From a virus: a stretch of 41,413 bases of DNA. Location: positions 1-41,413 of IMG/VR virus record IMGVR_UViG_3300046792_000341; one strand, given 5' to 3'. Shown here piece by piece: positions 1 to 41,413 of this stretch. The position numbers were made by a program, and so were the translations under genes. Under the pieces are notes generated by a model. The model was given only the letters and a program-made list of their open reading frames with translations, searched no databases and was not told where the DNA came from. Each line of letters begins with the position of its first letter. Within the stretch, counting starts at the first letter, position 1.

Positions 1-186
1 TTCGATACAGCAGATCACGACTCATTTGACACTGATGCCTTGGATGAAGGGGCCGACCCAGAAAACAAGGATGAAGTGTACAACGTGGTCAAAACTGATC
101 TCGAATATGCAGATGTCCTAATGGACCGAATGCAAGATGGATGCTCCGTGGATAAGGTTGAAGTCACTATCAAGCCAAAGCAATGA
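1..186 (+). CDS. Partial acidic hypothetical protein (C-terminal 61 residues)
   Basis: The first frame is open from the window edge to a TGA at 184-186, so this is the 3' end of a gene that starts outside. The visible 61 residues are rich in Asp and Glu (for example DHDSFDTDALDEGADPE) and end in IKPKQ. No motif or family is recognised. The stop overlaps an ATG at 183 (ATGA), the join used repeatedly by the small genes that follow, which supports this being a real coding frame of the same operon. Confidence 0.6.
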   Translation, partial: FDTADHDSFDTDALDEGADPENKDEVYNVVKTDLEYADVLMDRMQDGCSVDKVEVTIKPKQ

Positions 187-254
187 ACTGGCCGGGCCAC
201 CTGGAGCACATCCCAGCGTGGCCCGCGCCAGTGCAGAAACCAATGAGGTTCATC

Positions 255-488
255 ATGCGTCTCTGTGCAGTTTGCTACACTGAAGTCGATAAGCTGATGC
301 TATGTGATCTAACAGCTCACGAGTTTGAATGCTATAAGAGGGCTGGACCAGATCACGTTCCAGCTGAACACAAGGAACGCTTCGAAACTCTTCTCAAGTG
401 GGAGAAGCGAAGCGCAGCAGCAAAGCGAGGAGCCGCTACACGAAAGGCTCAGCGTGAAGCAGCGGGGCGAAGTGCCCCGAGCAAGTGA
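255..488 (+). CDS. Small hypothetical protein with Lys/Arg/Ala-rich tail
   Basis: This is a 77-residue protein starting MRLCAVCYTEVDK. The ATG at 255 follows GAGG at 245-248 with good spacing. An in-frame ATG at 183, overlapping the previous stop, would add 24 residues but has no clear ribosome binding site. Cysteines near the N-terminus (CAVC) and one mid-protein could bind metal, but the pattern is incomplete. The C-terminal third is basic and Ala-rich and looks helical. It lies between two other small genes of the early operon. Function unknown. Confidence 0.6.
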   Translation: MRLCAVCYTEVDKLMLCDLTAHEFECYKRAGPDHVPAEHKERFETLLKWEKRSAAAKRGAATRKAQREAAGRSAPSK

Positions 489-496
489 GGTGTACC

Positions 497-676
497 ATGA
501 AACTCCATTTCCGTATTTGTCCGGACCACACCATTCGGATCTGGCGAGACGATTGGGCAGGAGACCAGTTTAACGTTCTCACCCCCATCGCTTGGCAGAG
601 ACTAGAACAGAAAGTCAATGAAATCAATGAGTCGATAAGACTAATTGAAATCGTTGATCATACCGACGAAGACTAG
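497..676 (+). CDS. Small hypothetical protein
   Basis: This 59-residue protein begins MKLHFRICPDHTIRIW. The start at 497 is chosen because GAGGT at 487-491 is well spaced. A GTG at 485 overlapping the previous stop (GTGA) is an alternative adding four residues. The N-terminal half reads like a small beta-hairpin and the C-terminal half like an acidic helix (WQRLEQKVNEINESIRLIE). No known family is recognised. A strong hairpin follows six bases after the stop. Confidence 0.55.
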   Translation: MKLHFRICPDHTIRIWRDDWAGDQFNVLTPIAWQRLEQKVNEINESIRLIEIVDHTDED

Positions 677-681
677 ACTAA

Positions 682-713
682 GGGCTCCCATGCTGACTAT
701 CGCATGTGGAGCC
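682..713 (+). promoter_or_regulatory. Intergenic RNA hairpin
   Basis: GGGCTCCCATGC (682-693) pairs with GCATGTGGAGCC (702-713) across an 8-base loop, with one bulged base. It sits directly after the gene ending at 676. It lacks a T-run, so it is more likely an mRNA processing or stability element, or a weak terminator, than a classical intrinsic terminator. Confidence 0.45.
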
Positions 714-746
714 TAAAGCCGTGCGGGAACAAGGAGGCCCGCGAAC

Positions 747-953
747 ATGGCAATAGTCGCCCTGAACCGTCGAGAGACGCTGAAGATGATCGGGCGCCTG
801 CTCACAGCCCGAACATACTTCAGCTGTAGCTGGCGTGACGGTCTCTTCCGCCTCCACATACCCGACCACTTCGTGGTCGGCTTGAAGCCCTCGGCCTTCG
901 TCCTGCCGACGCAAGTGCGTCAGCCGAGGCAAGTGCCTAACAGACTGCAATAG
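747..953 (+). CDS. Small hypothetical protein
   Basis: This 68-residue basic protein (MAIVALNRRETLKMIGRLL...) has a near-ideal ribosome binding site, AAGGAGG at 730-736. The N-terminal half is predicted helical; the middle (FRLHIPDHFVVGLKPSAFVL) looks beta-rich. No family is recognised. It is bracketed by hairpins at 682-713 and 959-986, so it may form its own short transcription unit. Confidence 0.6.
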   Translation: MAIVALNRRETLKMIGRLLTARTYFSCSWRDGLFRLHIPDHFVVGLKPSAFVLPTQVRQPRQVPNRLQ

Positions 954-958
954 CAAAC

Positions 959-995
959 GGCCCGGGTCGCGCAAGCGGCTCGGGTCTTCCTGCTT
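959..995 (+). terminator. Strong GNRA-loop hairpin, terminator-like
   Basis: A 12-base arm at 959-970 pairs completely (allowing three G-U pairs) with 975-986 around a GCAA tetraloop, followed by the pyrimidine-rich TTCCTGCTT. It begins six bases after the stop at 951-953 and ends before the ribosome binding site of the next gene. The tail has Cs as well as Ts, so termination could be partial. Confidence 0.55.
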
Positions 996-1007
996 CCGGA
1001 GGACACC

Positions 1008-1244
1008 ATGAGTGGAAAAGCCCAGACCTCAGTCAAGCCACCAATGCTACTACCGCTCGAGAACTGGCAGGGCCGTGAGGTCGAACGCCTGCATGCACTT
1101 GCGACGCTCGCCCGGCGCTTTCGCCCGTACACGGAGGAAGAGGCAATGGAGGTCGCAAAGTTGCAACGGGCCCTGAACGGTGACCCGGTGCGCCAGCCAC
1201 AGACGCTCGCAGATTTCGAGAAAGAATGGCTCAACCTAAAGTAA
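1008..1244 (+). CDS. Small hypothetical protein
   Basis: This is a 78-residue protein with a good GGAGG site at 999-1003. The sequence (…LPLENWQGREVERLHALATLARRFRPYTEEEAMEVA) is mostly helical and charged. There are no cysteines, membrane segments or recognised motifs. It is followed 11 bases later by the next gene, whose ribosome binding site (AAAGGAG) overlaps the stop codon, suggesting coupled translation. Confidence 0.6.
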   Translation: MSGKAQTSVKPPMLLPLENWQGREVERLHALATLARRFRPYTEEEAMEVAKLQRALNGDPVRQPQTLADFEKEWLNLK

Positions 1245-1255
1245 AGGAGATCACC

Positions 1256-1801
1256 ATGGACCACGGATATCACGGCAAGCCCCGCCACCCAGTACCTGCC
1301 CCGCAGTTCCCGACCTTCATCAAAGCCTACGAGATCGAGGTTAGCAAAGCTCAGCAGAAGCTCAAGAGCATCGAAAGCATGCACCGCCCGTACGAGATCG
1401 TAACGGGAGTCATCACGAAGCTCAGCTGGCTCAATGAAGTCACCGTGACCCTCGAAACACATGGGATCGACGTCATCACCCGTGTGCTGCATGAGGACCG
1501 AAAGGAGAAATTCGACCAGATGCTCCACAACGTCTGCGAGGAGCTAGTCTCCTGGCGCCTGCGAGAAAGCCTCGAGGTCCCGAACTGGAACACTCTAGGC
1601 TACGACTTCAGCACCTTCATTCATACAAAGTCGGAGCCCAGGTGCAGAATCTACTTCATGCTGGATGTGCCCATCCGAGGAACCAAGTGGATCAAGGTCA
1701 CAGAGACCAGAGAGGTTCTCCCAGAGCCTCGCGTGATCACCACGATCCGTACTGAGTGGCTCGAAGAGTCTCAGAACATCATACCGGAGGCCGGCCGATG
1801 A
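1256..1801 (+). CDS. Hypothetical protein, 181 residues
   Basis: The start at 1256 (MDHGYHGKPRHPVPAP) is chosen because AAAGGAG at 1242-1248 is correctly placed. An upstream in-frame ATG at 1226 would overlap the previous gene. After a Pro-rich leader comes a helical stretch (KAQQKLKSIESM) and then an alternating hydrophobic, likely beta-rich body ending ITTIRTEWLEESQNIIPEAGR. No family is recognised. The stop overlaps the next start (ATGA at 1798). Confidence 0.65.
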   Translation: MDHGYHGKPRHPVPAPQFPTFIKAYEIEVSKAQQKLKSIESMHRPYEIVTGVITKLSWLNEVTVTLETHGIDVITRVLHEDRKEKFDQMLHNVCEELVSWRLRESLEVPNWNTLGYDFSTFIHTKSEPRCRIYFMLDVPIRGTKWIKVTETREVLPEPRVITTIRTEWLEESQNIIPEAGR

Positions 1802-2100
1802 AGCGAAACAGGCGGAGGCGATGCGAGCCCATAGTGCCCTCAAAGGCTGAGCAGGACACCTACGCAAAGGCTCTTGAAAAGAGTCGTGCGTATTATCAGC
1901 AAGTGATGGAAACATGGGACGTGTTGCCTCCGGAGATCCGAGCAAAATATCAGGAGGTCCTCGTCGGTGACGACCGCGTCGTCATGGGCACAGCAGAGGA
2001 CCTCTGGAGCCGTGGCTACTCCCCCGAGATGTCCATGCAGAAGCTCGAGACCTTCATACGAATGCAGCGAGAAGCCCTAGAAAGGCAGAGAGACCGATGA
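1798..2100 (+). CDS. Hypothetical basic helical protein
   Basis: This 100-residue protein opens MKRNRRRRCEPIVPSK and is then strongly helical and charged to the end (REALERQRDR). The ATG at 1798 overlaps the upstream stop and follows CGGAGG at 1784-1789. The Arg-rich start could contact nucleic acid, but this is only suggestive. Translational coupling is evident on both sides (ATGA at 1798 and 2097). Confidence 0.6.
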   Translation: MKRNRRRRCEPIVPSKAEQDTYAKALEKSRAYYQQVMETWDVLPPEIRAKYQEVLVGDDRVVMGTAEDLWSRGYSPEMSMQKLETFIRMQREALERQRDR

Positions 2101-2300
2101 TACCAGACCATACAATTAGGCTCGCCTGCTGTTGGGTCGCTAGCGCGGCCTACTTCGTGGGGTCCCTCGCCTGGGAAGCCTGGCCCGCGGTCCCCACCAC
2201 ATTGATCCTTCTAGCCTTCTTCACCCATCAACTCGAGTCCGAAGTGAGGTACTTGCATGAGCTCAGCAAACAAGTCGACGATGAACCTCTACCCAATTAA
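2097..2300 (+). CDS. Small membrane protein
   Basis: This 67-residue protein has a hydrophobic core around residues 7-43 (ACCWVASAAYFVGSLAWEAW, then a second stretch TTLILLAFFTH), consistent with two short membrane helices, followed by a charged tail. It starts in an ATGA overlap with the preceding gene. No family is recognised. Phage early membrane proteins of this size often act on the host envelope or block superinfection, but nothing here shows that specifically. Confidence 0.55.
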   Translation: MIPDHTIRLACCWVASAAYFVGSLAWEAWPAVPTTLILLAFFTHQLESEVRYLHELSKQVDDEPLPN

Positions 2301-2553
2301 GCAGTGCATACGCCGGGCAAATACACTTCTCCCGCTCGGAGCTATCATCCACCAGCAGTTCAACTGTGGTGCCTGTGGCACCAAGCAAACCATGGAGACC
2401 CCAGATGTTTTCTTCAAAAGTGGGACCTGTGAAATATGTCATGCAGTCACGAACATCGAGGCGGCTGGATGCAACTATCTTGTCGAACTCCACAATGTCG
2501 ACCGGGCAAAGCTTGCGGCCTTCGAGAAAGCTCTCAACGATGAAGGAAATTGA
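2257..2553 (+). CDS. Small zinc-ribbon-like protein
   Basis: This 98-residue protein has two CxxC pairs, CGAC near residue 37 and CEIC near residue 58, spaced like a zinc ribbon, followed by a mixed helical tail. The start at 2257 follows GAGG at 2246-2249 and overlaps the previous gene by 44 bases. A later ATG at 2281 has no ribosome binding site. Zinc binding is inferred from the cysteine spacing only. A role in nucleic-acid or protein binding is possible but unproven. Confidence 0.6.
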   Translation: MSSANKSTMNLYPIKQCIRRANTLLPLGAIIHQQFNCGACGTKQTMETPDVFFKSGTCEICHAVTNIEAAGCNYLVELHNVDRAKLAAFEKALNDEGN

Positions 2554-2824
2554 CCCCCGGATCATTCAGATCTGGAACGCGGCCCCCACGATCCTGGTCT
2601 TCGACGAAGAGCGCGAGGCGGAAGCCCTCCGGCACCAGCTCTACTATGCCCGCCGGGCGCTTCTGCCAGAGCACCCAGCGCTGAAGGACTTCAAGATCAC
2701 CGTCTTCAAAGATGGCCCGCTCTGGCGCCTGCAAATTAAGAACGTTGGCAAGCTCCTAGACGCCGCAATCGAGCGGGCCGGCATCAACATCCCTGAGCCC
2801 CCAGACCTGGAGGACCCCACATGA
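2540..2824 (+). CDS. Hypothetical protein, 94 residues
   Basis: It begins MKEIDPRIIQIWNAAPTILV, 14 bases inside the previous gene. The open frame extends further upstream, but only this ATG avoids a long overlap. The protein looks alpha/beta, with a charged helix (EEREAEALRHQLYYARRALL) and a strand-rich centre, ending in a Pro-rich acidic tail. No family is recognised. Its stop overlaps an ATG at 2821. Confidence 0.55.
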   Translation: MKEIDPRIIQIWNAAPTILVFDEEREAEALRHQLYYARRALLPEHPALKDFKITVFKDGPLWRLQIKNVGKLLDAAIERAGINIPEPPDLEDPT

Positions 2825-2880
2825 AGGAGGTCAGGACGGCATCACGAAAAAGTGATGAAACTGAACGCGATTTAGTTTGA
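2821..2880 (+). CDS. Possible 19-residue peptide
   Basis: An ATGA overlap at 2821 opens a 19-codon frame (MKEVRTASRKSDETERDLV) ending at 2880. The coupling geometry is the same as for the real neighbours, but the frame is so short that chance is a serious alternative. A perfect AAGGAGG lies inside it at 2824-2830 without a start codon at the usual distance. A small CATCAC/GTGATG hairpin (2840-2857) also lies within it. Confidence 0.25.
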   Translation: MKEVRTASRKSDETERDLV

Positions 2881-2994
2881 CACAAGGGCCGCTTTCTGCC
2901 ACCATGCGCGTGACTCACGGGAGAGCTTACATGAGCCGAATCATCGCGTTGCCCATCGGCTCAGCCCTTGCCTCGACCGTGAGTTTCCTGTCTG

Positions 2995-3031
2995 AGCCCA
3001 GACCGTTCCCCCGCGGTCTGGGCTTTTCCTT
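2995..3031 (+). terminator. Intrinsic terminator 1
   Basis: AGCCCAGACCG (2995-3005) pairs perfectly over 11 bases with CGGTCTGGGCT (3014-3024) around an 8-base loop, followed directly by TTTCCTTTT. GC-rich stem plus T-run is the classical rho-independent layout. It would stop transcripts coming from the 1008-2824 gene run. Confidence 0.85.
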
Positions 3032-3067
3032 TTCCAGTCTCTACCTCCGCACCTGGGGACTGGAAAC

Positions 3068-3118
3068 GGGGAGCTTGTCTGGGTCCTACGCAGCCCATAG
3101 ACAGGCTCCCCACTTTTT
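3068..3118 (+). terminator. Intrinsic terminator 2
   Basis: GGGGAGCTTGTCTGGG (3068-3083) pairs with CCCATAGACAGGCTCCCC (3094-3111) with one G-U pair and a small bulge, followed by ACTTTTT. It lies 22 bases before the start codon at 3141, so transcription of the next gene must either read through or begin at a promoter in this interval. Confidence 0.75.
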
Positions 3119-3140
3119 CACCACCTGAAAGGACACGCCA

Positions 3141-3470
3141 ATGGCACAAGTTGGAACCACTCGCTTCAAGCGCATCACGGACTACACGCCAGAAGAGCTG
3201 GACCTCGCGGTCCAGCGTGGCGTCGATCACTGCAAGCTGGTCCGCTTCGAGGACCCCTCGGACGGCATCAGCCGCAGCCTTGACTTCTGGACTCTCTTCA
3301 ATGCCTTCGACGCATACAATGAGAAGCGGAGTCGGAAGAACGCAGCCGCACGTAGCGACCAAGGCGCCAAAATGAACCAAACAACCGTTGGTTCACCATC
3401 ACAGGAACGGGCTCAAAGTAGCACACAAGGTCCCAGATTTGCAGACTACAATGAGAAACAGAAAGGATAA
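3141..3470 (+). CDS. Hypothetical protein, 109 residues
   Basis: MAQVGTTRFKRITDYTPEEL starts ten bases after AAAGGA (3127-3132). Residues 1-55 look like a compact alpha/beta fold (LDFWTLFNAFDAYNEK). The C-terminal 45 residues are polar, Gln/Ser-rich and probably disordered. The phrase YNEK occurs twice (near residues 59 and 103). No family is recognised. It is the first gene after the terminator pair. Confidence 0.6.
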   Translation: MAQVGTTRFKRITDYTPEELDLAVQRGVDHCKLVRFEDPSDGISRSLDFWTLFNAFDAYNEKRSRKNAAARSDQGAKMNQTTVGSPSQERAQSSTQGPRFADYNEKQKG

Positions 3471-3476
3471 CTTCCC

Positions 3477-3794
3477 ATGGCCTTCCGCCCAAAGAACTCA
3501 GGCTCGAGACCGACTGCCGACCCAGGTCAACATGACCAGCTGTCAGACCTCTACAGCAAGGGACGCCTGCCCGTGAGCCGGAAGGGGCACGTTGCCACCG
3601 GCCCAAACGTACATTCCGCTCGGCCGAACCCACCGGTCATGCGGACCAGGACGCAGGACCCGGCAGTCCAATCTCAGCGGTTTCCTTTGGGCGGAGGGAC
3701 CTCACCAGGGTCCGGCGGCCGGGCGCCCTCGGCTCCCGCCGAGCCCCAGCAACCGCGCGGCTTCGACCCACACATGCCGGGGAAGAAAGGCTGA
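3477..3794 (+). CDS. Pro/Gly/Arg-rich low-complexity protein
   Basis: This 105-residue protein (MAFRPKNSGSRPTADPGQHD...) is rich in Pro, Gly, Arg, Ser and Gln throughout, with no likely globular core. The start follows AAAGGA at 3462-3467. The compositional bias suggests a disordered, basic protein that may bind nucleic acid or a partner. The good ribosome binding site and short 6-base gap from the previous gene support a real gene despite the simple sequence. Confidence 0.5.
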   Translation: MAFRPKNSGSRPTADPGQHDQLSDLYSKGRLPVSRKGHVATGPNVHSARPNPPVMRTRTQDPAVQSQRFPLGGGTSPGSGGRAPSAPAEPQQPRGFDPHMPGKKG

Positions 3795-3905
3795 GCTTTG
3801 CGTTTCCATCTTCGTAGACGACAACGACCGTCGTTCCTCCTGTTGGTGATCTCCACCAACGCAGCCGAGTTCGGCGTTGAGCTCGAGCCCTTTGAGAGAG
3901 CCCAC

Positions 3906-4220
3906 ATGAGCACCTCCGTTAACGTTGGCCACACTGTCAGCATGAAGATCAGCTTTCTGGACACAAACGGGAACCCGATGCTGACGCCAGTCACTCCAGA
4001 CTCGCCTCCGATCTGGAGCAACTCCTCACCCGCGACCGGGCAGCTTACTGCCGCCCCCGATGGCCTCTCGGCCGTCGAGTCGGCCATCGCCGCAGGCTCT
4101 GACGTCGTCAGCCTCTCCGTCACCGCAGGTGGCCAGGTCTTCTCCGCGACCCTTGCCATTGACGTAAGCGCAGCCACACAGGTCCTCGGTTCCGTCGCCA
4201 TTGAGCCCACGGTGAACTGA
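3906..4220 (+). CDS. Ig-like (Big/BID-type) beta-sandwich protein
   Basis: The ATG at 3906 (MSTSVNVGHTVSMKISFLDTNG) follows GAGAGAG. The frame extends upstream to 3798 without a better start. The 104 residues have the alternating pattern of a bacterial Ig-like domain: FLDTNGNP, a PPIWSNSSP turn, SLSVTAGGQVFSATLAIDV strands and VLGSVAIEP. Such domains in phages usually decorate virions, but here the gene lies in the early rightward block beside a HiPIP-like gene, so its role is unclear. The 3795-3905 gap holds only small hairpins (for example GTTGGTG/CACCAAC at 3843-3861). Confidence 0.6.
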   Translation: MSTSVNVGHTVSMKISFLDTNGNPMLTPVTPDSPPIWSNSSPATGQLTAAPDGLSAVESAIAAGSDVVSLSVTAGGQVFSATLAIDVSAATQVLGSVAIEPTVN

Positions 4221-4402
4221 TGCCGGGCACGCCTCGCGCGACCAAAAAGGACGCAAGATACCAGGCCGTGCCAAACGGCCTGGAGAAATGTGAGCTCTGC
4301 ATGAATATCCGCTACGCGCCGAAGAGCCCATGGTGCGTGAAGGTCGAAGGCAAGATCAGCCCGCAGGGCTGGTGTCGCTGGTTCAACAAGAAGGCATCAT
4401 GA
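4220..4402 (+). CDS. HiPIP-like iron-sulfur protein
   Basis: The 60-residue protein carries the high-potential iron-sulfur protein pattern: a Tyr before the cluster (Y14), C24-x2-C27, C39 and a GKISPQGWC block ending in C52, followed by an aromatic pair and a basic tail. Four cysteines at this spacing bind one [4Fe-4S] cluster in known HiPIPs, which carry electrons in the periplasm of proteobacteria. Here there is no signal peptide, so it should stay in the cytoplasm. The start overlaps the previous stop (TGATG at 4218). The family match is by motif reading; the function in a phage is unknown. Confidence 0.65.
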   Translation: MPGTPRATKKDARYQAVPNGLEKCELCMNIRYAPKSPWCVKVEGKISPQGWCRWFNKKAS

Positions 4403-4914
4403 AGAGCGGTCACGGTAAACGTATCCCCGGCGCCAAGCGCCACGTTAAGTATACAATCCCGGAGGAGCTTGCGAACGAGATTGACCTTCTTTTCTTCGAC
4501 ACCAACAACCAACGCTTCACCTATGGCTCCCGTTCCCATCTCGTGACCATGCTCCTCCAACAATGGCTCACAAACTATAAGAGGACCTTGCATGAACGAC
4601 ATGCAGCTGCAACTAGATCCGCCACTATTGGTCCCCCTTCCCAGTCCGCAGACCCTGGACCCTGCGGAGTTGAATTCCCGGCTGAAGGAGATCCAACGAA
4701 TTCAAGCCAAGCGCCCGCTGGAGCCCTCGGAGAACCGCGAGGGCCTAACGCTGATTCAAATCATCCGTGGGACGCTGTCAACCTCCGGGCCGAAAGGAAA
4801 AGGCACCCGGAAGAAAGCCGCCGGGAAGATGACCCTGGACGACTTCGAAGCGAGCCTGGGCCTCAGCCTCAAGTGAGAGTGTTCGAACCCCCGGATCACG
4901 GAGACGAACCCTGA
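4399..4914 (+). CDS. Ribbon-helix-helix-like protein with overprinted tail
   Basis: It starts in an ATGA overlap with the HiPIP-like gene. Residues about 12-65 (KRHVKYTIPEELANEIDLLF ... SRSHLVTMLLQQWL) have the strand-helix-helix look of a ribbon-helix-helix DNA-binding protein, the type used for phage repressors and antitoxins. Beyond residue about 65 the frame overlaps the gene at 4592-4876 in another frame, and its sequence becomes Pro/Glu/Arg-rich and low in complexity. It stops in a TGATG overlap with the nuclease gene at 4914. The N-terminal domain is the supported part; the tail may be an overprint with little function. Confidence 0.5.
   Translation: MKSGHGKRIPGAKRHVKYTIPEELANEIDLLFFDTNNQRFTYGSRSHLVTMLLQQWLTNYKRTLHERHAAATRSATIGPPSQSADPGPCGVEFPAEGDPTNSSQAPAGALGEPRGPNADSNHPWDAVNLRAERKRHPEESRREDDPGRLRSEPGPQPQVRVFEPPDHGDEP
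4592..4876 (+). CDS. Hypothetical protein, 94 residues, overlapping
   Basis: MNDMQLQLDPPLLVPLPSPQ begins after AAGAGGA (4580-4586) with good spacing. Its codons carry G or C at most third positions, as in the clear genes around it, arguing that this frame is coding. The centre (LNSRLKEIQRIQAKRP) is helical, and the end reads KMTLDDFEASLGLSLK. No family is recognised. It lies wholly within the preceding gene's open frame. Confidence 0.55.
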   Translation: MNDMQLQLDPPLLVPLPSPQTLDPAELNSRLKEIQRIQAKRPLEPSENREGLTLIQIIRGTLSTSGPKGKGTRKKAAGKMTLDDFEASLGLSLK

Positions 4915-6155
4915 TGGAACCTAGCCTTCCCCACTACGTAGATAGCTCGACGCTTTCAACGCTCCGAGCCTGCAAACGTAAGTTCTCCTGGAGCACCATC
5001 CATGCCCTCTACCCGACAGGAAAGTCCGTCCACCTCGTCGCCGGAGCCGCCTTTGCCGCTGGCCTCGAAGCCGCTAGGCTCCATGCTTTCCTCCCTGGTG
5101 TCGATTGCACACACCAAGATTTGCTTGAAGCTGCTCTACCTGCTTTCCTACGAGAATGGGGAGACTACGAGCCCCCCACCGGAAACGCCAAGTCCCTCGT
5201 GAATACCTTCAGTGCTCTGAATGATTACCTTGAGAACCACCACCCTCTCAGTGACCTTGTCCAGCCTCACATCAAGGCTGACGGGACGCCCGCCGTTGAG
5301 TTCACCTTCAGCATCCCGCTCGACGGGCCGGACTATCCGCGCCATCCGGACGGGCAGCCGTTCATCTTCGTAGGTCGTTTCGACCTGCTCGGGTACTATG
5401 GAGCGGAGCGGCTCCCCGTAATCGTGGATGAGAAGACCACAGGTGCCATTGGCTTTGCTTGGGAACACCAGTGGAGCCTCCGCGGCCAGTTCATCGGCTA
5501 CGTGTGGGCAATGCAGCAGCTCGGCTTCGGCATTCGCCATGTGCTCGTCCGTGGGATCGCGATCAACAAGACCCAATATAAAACCGCATCCGCTCTGCCA
5601 ATGTACAGCGACCACCTTGTCTCTCGCTGGCACTCACAGCTCATCCGAGACCTCGTTGAACTCACGGAGACCTTCAAGGTCTGGGACTCTCGCCGGAAGG
5701 CCCGGGGTGATGATGCCCTGCTCGAAGGCTTCTGGGATATGAACCTTGCGGACGCCTGTAGCTCCTACGGCGGCTGCGCCTTCACGACCCTCTGTGAGGC
5801 CAAAAACCCTCGCAACTTCTTCAACAATTACATACGCCACCGCTGGGATCCGCTAGCTCGCAACCCAGTGATTGAACTGCATCCCGCGAGCAAACCAGAG
5901 GAGGAGCCTTTGGCTCCTCAAGACCCTATGGGGGACATCAAATGCGAACCTTGTTCATCGGAGTTGCCGTCGGAGCCCTCGTTCTCGCTGCCAGCTTCAC
6001 TCCAGCCCATGCCCAGAGCGGCGCCCGCTGCTACCTTGAGGGAACTGTCTCCGCCGGAGCCAGCCTTCTCCCAGTCAGCGCCGGGCCTTCCACCATCGAC
6101 CTCGGAGCCGAAGGCCTCGGAGTCAGTCCCGGCATCGGCTGCGACTACATCTTGA
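4914..6155 (+). CDS. Cas4/RecB-like PD-(D/E)xK nuclease
   Basis: A predicted exonuclease of the PD-(D/E)xK superfamily. The core reads FVGRFDLLG with D157, then VDEKTT (D172, K174), then Q-x3-Y in GQFIGYVWA, as in RecB/Cas4-type nucleases. C20 near the start and C282, C288 and C294 could hold a [4Fe-4S] cluster, as in Cas4 and AddB. Residues after about 330 are Pro/Ser/Ala-rich and overlap the next gene by 214 bases. The start overlaps the upstream stop (TGATG). With the Sak4-like ATPase and SSB-like protein downstream, it would supply end processing for recombination or replication. Confidence 0.75.
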   Translation: MEPSLPHYVDSSTLSTLRACKRKFSWSTIHALYPTGKSVHLVAGAAFAAGLEAARLHAFLPGVDCTHQDLLEAALPAFLREWGDYEPPTGNAKSLVNTFSALNDYLENHHPLSDLVQPHIKADGTPAVEFTFSIPLDGPDYPRHPDGQPFIFVGRFDLLGYYGAERLPVIVDEKTTGAIGFAWEHQWSLRGQFIGYVWAMQQLGFGIRHVLVRGIAINKTQYKTASALPMYSDHLVSRWHSQLIRDLVELTETFKVWDSRRKARGDDALLEGFWDMNLADACSSYGGCAFTTLCEAKNPRNFFNNYIRHRWDPLARNPVIELHPASKPEEEPLAPQDPMGDIKCEPCSSELPSEPSFSLPASLQPMPRAAPAATLRELSPPEPAFSQSAPGLPPSTSEPKASESVPASAATTS

Positions 6156-6592
6156 ACCCTTTTTTCATCGGGGCGCTCTTCCGATACGACTTCACGCACT
6201 TCCAGGGGAACGTTGGACCGGGGACCTCCTTCGAGATCGACCGGATAGCGACCCCGGCCATCCGTGCTGGCTTCAATGTGACGCCTTCTACTGGGATATA
6301 TGGTCTTGCCGGCTACAGCTGGGCGCACGAGGCTGGCTCTGGTGCAATCTCTTCCGCGAACTTCCAAGGCCCCGTCTTTGGAACGGGGATCGAGCACCAG
6401 TTCACGAAGTACCTGAGCCTGAAGTTGGAGTACAACTTTGAGCACTTCAACCACGCAGCTATCGGTCCGGTCCTCGCCAGCGATGGGCCGGACACGCACG
6501 TCGTCCGCCTCGGGCTCAGCTTCAACTTCGGCGGCGTGAACTATCCGGAGCCTTCTATCCAGGGACAGAGCCGTTACACGCCTCTGAAGTGA
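5942..6592 (+). CDS. Outer-membrane beta-barrel protein
   Basis: This 216-residue protein has a clear Sec signal peptide (MRTLFIGVAVGALVLAASFT, cleavage after AHA) followed by alternating amphipathic strands and aromatic girdles (FFIGALFRYDFTHF, YGLAGYSW, LSLKLEYNFEHF, VVRLGLSFNF). It resembles the OmpA-like/Omp25 eight-strand porin family common in alphaproteobacteria. A GGGGGA site at 5930-5935 sits inside the upstream nuclease gene. A 24-residue tail follows the presumed last strand. A phage protein sent to the host outer membrane could alter receptors or exclude rivals; that is inference. Confidence 0.8.
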   Translation: MRTLFIGVAVGALVLAASFTPAHAQSGARCYLEGTVSAGASLLPVSAGPSTIDLGAEGLGVSPGIGCDYILNPFFIGALFRYDFTHFQGNVGPGTSFEIDRIATPAIRAGFNVTPSTGIYGLAGYSWAHEAGSGAISSANFQGPVFGTGIEHQFTKYLSLKLEYNFEHFNHAAIGPVLASDGPDTHVVRLGLSFNFGGVNYPEPSIQGQSRYTPLK

Positions 6593-6644
6593 CATCTTGC
6601 TTCGAGCACGTATCTTCAACAAGAGCAAATTCAAGGAGATCAAT

Positions 6645-6800
6645 ATGGCCAAAAAGCACCCGGGGTTCAAAGCCGTCCAATCTAAGATCCAAAAGGAAGG
6701 CTACAGCAAGAGAGCCGCGGGTGCAATCTTGGCAAATAAGACCCGGCATGCTTCGTCTTCGGCAAAGAAGTCCAACCCCAGATTGAGGAGAGTCAAATGA
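6645..6800 (+). CDS. Small basic conserved phage protein
   Basis: MAKKHPGFKAVQSKIQKEGY follows AAGGAGA at 6632-6638. The frame also opens upstream at 6597, but that start lacks a site. The 51 residues are Lys/Arg/Ala-rich with a helical centre (SKRAAGAILANKTRHA) and the ending NPRLRRVK. Very similar short proteins occur in many phages of Gram-negative bacteria (recalled pattern, not searched). Charge suggests nucleic-acid binding. The stop overlaps the next start (ATGA). Confidence 0.65.
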   Translation: MAKKHPGFKAVQSKIQKEGYSKRAAGAILANKTRHASSSAKKSNPRLRRVK

Positions 6801-7036
6801 GCTGGTCAATCAACATCTATATTCGCCAGAGGGATCGGCTCATGCTCACCGAGCCCCCGTTCAACCTTCCTGCCCCGATCCAGGATGTGATCATCCCGGC
6901 CATCGAGGCCGCCAGCAAGCGGGACGACACGATCTTCCACGTGGAGGGAAGCGGGCACCAAGCCACCGGGAAGGACCACAATATTACCACGGTCAACCTC
7001 AGAGTCGAGCCGATCACAGTCGTAGGAATGGTCTGA
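6797..7036 (+). CDS. Hypothetical protein, 79 residues
   Basis: It begins MSWSINIYIRQRDRLMLTEP in an ATGA overlap, with GAGGAGAG at 6784-6791. The sequence suggests strand, long helix (PAPIQDVIIPAIEAASKRDD), then two strands (TIFHVEGSGH and TTVNLRVEPITVVGMV), a compact alpha/beta fold. No family is recognised. The end overlaps the following start (TGATG at 7034). Confidence 0.6.
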   Translation: MSWSINIYIRQRDRLMLTEPPFNLPAPIQDVIIPAIEAASKRDDTIFHVEGSGHQATGKDHNITTVNLRVEPITVVGMV

Positions 7037-7203
7037 TGCCAGTCAAATCCAAATCTCAGGGTCGCTTGATGGCCGCAGCCGCACATACTAAGGGTGGCTT
7101 CGGCGGAGTCTCGCAGAAGGTCGGTCGGGAGTTCGTGCCCAAGGGAAGCCATATACCCCGAGGACTCCCATCGAAGGTGAAGCAAAAGAGGAGAAAAAAA
7201 TGA
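7036..7203 (+). CDS. Small basic phage protein, 55 residues
   Basis: MPVKSKSQGRLMAAAAHTKG opens at 7036 in a TGATG overlap and runs to TGA at 7201. The start MPVKSKSQ-RLMAAAA, a central GGVSQKVGREFVPKG and a Lys/Arg-rich end match a widespread type of short phage protein usually found near replication genes (recalled pattern). Its length, context and coupling support it. Function unknown; the strong positive charge suggests DNA or RNA contact. The 88 bases after it hold no gene or clear hairpin. Confidence 0.6.
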   Translation: MPVKSKSQGRLMAAAAHTKGGFGGVSQKVGREFVPKGSHIPRGLPSKVKQKRRKK

Positions 7204-7291
7204 TCTGATGCTCAGGCTCTGGCGGGCGCCGCACGTCCTCCCGGTGTGATCCCCGGTGTCCGTCAGACCTCTCTCACCTGAAAGGATCAAC

Positions 7292-8086
7292 ATGGCCTTC
7301 TTCCAGAAAACATCCGCCGCCCCGATCTCACGCCTCCGGGCAGCTATCCAGTCCGCCTCCCGCCACGACATCCTGCACTCCCTGCCGGACCGCTTTGCGG
7401 AGCTCGTGACCTCCTTCGAGAACATCAACGTGCACCCGGACTACCGGGCAGACGTCTACGCCCTGCTCGCTGGGGCCGTCAAGATCAGCAACTCCGTCCT
7501 CGACCACACCTACCCTGCCAAGGACGCCTTGTTGGAGATCACCAACCTCATGGTGATGCTCCCCCGGATGATCCACCACCTGACGAATAGGCCAACAACC
7601 ACCGGCTTCGCCATCATGGTGCCCGGGACCAAGCAAATCTACCCCCAGGTCTTCAGCACAGAAAACGAGGGGAACCGGCAGTTGGGAGCCTTGCAGAAGC
7701 TCGGGGCCTTCTCCAGCGCAATGGTGGTCCCTGTGCAGATCACCTCGGACCATGCCATCAGGCCAGACCAACCCGTTGAGGACACCCAGCACCAGCCCCA
7801 GGCTTGGGCTCCTCAAATCCCCGCCGGCGTCCGCCCGAGCATCCCCGTGCACGACTTCGAGCCTATTTCTCCACAGGAGGTCAAAGACCGCATTGATGAT
7901 ATGGAAAAGTGGGACTTCCTAGGTCCGCAGGAGCTTGAGACGATAGAGGCCCCTGTCGAAACGCCCCAAATTTCGCCCCTGGCGGCCGTTTCGCCAGAAG
8001 GCCCTGCCCCCCAGGCACAAGGCGAAACGGCGCCCACGGCCAAATCTGCCCCCGTAGCGTTGAACCCAAGCGAGGCCACGCCATGA
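7292..8086 (+). CDS. Hypothetical protein upstream of Sak4-like ATPase
   Basis: The 264-residue protein starts MAFFQKTSAAPISRLRAAIQ, after AAAGGA at 7279-7284. A GTG at 7256 in the same frame lacks a site. Residues 1-150 look helical then alpha/beta (SVLDHTYPAKDALLEITNLM). Residues 170-264 are Pro/Gln/Ala-rich with a short acidic helix (QEVKDRIDDMEKWDF) and are probably disordered. No family is recognised. It overlaps the ATPase gene by four bases (ATGA), so the two are likely made together, and the tail could tether the ATPase. Confidence 0.6.
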   Translation: MAFFQKTSAAPISRLRAAIQSASRHDILHSLPDRFAELVTSFENINVHPDYRADVYALLAGAVKISNSVLDHTYPAKDALLEITNLMVMLPRMIHHLTNRPTTTGFAIMVPGTKQIYPQVFSTENEGNRQLGALQKLGAFSSAMVVPVQITSDHAIRPDQPVEDTQHQPQAWAPQIPAGVRPSIPVHDFEPISPQEVKDRIDDMEKWDFLGPQELETIEAPVETPQISPLAAVSPEGPAPQAQGETAPTAKSAPVALNPSEATP

Positions 8087-8955
8087 CGCCGCAAATCGTA
8101 GGGGCCATTAAGCCCGAACCTCAAACAATCCAGGCTCCCGCCGTGCTTCTGATGGGAGAAACTGGCGGGGGTAAGACCCACTCCGTGGTGACGCTCCTGG
8201 AGGCCGGGCTCGAGGTCTTCCTCATTGGGACGGAGCCGACGTTTCTCGACTCCATCTTGGATGCCATCGGAGAGCGGAAGGAGTTGCTCGCCCGCTTCTA
8301 CTGGAAGGCGATACAGCCTGCCCGGGTTGGCATCAAGGGTCTTCAGGCCATGGTCCTTCAGATCTCCAAGATGGCCTATGATGACCTGAGCAAGCTGCGG
8401 CCGGACAATATGCGTAGCAACGCGCAGCTGATCACGTTCCTTTCCACGCTCGAGGACTTCGTTGACGATAGGACTGATAAACATTTTGGCTCTGTTGAGT
8501 CCTGGGGTCCACAGCGAGCTCTTGTGGTGGATAGCTTATCTGGTCTCAATCTTATGGCTATGGATCTCACTATAGGGAACAAGGTGACGGCCCATCAGGG
8601 CGAGTGGGGCATTGCCATGGGGACTTTGGAGAAGCTCCTCCATAATCTTACCTCGAACCTGCGGTGTTTCTTCATTCTGATCGCGCACACGGAGAGGGAG
8701 GGAGATGAGCTCTCCCAGGGCACGAAGATCATGGTCTCGACCCTGGGGAAGAAGCTGGCCCCGAAGATCCCTCGGTTCTTCTCCGAGGTCGTACTCGCAT
8801 ACCGCGAGGGGGATAAGTTTCTGTGGTCAACTATGGCTACAGGTGTAGTTCTGAAGAAGCGGGCTCTCCCGCTCGACGGAAAGCTTCAACCATCATTCAA
8901 GCCGATTGTTGAAGCTCATCATCGCCGCCTGGCGATGCTTGCAAAGCAGGCTTGA
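8083..8955 (+). CDS. Sak4-like RecA-fold ATPase
   Basis: This 290-residue P-loop ATPase has Walker A GETGGGKT at residues 25-32, a Walker B-like stretch RALVVDSLSGL near residue 145, and a later FFILIAHTERE segment resembling the sensor region. This layout fits the AAA_24/Sak4 group of phage RecA-fold proteins, which bind single-stranded DNA and promote annealing. It lies between an unknown coupled gene and an SSB-like gene and downstream of a Cas4-like nuclease, the usual company of such recombinases. Confidence 0.7.
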   Translation: MTPQIVGAIKPEPQTIQAPAVLLMGETGGGKTHSVVTLLEAGLEVFLIGTEPTFLDSILDAIGERKELLARFYWKAIQPARVGIKGLQAMVLQISKMAYDDLSKLRPDNMRSNAQLITFLSTLEDFVDDRTDKHFGSVESWGPQRALVVDSLSGLNLMAMDLTIGNKVTAHQGEWGIAMGTLEKLLHNLTSNLRCFFILIAHTEREGDELSQGTKIMVSTLGKKLAPKIPRFFSEVVLAYREGDKFLWSTMATGVVLKKRALPLDGKLQPSFKPIVEAHHRRLAMLAKQA

Positions 8956-8980
8956 CTAACCGTAAGGAAAGGCTACCGTT

Positions 8981-9451
8981 ATGGGTGTATTTGATCCAGC
9001 AAAGTTTCTCGAGTCGACCACGAATGACGCCGGGAGCACTAGGCTCGACCCTATTCCCCAGGGTGAGTACCTCGCCATCATTGATGATGTCTCGTTCAGG
9101 GAGATTGAGATTACCAGGGGCGAGAACGCGGGCAAGATGAGGGTGATCATGTCCGTGAATTGGGAGATCAAGGATGATGCTTTGAAGGCCCAGCTTGATC
9201 GGACTCCAAGGGTCCGACAGGATGTTTGGCTGGACCAGGACTCGAATGGGGATTTGGACTATGCTAAGGGCAAGAACGTGGGCCTAGGTCGCCTACGGGA
9301 AGCACTTGGGCAGAACAGCCCAGGCGCGGCCTGGAGTCCGGCCATGCTGAAGGGAGCCGGTCCAGCCATGATCAGCGTCACGGAGCGGCCGGACAATAAC
9401 AACAGGGACGTGATCTATAATGATGTGAAGTCGGTCGGGACCGTAAGCTAG
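8981..9451 (+). CDS. DUF669-like single-strand DNA-binding protein
   Basis: The 156-residue protein begins MGVFDPAKFLESTTNDAGST after AAGGAAAGG. The pattern PIPQGEYLAIIDDVSF, GENAGKMRVIMSVNWEIKD and a later LGRLREALG helix is that of DUF669/OB-fold proteins that serve as phage SSBs. The C-terminal segment (ISVTERPDNNNRDVIYNDVK) also fits. It would coat single-stranded DNA for the neighbouring Sak4-like ATPase and the polymerase. Assignment rests on pattern and context, so moderate confidence. A hairpin terminator follows. Confidence 0.6.
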   Translation: MGVFDPAKFLESTTNDAGSTRLDPIPQGEYLAIIDDVSFREIEITRGENAGKMRVIMSVNWEIKDDALKAQLDRTPRVRQDVWLDQDSNGDLDYAKGKNVGLGRLREALGQNSPGAAWSPAMLKGAGPAMISVTERPDNNNRDVIYNDVKSVGTVS

Positions 9452-9458
9452 GGAGACA

Positions 9459-9497
9459 GGGGGCAGAAAGTCGGTGGCTTTCTTCCCCCTTTCATTT
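9459..9497 (+). terminator. GGGGG/GAAAG hairpin with T-rich tail
   Basis: GGGGG (9459-9463) and GAAAG (9466-9470) pair with CTTTC (9478-9482) and CCCCC (9485-9489), with one mismatch and one A-T pair between the blocks, followed by TTTCATTT. It starts eight bases after the SSB-like gene and ends before the methyltransferase ribosome binding site, so it is probably a partial terminator. A closely similar hairpin lies at 37335-37365. Confidence 0.65.
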
Positions 9498-9510
9498 GGG
9501 GAAACACCAT

Positions 9511-10881
9511 ATGCAGACCATAGATCACACCTCCATCACCATCCCCGTGCGCCAACGTAAGGAGCGGCCCCGAGGCTTTCTGGAGAAGCTCAAGGCCAGC
9601 ATCGTCAGCAAGGGGCTCATGCATCCGCTGGTGCTCTCGATCTCGGAGGCCGGCGCCTCCCTCGTCGCGGGCGAAGGCCGCCTGATTGTGCTTCGGGAGC
9701 TGCACACGGATGGCATCACCTTCGAGTTCGATGGCAAGGCCGTCCCGCACGGGCAGATCCCTTTCAGCAGAGTCGGAGACCTCTCGCCAGGGGACCTGGC
9801 TGAGGCCGAGCTCGAGGAGAACCTCCTTCGAGCTGCGCTAACGTGGCAGGAAGAGCTCGAGGCTAAGGTCCTCATCCACAATCTGCGGAAGGGGCAGAAC
9901 CCACAGCAGACGGTGATTGCGACTGCCCGGGAGATCGCCGCCGTCAAGGGCGAAGAGACCACCGTCATTGCCGAGCGGGACTCCCTCTCCCGGTCCATCT
10001 TCGTCTCCCAGCACATTGCGAACCCAAAGGTTCGCGCTGCGAAGACCCTCAACGAGGCCTCCAAAATTGCTCTGGATCAGCTCGAGGCTGGCTTCAAGAC
10101 GAACCTGCTGGCCCACAATCCCACGCAGTCGCAGCATACGCTCATCAAGGGAGATCTGCTCACAGTCCTTCCGGACATGGAGACGGGGAGCTTTGATCTG
10201 ATCTTGGCGGACCCGCCCTATGGGATCAACGCGGACGAGTATAGAACCATCACCAAAATTGCCGGGGAGAAAAAGCACCATGAGGGGCACTTCTACAAGG
10301 ACGACGAGGGGCATTCCGATCTCATCTGCAACACGATCTTCCGTCAAGGCTTTCGTCTCCTTCGTCCTCGCGGTCTTCTCTTTCTCTTTTGTGACGTTGA
10401 TCGTTTTGCTAAGCTTCGTGAAGTTGCCATGATGCAGGGCTTTAGCTCCTGGCGGACTCCGATCATCTGGCATAAGACGGGGGCAAATGCGGGCTTCGCA
10501 CCCTGGGGCGCCGGCGGCTTTATTCGAAGCTACGAGATGCTGCTCTTCCTCAGCAAGGGGCGGAAGACCCTGACGATGCCGGGCGGCCAGGACGTGCTCC
10601 CCTTCACCCGAGTTCATCACACCGACCGCATTCATGCCGCGGAGAAGCCGGCTGGCCTCATCTCCCGCCTGATTCAGCTCTCCTGTATCCCCGGAGACTC
10701 AGTGCTTGACCCGTGCTGTGGCTCAGGTGTCATCTTCGAAGCTGCTTCTGCCTGTAGCGTGGTGGCGACGGGAATTGAGATTGACCCAGAATACCATGCG
10801 TTTTCCGCAAGCCGACTCCTTGCCACTGTGGAGACTGAGGAAGACCTTCCAGAAGATACCACAGCAGGAATGGAGGGCTGA
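9511..10881 (+). CDS. ParB-like domain fused to DNA methyltransferase
   Basis: The N-terminal part (residues 1-100: ITIPVRQRKERP, LKASIVSKGLMHPLVLS, AGEGRLIVLRELH) is the ParB/sulfiredoxin-type domain, followed by a helical linker. The C-terminal part is a beta-class N4/N6 methyltransferase: catalytic DPPYG at 234-238 comes before the S-adenosylmethionine-binding DPCCGSG at 400-406. The ATG at 9511 is chosen for GGGGA at 9498-9502; a TTG at 9496 would add five residues. Such fusions occur in phages and may protect phage DNA from restriction. Target site unknown. It overlaps the next gene by one base. Confidence 0.8.
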   Translation: MQTIDHTSITIPVRQRKERPRGFLEKLKASIVSKGLMHPLVLSISEAGASLVAGEGRLIVLRELHTDGITFEFDGKAVPHGQIPFSRVGDLSPGDLAEAELEENLLRAALTWQEELEAKVLIHNLRKGQNPQQTVIATAREIAAVKGEETTVIAERDSLSRSIFVSQHIANPKVRAAKTLNEASKIALDQLEAGFKTNLLAHNPTQSQHTLIKGDLLTVLPDMETGSFDLILADPPYGINADEYRTITKIAGEKKHHEGHFYKDDEGHSDLICNTIFRQGFRLLRPRGLLFLFCDVDRFAKLREVAMMQGFSSWRTPIIWHKTGANAGFAPWGAGGFIRSYEMLLFLSKGRKTLTMPGGQDVLPFTRVHHTDRIHAAEKPAGLISRLIQLSCIPGDSVLDPCCGSGVIFEAASACSVVATGIEIDPEYHAFSASRLLATVETEEDLPEDTTAGMEG

Positions 10882-12599
10882 TGGAAGACCTGTTCAAAGG
10901 AACAAGCGGCCCACAGGATGCGAAGGTGCTTCTAGTCGGAGAAGCCTACGGTGAAGAGGAGCACCGGGAGGGCAAGCCTTTTGTCGGCACCAGCGGCTGG
11001 TTCCTCAACAAGATGCTGAAGGAGGCCGGGCTCAACCGAGACGCAGTCCTCTGCACGAACGTCATCAACAGGCGGCCGCCGGCCAACGACTTCAACCACT
11101 TCCTCACATCAAAAGAGCAGAGCAAAGGAGCGAAAAGTGTCCTCGGAATACGTGCCGGCGCTGACCTTCATCAGGGAGTGGCTGCGCTTTCGCGACTCGT
11201 CGAAGCTGTCAATCCGTCCCTTATCATTGCCGCAGGAAATTGGCCACTATGGGCTCTTTCGCCTCACGCTGTGGTCAAGACAGTCAAAGGCTATCAGCAC
11301 CCTACTGGCATTGCCAACTGGAGAGGAAGTCAAACGTACGCTCGAGATGCTCGAGCTGATGGAAGCAAGCGCCCGCTCCTTCCAATCTACCATCCTGCAG
11401 CCATTACCAGGGAGTACAAGCTTCGGGCCGTGACGGTGCATGACCTGGGGGCCCGGGCCGCCCGCTTCCTCCGGGGAAACACAAAGTGGGAAGCCCCGAC
11501 TGTTTGGGTCCAACACAAGCCCGACTACGTCACCGTGATGCAGTTCCTCCAGAGCTTCAAGGAAAAACATGGCTGGCTTTCGGTCGACATCGAGACTTAT
11601 CGACGGAGATGGATCTCGTGCGTCGGTCTCGCAGACTCCGCGCGGTCTGGCCTTTGCATACCGTTTTTTTCCTTTTCCCCTGAAGGGAGATACATTCCTT
11701 ATTGGACCTCAGAGCAAGAAATTTCGATTTGGCAGGTCCTCCGGGAAGTTCTTCAGGACCCTAGGACCCGTATCATTGGTCAAAACTTTGGCTATGACAC
11801 CCAATTCTTTTACCGTTGGTACGATATACACGCTCTCGTTTCCTTTGACACTATGGTCGCACACCATCTACTTTACCCAGGAACACCCAAGGGTCTGGAT
11901 GACCTTGCCTCCCTGTACTGCGACCATTACTGTTTCTGGAAGAAGGAGTCTCAGGACTGGGACACTAAGGAGTTTGGAGCTGAAGCTCACTGGCTCTACA
12001 ACGTCAAAGACTGTCTTTACACTTTCGAGGTGGCCATGGAGCTTCAAGAGATCCTCAAGGCTGAGAGCATGGAGGATCTTTATGCCTTCCAGCTGGAGCA
12101 ATGGGGGCTCGCCCGGCGCATGACGCTACGAGGCATTGGCTACGACCAACGCTACGTAGCCCAGTGTCGAAAGGAGATCCAGGTCGACAGGGAGAGGACC
12201 ACTGCCTGGCTCGAAGAGGCCATGCCCGAGAACGTCCGCTTTGCTCCGTCCGGCATCCCATGGTACCAGTCTCCGACCTTTATGGCCAAGCTCTTCTACG
12301 AGACCTTCGGCTTTGATAAGAAGTTCCACAAGAAGACCAAGAAGCCGACCATGGATGACAGTGCCCTGCTGGCCCTCCAGGAGCAGCATCCCTGGCTCAC
12401 GAACCTCTTCACGCACCTTCAGCATCTCCGGAGCATCGACGTCTTCACGTCGCATTTCCTCGATGCTAGACCCAGTGCAGATGGCAACATGCACTGCCAG
12501 TTTAATCCCGCGCACCCAGAGACTTTCCGTTGGTCCAGCTCTGCAACTGGCTTCGGAGAAGGAACGAACCTGCAGAATCTACCAACCGTAAAGGACTAA
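10881..12599 (+). CDS. UDG-like domain, exonuclease and N-terminal part of family A DNA polymerase
   Basis: This is the first part of a split polymerase. Residues 15-190 resemble uracil-DNA glycosylase family 4 (GEAYGEEE at 20-27, PFVG, HPA at 171-173), but C58 is the only cysteine there, so the family's Fe-S cluster is absent. Residues 225-400 are a DEDDy 3'-5' exonuclease: D236/E238 (VDIET), N302/D306 (NFGYD) and Y373/D377 (YNVKD). The thumb and early palm follow, ending RWSSSATGFGEGTNLQNLP plus TVKD and TAA. Polymerase motifs A, B and C are missing here and are encoded at 14353-15156. Start in a TGATGG overlap. Confidence 0.85.
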   Translation: MEDLFKGTSGPQDAKVLLVGEAYGEEEHREGKPFVGTSGWFLNKMLKEAGLNRDAVLCTNVINRRPPANDFNHFLTSKEQSKGAKSVLGIRAGADLHQGVAALSRLVEAVNPSLIIAAGNWPLWALSPHAVVKTVKGYQHPTGIANWRGSQTYARDARADGSKRPLLPIYHPAAITREYKLRAVTVHDLGARAARFLRGNTKWEAPTVWVQHKPDYVTVMQFLQSFKEKHGWLSVDIETYRRRWISCVGLADSARSGLCIPFFSFSPEGRYIPYWTSEQEISIWQVLREVLQDPRTRIIGQNFGYDTQFFYRWYDIHALVSFDTMVAHHLLYPGTPKGLDDLASLYCDHYCFWKKESQDWDTKEFGAEAHWLYNVKDCLYTFEVAMELQEILKAESMEDLYAFQLEQWGLARRMTLRGIGYDQRYVAQCRKEIQVDRERTTAWLEEAMPENVRFAPSGIPWYQSPTFMAKLFYETFGFDKKFHKKTKKPTMDDSALLALQEQHPWLTNLFTHLQHLRSIDVFTSHFLDARPSADGNMHCQFNPAHPETFRWSSSATGFGEGTNLQNLPTVKD

Positions 12600-12611
12600 C
12601 GGGGGACTGAT

Positions 12612-14336
12612 ATGAAGGACTCACTCCAGGTGAACTATGGACCAAAGGTCCCAGCTTGTGACCACATTCACGCCGAGAAGTATCGGATGCGCGGCGAGGA
12701 CTTCAGATCAGCCATGACGAGGGTCGCGTCCGCCCTCGCAGACGACGAGGAGCACTTTGATGCCTTCAGGGAGATTCTCCTTTCTCAGCGATTCATGCCA
12801 GGTGGTCGCATCCAAGCTGCCGTCGGAAGCACAAAGGCTATTACACCATACAATTGCTTCGTATCCGGGACTATCGAAGATTCTTTTGTCGATGGAACTG
12901 GATCCATCATGGAGCGAGCAAAGCAGGCTGCACTTACTATGCGCCTGGGGGGCGGAATTGGATATGACTTCAGCACTCTTCGACCTCGGGGTGAGCTTAT
13001 ACGAAAGCTGCAATCCGAGAGCTCCGGTGCCGTCAGTTTTCTTGAGATCTTTGACGCGATTGGAAGAGCTACTGCAAGCTCTGGTCATCGCCGAGGAGCA
13101 CAAATGGGGGTTCTCCGAGTGGACCACCCTGATATTGAAGAGTTCATCCGAGCTAAACAGAATGAACACAGACTTACTGGATTTAATCTCAGCGTGGGCG
13201 TCACGAATGAGTTCATGCAGGCAGTCAAAGCCGGGGGCCAGCTCCGACTCCGACATAATGGGAAAGAGTACCATTCCGTAAGTGCTCGGATCCTCTGGGA
13301 TGCGATCATGCGGAGCACCTACGACTGGAGCGAGCCCGGCGTGCTCTTCATTGACAACATTAATCTGAACAACAACCTGTACTATTGCGAGCACATCGCT
13401 GCGACGAACCCGTGCGGAGAGCAGCCCCTGCCCCCGTATGGAGCCTGCCTCTTGGGCAGCCTCAACCTCACGAAGTACCTTCAGCATGGCCCACAGAAAT
13501 GGTGGGTCGACACCTACCAGATGATGTTGGACATCCCGCACATCGTGAGGGCCATGGACAAGGTCATTGACCTCGCCCGCTACCCCTTGTACGAGCAGGA
13601 GCAGGAGGCCCAGAGCAAGCGCCGCATGGGCATCGGGCTCACCGGCGTCGCCAACGCCATCGAAGCCATGGGATATCCATATGGATCCGAAGCTTTCTGC
13701 TACCACCTCGAGACTATCTTCGATGGCCTACGATACAATGTCTACAAGTCTAGCATTGAGCTTGCAAGAGAGAAAGGACCTTTTCCTCTATACCGAGCTG
13801 CTGACTATCAAGGTTCTCGATTCATTCAACGGCTTCCTGACGAGCTCCAATCTCTGCTCTCGCTCCACGGTATTCGCAATTCGCACCTTCTTTCCATTGC
13901 CCCGACTGGAACGATCAGCTTTGCGGCTGACAATATCAGTTCCGGCATTGAGCCTGTTTATGCGCACCGCGTTCGTCGGAGTGTCAATTCCGCAAAGGGT
14001 CCTCAAATTGTGGAGCTCGAAGATTATGGAGTTTCCACTCTCCAAACTTATGGCCGGACCGTGGAAGAGTGCACAACAGAAGACCACCTTCGAGTCCTTG
14101 CAATTGCTACGGAGTACGTCGATAGCGCGGTCTCGAAGACGATAAATGTTCCAACTGGGATCACCTGGGAGGACTTCAAATCCGTCTACATTCGAGCCTT
14201 CGAACTTGGAGCCAAAGGATGCACGACGTACAGGCCCGGCGGAAAAAGGTCCGGCGTGATCGAGTCCGCAGAGGAGCCCCAGTCTATGTCCGACCCAGTC
14301 AATGCCTGCGAGATAAGTGGCCGCGGGTGCGAGTAA
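12612..14336 (+). CDS. nrdJ: Class II (B12-dependent) ribonucleotide reductase
   Basis: This 574-residue enzyme reduces ribonucleotides to deoxyribonucleotides. It shows the NrdJ pattern: C82 (PYNCFVSGT), radical-site NPCGEQ at 266-271 with C268 and E270, second redox cysteine C279 (GACLLGSLNL) eleven residues later as in class II enzymes, APTGTIS late in the barrel, and AKGCTTYRPGGKRSGV near the end. The tail has C566 and C573 as the likely shuttle pair. No beta-subunit gene is seen, as expected for class II. GGGGGA precedes the start. The gene sits exactly between the two halves of the DNA polymerase and in the same frame as the first half. Confidence 0.9.
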   Translation: MKDSLQVNYGPKVPACDHIHAEKYRMRGEDFRSAMTRVASALADDEEHFDAFREILLSQRFMPGGRIQAAVGSTKAITPYNCFVSGTIEDSFVDGTGSIMERAKQAALTMRLGGGIGYDFSTLRPRGELIRKLQSESSGAVSFLEIFDAIGRATASSGHRRGAQMGVLRVDHPDIEEFIRAKQNEHRLTGFNLSVGVTNEFMQAVKAGGQLRLRHNGKEYHSVSARILWDAIMRSTYDWSEPGVLFIDNINLNNNLYYCEHIAATNPCGEQPLPPYGACLLGSLNLTKYLQHGPQKWWVDTYQMMLDIPHIVRAMDKVIDLARYPLYEQEQEAQSKRRMGIGLTGVANAIEAMGYPYGSEAFCYHLETIFDGLRYNVYKSSIELAREKGPFPLYRAADYQGSRFIQRLPDELQSLLSLHGIRNSHLLSIAPTGTISFAADNISSGIEPVYAHRVRRSVNSAKGPQIVELEDYGVSTLQTYGRTVEECTTEDHLRVLAIATEYVDSAVSKTINVPTGITWEDFKSVYIRAFELGAKGCTTYRPGGKRSGVIESAEEPQSMSDPVNACEISGRGCE

Positions 14337-14352
14337 CAGCGAGGTGTAAGCT

Positions 14353-15156
14353 ATGTTGGACGGGCACAGTAGTATTAAGCTGCCGCGTGGTCCCCGGACA
14401 TTTGATCTCCCTAACATCCGACGGGCCTTTGTGCCTACTCCAGGACACCTGATCGCGGACGTGGATCTGTCTGGAGCCGATGCGCAGGTCGTAGCCTGGG
14501 AGAGCGGGCAAAAGGAGCTGAAAGATGCCTTCATCCGACAGGAGGACATCCACAACTTCAATGGAAAAAGAATTTGGGGTGAAGCGTATAATCCTGACCT
14601 CGTCCGACGGAAGCTTAAGTGGCGCGATGAATGCAAACGTGGGGTCCACGGGACTAATTACGTGGCAGGCGTCCGGGCACTTCAAGCTGCCCTTGGATGG
14701 AAAATGGCAGAGGTCGAAGCTTTTAAGAGCACCTGGCTTCGACTTAATCCTAAAATCCGAGACTGGCACACTAAGGTCGATCAGGAGGTCCGAACTCGGA
14801 AGATGGTTCGAAATGCCTTTGGATACCGGATTATCTATTTTGATCGGGTTGATGGGCTTCTCCCTGAAGCACTTGCTTGGATCCCACAAAGTACCATCGC
14901 CTGTGTCACGGCCCGGGCCGCGATCCGGCTCGAGAAGCAGTGCCCCTGGGCGCCGCTCTTGCTCCAGGTCCACGACTCCCTCGTCTTCCAAATCCCGTTC
15001 CGCTTCGACAACCCGATCCACTGGCAGCACATCAAAGACGCCATTGAAGTCCCGATCCCGTTCCCGCAGGACCCAAGAGTAATCCCATGGGGCGTGAAGA
15101 CATCCGAGGTCTCCTGGGGGGACCTGAAAAAAAGCAGCTGGAAAGATCTCCTTTGA
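14353..15156 (+). CDS. C-terminal catalytic part of split family A DNA polymerase
   Basis: The 267-residue piece starts MLDGHSSIKLPRGPRTFDLP and contains the palm and fingers: LPNIRRAFVP, motif A DVDLSGADAQ (D38 aligns with the catalytic Asp of DYSQIELR), motif B R91-x3-K95-x3-H99-x3-Y103, and motif C LLLQVHDSLVF. H99 takes the place of Phe762 of E. coli Pol I. GCGAGGTG precedes the ATG, so it is separately translated. It must pair with the product of 10881-12599 to make a full polymerase. The stop overlaps the next start (TTGA). Confidence 0.88.
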   Translation: MLDGHSSIKLPRGPRTFDLPNIRRAFVPTPGHLIADVDLSGADAQVVAWESGQKELKDAFIRQEDIHNFNGKRIWGEAYNPDLVRRKLKWRDECKRGVHGTNYVAGVRALQAALGWKMAEVEAFKSTWLRLNPKIRDWHTKVDQEVRTRKMVRNAFGYRIIYFDRVDGLLPEALAWIPQSTIACVTARAAIRLEKQCPWAPLLLQVHDSLVFQIPFRFDNPIHWQHIKDAIEVPIPFPQDPRVIPWGVKTSEVSWGDLKKSSWKDLL

Positions 15157-15521
15157 GCTTTATCTACATCGCCAGCCCGTATTCAGACCCGGATGAAAAG
15201 GTCCGTCATGCAAGGTACACGAAGGCAGGGTATTACTTGGTCCGTCTCCTCCGGGAGCGGCGCTGGGCTTACTCCCCCATTGTCCACTGCCATGAGATTG
15301 CAAGAATGCACAGGCTCCCCACGGATGCCGCCTTCTGGGCGGAGTATAATTTTCAGATGCTCGAGGTCGCAGCCGAGCTGCATGTTCTCCAGATTGAAGG
15401 CTGGGAACGTTCGGTCGGAGTCGCCCACGAAGTCGCCTACGCACGGAACCGGGGTAAGAAGATTCTCATGATCGGGTGGGGGACCCCTGATGAACGTAAA
15501 AAACTTACGAGCGTATCCTAA
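15153..15521 (+). CDS. DUF1937 / deoxyribosyltransferase-like protein
   Basis: The start is placed at TTG 15153 (TTGA overlap with the polymerase stop, GGAAAG at 15140-15145), giving 122 residues opening MSFIYIASPYSDPDEKVRHA. An ATG at 15087 would overlap the polymerase by 70 bases. The IYIASPYS opening, the VHCHEIARMH segment, WAEYNFQMLEVAAELHVL and SVGVAHEVAYAR match DUF1937, related to nucleoside 2-deoxyribosyltransferases. A role in nucleotide salvage or modification next to the reductase is plausible but not proven. Confidence 0.7.
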   Translation: MSFIYIASPYSDPDEKVRHARYTKAGYYLVRLLRERRWAYSPIVHCHEIARMHRLPTDAAFWAEYNFQMLEVAAELHVLQIEGWERSVGVAHEVAYARNRGKKILMIGWGTPDERKKLTSVS

Positions 15522-16764
15522 CTGGCTTAAAGCCTATGTCGCACACCAGAGATTCAGTGAAAGCCCCACACGGTTCCACTTCTGGACCGGGGTCAGCACC
15601 ATTGCTGGCGCCCTCCGACGACGGGTCTGGATCGATCAGAGAAGCTTTCAGTGGACTCCTAATTTCTATGTTGTCCTTGTCGGACCTGCTGGTGTCGCTC
15701 GAAAGAGCACAAGCATCCGCCAGGGCATCGGGCTCCTCAGTCAGGTCAAAGGCGTGCACCTTGGCGCTCAAAGCACTACTTGGCAAGCTCTACTTGACGC
15801 ACTTGGGGATTGCCAGGAGGGCGTTGAGCTGCCCGGGAAAGCCAAGCCCGAGGTGATGTCCTGCATGACGGTGGTCATCTCAGAGCTCGGAACTTTCATC
15901 CGGCCCGACAACCGCGAGTTCCTTGACTTCCTGACGGAGATCTGGGACGGGCAAAAGAGCGTCTTCAGCCGGCGGACGGTCCTCAAAGGTGAGCTGAAAT
16001 TGACCAATCCCTGGCTGAACATTATTGGCTGCACGACCCCAGCCTGGTTGAAGGATAACTTCTCTGAGATACTCGTCGGCGGAGGGTTTGCTTCTCGAGT
16101 TGTATTCGTCTACGGCAATAAGAAACGTCAACTTGTCGCGTACCCAGGGCTTGAGATAACCGGTCCCGAGTATGAGGCTGAGGAGAGTCTGTTGGCCAGG
16201 GACCTGCAGCAGATTGCGATGCTCAAGGGAGGGTACGAACTGACACCAGAGGCAATTGATTGGGGAATCAAGTGGTATGATCGACACCATAATGAGCCCA
16301 GGCCGGCTCACCTTGCAAGTGATAGCTTTGACGGTTATCTCGACCGAAAACAGAGTCATATTCACAAGCTGTCGATTGTGCTCGCGGCCGCTCAGGGAAA
16401 CGAGCTTAAGATTTCGGCGGATCACCTTATTGAGGCCACCGCGCATATCACAGATCTTGAACTTGATATGATCAACGTATTTAGTTCTATAGGTGTCACG
16501 CCTACGGCTCAGATCAACACTAAGGTGCTGGCTCTTGTCCGCAATCATCGCAGCATCACATATCGTGAGCTCTGGAAGCTCTGCTTTCACACCATCCCAC
16601 CCCGTGACTTTAAGGAAAGCATCAACGCTGCGGTGGATGCGGGTTATGTATCGAGCACGCCTTTCACGACCACGGATGGTAAAAAAGACTCGATGCTTCA
16701 CTACGTGCTTGCCCCCGTCACTGAACCTTCTGACGATAGACGATCTCAGGATAGTTCTTCATGA
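15490..16764 (+). CDS. DUF3987-type helicase-like ATPase
   Basis: This 424-residue protein has a P-loop GPAGVARKST at 65-74, an acidic ISELGTFI segment as likely Walker B near 140, and LTEIWDGQ, LNIIGCTTPAWL and GGGFASRVVFVY blocks typical of DUF3987 proteins, which include phage and plasmid replicative helicase-like ATPases. The C-terminal 100 residues look like a winged helix (ITYRELWKLC...AVDAGYVSSTPF). GGGGGA precedes the start. It overlaps the previous gene by 32 bases and the oppositely oriented giant gene by 47. Being last in the replication block fits a helicase, though no separate primase is seen. Confidence 0.65.
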   Translation: MNVKNLRAYPNWLKAYVAHQRFSESPTRFHFWTGVSTIAGALRRRVWIDQRSFQWTPNFYVVLVGPAGVARKSTSIRQGIGLLSQVKGVHLGAQSTTWQALLDALGDCQEGVELPGKAKPEVMSCMTVVISELGTFIRPDNREFLDFLTEIWDGQKSVFSRRTVLKGELKLTNPWLNIIGCTTPAWLKDNFSEILVGGGFASRVVFVYGNKKRQLVAYPGLEITGPEYEAEESLLARDLQQIAMLKGGYELTPEAIDWGIKWYDRHHNEPRPAHLASDSFDGYLDRKQSHIHKLSIVLAAAQGNELKISADHLIEATAHITDLELDMINVFSSIGVTPTAQINTKVLALVRNHRSITYRELWKLCFHTIPPRDFKESINAAVDAGYVSSTPFTTTDGKKDSMLHYVLAPVTEPSDDRRSQDSSS

Positions 16765-19700
16765 TCCGCTGGGCCACTGGGATGGTGCTTCGATTGACCT
16801 GACCACCTTGCTGCATGGCCTCCTGCATAGCTCGAGTCTGATTCCGCTTCCGGATGCTAGCTGCGATCTTGGCTCCGCTAATCACCATGGAGGGATCTTG
16901 TTCTCGCACTTGCTGGTTGAAGTCGTTGATGGCCTTCATGACGTCATTGACGGCCCCTGGACTTCTGCTACTGATAGCTTTGTCAAGCTGCCCGTAGAGA
17001 GTGACCTTCTCCGCTTGGTAAAGCTGGAGCTGTTCTCGAATGGCGTTGCTCGCTTCCTGCATCTGCCCGACTTTAGTCGGCGTGTAGCCCATGGCTTGCC
17101 CGAGCAGAGCTCCGAGATCTTCTGGATCACTCAGGTCGAACTTGACCAGTCGACCACCCTGCTTCGTAGTAAGGCCTTCGGTAGCGAACCTATAAGTACG
17201 CGCGCCTTGGCGCGCTACGCGAGGCAAGAGACCCTCCCAAGTCTTACTATCGAAACTGCCCGGGTCTTCATTCATGTATTTGAGCAGGGTGAACATCCAA
17301 CCGTAGCCGGCACCGGCGGCCCGGCTGGCGACATCGGACACCCCAGTGCGGTAGTCACCAAATGTGAGCTGCTTCAAGCCCTCCTGCAGTCCCGGCACCA
17401 CTCGGCCGAGAGACCCATTCTGGCTCGCATCGAATTGACCTACGCCGAAGCCTTCCGGCAGAAGGCCCGTGCCGAAGCCATAGCGAGAGATACCGTGCAG
17501 CATAAGGTCCGGTCCTACCTGATCGAAGACCGTACCCTCTGTGAGGTTCCTTGTGTATTCTCTCACCTTATCCAGCAGGTCGAAATCCTTGCCGTAAAGA
17601 TTGAAGCCTAGCTTTCGAAGGAGCCAGATACCAGCATGAGCACCGGACCGCATGACCTGATTCAAATCTTCTGCCCCTGGGAGGCCGGCGAGGCCGAAGA
17701 GCGCAGCCTGGATGAGTCCCATCTGGACGACGCCCGGAGTGAGCCGATAGAGCTCTATCATGTTCTGTGTGTATTTGAAGAAAATAAGTGCGACCTGCGC
17801 CAGATTACTCCGCAGAAATGGGGGACGATTCCATTTAGCGAAAGTGAATTGGGTCTTTTCAAGGACCTCCTTGGCATACAGGTAAGCAGCAGCCTCTGTC
17901 AGATTGAGGCCCTTCGTCTGAAGGTCCCCCATCTCCTTGGGATAAAGCTGCTGAATGTCGATTACCCGCTTATTGTTCGGGTTCTCCATAGCAGCGCGCC
18001 AGGCAGCTTTCGCGGTGATTATACGGTTAAACTCCTCCGCCTTCTGAAAGAGCCACATACCTCGATACGAGAGTTCCCGCCAGATAAGCTGGCTCTTGCT
18101 CCCGGCCAGCGTCTTCAGAAGGTTGTGTCCCTCGGCATAAGCGGCCAGCTCAGCCGCCTGTCCAACGTCTATGAGTCCTTCCTCGCTCATGAAGCTTCGT
18201 GCGAGGTCGAATTGCCCCGGCGGCTTATCTTTCATGTCCAAGGCGCGCATGAATGCGCGAGTCCCTGCGACATTACCGAACTCTCCCATGAGGTGTGGGA
18301 AAGTGGTCGTCGGAGTCTGCAGGAGGTTCGTGAATGCAGCTGCTGGACTCGCACCCAGCTGCCAGAGTGAAATGAAGGCTTTAGTCTTTCCCCAGTCGCG
18401 ACCAGCTTCGGAGATGTAGCGATAGTGGTCGGTCATGTAGGTCAGGATTTCTTGTCGCTTGCCCGTGTTTGCCAGCTGATCCGTGACTAGGGATTGACGG
18501 ACCTTGGCTATGCCTTCCTCAAGGTCGTGCGCGTGCGCCAGGCGAGCGAGATAGTTTGCACCGGACATGAAGAAGCTGCTATGTGCCCGCATAGCATCCA
18601 TGGAATAACCTGGGAGACCATTCTGGGGAAGCCACTTCCGCCTGAATGTGTTGTCGGGCATGTGAAGCTGCTCGAACTCTTCGACCCAATCGAGCTGATC
18701 CTTTGTTAGGCCTGGAAGCTCACTCTTGATCCTCCGGAGGAGAGGTCCTGGAAGGCCCATAAATTCGCCGGCGTTTTCACTGACCGTGCCGTATGTAATC
18801 CGCTGGCCGGGATACTTAGCCCGCACGGAATCGAGAGCTGCATCACGCTGTGCCCGAGTGTCGTAGGCGTGACTGGCAAGGACGGGTTGCTTTGGGTCCG
18901 TGATATCACGAACTGCGATCGTCCAGCGACCAAATCTCGTCATAGGAAAGTACGGCTTGGTCCGAAACGGGGCGTACTCGGAGCGAATTTTCGCCTGAGC
19001 AAGAGCAAGGCGAGCAGGGTCTGAAATGGTCCGGACCGCCTTCTCCAGGGCCAGGTTCTCAGCCTTCCGCAGAAAGACCTTATAGTCGTCCTCAATCCGG
19101 CTCAGGAGCGCCTCTTCCTCCGGCTTGAATTTCTCTCGGAGAAGGAGCCTTGTCCGCTCGAGAGCCGTTGGCTGCCGGACGGTGCCCGCAGCCTTCTCAT
19201 TCCCGGTCCTATAGTTCATCTCCGCGAGATCGAAGATCACTCGATTCATCGCCTCACGGCGGTCTTCGGGAAGCTTAGCCCAGGCCCGGACGGTCTCATC
19301 CGCCCGTGTCTGCCAGAAGGACACGACCTTCTGCCAGAGCTTGATCCCGCCCACGTAGTCCCGAAGGCCCTCAATATGCTCATTATGCCACATCAATTGC
19401 AGGAGGTCCCACCACCGCTTCGTGAACCACCCGATCCGGTCCTTCTCATCCAGGATCCTGTTCAGCTTCCGACTCACTTCCGGGCTCTCCCGGTAGCCCT
19501 CAATCCGCTCGATAATACCACGCATCTCCATGGATGGAAGCCGCGGGGCTGCCTGAGAATACGGAACGCCAAGTCTACGCGCCGCGCTCGCACGAGACTC
19601 TTGCTGCGCTCGGTCCATCGCAGCCGTAAAGGAGTCAGTAGGAGCAGACGCAGACTCCGCTCCAAGGGAGGCTTCAAGCGAAGCTTGGCCGCTGTCGCGC

Positions 19701-22700
19701 CCAGCCTGCCCGATCGAGCCCTGAACCTCGTCCCGCATCCACTCCCGTGGAAGCATGAACATATTATTAAGGATTGGATTTTTCCAGACCTCTTTTGGGA
19801 CCTTTTTAGCCAAGCCTTGCCAGAAGGAAAACATTCCACGGCTGCTCTTGTCCTGAATTGACTCCGCTAATTGCTCCCGAATGAAGTTCGGAGAGAACCA
19901 CATTTTCGACAAAGGATCGAAGACGTAGTGCTTAAGCTCCTGTCGATACCGGAGCCGTGCCATCTTATACCCATCTTCCGTGAATTGCCCGGAAGGAAGC
20001 ATGGAGAAATTAAGGTCCTTTTCTATGTGCTCTGTCATGACCTTCATCATAAAGAGCCTATCTCCACTAGTCTTAATCACCTCCATGTCTGGGCCTTTAA
20101 GCGTGTCTTGCAGCTTAGCCCAGCCTACAGCTTCCTTCATGGCCTTATCATAGAAGACATAGGTGTGCCGAGTCGGAACAGCCCCACCAGAATCTTCCCT
20201 CTGATACGCTGCCTCGAGTTCAGGATGATCCTTCACAGGAGACACGCGATCCGGAGTGATCTCCGGGATCTTCCCTGTCATCTCCGCGCTCTGCGAGCGC
20301 TCAATCATCCGGTCCTTGCGGCCCGCCATCTCTCCGTCGAAGAACCTCCGAAGGACATCCTCCCTTGTGGCGTAACCTTTCTTCGTGAAGGCGTTTTTGA
20401 TCCGCTCCAGAAGGTCCAAGATCCGCTCCATTAGGGCCTTGGACCTGTAGCGAACGGGCAGCTCTCCATTCGCAAAGCGCTCCATGTATTGGGCTACGAG
20501 CTCTTCGCTCTTAGCATCCGCCAGGACTCGAGTAGCTTCCTCCGGAGTCCAGCCTTCAGCTTTAGCTTGCTCTCGCACGCGCCGAGCCAGGTCCGCGGAC
20601 TCTGCCGGATGCAGCGCCATCTTGTCTCCGAGAGCTTCGCTCTCGAGGAGCCTGAATTCTGTCTCATGCATCAGGCCCATCATCCGGTGGACGTGGACCA
20701 GCTCGTGCGCGAAGAACTTCCGGCTGAATTTGGCATCATCCGCTCGGGGCATGGCACCAATGGCGAGCTCAATCAGGGGGAAGTTGAACATCCCCGGAAT
20801 TGGAGCAACCGTCCGGCCCACGGCTCCGGGAGACGCCGGGCCATACACCGGATTAAGCCATCGCCCGATTTCCACCCGAACATTCTCAGGGAACATCGGA
20901 GACATGGTGCGAAGCGCTTCCAATGGTCCGACTTTAAGGAGCTCATCTGAAGCCGTATTTCCTTTGACGTCCACCCCCAACCGATGTAACGCGATCGAAG
21001 CATGCAGCTGAGACATGGTGTTGCCACGATCCCCATATGCCCTCCAGAAGTGCATAGCTGCGGAGAAATGATAGTCCGGCTCTAGAAGGTCCTTGGACTC
21101 GAAGGCCCCAACCTTGTTTTCCCAGGCTTTGAAGAATTTTTCGAGCCCTTTTGCGATCTCCTTGTACTGGCGTTCGAGGAGAGTCTTTGGCTCCGCATTG
21201 GAGATGGACCACCGACGGAACTGCTCCGCGAGCCACTCCGGGTACGTCCGATAGTATTGCGGGTTCACCATTGGGCGCCCGGGCTCCTGCGGTGTGCCGC
21301 TACGGAGGGCCGCCCGGCGCAAGTCGAGCCTGTGATCCAGCAGATGCTTATTATAGGCGTAGCGGAGCATGGTCTGAACTTCGAGCGGAGCCTGCATCAC
21401 CATTCTATACGTGACAAGGTGTCCGATCTCGTGCATCAGGATCGTATAGAGCGAGTTTCGGCGACTTCCAGCGGAATAGTCCTTCACAAGGTATTCCTCT
21501 ATCCCTCGTGCATAGAAGCGGACCGTGCCAGTATCAATAACCGCAGAAGCCGGGTTTCCCCTATAGGTTGGGTCTTCAAAGCTCACCTCAACGGTGACTC
21601 GAGCCGGATGCCCTTCTTTCGTCTTGAGTCCGAGGGCATCCAGGATCTGATCCACCACTGGCAGCTGCTTCGCCACCTCACTTCCAATGGCCCGAATAAC
21701 GGGTTGAAGCTTCTCAAACTCCGGCGGGTGCTCGCTTGCCGCATAGATGTCGGTGTAGACTATAGAGGAAGGGCCAAAGCTCGGATCTCGATTAACAGTG
21801 CTAGAGCCAGAAGCTGGCTCCCGCAGGACACCTGGAGTGAGCTTGTCAAGCTGGAGGGGCTCCTTCGTGATTAAAAGCTCAGACTCTTTAACCGGATCTA
21901 TCCATATTCCATCCTTCATCAAGGCTCGTGCGTGATTGATTATATCAATGGATGGTCCTTCTCCAGAGTTTCTCTCTGAGCGATAGTTTGCTTCCATCAT
22001 ATTCCATTGAGTTATAAGGTCAAGCTTCTCCTTGGTCGAGAGTCCTTCTCGAAAAGTCACTTCTCCGCCACCAGCTATTCCGGAGATTTCACCAGGGGCG
22101 AACTTGTTCAGATCCACAGATACGGGGACTTGTGGTCCCTCCATCATTTGTGTATCCCGTGGATCTATGCTAAGAACCTGTTCTTGAATAGGTCCACCTG
22201 GAGTTAATCTAACTAAGGCTCCTTTATTTATATCCAGGATAGCGATTTGCTTACTCCGGCCCGTGGTGAGGGGCTCGGCCCGCCGACCCGTGAAGGTCCC
22301 ATTATAGTAGAAGCTTGAGCCCCTCGAGGGCACAACCCGAAGGCCCGCATCCGTCAAGGCTTCATAGTGCTGCTCAAGCCCTGGCATCATCTCACCAGTC
22401 ACGGGATTCGGCCCGCCCCGTCGGGCCATCCGTTCGACCTCTTCGCTATGCAAAGCTCGAGCTCGACTAGCATCCACGCTTTGCATCAGCTGTGCATACT
22501 CCGCGTGCAAGAGCACCCGCTCTTCCGGAGACGTGCCCGGCAGGAACCAGATCCGCTCGTGCCCGACCGGCGGCAGGTCGAAGACGTCTGCCGTGATAGC
22601 CGCAGGCTGCAAGCTGCTCTGATCCAATTCCCAAAGTATAGGTTTTTCCGCCTGCGGAGACTTGAGGCTTTGCTTCTCCCACTCCGTATCCGTGAAGACT

Positions 22701-24361
22701 CGTGGGAGGTAGCCGGACTCATAGCTCTGATCCTCCACCGCGTAGCGTGGGACGTTCATCTCAACCCAGTCAAGGACTCCGTCCCTATTGACTGAGGAAT
22801 CAACGGTGTCCCGGAGCAGAGGCGTCGCCCCGAAAGCGTCATTTTCCGGGTGCGGCTGTGTGGACTCGAAGAGGCTCCGATCCGGAGTGATGGGCTTCTG
22901 GATCACGTTCCGGCGGAGCTGAGAGATTGGGCCTGGCTCGGGCGCTGTCGCGCCCGTGGCCTCTGGCGGGGCCTCCCGTGGCGGAGCTCGCTCGAAGACC
23001 GCTCGAGGCCCGCCGAGGCGCATGATCTTCTGATCCAGCGTCGTCCGCTGAGCGTGCTCCGTGATGTCCTGCGTATGCTGCTCGGCGAGAGGGTCGATCT
23101 CCCCAGGTTGGATCTCCCCCCGAGCAAACTTCGGCAAAGGACCGCCCGCCGAAGGTGGTTCTGGAGGCCAAGGACCAAGCCCACCTAGGTCCTCAGTCGG
23201 AGTGGGCGGCCCACCTTCGGCAGGAGGGAGCTCTTCCCTGGTTCCTGGTGGTTGGTCTCCAGTTTCCTCCGGGCGGAACGAGCTCCGCTCTGGAACCCTT
23301 CCTTTCTCGAAGGGATGCACGGCAGCTCCCATCCCTGCACCTAGAGCGACGTTCGTCGCAGCGGACTCGAGCAGACGCTCGCCCCAACCGACCCGATTCG
23401 GCCCGTCACCGAAAAAGCTATAGCCCGGGTCCGTGTACTTTCGGGCGAGAATGTTCAGGGCCTCTTGGCCTGTACCGGCTCCGCCCCCAATTGCAGCGCC
23501 TTTCGCCATAGCTCCCAGGAGGTTCTTCGCGAACGGATCGCCTTTGAGGGCACCGAGCACCTTGAGGGGAAGGTAGGTTTGCAGAGCTCCACCTGCAACA
23601 CCAGTTGCTATGCTCAATCCGGGCTGGGTGCTTCCGGTTGCTCCGAACTGCTCGCCCGCGACTCCGGCGACGGACATTGGGGCAGCCATGGCGAAGGTTC
23701 CGCCAAGCTGTCCTGCGTGGACGAGGGCCGCTCGTGCCGCCAGATTAGCCACACCACGAGTGGCGAGAGTAGCAGATACGCCCCCCACACCACCAGTTGC
23801 AAGCATAGAAATAAGAGCTGGAGTATTTTCGCCAAATCGCTCAGTGAGCCAGTAGCCGAAGTCTCCCAGGTCATGAATGTCCTCTAGTTTCCATTCCGGC
23901 TGTGGAAGAGCCCGCTGCGCAGCCTCCACTTCGTGCATGCTCTGAATAGCTTCCTCACGGTAGCCAAGTCCTTCCTGGCCTACGGCCGTAAGAGCCTTTG
24001 GCACCTGCATAAGTTCACCAGCACCACGCTGGGTGCTTGAGCTTAAGGTCTGCCACCAACCACGTTTCGCGTGCGGGGATTGAGCCTGCAGAGGAGCCTC
24101 AGGTTTTGGCTCTTGTTCCTGCTGAAACTCCTGAGCAACCGCAGAGCCTAGCTCCGCATTTTGACGTGGAGCGGCCTCTGCTGTTCGCTGTGTCGGCTGC
24201 TTCGGCTGCCCCTCATCAAGCACGTCGAAGATCGAGCGGGTCTGCCCGCCCGTTGGCGTTGGCGCAGGTGCAGCCGTCTCGGGCACACGCTGTGGCGGAG
24301 CCGCTTCCGGTATCGGCGCTCCCTTATACTCATCAATGATGTCGAAGATATCTCGAGCCAT
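16718..24361 (-). CDS. Giant polyvalent ejection-type virion protein
   Basis: A 2547-residue protein of the large phage polyvalent type, presumably packaged and ejected with the DNA. The N-terminus repeats IFDIIDE (5-11) and IFDVLDE (44-50) in Pro-rich sequence. About 180-350 is Gly/Ala-rich and hydrophobic (possible membrane entry). Two zincin motifs are visible: HEIGH at 977-981 with a downstream EWLAEQF, and HELVH at 1219-1223 with ESEAL. Near 1806, PMTRFGRW marks a PLxRFG-like domain. Hydrophobic helices lie near 2220, and the end is Gln-rich. No polymerase or lysozyme motif was seen. The start overlaps the upstream stop by one base (TAATG). Confidence 0.8.
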   Translation of the reverse strand: MARDIFDIIDEYKGAPIPEAAPPQRVPETAAPAPTPTGGQTRSIFDVLDEGQPKQPTQRTAEAAPRQNAELGSAVAQEFQQEQEPKPEAPLQAQSPHAKRGWWQTLSSSTQRGAGELMQVPKALTAVGQEGLGYREEAIQSMHEVEAAQRALPQPEWKLEDIHDLGDFGYWLTERFGENTPALISMLATGGVGGVSATLATRGVANLAARAALVHAGQLGGTFAMAAPMSVAGVAGEQFGATGSTQPGLSIATGVAGGALQTYLPLKVLGALKGDPFAKNLLGAMAKGAAIGGGAGTGQEALNILARKYTDPGYSFFGDGPNRVGWGERLLESAATNVALGAGMGAAVHPFEKGRVPERSSFRPEETGDQPPGTREELPPAEGGPPTPTEDLGGLGPWPPEPPSAGGPLPKFARGEIQPGEIDPLAEQHTQDITEHAQRTTLDQKIMRLGGPRAVFERAPPREAPPEATGATAPEPGPISQLRRNVIQKPITPDRSLFESTQPHPENDAFGATPLLRDTVDSSVNRDGVLDWVEMNVPRYAVEDQSYESGYLPRVFTDTEWEKQSLKSPQAEKPILWELDQSSLQPAAITADVFDLPPVGHERIWFLPGTSPEERVLLHAEYAQLMQSVDASRARALHSEEVERMARRGGPNPVTGEMMPGLEQHYEALTDAGLRVVPSRGSSFYYNGTFTGRRAEPLTTGRSKQIAILDINKGALVRLTPGGPIQEQVLSIDPRDTQMMEGPQVPVSVDLNKFAPGEISGIAGGGEVTFREGLSTKEKLDLITQWNMMEANYRSERNSGEGPSIDIINHARALMKDGIWIDPVKESELLITKEPLQLDKLTPGVLREPASGSSTVNRDPSFGPSSIVYTDIYAASEHPPEFEKLQPVIRAIGSEVAKQLPVVDQILDALGLKTKEGHPARVTVEVSFEDPTYRGNPASAVIDTGTVRFYARGIEEYLVKDYSAGSRRNSLYTILMHEIGHLVTYRMVMQAPLEVQTMLRYAYNKHLLDHRLDLRRAALRSGTPQEPGRPMVNPQYYRTYPEWLAEQFRRWSISNAEPKTLLERQYKEIAKGLEKFFKAWENKVGAFESKDLLEPDYHFSAAMHFWRAYGDRGNTMSQLHASIALHRLGVDVKGNTASDELLKVGPLEALRTMSPMFPENVRVEIGRWLNPVYGPASPGAVGRTVAPIPGMFNFPLIELAIGAMPRADDAKFSRKFFAHELVHVHRMMGLMHETEFRLLESEALGDKMALHPAESADLARRVREQAKAEGWTPEEATRVLADAKSEELVAQYMERFANGELPVRYRSKALMERILDLLERIKNAFTKKGYATREDVLRRFFDGEMAGRKDRMIERSQSAEMTGKIPEITPDRVSPVKDHPELEAAYQREDSGGAVPTRHTYVFYDKAMKEAVGWAKLQDTLKGPDMEVIKTSGDRLFMMKVMTEHIEKDLNFSMLPSGQFTEDGYKMARLRYRQELKHYVFDPLSKMWFSPNFIREQLAESIQDKSSRGMFSFWQGLAKKVPKEVWKNPILNNMFMLPREWMRDEVQGSIGQAGRDSGQASLEASLGAESASAPTDSFTAAMDRAQQESRASAARRLGVPYSQAAPRLPSMEMRGIIERIEGYRESPEVSRKLNRILDEKDRIGWFTKRWWDLLQLMWHNEHIEGLRDYVGGIKLWQKVVSFWQTRADETVRAWAKLPEDRREAMNRVIFDLAEMNYRTGNEKAAGTVRQPTALERTRLLLREKFKPEEEALLSRIEDDYKVFLRKAENLALEKAVRTISDPARLALAQAKIRSEYAPFRTKPYFPMTRFGRWTIAVRDITDPKQPVLASHAYDTRAQRDAALDSVRAKYPGQRITYGTVSENAGEFMGLPGPLLRRIKSELPGLTKDQLDWVEEFEQLHMPDNTFRRKWLPQNGLPGYSMDAMRAHSSFFMSGANYLARLAHAHDLEEGIAKVRQSLVTDQLANTGKRQEILTYMTDHYRYISEAGRDWGKTKAFISLWQLGASPAAAFTNLLQTPTTTFPHLMGEFGNVAGTRAFMRALDMKDKPPGQFDLARSFMSEEGLIDVGQAAELAAYAEGHNLLKTLAGSKSQLIWRELSYRGMWLFQKAEEFNRIITAKAAWRAAMENPNNKRVIDIQQLYPKEMGDLQTKGLNLTEAAAYLYAKEVLEKTQFTFAKWNRPPFLRSNLAQVALIFFKYTQNMIELYRLTPGVVQMGLIQAALFGLAGLPGAEDLNQVMRSGAHAGIWLLRKLGFNLYGKDFDLLDKVREYTRNLTEGTVFDQVGPDLMLHGISRYGFGTGLLPEGFGVGQFDASQNGSLGRVVPGLQEGLKQLTFGDYRTGVSDVASRAAGAGYGWMFTLLKYMNEDPGSFDSKTWEGLLPRVARQGARTYRFATEGLTTKQGGRLVKFDLSDPEDLGALLGQAMGYTPTKVGQMQEASNAIREQLQLYQAEKVTLYGQLDKAISSRSPGAVNDVMKAINDFNQQVREQDPSMVISGAKIAASIRKRNQTRAMQEAMQQGGQVNRSTIPVAQRIMKNYPEIVYRQKVQ

Positions 24362-25215
24362 TAGGGTTGCCCAGCCTCACCAGGAATTGGCGTGTATTCT
24401 GTCGCAGCCGTCGCAGCCTTTCCACCCTTCGGGCGGAGACTTTCCAGGAAGCGATCCACGAGAGAGGTCCCAATTCCACCCTGCGTATTACTGAAGGCTC
24501 GATAGTCCTTGTCCACATCTTTTCCATAACCTCGCTTCCGGAACTCTTCCCGATAAGCTTCGTCCGTGTTGAATTTATTCCGGTCAAATTCCGGCTTGCT
24601 CGTGACATCCTTCCAGGGAATTGTGGGCTTAGCTGTGGTTCCAGCCTTGGTTTCAGGCTGTGCAGTCGGAGTTTTCCCAGACTGAGTTTCACTCATACTA
24701 CCACCGCCACTTTCCGGGTGCATAGCATTGTAAGCAGCCATACTTTGTTGACCTGCTTTCATTGCCATCATATGCTTTTCCATTGGGTCCATATTCATAT
24801 AGTTTATGTTCTTATCTATAGAATTATAACCTACTATATATGCAGGATGGTCATGTACACTCTGCCCCTTTTTAAGCCCATATTCTCCACGAGTAGCAGT
24901 AACATCTTTCATCATCTGATTATGCTCCTGAGCAATCTGGAGCTGGGTCTTATTGTGCTCGGATGCTATGGTTCCTCTCTGCGCCATTTCCGCAGTTTGC
25001 TGCTCATGTTTCTTCTGGATCTCCTCCGTGTTTCCAGCGGACTCAAGTCCATGTCCCATAGCTTGGCCGAACTGGGACACGGGGCCGCCCCAACCTCCCG
25101 TGAACGCCTGCGCGGCGAAGGAGAGCAGACCGTTTCGAATCCGTGGGTCCGACAGGACCGACATCAGATTCTGCTGCGGCTGCAGATTTGCTCCAAAGTC
25201 GTCTTCGGCTGCCAT
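24361..25215 (-). CDS. Putative internal virion / ejection protein
   Basis: This 284-residue protein (MAAEDDFGANLQPQQNLMSV) starts with a Gly/Ala-rich hydrophobic helix (RIRNGLLSFAAQAFTGGWGG), then a long polar helix rich in Glu/Gln/His (EIQKKHEQQTAEMAQ...), a Met-rich middle and a polar C-terminal half. This architecture and its place directly before the giant gene suggest an internal head or ejection protein. No family is recognised. AGGAG precedes the start. The DNA around 24740-24860 is visibly richer in A and T than its neighbours. Confidence 0.5.
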   Translation of the reverse strand: MAAEDDFGANLQPQQNLMSVLSDPRIRNGLLSFAAQAFTGGWGGPVSQFGQAMGHGLESAGNTEEIQKKHEQQTAEMAQRGTIASEHNKTQLQIAQEHNQMMKDVTATRGEYGLKKGQSVHDHPAYIVGYNSIDKNINYMNMDPMEKHMMAMKAGQQSMAAYNAMHPESGGGSMSETQSGKTPTAQPETKAGTTAKPTIPWKDVTSKPEFDRNKFNTDEAYREEFRKRGYGKDVDKDYRAFSNTQGGIGTSLVDRFLESLRPKGGKAATAATEYTPIPGEAGQP

Positions 25216-25218
25216 GAT

Positions 25219-25815
25219 CTAGACTCCTGAACGTAGACTTGCTCCGAGAGCCGGGACGCCCAGCGGCTGCGTTCCGCGGCCACCGAGAATCGCCTGAAGG
25301 AGAGCCGCAATGGCGGCGCTTCCATGTGACTGCATCGCGGGCATATGAGAGGCTGCTGGCGCGTGCACACCTCCAGCCATCACCGGAGTCACAGGGTTTG
25401 GCGCCTTGATGCCTGCTAAACCCCCAAGAGCGCTCTGCATCCCCGGAGTGGTGGCCGCCTGAGCCTGAGGTTGAGTCTGTGGCATAGTTGGTTGCCCGGG
25501 CGGGAGCCCCCCCGTGTCCATCCCCGGAGGGGCAGAGCCGATCATCGTCCCCGGCATCGTCGAGGTCGGCATAGCCCCATTGGGACCATTGAAGCCTGGA
25601 CTCGGTGCAGGCTCCGTGCTCACGGGAGGCGAAGCCATAGAGCTCGTCGAAGGCGCCGTCCCTGGCGGGTTCATTCCACCTCCGGCCTGACCTGTGAGTA
25701 GAGCCCCAATGTCCGGCTGTGGTCCAGCCATCCCCGGAGGGGCGCCCGGCATCCCTGGAGCCGAACCTTGCCCCTGCATCATCGTGAGCAGAGCCATCAG
25801 CATTTGTGCGTCCAT
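25219..25815 (-). CDS. Pro/Gly/Met/Ala-rich low-complexity virion protein
   Basis: This 198-residue protein is dominated by Pro, Gly, Met, Ala, Thr and Gln, with near-repeats such as PGMPGAPPGMAG. Only the ends look structured: MDAQMLMALLTMMQ at the start and SAAIAALLQAILGG near the end. AGGAGA precedes the ATG. Three bases separate it from the next gene. Its location among ejection-type genes suggests a disordered internal virion component; function is otherwise unknown. Confidence 0.5.
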   Translation of the reverse strand: MDAQMLMALLTMMQGQGSAPGMPGAPPGMAGPQPDIGALLTGQAGGGMNPPGTAPSTSSMASPPVSTEPAPSPGFNGPNGAMPTSTMPGTMIGSAPPGMDTGGLPPGQPTMPQTQPQAQAATTPGMQSALGGLAGIKAPNPVTPVMAGGVHAPAASHMPAMQSHGSAAIAALLQAILGGRGTQPLGVPALGASLRSGV

Positions 25816-25824
25816 TGTAGTCTC

Positions 25825-26664
25825 CTATAGTCCAAAGCCCATCAGCTTGAGGAAAGGCGAAAGAGCTCCGAGAGCAGAGGCGCCTCCCGTGAACATTGAG
25901 AACGGGCTCGGGCTTGGCACAGATCCCGTTGAGGTCGAGCTTGTCGAAGTCGGTAGGCCCGAAAGTAGGCTCATGATATCGCTGGCCTGCATGAAGGGCA
26001 ACCCTCGCTCCGTGTAGAACCTCGTAGCTGCATCATTCATCTGCTGCTGCTGAAGGTTCTGCTGCTGCCCGCCGACGGAGGACATGACCTCGGGGCCGAA
26101 AAGCTGTTGCGCCTGCACGCTCGGATTATTTGCGATAGCCGTGCCCTGAGCTGAGAGCCCTTGCCCGTACATCTGCTGCGCGAGCTGTGAAATCGCAGAG
26201 TTCGTCCCAATGGCAGTGTCTCCGATGGCTTTGCCTTGTGCAAGTCCCTCTCGACTTCCGCCTCCGGCGTACTGGCCACCTGCAACTGTGCTTGATCCAC
26301 TTATCGCCGGCATGATGTTCTGGAGCAGGTTCCGATTTGCCAGATCCGTGATGGACCCGGCCATGCCCTGAAATTGTGGATTATGCGCGATGTCCAGGGT
26401 GTTTGGACTGAGGATGTTACTCTGGGCTCCAGCTGCCTGCTCTCCCAACATAGTCCCAGCCGTAGCCCCAGTTCCAACCGCAGTATTCTGCGCCTGCGTT
26501 TGCAACGGGGTGAAGCCGGCGACCGTTGGCCCCCCGTACATCTGAAGCGGAGTCGAGGCAAACTGGCTCGCAAATGGCATAGCCATATTCATGAGCTGAG
26601 TTCCTTGCGGACTCAAGTTCGTCTGCGTATTTGTATTCACGGACGGTGAGCTAGGTCCACCCAT
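25825..26664 (-). CDS. Putative ejection / internal virion protein
   Basis: This 279-residue protein is rich in Gly, Ala, Gln, Ser and Thr (…NTNTQTNLSPQGTQLMNMAM). Its helical, Ala/Gly-rich middle (GQYAGGGSREGLAQGKAIGD, then SQLAQQMYGQG) and a C-terminal hydrophobic segment (SALGALSPFLKLMGF) resemble DNA-transfer proteins of short-tailed phages that form a conduit. Placement next to the nozzle-lysis region and before the giant protein agrees. No specific family can be assigned by eye. Confidence 0.5.
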   Translation of the reverse strand: MGGPSSPSVNTNTQTNLSPQGTQLMNMAMPFASQFASTPLQMYGGPTVAGFTPLQTQAQNTAVGTGATAGTMLGEQAAGAQSNILSPNTLDIAHNPQFQGMAGSITDLANRNLLQNIMPAISGSSTVAGGQYAGGGSREGLAQGKAIGDTAIGTNSAISQLAQQMYGQGLSAQGTAIANNPSVQAQQLFGPEVMSSVGGQQQNLQQQQMNDAATRFYTERGLPFMQASDIMSLLSGLPTSTSSTSTGSVPSPSPFSMFTGGASALGALSPFLKLMGFGL

Positions 26665-26665
26665 T

Positions 26666-27145
26666 TTAGTGCCCCATTGCTTTGCGGACGTTCTTCTGAA
26701 GGTAGGTCATGGACGTGTAGCCGTAGGGAGCCAGAAGTCTGCTCCAGCCCGGTCGCCCATGGAAGATGATGCTGGAACCGGAGTTCAGATGCACGAACTT
26801 CTCAAGCTCCTTCAAGCCTGCTGTCAGATGCTCTTTCAGGTTCTTTCCCCCAATGTAGAGCACATGGTAATAGGCGTCGCGCTCGTGGACCTCCCAGGCA
26901 CAGATCCCGAAGATCTCCATGGCGCCTCCGGAGTCGAGGGCAGTCCACCCATGCCAAATTCCATTCCGGAGATAGTTCAGGAGCATTTCAGGGCTATTCA
27001 GGTGCGTAAGCAGGGCCGGATACTGAGTGAAAAAGCTCACAATGTCGGCCTCCAGGGCCTTCACCGCCTCCGGAGTGAGCTTCGCAATTCGGCCCGGAGC
27101 CTCCGTGCTACCTTCTGCAACCTGTACGTACACCTTACTCTCCAT
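26666..27145 (-). CDS. GNAT-like protein of virion block
   Basis: This 159-residue protein resembles an acetyltransferase fold: a helical N-terminus, strands around AMEIFGICAWEV and YYHVLYIGG, a helix KEHLTAGLKELEKFV, then SSIIFHGRPGWSRLLAPYGY, a pattern seen in GNAT-like phage proteins. The usual acetyl-CoA loop (Q/RxxGxG/A) is not clear, so it may have a structural role. AGGAG precedes the ATG. It overlaps the end of the Rz1 gene by 11 bases. Short-tailed phages often keep such a gene beside internal virion proteins. Confidence 0.5.
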   Translation of the reverse strand: MESKVYVQVAEGSTEAPGRIAKLTPEAVKALEADIVSFFTQYPALLTHLNSPEMLLNYLRNGIWHGWTALDSGGAMEIFGICAWEVHERDAYYHVLYIGGKNLKEHLTAGLKELEKFVHLNSGSSIIFHGRPGWSRLLAPYGYTSMTYLQKNVRKAMGH

Positions 27146-27416
27146 ATAGCTCCTGCTGCGTGAGAACTCCAGATTGGAGCTCCTGCAGCTGTTCCCTATT
27201 TACCCACTTTAGCCGTCGTTCGCAGTCAAGGGCTTTTTCCAGTTCCGGGACTGAGAACTCCGAAGCCGTTGGGTCTAGACACGGCGGGTCCGGTGGCGGG
27301 GTCAGTAACCGTTTGTCGATGGCGGATAATGTAAGGGGTTTTGTGATGACTTGCGGCGGCTCTTGGCTTTGCTCGCACCCGGCTAGCAGGGACCCGACAA
27401 GCAGTGCAAGGGTCAG
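27135..27416 (-). CDS. Rz1-like outer-membrane spanin (nested)
   Basis: Within the 3' half of the Rz gene, another frame encodes a lipoprotein signal, TLALLVGSLLAGC with lipobox LAGC, then a Pro-rich stretch (TPPPDPP) and a polar helical end (ELQSGVLTQQELYGE). This is the layout of Rz1, the lipoprotein that pairs with Rz across the periplasm to fuse membranes at lysis. The start is uncertain: no ATG is close. CTG at 27416 with AAAGG upstream gives 93 residues; the frame continues open upstream to an ATG at 27596. Confidence 0.65.
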   Translation of the reverse strand: MTLALLVGSLLAGCEQSQEPPQVITKPLTLSAIDKRLLTPPPDPPCLDPTASEFSVPELEKALDCERRLKWVNREQLQELQSGVLTQQELYGE

Positions 27417-27696
27417 AAAGCGGTACCTTTGCGCGTTCGGTGGCCAGTTCGGCCTCTGTCGCAGCCAGCTTTGACTGAGTCTCTGCCGTGCGTTGAGCGG
27501 CTGCCTGCTCGGAGGCTTCGAGGGCTGTGGCCTTATCTGCGTTGGCTTTGTCGAGCTTGAAGTTAGCTTCTGCGATCTCCGTTTTCCAGTTCGCATTACA
27601 CGTCTCCACGGCCTGATGTTGCAAGTGCCAGACGGCGCCGCCTCCGCCAACGGCAGCAACCACAATAAGTCCAAGAATGATCACGAGCTGAATCAT
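27226..27696 (-). CDS. Rz-like inner-membrane spanin
   Basis: The 156-residue protein starts MIQLVIILGLIVVAAVGGGG, one membrane helix, followed by a periplasmic coiled-coil rich in Ala, Glu, Lys and Gln (about residues 30-95), as in Rz inner-membrane spanins. The ATG at 27696 follows GGAGG and overlaps the endolysin stop (ATGA). The C-terminal 60 residues overlap the Rz1 frame and are Pro/Arg-rich. With the endolysin and Rz1 it completes a lysis cassette; no holin is identified. Confidence 0.75.
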   Translation of the reverse strand: MIQLVIILGLIVVAAVGGGGAVWHLQHQAVETCNANWKTEIAEANFKLDKANADKATALEASEQAAAQRTAETQSKLAATEAELATERAKVPLSDPCTACRVPASRVRAKPRAAASHHKTPYIIRHRQTVTDPATGPAVSRPNGFGVLSPGTGKSP

Positions 27697-28256
27697 ACCA
27701 CGCCTCCAGCCTGCTTGTCTAGGGCAAGTGCGATGTTCCGGACACGCTCGACGCGCGCGAGCCACCCATCTCGAAACTTGTGATTCTTATGCCCGGGCTC
27801 CGAGATTGAGATCAAGTAATCCCTCCTCGTATTCTGATACGCGTTGATCACGTCCGCAATCACGAGCTGGTCGAGGGCTTTGATGGCGGCGTCGTAGGGG
27901 GTTGCCCCGGTGAGGTCTTCGAGGGTTGGCTTGCTCCGCCCGACCCCACTGTTGACTCCGTAGTCGGCAACACAGTAGTCGACTCCGGCGGGGAGCTCGT
28001 CGGCGAGGACTTCGTCCCAGTAGTACCGCTTGTATATGGGGGCAGCGGATTCAGGCGTAAGGGCCTTGACCTTTGCGACCAATATGTCCCAATCGCCTTC
28101 TCCACGGGCTGGAAGATGGACCTCATTCCACCGAGCAACGTCCGCAATCGTGACACCGCACTTTGTAGGCCCGCCAGAGTCATCTGGATCATCTTCATAC
28201 TTCGTTCCTTCGTCTTTCATGAGGTGAGAGTAGAAAAGGTCCCAAGTGCTGCGCAT
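27693..28256 (-). CDS. GH108 endolysin (peptidoglycan hydrolase)
   Basis: A 187-residue predicted muramidase that cuts the cell wall at lysis. MRSTWDLFYSHLMKDEG places the catalytic Glu at E16, followed by the family signature DPDDSGGPTKCGVTIADV, a KRYYWD segment and VADYGVNSGVGRS, all typical of glycoside hydrolase family 108. The ATG at 28256 follows GAGGGG; a longer frame from 28340 overlaps the upstream gene and has no site. There is no signal peptide, so it would need a holin for export. Confidence 0.85.
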   Translation of the reverse strand: MRSTWDLFYSHLMKDEGTKYEDDPDDSGGPTKCGVTIADVARWNEVHLPARGEGDWDILVAKVKALTPESAAPIYKRYYWDEVLADELPAGVDYCVADYGVNSGVGRSKPTLEDLTGATPYDAAIKALDQLVIADVINAYQNTRRDYLISISEPGHKNHKFRDGWLARVERVRNIALALDKQAGGVV

Positions 28257-28266
28257 TTTGCCCCTC

Positions 28267-28512
28267 TTATAGCTTGAACCAGGCACCAGAGCGTCTTTCG
28301 TAGAGGCCACGGCCGGATCCAGGGTCCCAATTCGTGCCATCGGCGTAAACTAGCATCCCATCGCTGAGTTTAGCCGGCGGAGCGTTGAGAATAGTGAAAG
28401 TCAACACATCCGGCTGCGGAACTGCACGAGAAATGGCCTCGAACTGCTGTCGAGCCCAGTCTCTGGTCTGCTCATCCTCTCCCGGAGGAGCTTGTGGAGT
28501 GAATTTTGCCAT
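28267..28512 (-). CDS. Small virion-associated hypothetical protein
   Basis: The 81-residue protein MAKFTPQAPPGEDEQTRDWA has a Pro-rich start, a short amphipathic helix (QQFEAISRAV) and a beta-rich end (DGMLVYADGTNWDPGSGRGL). Short proteins of this plan, with a tryptophan/glycine-rich beta end, often follow the nozzle or fibre genes of short-tailed phages. It starts one base inside the end of the nozzle gene and precedes the endolysin by 10 bases. Function unknown. Confidence 0.6.
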   Translation of the reverse strand: MAKFTPQAPPGEDEQTRDWARQQFEAISRAVPQPDVLTFTILNAPPAKLSDGMLVYADGTNWDPGSGRGLYERRSGAWFKL

Positions 28513-30119
28513 TACTGGTTGCTCAGGATGCTAACTTCAAGGCCGATTCCCTGAAGTTCCCACGGATTGTTATCGGTTGAGCTGATATTGTAGGCTAAAA
28601 GCCTTCCATTTGCCACGAAGTCGAGGTATTTTTGGGTCTGAGGGTTGAAAGTCTGTGTCGGCTGCCACGTGATGGCGCCCTTGATCTGCTCCTGTGCACC
28701 CATCTTAATTGCAAAGGTCCCATTCCCATCAATCTGAGGCCAAAAGCGAGAGCAAAGCTTGCGCGAATTGTAATCAACGATTGGTTGCCCCTTCCGATCC
28801 TTGCCAACGATCGCAAGTCCCTCTCGCTCGACAAAAGCGAGCGGGGCAACCGTGTCGAAGGCTAGCCCCGAGTCGAGCTGATAGAGCTTACTTTTCCCCG
28901 GGCTCGAGTAGATGAAGCCTCGAGACCCCGGAGTGTCCCACGGGCTCGTGTCTGAACTCCAAGGAGTTGTCGCCGCATCCCAGGTTCGCCCGGGCGTTCC
29001 AATAATCGTCCCGACCGCGGTGTATAGGCCATCCCAGTCCCGGAATTGCACTGTGTCAAACTGGTAGTTCCAGATCATCACCTTGTTTGGAAGGGTGTTT
29101 CCGGAGCTCGGATAGCAGAACCACACCTCACGTTGCGGAATGTTGTCGAAGGCGTAGGCTGAGATGTAGTTGACTGCGTCCATGTCTGCAAAGAGAAACT
29201 TCCGCTCACGCTCGTTCAGGATGCTCTTCGCACTGTTCCGGTAGCCGTAATGGTACAGGGCATCGTCCTGAGAGACCACGAAGTGCCGCTGCCCCTTGTC
29301 GATGGCGCAGACCGCCCTCGGGTTCAACACTCCAGAGGTGGCCAAGATCAGCTCAAAGTGCATCACGTCCTGCCCGCCGATGAAAGTCATCACGTGGGTG
29401 GACATAACCTTGTAGATGATCAGAGAGTTACCAAGCATGAGGCCCGTCAGGATCTCGCCGCCCTCAATGTCTGTGAGCTCAATCCGACCTGCATCGTGCG
29501 TGGCATCCGTGAAGTCCCAGGTGACGGGGATCGTGCCGGGATCAGTCTTCGCCGACCACCATACCATATGCGGCGAGATCGTGACGCCGGAGACAATGTT
29601 GAGGGCAACCAGATACTGGCCGAAGGCCACGACCTTCTTCGCAATTGTCGAGGCGGGCCAGTTCGGCAGATTTTGAAGCAGCTGCGCGGGATTCAAATTG
29701 GACCAGTACTGTGGGACGTCCAGCTGATCATTCAGGATCGGCACGCCCCCAATAATACAGAAGTTCCAATCCCACTGGTTCGCCGTGATATAGGCACCAC
29801 CAGCCGCCCGCGTGATCGTATGGTGCGTTCCGTCGTAGACGAAAGCCGCAGTCTTCGTGCCATAGAGCCAAAACACGATGCCCTGCGCAGGCACCGCAAA
29901 GACCCAATCCGGACCGCCACTTGGCGTTCCATAGACCTGCGTATGGCCCAAGATCCTCTGAACCATCCGATTCTGAAACCGGATGTTGTTCCCATCTGTG
30001 AAGGCTTCCGGAGGCAGCAGGTGCCCTGGCCGATCTTTGATGATCCCGAGCGTGCCAAGGTCATCCAACGGAATATACGTCGGAGGTGGGAAGCTTTGTC
30101 TTGCTGCAGCCCGTGCCAT
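28512..30119 (-). CDS. gp10/nozzle-like tail protein
   Basis: A 535-residue, beta-strand and tryptophan-rich protein (PPPTYIPLDDLGTLGIIKDR near the start, then EAFTDGNNIRFQNRMVQRIL), which matches the P22 gp10-like / SU10 nozzle family that forms the end of the short tail. Repeated strand-turn units with W and D (WDWNFCIIGG, WWSAKTDPG, WDAATTPWSSDTSPWDTPG) fit a propeller-like fold. Its place directly after the fibre and adaptor genes supports this. Confidence 0.75.
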   Translation of the reverse strand: MARAAARQSFPPPTYIPLDDLGTLGIIKDRPGHLLPPEAFTDGNNIRFQNRMVQRILGHTQVYGTPSGGPDWVFAVPAQGIVFWLYGTKTAAFVYDGTHHTITRAAGGAYITANQWDWNFCIIGGVPILNDQLDVPQYWSNLNPAQLLQNLPNWPASTIAKKVVAFGQYLVALNIVSGVTISPHMVWWSAKTDPGTIPVTWDFTDATHDAGRIELTDIEGGEILTGLMLGNSLIIYKVMSTHVMTFIGGQDVMHFELILATSGVLNPRAVCAIDKGQRHFVVSQDDALYHYGYRNSAKSILNERERKFLFADMDAVNYISAYAFDNIPQREVWFCYPSSGNTLPNKVMIWNYQFDTVQFRDWDGLYTAVGTIIGTPGRTWDAATTPWSSDTSPWDTPGSRGFIYSSPGKSKLYQLDSGLAFDTVAPLAFVEREGLAIVGKDRKGQPIVDYNSRKLCSRFWPQIDGNGTFAIKMGAQEQIKGAITWQPTQTFNPQTQKYLDFVANGRLLAYNISSTDNNPWELQGIGLEVSILSNQ

Positions 30120-31408
30120 CAGGGAAGAGCCTTTACGTAGCCTGCAAGGTAGATGTTCTTCGGACGGTTCTCTGTCGTGAAGTTTCCACCATTGACAGCG
30201 CCGCTTGTGAAGGTCTTGGAGAAAGCAACACCAGTGGATGAAGAATCACCATCTGCACCGAGCAGAAGCGTTCCAACGTTCACACCACCGCTTCCGTGTC
30301 GGGAGGTCCCGTCACCAACAAGAGTAGTCGTGTGCGTATGCGCTCCAACTGCATGATCCTGCTTAGTTCCCGTATGATCTCCAGTGGTTCCATCTCCACG
30401 GTTCGTGCGCGAAGCGGCATCCGGATCATTCCCAGCCGCATTGTTCCAGAACCTTGGAAAGTACCCACGAACGTCCGGCATGCCCGCCGTGGTGGTGCCG
30501 TTGCCGGAGCCAAAGCTCGTGCTCCAGGCCGTGAACAGAGGTGCGTAGAGGGTTCGGTCGAAGTTGACTCCATTCAACGGCAACCACTTATTGCTCGGGG
30601 CCGCCTCAAGCAACGTGTTTCCCGTCATGCCCACGGGCATATCATCCTGGCGGAGGAGCAGAGCACGCCAAGTCGCCCCGTTCCAAAAGACAATGGCGCT
30701 GTCGCCGGGACCGTAGAGGCTAATCGAGGCCAAGCCGTTGATGGTCCCAGAGGTTGGCGTCAGCGTGAGTGGATTGACTGTGGAGTCCGTCTTGAAGATC
30801 GTCGCGCGGAAGTTCCCAAGGAACGTGGTAGGAAGGTTGACCACCTTCGACCCTACGGACGTGTCGAATTCGATCAGCCGCTCCATGTCCGAATAGAGCA
30901 CCGTGTAGGGAGCGGCTGGTGCAATGGCCACCGGCGGCAGGCCAAACATCGAGTCCGCCGCAAACCACGCATTGACGGCGTTGCTCCACTGGAGCTCAAT
31001 GATCTGGTTCTGATACGACAGGATGAGGCTGGACTGCCCGTTGATCAGGTTTCCGCCTCCGTTGATCGTGACCGTATTGTTCGTGCTATCCTTCTTCACG
31101 ACCCACATCTTCCACCCGTCCGAATGCACGTTCACGGGCGAGCTCGGGTTCGGAAGCGTCACGGTCCGGCCACCTGCGGTAGCATCAATGATCTGGAGGG
31201 AATTCATATCCGTGGGGTAAACTACGGTGTAGTTTCCGACTGTCTGGTTCGTCACGATCAAGTTGAACATCTTGGTCGCGTTTGGAAAGGTCTGCTGGAG
31301 GACACTTTTCAGCAGCCGCAAATGGTTGTCGCCCTCAGACTCGAGATCGCTTCCCGGCGGAAGCGTCGGAGAGAGCTGGCTTATGTACTGTGCAACTTCT
31401 ACGGTCAC
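30119..31408 (-). CDS. Tail fibre with collar domain
   Basis: A 429-residue receptor-binding candidate. Its N-terminal GDNHLRLLKSVLQQTFPN is a widespread fibre attachment segment. The middle has beta-strand repeats (TVTLPNPSSPV, VVNLPTTFLG). The C-terminal part has the phage collar pattern: KWLPLNGVNFDR, AGMPDVRGYFPRFW, GAHTHTTT and TENRPKNIYLAGYVKALP. The start is GTG at 31408 with GGGGAA upstream. It would sit at the tail and contact the host surface. Confidence 0.8.
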   Translation of the reverse strand: MTVEVAQYISQLSPTLPPGSDLESEGDNHLRLLKSVLQQTFPNATKMFNLIVTNQTVGNYTVVYPTDMNSLQIIDATAGGRTVTLPNPSSPVNVHSDGWKMWVVKKDSTNNTVTINGGGNLINGQSSLILSYQNQIIELQWSNAVNAWFAADSMFGLPPVAIAPAAPYTVLYSDMERLIEFDTSVGSKVVNLPTTFLGNFRATIFKTDSTVNPLTLTPTSGTINGLASISLYGPGDSAIVFWNGATWRALLLRQDDMPVGMTGNTLLEAAPSNKWLPLNGVNFDRTLYAPLFTAWSTSFGSGNGTTTAGMPDVRGYFPRFWNNAAGNDPDAASRTNRGDGTTGDHTGTKQDHAVGAHTHTTTLVGDGTSRHGSGGVNVGTLLLGADGDSSSTGVAFSKTFTSGAVNGGNFTTENRPKNIYLAGYVKALP

Positions 31409-31409
31409 G

Positions 31410-32129
31410 TCAGTTCCCCGTATCGATCTCGTCCGGACTTATGCCAGGAGGCAGAAGACCAGCTCGCCCTTGGCCCCGAACCGGGCCACCCATCTGCGGT
31501 GTGGTGTTCGACACCTCTTGCTCCGTGTTCGCGCGGATCAAGCTTGCCATGCCGTCACTTTCCATACGCTCGAATTCAGTCTTGGCTCCAGCATCCCGAA
31601 GCCCTGTGCAGAGGAAGCGTCCCGCTTTGCCCATGATGAGATCCGGAACAACCTTAAGCCACTGGTTCTCAATATTGGTTGTGAGAACTTGGTCCTTTGC
31701 GTAGTAGATCAGTCGGAGCATATAGTTCGTGTCCGGAAGGGGAAAGATCCGAAAATAGTTTCCGACCTTCGCATACGCTTGTGGGATCTGTTGGCTGCCC
31801 GGCGTGATTGTGCTCGGGGCAAAGTTCTTTTTCAGGATCTCGTAGTCATCCTTCCGAAGCTGAGTCTCATCCTCCGTCGGATAGCTCGCGGGTCGGAAGC
31901 GGAAGGGCAACGTATCGTGCTCCGCGAGGAAATCCTGCGGGACCTCAACACGCTCGTCCCCAGCCGTGGTCTGGACCAGGCTATCTTCCGACAGAAGGAA
32001 CCAGGGCTTTGGCACCCCAGTCTCAAGCAACGTCTGCGCGAATTGAAGCATGGTCACGATATTAGCTGCCTGGTCCGTGCGGAAGCCAAGCATTGTCTGC
32101 ATGATCGCGGCTGCATCGTCTCGAAGCAT
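31410..32129 (-). CDS. SU10-type head-tail adaptor
   Basis: The 239-residue protein (MLRDDAAAIMQTMLGFRTDQ) has helical N- and C-terminal parts flanking a beta-rich centre (VEVPQDFLAEHDTLPF, GNYFRIFPLPDTNYMLRLIY), which is the plan of SU10/P22 gp4-like adaptors that join portal to tail. KPWFLLSE and YYAKDQVLTTNIENQWL are further family-like stretches. Neighbours are fibre and nozzle genes. The C-terminus is Gly/Pro-rich and probably flexible. Confidence 0.7.
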   Translation of the reverse strand: MLRDDAAAIMQTMLGFRTDQAANIVTMLQFAQTLLETGVPKPWFLLSEDSLVQTTAGDERVEVPQDFLAEHDTLPFRFRPASYPTEDETQLRKDDYEILKKNFAPSTITPGSQQIPQAYAKVGNYFRIFPLPDTNYMLRLIYYAKDQVLTTNIENQWLKVVPDLIMGKAGRFLCTGLRDAGAKTEFERMESDGMASLIRANTEQEVSNTTPQMGGPVRGQGRAGLLPPGISPDEIDTGN

Positions 32130-32953
32130 CAGGTTTGTCCTGGCTTACAGTAGGGAGAGTCAGAGGCCCAGGAGACCACAATTGGAGTCTCCTTCGAGAA
32201 GGAGTCCGAAAGGGGAGCCTCGGCCGAAAAGGCCGCAGATAGCGGAGGCTCCTTTGTGAAAACGTCCGGAAGCGGCGTCTCTGGCAGAAACGCATCCGTG
32301 ATGGGGACTTCATTCTGATAGTTACAGGTGACTCCGAACGTCAGCCCGAGAGAGTTGAACCTATAGTTGATGATGAAGCCCGAGATCGCCCACTGGAACG
32401 AGATGGGCTCCGCCTGTTGCCAGTACGAGGGCCGGAGATAGTTGAGGGCCCGGCGCTCTATCCCAGGTCGAACGTTGCTGCCCTGAAAAGCAGCTGCCGT
32501 GATGCCCCGATCCTTATCTTCAATGAAGGTTCGGAAGACATTCTGGCGCTGCGCATTGAGCCAAGCTTCCGTCCCATGCTGGAAGGACAGCGGCCGGACA
32601 TTTGAGCCCTGAGATGCCGCCATCGTGATGCCCCGATCTTTGTCCAGAATCGGGGTCCAGAACGTATTCTGCCTATAGTAGCTCGCAGAGGTCGGCGCGC
32701 CCCGCACGTATTGCAGGGGGCGCTCGCTTGAACCTTGCATAGCAGACCAAACAATCTTCCGCTCAAAGTCCGGCGTCGGCGTGTAGAAGACGCTCGGGCG
32801 CAAATAGTTGTCCCAACCCACAGGTCCCTTCGAGAACTGCAAGGGACGTGCTTGCACGCCCTGCCAGCTTGCGGCAGAGGAAACTACAATGACTACACCA
32901 GACGAAGGTTCTTCGCCTAGTGCAAGTTCGCCTACTGAACTAAAGCCGGGCAT
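32129..32953 (-). CDS. Internally repeated virion protein
   Basis: This 274-residue protein holds at least three tandem 42-residue units (about 23-66, 67-108, 109-150, with a partial one at 151-180), each with the core QGSxxRPLxF...A...Y.RQNxFxTxIxDKDRGI. Near the C-terminus is a second, 10-residue repeat: LPDVFTKEPP, LSAAFSAEAP, LSDSFSKETP. The repeats suggest a fibrous or surface-binding structure. No family is recognised. AGGA precedes the ATG. It sits between tandem paralogues and the adaptor. Confidence 0.65.
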   Translation of the reverse strand: MPGFSSVGELALGEEPSSGVVIVVSSAASWQGVQARPLQFSKGPVGWDNYLRPSVFYTPTPDFERKIVWSAMQGSSERPLQYVRGAPTSASYYRQNTFWTPILDKDRGITMAASQGSNVRPLSFQHGTEAWLNAQRQNVFRTFIEDKDRGITAAAFQGSNVRPGIERRALNYLRPSYWQQAEPISFQWAISGFIINYRFNSLGLTFGVTCNYQNEVPITDAFLPETPLPDVFTKEPPLSAAFSAEAPLSDSFSKETPIVVSWASDSPYCKPGQT

Positions 32954-32962
32954 TTCTAGGTC

Positions 32963-33610
32963 CTATGGAACATAAGCAGCAAGTTCTTCCCACTGCGCCG
33001 TGAGGGAGAAGGTCCACGTGCCGGTGGCAGGCACCGTAGCCTCAACTACAAAGCCCTCGTTCTGCGCCAGCACCAGCGGGTACTCGCCCGGCCGAGGCGC
33101 GAAGAGCTCACTTGGTATGATAAGCGGCGTGCCGGCTACGGCCGGAATACTCGTGCTGAGCGAGGCAAAGGGATTGGCATCCTTGGTTCGCGTGCCAGCA
33201 GTCAAAGTGGCTGTGGACGACCACCGAATGTCACCGACCGTTGTCGTCGCCATCGACGTGCGCAGCTTCTGGTTATTTCCCGTCAGCGTTGCGGCCGTGC
33301 CACCCGTGTCAGAGGCCGAAAACGAGCGGGCGACGAAAGCATTGAATGTGATAACACCAGCAGTAAATGCGGTCGCAGTATTGCCAGCAGAGATAACGAG
33401 CTTCTTAAGAACCGCGATATTAGTTGTGGTCCAACGGAAGGAGAAGATCGGCGAGTTGGCGCCAAGAGCCGCTGCCATAGCACCGGAGACACCTGCAATC
33501 GAGAAGATGCCAAGTGCACCATAGTCAATTGGCTTTGGCGTAATCCGTAATGCTTTGGAGCCTGTCTCCACTTCCGCATTAGCGCTCGTGCCTGCAAGTT
33601 GGACGGGCAT
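32963..33610 (-). CDS. Beta-rich virion protein, paralogue A
   Basis: A 215-residue protein that closely matches its neighbour at 33611-34279: both have GSKALR near the start, DANP in the middle, PGEYP/PGEHP with NEGF, and end QWEEL. Gly/Thr/Ala-rich strands suggest a beta-sandwich head or tail decoration. The start follows the paralogue's stop directly. Function is inferred from place only. Confidence 0.65.
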   Translation of the reverse strand: MPVQLAGTSANAEVETGSKALRITPKPIDYGALGIFSIAGVSGAMAAALGANSPIFSFRWTTTNIAVLKKLVISAGNTATAFTAGVITFNAFVARSFSASDTGGTAATLTGNNQKLRTSMATTTVGDIRWSSTATLTAGTRTKDANPFASLSTSIPAVAGTPLIIPSELFAPRPGEYPLVLAQNEGFVVEATVPATGTWTFSLTAQWEELAAYVP

Positions 33611-34279
33611 TTAGTAGCTCTCCAGTTCTTCCCATTGAAACGCGACGGTTGCACCAATGCTATTGTTGATGCCGGTAGGTACAGCCCACTGCACCTCAAA
33701 GCCTTCATTCCTACGCATCAAGTACGGGTGCTCTCCAGGCTCTACTGCAAAAATAGGGACACCAGGGGCAAATGTATCTTTGGCGTTTCCAGCGAGCGCT
33801 GATATAGCAACGGCCCCCATTGGGTTCGCGTCCAACGTATAGACGGCACCCGTCATCGCAGCATTGCTGAGGGTGACAAAAACTATGTTGGCGTTCTCTG
33901 CACCGTACTCCATACGAGTACGGTGCTTGTTGCTATGGGCTTGAACTAGAAGCGCGGTCTGGTTCGCATTGTGCTGAACTGAGAAATTACGGGCTGCGAA
34001 CAATTTTGCAACGTAAGTTCCAGCAACTGAGTTAAGGTTCGTCGTGATGTTAAAATTAACAATGACTTTGCGCAAGCTTGCAAGCGTAGTTGCCGATAGC
34101 CATTGAAAAGTGAGCATTGGCCCAGCTACAACTTGCGTGCCTGTCACTATAGTCGCAGCAGCCGAGAAAACACCATGCAAATTCGGGTCCACAGGATACT
34201 GCACACCACGCAGGGCCTTGGAGTTAGTCTCGATCTCCGAGATCCCGCCCGTTGTTTCTCCGATGATCTGGAATGGCAT
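33611..34279 (-). CDS. Beta-rich virion protein, paralogue B
   Basis: A 222-residue protein (MPFQIIGETTGGISEIETNS) that shares its whole plan with the gene at 32963-33610: NSKALR, FQWLSATTLASLRKVIV against FRWTTTNIAVLKKLVI, LFAARNFS against FVARSFS, DANP, PGEHP, NEGFEVQW and QWEEL at the end. The pair is an evident tandem duplication that has since diverged. Its DNA reads slightly less GC-rich than the copy. Probably a decoration or tail-surface protein. Confidence 0.65.
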   Translation of the reverse strand: MPFQIIGETTGGISEIETNSKALRGVQYPVDPNLHGVFSAAATIVTGTQVVAGPMLTFQWLSATTLASLRKVIVNFNITTNLNSVAGTYVAKLFAARNFSVQHNANQTALLVQAHSNKHRTRMEYGAENANIVFVTLSNAAMTGAVYTLDANPMGAVAISALAGNAKDTFAPGVPIFAVEPGEHPYLMRRNEGFEVQWAVPTGINNSIGATVAFQWEELESY

Positions 34280-34927
34280 CTAGTTCCAGCTCCAAGCTAC
34301 GTTCCAAATGCCATAGGTGCGCAGATTGCGCACGTTCGCGCCTCTGCGATAGCTGTCGTCCTCCGGCGGCGGATCATTGGCAACGCGGCCGTAGATGGTG
34401 AAGCCTGTTCCGGCCACCACGTTTCCGGCGAACACAATTGGTGGGTCGAGCCAATGCTCGTCAATGGAATGGTCTGCCGTTGCTGCCGGCAACACCCATG
34501 CATCGACATTTGAATTTGAGCGGATGAATGTCTGCCCCGTGATAGCCACGAGCGCGTCCGTCGCCCCCGGAAACGCTCCAAAGGTCAAGCTAGCTACGCC
34601 TTGCTTTCCGAAGTCCTCAGCCAGGTCCGGGATGCGAAAGACGGCAGCTCCAGCCAAACTCATCTTGGCCGTGCCCGCCGTGCCTCCGATCTTAGAGAGA
34701 AAGACCGTATCTCGAGTGAGGCTAGGTCCTGCGCTGGTGTACGTTCCTTCCCCTTCCTCGAAGTCCGTGCCCTCTTCGAGGATATAGGAGATGATGGAGT
34801 TGTTTACAACTCCGGCTTCAGCCGCCGTGCAAAATGCATTGGAGAAGGCGGAACCGAGTGTGAGTGTTCCCGTGCCCACAGTCGATGTGAGCTGTTTAAC
34901 TCGATTCGCTAGGATCCTGCTGGTCAT
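34280..34927 (-). CDS. Virion protein with common phage N-terminal domain
   Basis: A 215-residue protein. Residues 1-95 (ANRVKQLTSTVGTGTLTLGS, EEGEGTYTSAGPSLTRDTVF) match a domain found in many phage tail or fibre-associated proteins. The C-terminal half is a second beta-rich part (GQTFIRSNSNVDAWVLPA, EHWLDPPIVFAGNVVAGTGF). Its placement before the tandem paralogues suggests a surface component. No exact family is assigned. Confidence 0.65.
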   Translation of the reverse strand: MTSRILANRVKQLTSTVGTGTLTLGSAFSNAFCTAAEAGVVNNSIISYILEEGTDFEEGEGTYTSAGPSLTRDTVFLSKIGGTAGTAKMSLAGAAVFRIPDLAEDFGKQGVASLTFGAFPGATDALVAITGQTFIRSNSNVDAWVLPAATADHSIDEHWLDPPIVFAGNVVAGTGFTIYGRVANDPPPEDDSYRRGANVRNLRTYGIWNVAWSWN

Positions 34928-34930
34928 TCA

Positions 34931-35176
34931 TCATAGTCCGTACGACCGTCGAGCCTCGACCTTATCAAGCCACTTCTCGAAAGGCCGGCAAGTCCCCTTC
35001 ACATGGCACCGAGCGCACACGGGCTTTGAACACATGGTGCAAAAACCCCCCGCATCCTCCGGCCGCGTTGTCGAGTCAAGCCGACTGACCCCATTACAGT
35101 GGCAGCAGGTGAACGTGTCGAACTCTTTGACCCCCTCCGGAGTCGTGACGCGAAAGCTTCCACCAGGGTTTCGCAA
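34931..35176 (-). CDS. Small cysteine-rich zinc-finger protein
   Basis: An 81-residue protein with CCHC, then GGFCTMCSKPVCARCH and GTCRPFEKWLDKVEARR. Eight cysteines in CxxC-type pairs imply two zinc sites. Short proteins with this GGFCxxC...CxPFEKxLE pattern are common in phage virion operons (recalled). The start is TTG at 35176, with AAAGG well placed; no in-frame ATG is near. Its role is not known; zinc binding is inferred from cysteine spacing. Confidence 0.65.
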   Translation of the reverse strand: MRNPGGSFRVTTPEGVKEFDTFTCCHCNGVSRLDSTTRPEDAGGFCTMCSKPVCARCHVKGTCRPFEKWLDKVEARRSYGL

Positions 35177-35179
35177 GTC

Positions 35180-35644
35180 TCACCTTTCGATGAATTGAAT
35201 CCGAGTTCCGATCGTGCCCGTGTAGGCGGCAGACTTCGCCCGAAGCACAAGTCCATTTGCCGCCGTGGCTGGCCAGATCAGCTCACTTCCCGGGGCCGCG
35301 AGCCACCGAACCGTGGCTCTCTGGTTCACCACGAAGTAGTCGAGGAAGCTGTTTGCTGTGACCGTCGGCTCGGCCGTGTAGCCAATCTTAGCCGTGGTCA
35401 GTGCAGCAGCATCCGCCGGGTCCAGCGGATTCGGCGTGAAAGCCGTGCCCGTGCCATCGACCGTCATCCGAGCAATGTCAATTTCGATCTCATTATCCGC
35501 TGGTGGGCTCTGATTGAAGCCAACGAAGTAGTCGTACAATACGCCCCTCCGGGGCGTAGCACCGCAGAAAGCTGCGATCTGCGTCTTGAAGGCTGCAGCA
35601 GTCGCCTGTTGCGTGCTCTCATTCGCGACAGTGTAGTTTGCCAT
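35180..35644 (-). CDS. Hypothetical virion protein, 154 residues
   Basis: MANYTVANESTQQATAAAFK begins a protein with a helical N-terminus followed by strand-rich sequence (RRGVLYDYFVGFNQSPPADN, TVRWLAAPGSELIWPATAAN). The end GTIGTRIQFIER looks like a terminal beta-strand. It overlaps the preceding gene by one base and ends three bases before the cysteine-rich gene. It is likely a head or tail surface protein; no family is recognised. Confidence 0.6.
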   Translation of the reverse strand: MANYTVANESTQQATAAAFKTQIAAFCGATPRRGVLYDYFVGFNQSPPADNEIEIDIARMTVDGTGTAFTPNPLDPADAAALTTAKIGYTAEPTVTANSFLDYFVVNQRATVRWLAAPGSELIWPATAANGLVLRAKSAAYTGTIGTRIQFIER

Positions 35645-36063
35645 TAGGAGATCCCCTGGATTAGTCCATTGATAGGGTCGAAAGTCACGCTGATGAGTTC
35701 CGCCGGCGCCAACGTCACAGAGTTACCGTAGTCAGAGAAGCCGATCAAGCCCCCACTTGTGCTATCATACAGCACTCCCCAACGCCACGCATTGATGGCG
35801 GTTAGGATCGCCACGATCTGGAAGTTGTTCGGTAGGAAGGTCCAGAGGCCCCCGATCTGGGCAGAAGACGCCACCGTCACCGTGTAGCCGCCCGCCACGT
35901 AGCCGCCGGGACCTGGAGTGATCTCGGTGATCTGATTGAAGAGCGTCTGAGAGACCACCGGCGGAACGTTCGTCAGGCCGAACTTGAGCACATTGCTGCC
36001 GGGGATCGCCTGCCCGTTCCCCATAGCCGCGACGAAGCTGTCGAACCTTTGGAACGCGGACAA
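35644..36063 (-). CDS. Hypothetical virion protein, 139 residues
   Basis: A beta-rich protein (NVLKFGLTNVPPVVSQTLFN, VAGGYTVTVASSAQIGGLWT, RWGVLYDSTSGGLIGFSDYG). The start is TTG at 36063, preceded by GAGGG; a nearby ATG at 36067 reads another frame. The pattern LKFGLTN near the start and LYDSTSGGLIGFSDYG near the middle recurs in phage structural proteins (recalled). Placed among head-accessory genes. Function not assigned. Confidence 0.6.
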   Translation of the reverse strand: MSAFQRFDSFVAAMGNGQAIPGSNVLKFGLTNVPPVVSQTLFNQITEITPGPGGYVAGGYTVTVASSAQIGGLWTFLPNNFQIVAILTAINAWRWGVLYDSTSGGLIGFSDYGNSVTLAPAELISVTFDPINGLIQGIS

Positions 36064-36066
36064 TCA

Positions 36067-36423
36067 TTAGCCCTCACGAATCCAAGTCCGAACGCCGGTG
36101 GCAGCATTGAGGTCGATGCATTGCATCGAGATCATCGTGTTTGCAGCCATTACGACCGCTGCTCCGAGCAACGTGTCCGTCGTGCTCACGTTCACGGTCG
36201 GTGTCGCACCCGCCCTCGTGTAGATCAAGTATTCATCCCCGATCTGACCCTGTGGTGGGAGGTTCACGAACGCTACTCCCGTGACCTCAATCATCATCGG
36301 ATTCGCCCTGGCGAACCCCACGGCTGAGACGTAGGGAAGGATCGAAGCTGAAGCTTGCGCTGCCCCTGCTGATGCGAAAATGCCCATGTGGGCAATGGCA
36401 GAGTCTTTCTTATTCGAAGCCAT
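36067..36423 (-). CDS. Hypothetical virion protein, 118 residues
   Basis: MASNKKDSAIAHMGIFASAG follows GGAGGACG. The protein is Ala/Val/Thr-rich and beta-prone (FARANPMMIEVTGVAFVNLP, VNVSTTDTLLGAAVVMAANT) and ends with GVRTWIREG. It is compact, without cysteine clusters or membrane segments. It lies in the run of short structural genes after the capsid. No family is recognised. Confidence 0.6.
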   Translation of the reverse strand: MASNKKDSAIAHMGIFASAGAAQASASILPYVSAVGFARANPMMIEVTGVAFVNLPPQGQIGDEYLIYTRAGATPTVNVSTTDTLLGAAVVMAANTMISMQCIDLNAATGVRTWIREG

Positions 36424-36425
36424 GA

Positions 36426-36719
36426 CTATTCGTCCTCCTCCATTTTGCGGCCGTCGAACTCACTCGCTTCCGCAATGTGCATCTCGGTGATCTCAATCTC
36501 CAGAGATCCTGGGATCTCCATCAGGCGCTCCTTCGGCGTCCGTTTCTTCTCACCGACTACCATCGGGTAGTCGGACTCTTTCCGCTTCTCCGGGCCGCGC
36601 AGGCTCTTGACTTTCCCCGTCACGACCACCGTGACGACATCATCGAGGTCGACATCATCCATCGCCTCGACTTTCATGAAGTCAATTCGAGCCTGGCACT
36701 TGCCATCGCCGTAGGCCAT
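36426..36719 (-). CDS. Acidic hypothetical protein, 97 residues
   Basis: The start at 36719 (MAYGDGKCQARIDFMKVEAM) is chosen because GGGAG lies six bases upstream; a longer frame to 36848 would run far into the previous gene. Residues 20-35 are highly acidic (DDVDLDDVV), the middle is strand-rich and basic (VVVTGKVKSLRGPEKRKESD), and the end is Glu-rich. It resembles short proteins in phage head operons but is not assigned. Confidence 0.6.
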   Translation of the reverse strand: MAYGDGKCQARIDFMKVEAMDDVDLDDVVTVVVTGKVKSLRGPEKRKESDYPMVVGEKKRTPKERLMEIPGSLEIEITEMHIAEASEFDGRKMEEDE

Positions 36720-36720
36720 A

Positions 36721-37311
36721 CTAGCTCCCAAAGTAGCCGTTGATTGAGATAGATCCACGGAGTACCTGACTTGCTGTTGCAGTTCCAACTGGAACCCGGA
36801 AGAAGATGTGCATGAAGCGTCCAGGTTCGACAATGGGAAGGGCTCCAAACATCCTCTGGATGATTGGAGGCTGAGATCCGATTAAGGCTCCCACAAGGAG
36901 AGTCTGCGAGCCCAGCGACAGACGGCGAGGACCAAACACGCCACCGGTCCCTCCCCCGTCCGTCGTCGCTAGACTCGCAGCTGTTGAGTTAACAGCCAGG
37001 CCCCACTCGACGATGGTGGGAGTTGTAGCCACAGCGGCTCCGGTGTTAACAAGAGAGATCTGGATATCGGTGATGAAGAGGTGTGCTTGCACGGCCGCAA
37101 GGGCGCCCGGAGCACTCCACCCGAACAACGCGAAGTCAGTCTCAGCGCTCGCTGGGGCCGCGAAGTTGTATAGTCCACCAAGCGTCGCGTAGCTTGGGAC
37201 CGAATTCGATAGAACCGCGGCGGCTGGAGCCGCCGAGTTCGCATACTGTGAGAGGCCACCAAGTTGACCAGTGATATCAGAATAGACACTGATAAGTTTG
37301 CCAGTTGCCAT
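36721..37311 (-). CDS. Beta-rich head or tail surface protein
   Basis: A 196-residue protein (MATGKLISVYSDITGQLGGL) with strand-rich, Ala/Gly-rich sequence. Recognisable stretches are TTPTIVEWGLAVNSTAASLA, PRRLSLGSQTLLVGALIG and RFMHIFFRVPVGTATASQVL, a plan I have seen in phage structural proteins of about 200 residues. GGAGA precedes the ATG. It lies two genes downstream of the capsid after a hairpin. It may be a decoration protein. Confidence 0.6.
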   Translation of the reverse strand: MATGKLISVYSDITGQLGGLSQYANSAAPAAAVLSNSVPSYATLGGLYNFAAPASAETDFALFGWSAPGALAAVQAHLFITDIQISLVNTGAAVATTPTIVEWGLAVNSTAASLATTDGGGTGGVFGPRRLSLGSQTLLVGALIGSQPPIIQRMFGALPIVEPGRFMHIFFRVPVGTATASQVLRGSISINGYFGS

Positions 37312-37334
37312 TGAAGTCTCCGGTCAAGGTGACA

Positions 37335-37365
37335 GGGGGAAGAAAGCTTGTTCCTTTCCTCCCCC
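37335..37365 (-). promoter_or_regulatory. GGGGG/GAAAG hairpin in the virion operon
   Basis: GGGGGA (37335-37340) and GAAAG (37342-37346) pair with CTTTC (37354-37358) and TCCCCC (37360-37365), with one mismatch. On the transcribed (minus) strand the 3' side is TGTCACC, not T-rich, so it is more likely an RNA processing or expression-setting element than a true terminator. It lies between the gene ending at 37373 and the one starting at 37311. The hairpin at 9459-9489 is closely similar. Confidence 0.5.
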
Positions 37366-37372
37366 TATTGCA

Positions 37373-37738
37373 TCACGGGCTCGTCTGTGTCGATGCTGCC
37401 ACAATCCCGCGCCAGCCGACTCCATCCGGGTTGAAGAACAACCCAGACTGAAAGGCAGCCGACAAGGCTCCAGGCTGTGCCAAGGCGCCTCCGGCACTTG
37501 TTTGGATCGTGACGACAAAGGCTCCATTATTGCAGAGGATGAACATGAGCCCTTTTGTCGTCGCCTCTGGCGGGAGCCGAAGATTTCGCGCCGCCGTCGG
37601 TGTGATCATGATGATCGGTGGATGCGATGGAGTAAGCTGAAAATTCACCGCATCGCCGATCAGATCCTGGCCCGCAGCCCAGCCGCGCCACCAGGTCATA
37701 TCATAGATGTCACCACCTTCAAGAGTAGGCCGAGTCAT
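37373..37738 (-). CDS. Hypothetical protein next to the capsid gene
   Basis: A 121-residue protein, MTRPTLEGGDIYDMTWWRGW, coupled to the capsid gene by an ATGA overlap. It has a beta-rich body (VNFQLTPSHPPIIMITPTAA, FILCNNGAFVVTIQTSAGG) and a terminal GVGWRGIVAAS strand. A gene of this size directly after the major capsid gene is often a decoration or head-completion protein. No family is recognised. Confidence 0.6.
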   Translation of the reverse strand: MTRPTLEGGDIYDMTWWRGWAAGQDLIGDAVNFQLTPSHPPIIMITPTAARNLRLPPEATTKGLMFILCNNGAFVVTIQTSAGGALAQPGALSAAFQSGLFFNPDGVGWRGIVAASTQTSP

Positions 37739-38976
37739 GGCTGGATACCTCCAATGTACGCGCAGGTCAGGCCACCACGATCGAGCTCAATGGAGCACTC
37801 GGTCTGGATGAAACCTCTCCGGAGGTCTTCGTCCTTCAGCTGAACGTCGTCCTTCGTCCTGGTGTCACGTCCTTTGAGCGTCACGTAGGTGATGCTCGCA
37901 AAGTCCAACACCCACATGCTGTTCGTGTACAGCGGGTGCCGGTTCAGCAACGGATGGCTTCGGAGAAGGACCCGGCCCTGGGGCAGAATCAGCTCCCGGA
38001 AGTTCATCCCGTAGACTTCAACCGGACCTCCATAGAAGATCTGGCTGTTCGCGTCGGCAGACACGATCTTATTCAGGGCATTCAGCGCCCCGTTCCCGAC
38101 AAACGCAATGCGCTCATCGCCAGCCGGCGTGTCGAAGTTGAAGATTGGAAACAGCGTGTCAAGTAGCTGGTTCCATGTCACAGAGGTCGTGAAGACCGTC
38201 TGCCGGGCGCTCGGGAGCTGAGCCCGAATCCCGTTCATCGTTCGCATCGGCTTGCCGTTGCTGCCCGTCACCTCCGACACACGGCCGAAGAGCATGCTCC
38301 ACTCGATAGCCCTCGAGTGGTCAAACATCTTCCGCTTCTTGTCGTTCGACCACGGATCTCCCGTACGGAAGAAGGTCATCTCAGCCGTTCCACTGAGCTC
38401 GTACGTGTCCTTGAAGATCTGGGTCTTGTTCGTGAACATAATCGGATTACGGCTGACCGCCTTTGGCGCTGCCGTGCCTTCAGCGTACAGGCTGCCGATC
38501 AGGAGCAGGAAGCTCTGGTCCGGAATGCTCGCCGGCGTAGTGCCAGCAGCACCTCTCGAGCAGATGAACTCCGTGTCGGAGATCACGTTCTGGACCAGCA
38601 AACATTCCTGATTGAACGTTGCGTTGTCCGTCACGGGCTCCACCAGGAGCAAATCGCCCGGCTTCAAGTGGCTCGCCACGCCCCACCCGGCATCCAGCGT
38701 CGTCGCCGTCGGGTCCACCGAGTTCACGTTAATGTCCGTCACGCCAGACGCAATGGAGGAGCCTCCCCCGTTCGCGCGCAGGCGGACTAGATCATTCGGC
38801 TCATCCCACCAGTTGTATTCCGGATCGGAAACAGTCCGCTTCCGGATCTTGCTCGTGAGAGCAAAGAGCGGTGCGCTTCCATTCGGATTCAGGAAGAGAA
38901 TCATCTCCCTGAAGTTCTTCGGGCGTTCATTGGCAGAGAAGTCGCCAGTGCCCCTCAGTCCAGCTACAGCAGCCAC
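37735..38976 (-). CDS. Major capsid protein (DUF5309/SU10 type)
   Basis: A 413-residue HK97-fold capsid protein. Features matching the SU10/DUF5309 group are an N-terminal ERPKNFREMILFLNPNG, PLFALTSKIRKRTVSDPEYN, the central NKTQIFKDTYELSGTAE, AIEWSMLFGR, and the end with VLDFASITYVTLKGRDT and CAYIGGIQP. The start is GTG at 38976 with GGAGA upstream. It follows the scaffold-like gene by 19 bases and is coupled to the next gene. It forms the head shell. Confidence 0.85.
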   Translation of the reverse strand: MAAVAGLRGTGDFSANERPKNFREMILFLNPNGSAPLFALTSKIRKRTVSDPEYNWWDEPNDLVRLRANGGGSSIASGVTDINVNSVDPTATTLDAGWGVASHLKPGDLLLVEPVTDNATFNQECLLVQNVISDTEFICSRGAAGTTPASIPDQSFLLLIGSLYAEGTAAPKAVSRNPIMFTNKTQIFKDTYELSGTAEMTFFRTGDPWSNDKKRKMFDHSRAIEWSMLFGRVSEVTGSNGKPMRTMNGIRAQLPSARQTVFTTSVTWNQLLDTLFPIFNFDTPAGDERIAFVGNGALNALNKIVSADANSQIFYGGPVEVYGMNFRELILPQGRVLLRSHPLLNRHPLYTNSMWVLDFASITYVTLKGRDTRTKDDVQLKDEDLRRGFIQTECSIELDRGGLTCAYIGGIQP

Positions 38977-38995
38977 GTTTTAGTCTCCACTCGGT

Positions 38996-40099
38996 TTACG
39001 AGGGTGGGTCGAAGCGACCTTGATCACCCATCTGGATTAAGCTCGTCATGAGGTCCCACTGGTTCCTTGACGGAGGTGCAGTCCGAGCGCCGGGCTGCTT
39101 AGCTCCTGCCGCGGAATAGGCCTGTGGGGTCTGACGAACCTGCCTGCCGGGCATCTGTGGAGCCCTCGGCCGCCCATTTGACTGCGGCGTGATAGGGACT
39201 CCGGCAACTCCAAGCATGACCGCAGCTTGCGCTGCTGTGAAGCGGACCATATCCGCCTCGGCCATCTGTGGGTTCGTTGCCCGGACATTCTGAGCTATCG
39301 TAGCAACCGTCTGCCGATGCTGTGAATTGGTCCGATCAAGTCCCGGAAACTGCTTCCAGAACCTATTCTCGGCCTCAGCGTTCCTCTGCTGAGCCTTCAT
39401 CATACCCATCACAACGTTCGGCAAGTTGCTTGCGACAACCCGCATAACGCTCGAGACTGCGTTCATGTGAACGTTAGCCATCATATGAGCATACACTTTC
39501 TTTGGGTCCGTCGCGAGCTCTTCAAGCTGCCTATCGGAGACCGTGTACACTTCAGATGCGAGCCTGTCACGAATCACATTTAGGTTCTGCTCCAGGCCCT
39601 CACTTAGGCTCTGGAATGAAACCTGCTCAGGCTGCGCCTGTGGCGCAGAAGGAGCCGCAGCTGGCGCCGTTCCCGGCACCGGTTGAGCCACCGTCGGTTC
39701 GGGCTGTTGAGCGGGCTGCTCCGTGGGCTGCTGTGCCACCACGGGCTCTTGCTCTTGGCCCTCCACCGGCTGCTCCGAGCCCGGGAAAGTGAAGCCTTCG
39801 TCTCCCAGGTCTGCCTGATACGAGTCATCCTCGTCACCAGGATCACTACCGCCGCCTTCGGCGACGTTGGCAGCTGGAGCTGCGTCTTCCGCGCTCCCGC
39901 CTAGCTGCCGAAAAGCCTCCAGAGTGTCTTCCAGGTCCTCCGCCTCTGGCGGATCAATTTCGCCACTGCCGGCCGGTAGCTGGTCCCTTGGGATCGATTC
40001 CCGAGCCTCAACCGTCTGCCTCGGTCCAGCCGCTGGTGTCGTCCGCGTCGGGGTCTGTCCGTTCATTGCGCCGTTGTTGCGACCGGACTGTCTGGCCAT
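38996..40099 (-). CDS. Scaffold-like protein
   Basis: A 367-residue protein with an acidic, Pro/Gln/Ala/Glu-rich N-terminal half (DDSYQADLGDEGFTFPGSE, many PxQP runs), then a helical middle (EGLEQNLNVIRDRLASEVYT, VVMGMMKAQQRNAEAENRFW) and a Gln/Pro-rich end. This low-complexity, helical plan and the place between portal and capsid identify a scaffold-type protein, which shapes the procapsid and leaves before maturation. CAGGAGAGAG precedes the ATG. It overlaps the previous gene by 92 bases. Confidence 0.7.
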   Translation of the reverse strand: MARQSGRNNGAMNGQTPTRTTPAAGPRQTVEARESIPRDQLPAGSGEIDPPEAEDLEDTLEAFRQLGGSAEDAAPAANVAEGGGSDPGDEDDSYQADLGDEGFTFPGSEQPVEGQEQEPVVAQQPTEQPAQQPEPTVAQPVPGTAPAAAPSAPQAQPEQVSFQSLSEGLEQNLNVIRDRLASEVYTVSDRQLEELATDPKKVYAHMMANVHMNAVSSVMRVVASNLPNVVMGMMKAQQRNAEAENRFWKQFPGLDRTNSQHRQTVATIAQNVRATNPQMAEADMVRFTAAQAAVMLGVAGVPITPQSNGRPRAPQMPGRQVRQTPQAYSAAGAKQPGARTAPPSRNQWDLMTSLIQMGDQGRFDPPS

Positions 40100-40412
40100 G
40101 TTGTTCTCTCTCCTGAGCTAGTGAATCAAGTGCATCTTGCGCTGCGCGCAAGACGACCTCCGGATATCGTTCGATGAGCAAAAGAGCCCCAATTTCCCCT
40201 CGCTTGTATTCACTCGCCCCAGTCTCTTCGAGGAAAAATTGAGCCTGACGGGCCTCAATCTGACTCCGAAGGAACCCTGCCACGATCCGCCACCCTTCAG
40301 ATGAAGTCAAGCCTTGCATCGCATCTTTCTGCGCAACGGCCCCTGCCCTCTGCTCTTGACGCTGCGCGTCAAGTTCAGCCATATAACGGGTCTGACGTAT
40401 ATCTTCATTCAT
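40008..40412 (-). CDS. Small helical protein between portal and scaffold
   Basis: A 134-residue, almost wholly helical and charged protein (MNEDIRQTRYMAELDAQRQE, GWRIVAGFLRSQIEARQAQF, LIERYPEVVLRAAQDALDSL) with an acidic, polar end. It begins in an ATGA overlap with the portal stop and runs 92 bases into the scaffold gene. Its location and composition suggest a head-assembly helper; nothing more specific is visible. Confidence 0.6.
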   Translation of the reverse strand: MNEDIRQTRYMAELDAQRQEQRAGAVAQKDAMQGLTSSEGWRIVAGFLRSQIEARQAQFFLEETGASEYKRGEIGALLLIERYPEVVLRAAQDALDSLAQEREQHGQTVRSQQRRNERTDPDADDTSGWTEADG

Positions 40413-41413
40413 TGTATTGAAGGTCCTGGTGCTTGTCCGCCCGTCCCGTGCACTGGACTCGTGAGGCCCGGAGATGCTCCCCCTGGCGGCCCGCCAGCGC
40501 TACGTGCTGAGCCATTCCCACCACGGCGCTTGCCACCAACCATAGGAACGGAATTCCCCTGGGCTAGAGCCATCTGAAACTTCTGATCGTCGGTGATCTG
40601 AACCTTGAATTGATTGATGTTCTTGAGGCCGCTGAGCACCGCAACCCACTGGAAGATTCCGGCCAGATCGAACTGCGCGGAGATCTGAGGGATCGCCATC
40701 ACGGAGCTGATCATCTCTTTCCATAAGTTCGCCTGTGCGAAGCGGTCGATGGGAAGCGTCCCGTCCACGGGGATAAAGTCGTAGAAGCCCGCAATGGCGT
40801 CCGGAGTCACATTCACGAAGGGCTGCCCGGCCTGCTGAGCCAAGTCGCCCACAATCTTGAGCTTCATCTCCATGTCATAGTATTGCTGGCTGTTCTGCAC
40901 CAGGATCTGCGTCAGTGGGCTCCAGCCACACATGCTCATATACTCGGCCAACGTCTTCAGCCGGTTCACTCCGAAGGACGTGCTGGTGCGGACCTCCGTC
41001 GCTGTCTTCCGGCCGCCCGTCGCGAGCAGGCCCATGATCTGATCGTTAACGCCCGCCGTCCGCTCGCCAATGCCGATCATCGCGGGCAGATCCGCCATGT
41101 GCCCCCTCGTGATGTCCTGGATCGCGAGCTGCGTCACAGGTCCCTTCGTGTCCGTTCCGTAGGCTTCAGGCTTGAGCCGAATGACGCCGCCCGGCAGCGG
41201 GTTCAGCAGGTCCTTCATCACGATCCGAGACGGGTCCGCCACCACCTTGTTGTTCAGAGCGGCTCGTACGTTGTAGAAGTGACTATTAAGTAGCCAGTCA
41301 ATGGTATTCTGAATGTCCGAGAGGACCTCAGGGTATCCACGGTTCGTGAGGCCATACGCTTCCGGGTCCATAGGACAGACCATATATGGGTACTTGCAGT
41401 GGTAGGCTCCGAG
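40409..41413 (-). CDS. Portal protein, C-terminal part (cut by window edge)
   Basis: The frame is open through the window edge and so is 5'-incomplete; about 334 residues are visible. MVCPMDPEAYGLTNRGYPEV, VTQLAIQDITRGHMADLPAM, IGERTAGVNDQIMGLLATGG and FGVNRLKTLAEYMSM match the C-terminal half of podovirus/SU10-type portals (GERTAG and TATEVRTS-type stretches). A Gly/Pro/Ser-rich tail ends in GPSIQ. It is the dodecameric ring through which DNA is packaged. An ATG at 41383 lies in frame but is probably internal. Confidence 0.75.
   Translation of the reverse strand, partial: LGAYHCKYPYMVCPMDPEAYGLTNRGYPEVLSDIQNTIDWLLNSHFYNVRAALNNKVVADPSRIVMKDLLNPLPGGVIRLKPEAYGTDTKGPVTQLAIQDITRGHMADLPAMIGIGERTAGVNDQIMGLLATGGRKTATEVRTSTSFGVNRLKTLAEYMSMCGWSPLTQILVQNSQQYYDMEMKLKIVGDLAQQAGQPFVNVTPDAIAGFYDFIPVDGTLPIDRFAQANLWKEMISSVMAIPQISAQFDLAGIFQWVAVLSGLKNINQFKVQITDDQKFQMALAQGNSVPMVGGKRRGGNGSARSAGGPPGGASPGLTSPVHGTGGQAPGPSIQ

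Follow-up and report, generated by a model that had tools for sequence, protein, structure and literature searches.

The gene that closes the late operon of a LUZ24-like podovirus encodes a giant protein without cysteine, in which two zincin domains of different clades precede a PLxRFG C-terminal domain. We consider it to be an internal virion (ejection) protein with probably active zincins, and put the probability of this reading at about two in three; we infer its packaging, delivery, catalysis, substrate and timing of action. That several zincins can occur in one polyvalent protein is already known, and was described in 2017 (Iyer et al., 2017; PMC5512222). What is new is a further member with an uncommon pairing of two zincin clades, and the link to cysteine exclusion. 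PLxRFG giants make up about 10–25% of many podovirus genomes, and are labelled in papers and records as proteins of DNA metabolism, regulation, antirestriction or as polymerases. The evidence points to a single alternative for them, namely ejected proteins with built-in zincins.

Genome setting of the giant gene

The window, i.e. the whole stretch of DNA analysed, covers an entire IMG/VR viral contig of 41,413 bases. The plus strand half carries replication genes (DNA polymerase, ribonucleotide reductase and primase), and the minus strand half carries late genes, which encode an endolysin as well as the portal/connector, major capsid, tail and virion structural proteins. The capsid protein is closest to that of Microcystis phage Mel-JY34 (43%), followed by Vibrio phage VS-ABTNL-3 (42%). 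The protein encoded at 28512-30119 is a homologue of LUZ24 gp56, which indicates that the phage is LUZ24-like and short-tailed (a podovirus).

A preliminary description of this DNA had proposed an open frame of 2547 residues at 16718-24361. Translation confirms that the frame is real, with an ATG start and no internal stop, and places it on the minus strand, which had been left unstated. The gene is convergent with the plus strand primase gene (15490-16764), and the 3' ends of the two overlap by 47 bp. The giant gene and its late neighbours are as follows.

16718..24361, minus strand: entire giant gene, closing the late operon; 2547 aa, no cysteine
24361..25215, minus strand: late neighbour, candidate ejection partner; 284 aa, zero Cys
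25219..25815, minus strand: late neighbour, candidate ejection partner; 198 aa, zero Cys
25825..26664, minus strand: late neighbour, candidate ejection partner; 279 aa, no Cys; family located upstream of PLxRFG giants

The giant gene lies at the end of the late operon along with capsid, connector and tail genes; such a position among late virion genes is that of a polyvalent protein (Iyer et al., 2017). In relatives, the gene order runs from the gp56 homologue through small genes, including the 25825-26664 family, to the giant, which closes the late operon. This family lies upstream of PLxRFG giants in many relatives, and includes a Vibrio phage VS-ABTNL-3 gene annotated 'putative DNA injection protein'. 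In LUZ24 itself, the virion structural proteins gp50-gp52 occupy the position of the giant.

Two other minus strand regions of the late block may be mentioned. A 159-aa protein encoded at 26666-27145, between the candidate ejection genes and the lysis genes, reads like a GNAT acetyltransferase, and had no match in a Pfam search; the late blocks of ICP2 and Mae-Yong1326-1 also contain annotated acetyltransferases. At 27135-27765, overlapping frames lie beside the endolysin, one of them with a lipoprotein-like LLAGC, and possibly represent an Rz/Rz1 spanin pair.

Zincin domains and the C-terminal region

The regions distinguished within the giant, from N to C terminus, are listed below.

23327..23839, minus strand: Gly/Ala-rich, weakly hydrophobic N-terminal region, residues 175-345; similarity to L014
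21782..23104, minus strand: no recognisable relative or domain, residues 420-860; about 440 residues
21113..21472, minus strand: zincin 1 (class I), residues 964-1083; H977, H981, E1042; general base E978
20315..20722, minus strand: zincin 2 (class II), residues 1214-1349; H1219, H1223, E1287; general base E1220
18992..19444, minus strand: helical segment, residues 1640-1790; conserved in PLxRFG proteins
16787..18955, minus strand: PLxRFG ('tail-700') C-terminal domain, residues 1803-2525; NF032893

The two HExxH motifs are HEIGH at residues 977-981 and HELVH at residues 1219-1223. The earlier numbering of E978 and E1220 was right; the spacing is 242 residues, given previously as 240. Composition-preserving shuffles contained at least one HExxH in 5% of cases and at least two in 0.05%. 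A third ligand had been suspected behind each motif, and E1042 (YPEWLAEQ) and E1287 (SEELVAQ) fit this role, each aligning with the invariant Glu of its own family. Both H977/H981/E1042 and H1219/H1223/E1287 combine the HExxH of a zincin-like metallopeptidase with a downstream Glu in the conserved helix that comes next; behind the ligands of zincin 2 lies the family signature GYATREDV, at residues 1329-1336.

Profiles for class I (HExGH ... [DE]E[WFY]xA) and class II (HExxH ... EExxA ... RGLGFxTxEDIF) were built without the window protein, from segments taken from 44 PLxRFG viral-contig loci, a DNA-pattern search and phage records. The class I profile matched residues 964-1083 at 41.7 bits (i-E 2.5e-12) and scored zincin 2 at 0.7 bits, while the class II profile matched residues 1214-1349 at 48.9 bits (i-E 1.8e-14) and scored zincin 1 at 3.6 bits; the top score among 400 shuffled decoys was 9.7 bits. 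The two independent profiles thus identify the motifs as genuine family domains and not chance matches. Since neither profile gives the other zincin more than 4 bits, zincin 1 and zincin 2 are, on sequence grounds, members of two different clades, with all ligands present. The possibility that zincin 1 is a duplicate of zincin 2 was rejected on the same cross-scores.

Similar domains occur in other phages. Zincin 1 matched Microcystis phage Mae-Yong1326-1 and Aeromonas phage phiA008 by phmmer. As an independent check of class II, its C-terminal DNA signature RGLGFxxxEDIF alone identified 14 loci, 13 of which have HExxH upstream; the motif is present in every frame read, and in nearly all it lies 90-145 residues upstream. 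Of the PLxRFG giants that are full-length and non-redundant, 18 of 21 contain HExxH, with 0.5 expected by chance, and the giant of locus L054 has an HExxxH variant of the kind described by Iyer et al. A second HExxH is also present in L019/L020, Mae-Yong1326-1, Epa33, L057/L059 and the StenR_269 giant, profile tests covering part of this group. In another PLxRFG relative, the L035 giant, a degenerate YEELLH replaces HExxH at residue 835, possibly marking an inactivated zincin. The isolated HERLH at residue 559 of T7 gp16 (L070) has no zincin profile support, and is probably a chance match.

Wider searches gave little. A class II pair-alignment scan found no relative, and the class I alignment was too variable for scanning. 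A search for zincin 2 in the contigs of eight relatives, run without a positive control, gave no match, a result of little weight. Against PDB sequences, the class I profile produced insignificant zincin matches only (FtsH 0.24, MMPs above 1).

The AlphaFold model of zincin 1 has a mean pLDDT of 45; values are higher, about 64-77, for the HExxH and Glu helices and preceding strands. At this low overall confidence it shows three strands followed by the HExxH helix and the Glu helix. For zincin 2 the mean pLDDT is 60 and the HExxH and Glu helices reach about 80-92, but the model resolves no sheet. Foldseek comparison of both weak models with PDB and BFVD gave no significant structural neighbour, and a joint structure alignment of the two zincins was misaligned and was discarded. 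Domain structure prediction, as proposed in the preliminary description, therefore gives fairly confident core helices, but whole-domain models of low confidence and without a library match. The predictions do not show the HExxH sequences as buried chance matches, the outcome that description had set against its own proposal; given the low-confidence models, the fold is likewise unconfirmed.

PMTRFG lies at residues 1806-1811 (window 18929-18946). It had rightly been called PLxRFG-like, but it is not an isolated segment, and opens a C-terminal domain of about 730 residues. This domain belongs to NCBIfam NF032893 (PLxRFG 'tail-700'), which matches the giant at 9.1e-70 and 235.9 bits (curated cutoff 100), and BLASTP with the region gives 4e-68 to Microcystis phage Mel-JY34. 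All significant PHROG matches of the giant fall on this part. The preceding residues 1640-1790 are similar to the PLxRFG loci L011/L016 (2e-20) and L017 (7e-10). The corresponding part of L017 has a weak LPD39 match, and LPD39 precedes PLxRFG in PEp14 and Mwe-JY07.

At the other end of the protein, residues 175-345 resemble the N-terminal region of L014 (2e-11), and G+A reaches 43% in residues 201-300. The Gly/Ala-rich part noted previously is therefore present, but it lies at the N terminus before the zincins and not between them and PMTRFG. Two hydrophobic zones can also be seen, but both Kyte–Doolittle peaks are weak (1.52 at residues 181-201 and 1.47 at residues 2207-2230), so a membrane segment is not established. 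Residues 420-860 had no match in phage records, relatives or Pfam, and the whole giant had no match in Pfam, including LPD38 and LPD39. Single-protein scans of viral contigs found no close relative, and a PLxRFG pattern scan of GTDB genomes found no relative with the patterns used. The term polyvalent, taken strictly as at least two unrelated activities on one chain of an invading element, fits the giant only in part: its recognised domains are the two zincins and the helical PLxRFG/LPD39-like parts, no second known enzymatic activity was seen, and residues 420-860, the one sizeable stretch left, match nothing.

Cysteine exclusion

Not one of the 2547 residues of the giant is Cys (P about 1e-12, taking the rate of the plus strand genes), and the three genes just upstream are also without Cys. 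The four late genes form a contiguous minus strand block (window 16718-26664) of 3308 aa with zero Cys. Across 51 PLxRFG-type giants Cys occurs 5 times in 111,120 residues, 46 of the 51 having none, and other long ORFs in the same loci contain 0.99% Cys. This set includes fragments and near-duplicates, yet spans proteins only 20-30% identical; it also counts Mae-Yong1326-1 and phiA008, which are two-domain giants without PLxRFG.

Proven ejection proteins of podoviruses show much the same: gp50, gp51 and gp52 of N4, gp15 and gp16 of T7, and gp7, gp16 and gp20 of P22 have zero Cys, as do gp50-gp52 of LUZ24. T7 gp14 has one Cys, and the replication enzymes of the reference phages have the usual 1-2%. 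In P1, which injects through a long tail, there are 9 Cys in DarB, 2 in DdrB, 1 in DarA and none in the tape measure protein. Podovirus DarB-like giants have 0-1 Cys in nearly 5,000 residues, and the alignment positions of the P1 DarB cysteines are Ala, Ser or a gap in podovirus giants. This comparison between P1 DarB, with its long contractile tail, and the podovirus DarB-like giants makes the periplasm/disulfide explanation testable.

Absence of Cys is already on record for N4-like RNA polymerases, with passage through the tail or periplasm given as the reason (PMC2784036, PMC3715699, PMC3915230, PMC4837373). It has also been noted in the giants of Stenotrophomonas phage StenR_269 and Zobellviridae, and there served as an argument for a polymerase (PMC10747016). 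A literature search found no statement of Cys absence for the PLxRFG class. We tentatively suggest, at somewhat below even odds for the combined proposal, that Cys exclusion is a general selective mark of proteins of short-tailed phages that cross the periplasm, and that zincin pairs of different clades have arisen several times. The mark would extend to the PLxRFG/polyvalent class as a whole, even to enzyme domains that retain Cys in long-tailed P1, and the repeated pairs would be those of the giant described here, Mae-Yong1326-1, Epa33, L019/L020 and StenR_269. If this is true, Cys exclusion would let ejected proteins be read from sequence, and the repeated two-clade pairs would point to cutting in two separate steps as the phage enters.

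Proposed role and comparison with known systems

The best reading of the giant is an ejection protein codelivered with the DNA, because of its place at the late operon end, synteny, zero Cys and the analogy with N4 vRNAP. Delivery with the DNA, already thought probable in the preliminary description, gains support from the same observations and is the best-supported step of the mechanism, by indirect evidence and analogy. The giant would be packaged in the head, and would pass the short tail and host envelope with the DNA, at least partly unfolded; the small Cys-free proteins encoded just upstream may be co-ejected with it. The PLxRFG domain is probably a packaging or ejection scaffold. Its position after a zincin is comparable to that of the helical C-terminal domain (CTD) of N4 vRNAP, in which an HExxH zincin domain lies before a large helical CTD (PMC12633501). 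Both zincins, of two clades, are probably active peptidases. Their action would most likely follow delivery, and would divide the ejected chain into working pieces and/or cleave a protein of the envelope or host. Self-cutting and host cutting, both suggested earlier, are inseparable on present evidence, and action after delivery is favoured.

Iyer et al. (2017; PMC5512222) propose a processing role for zincins, by which polyvalent proteins are split into functional pieces either before injection or after it, and report that N4 vRNAP is packaged unprocessed despite its zincin. A zincin need not therefore mean self-processing. On a rival reading, the zincins cut host or envelope targets, e.g. 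periplasmic or defence proteins, and not their own chain. Two clades on one chain suggest two substrates, and other polyvalent domains act on host targets, according to the same text. However, zincins are there the commonest polyvalent hub domain whatever their partners, and are read as processing enzymes; we regard cutting of host targets alone as unlikely, while giving it real weight. Activity may even be dispensable, because the relative L035 has lost the first His of its motif. Catalytically dead structural domains that aid packaging would fit this loss, and also N4, where encapsidation depends on the zincin-bearing region although the protein stays unprocessed (Iyer et al., 2017; PMC5512222). 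They are nevertheless rather improbable here, as both domains of the giant retain every ligand and the general base, and 18 of 21 relatives have an intact motif.

Two names in current use carry far lower odds. The giant is large, Cys-free and in the same syntenic position as the Cys-free StenR_269 and Zobellviridae giants proposed to be virion RNA polymerases (PMC10747016), and a phiC725A homologue is annotated 'putative internal virion polymerase'. However, phmmer of the giant against N4 gp50 finds nothing, no polymerase profile matched in Pfam, PHROGs or NCBIfam, and the StenR_269 giant itself has two HExxH 254 residues apart, so size and lack of Cys are no sign of a polymerase. A vRNAP identity is thus very improbable, and was rejected for want of a T7-like RNA polymerase domain by either the N4 gp50 or the profile comparison. 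Least probable of all is a DarB-like antirestriction protein, a name borne by many PLxRFG homologues. PHROG 10089 ('DarB-like antirestriction') does match the giant, but only over profile positions 3931-4623, in the C-terminal PLxRFG part, and Pfam finds no methylase or helicase domain, which refutes a DarB enzymatic core (DNA methylase–SNF2 helicase) for this protein. The name is therefore one carried over from neighbouring domains. JC1 gp69, a DarB-like podovirus giant with LPD38, has been detected in virions by mass spectrometry; it was dropped as virion evidence for the PLxRFG domain, since no Burkholderia phage matches this domain.

Among the closest known systems are XAI96480 of Mel-JY34 and PhiVS24 of VS-ABTNL-3, which share the PLxRFG C-terminal domain, the late operon end, the lack of Cys and a zincin upstream. 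These have one class I zincin each, whereas the giant carries a class II zincin in addition, and no relatives match its N-terminal part. The polyvalent proteins of Iyer et al. (2017; PMC5512222) are similar in carrying several zincin clades on one long phage chain beside LPD-type domains. About 36% of them have one to five zincins, and about 8% of those have more than one; the pair seen here and its order were not found in the text available. N4 vRNAP gp50 is also a giant, Cys-free virion protein encoded by a late gene, and its HExxH zincin precedes a large helical CTD. It differs in its polymerase domain, which is absent from the giant, and in its zincin, which reaches no significant score with the zincin profiles.

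The giant WQZ00968 ('putative vRNAP') of Stenotrophomonas phage StenR_269 is again Cys-free, with two HExxH, and forms the last part of the late block, but its zincins are of other clades, it is without a PLxRFG domain, and it has no significant sequence similarity to the giant. A comparison with N4 vRNAP found no similarity, and WQZ00968 is more likely a two-zincin ejection protein than the published vRNAP. Its HExxH motifs (L074, 16736-23548) lie at residues 776 (HEGKHAAD) and 1030 (HEVQH).
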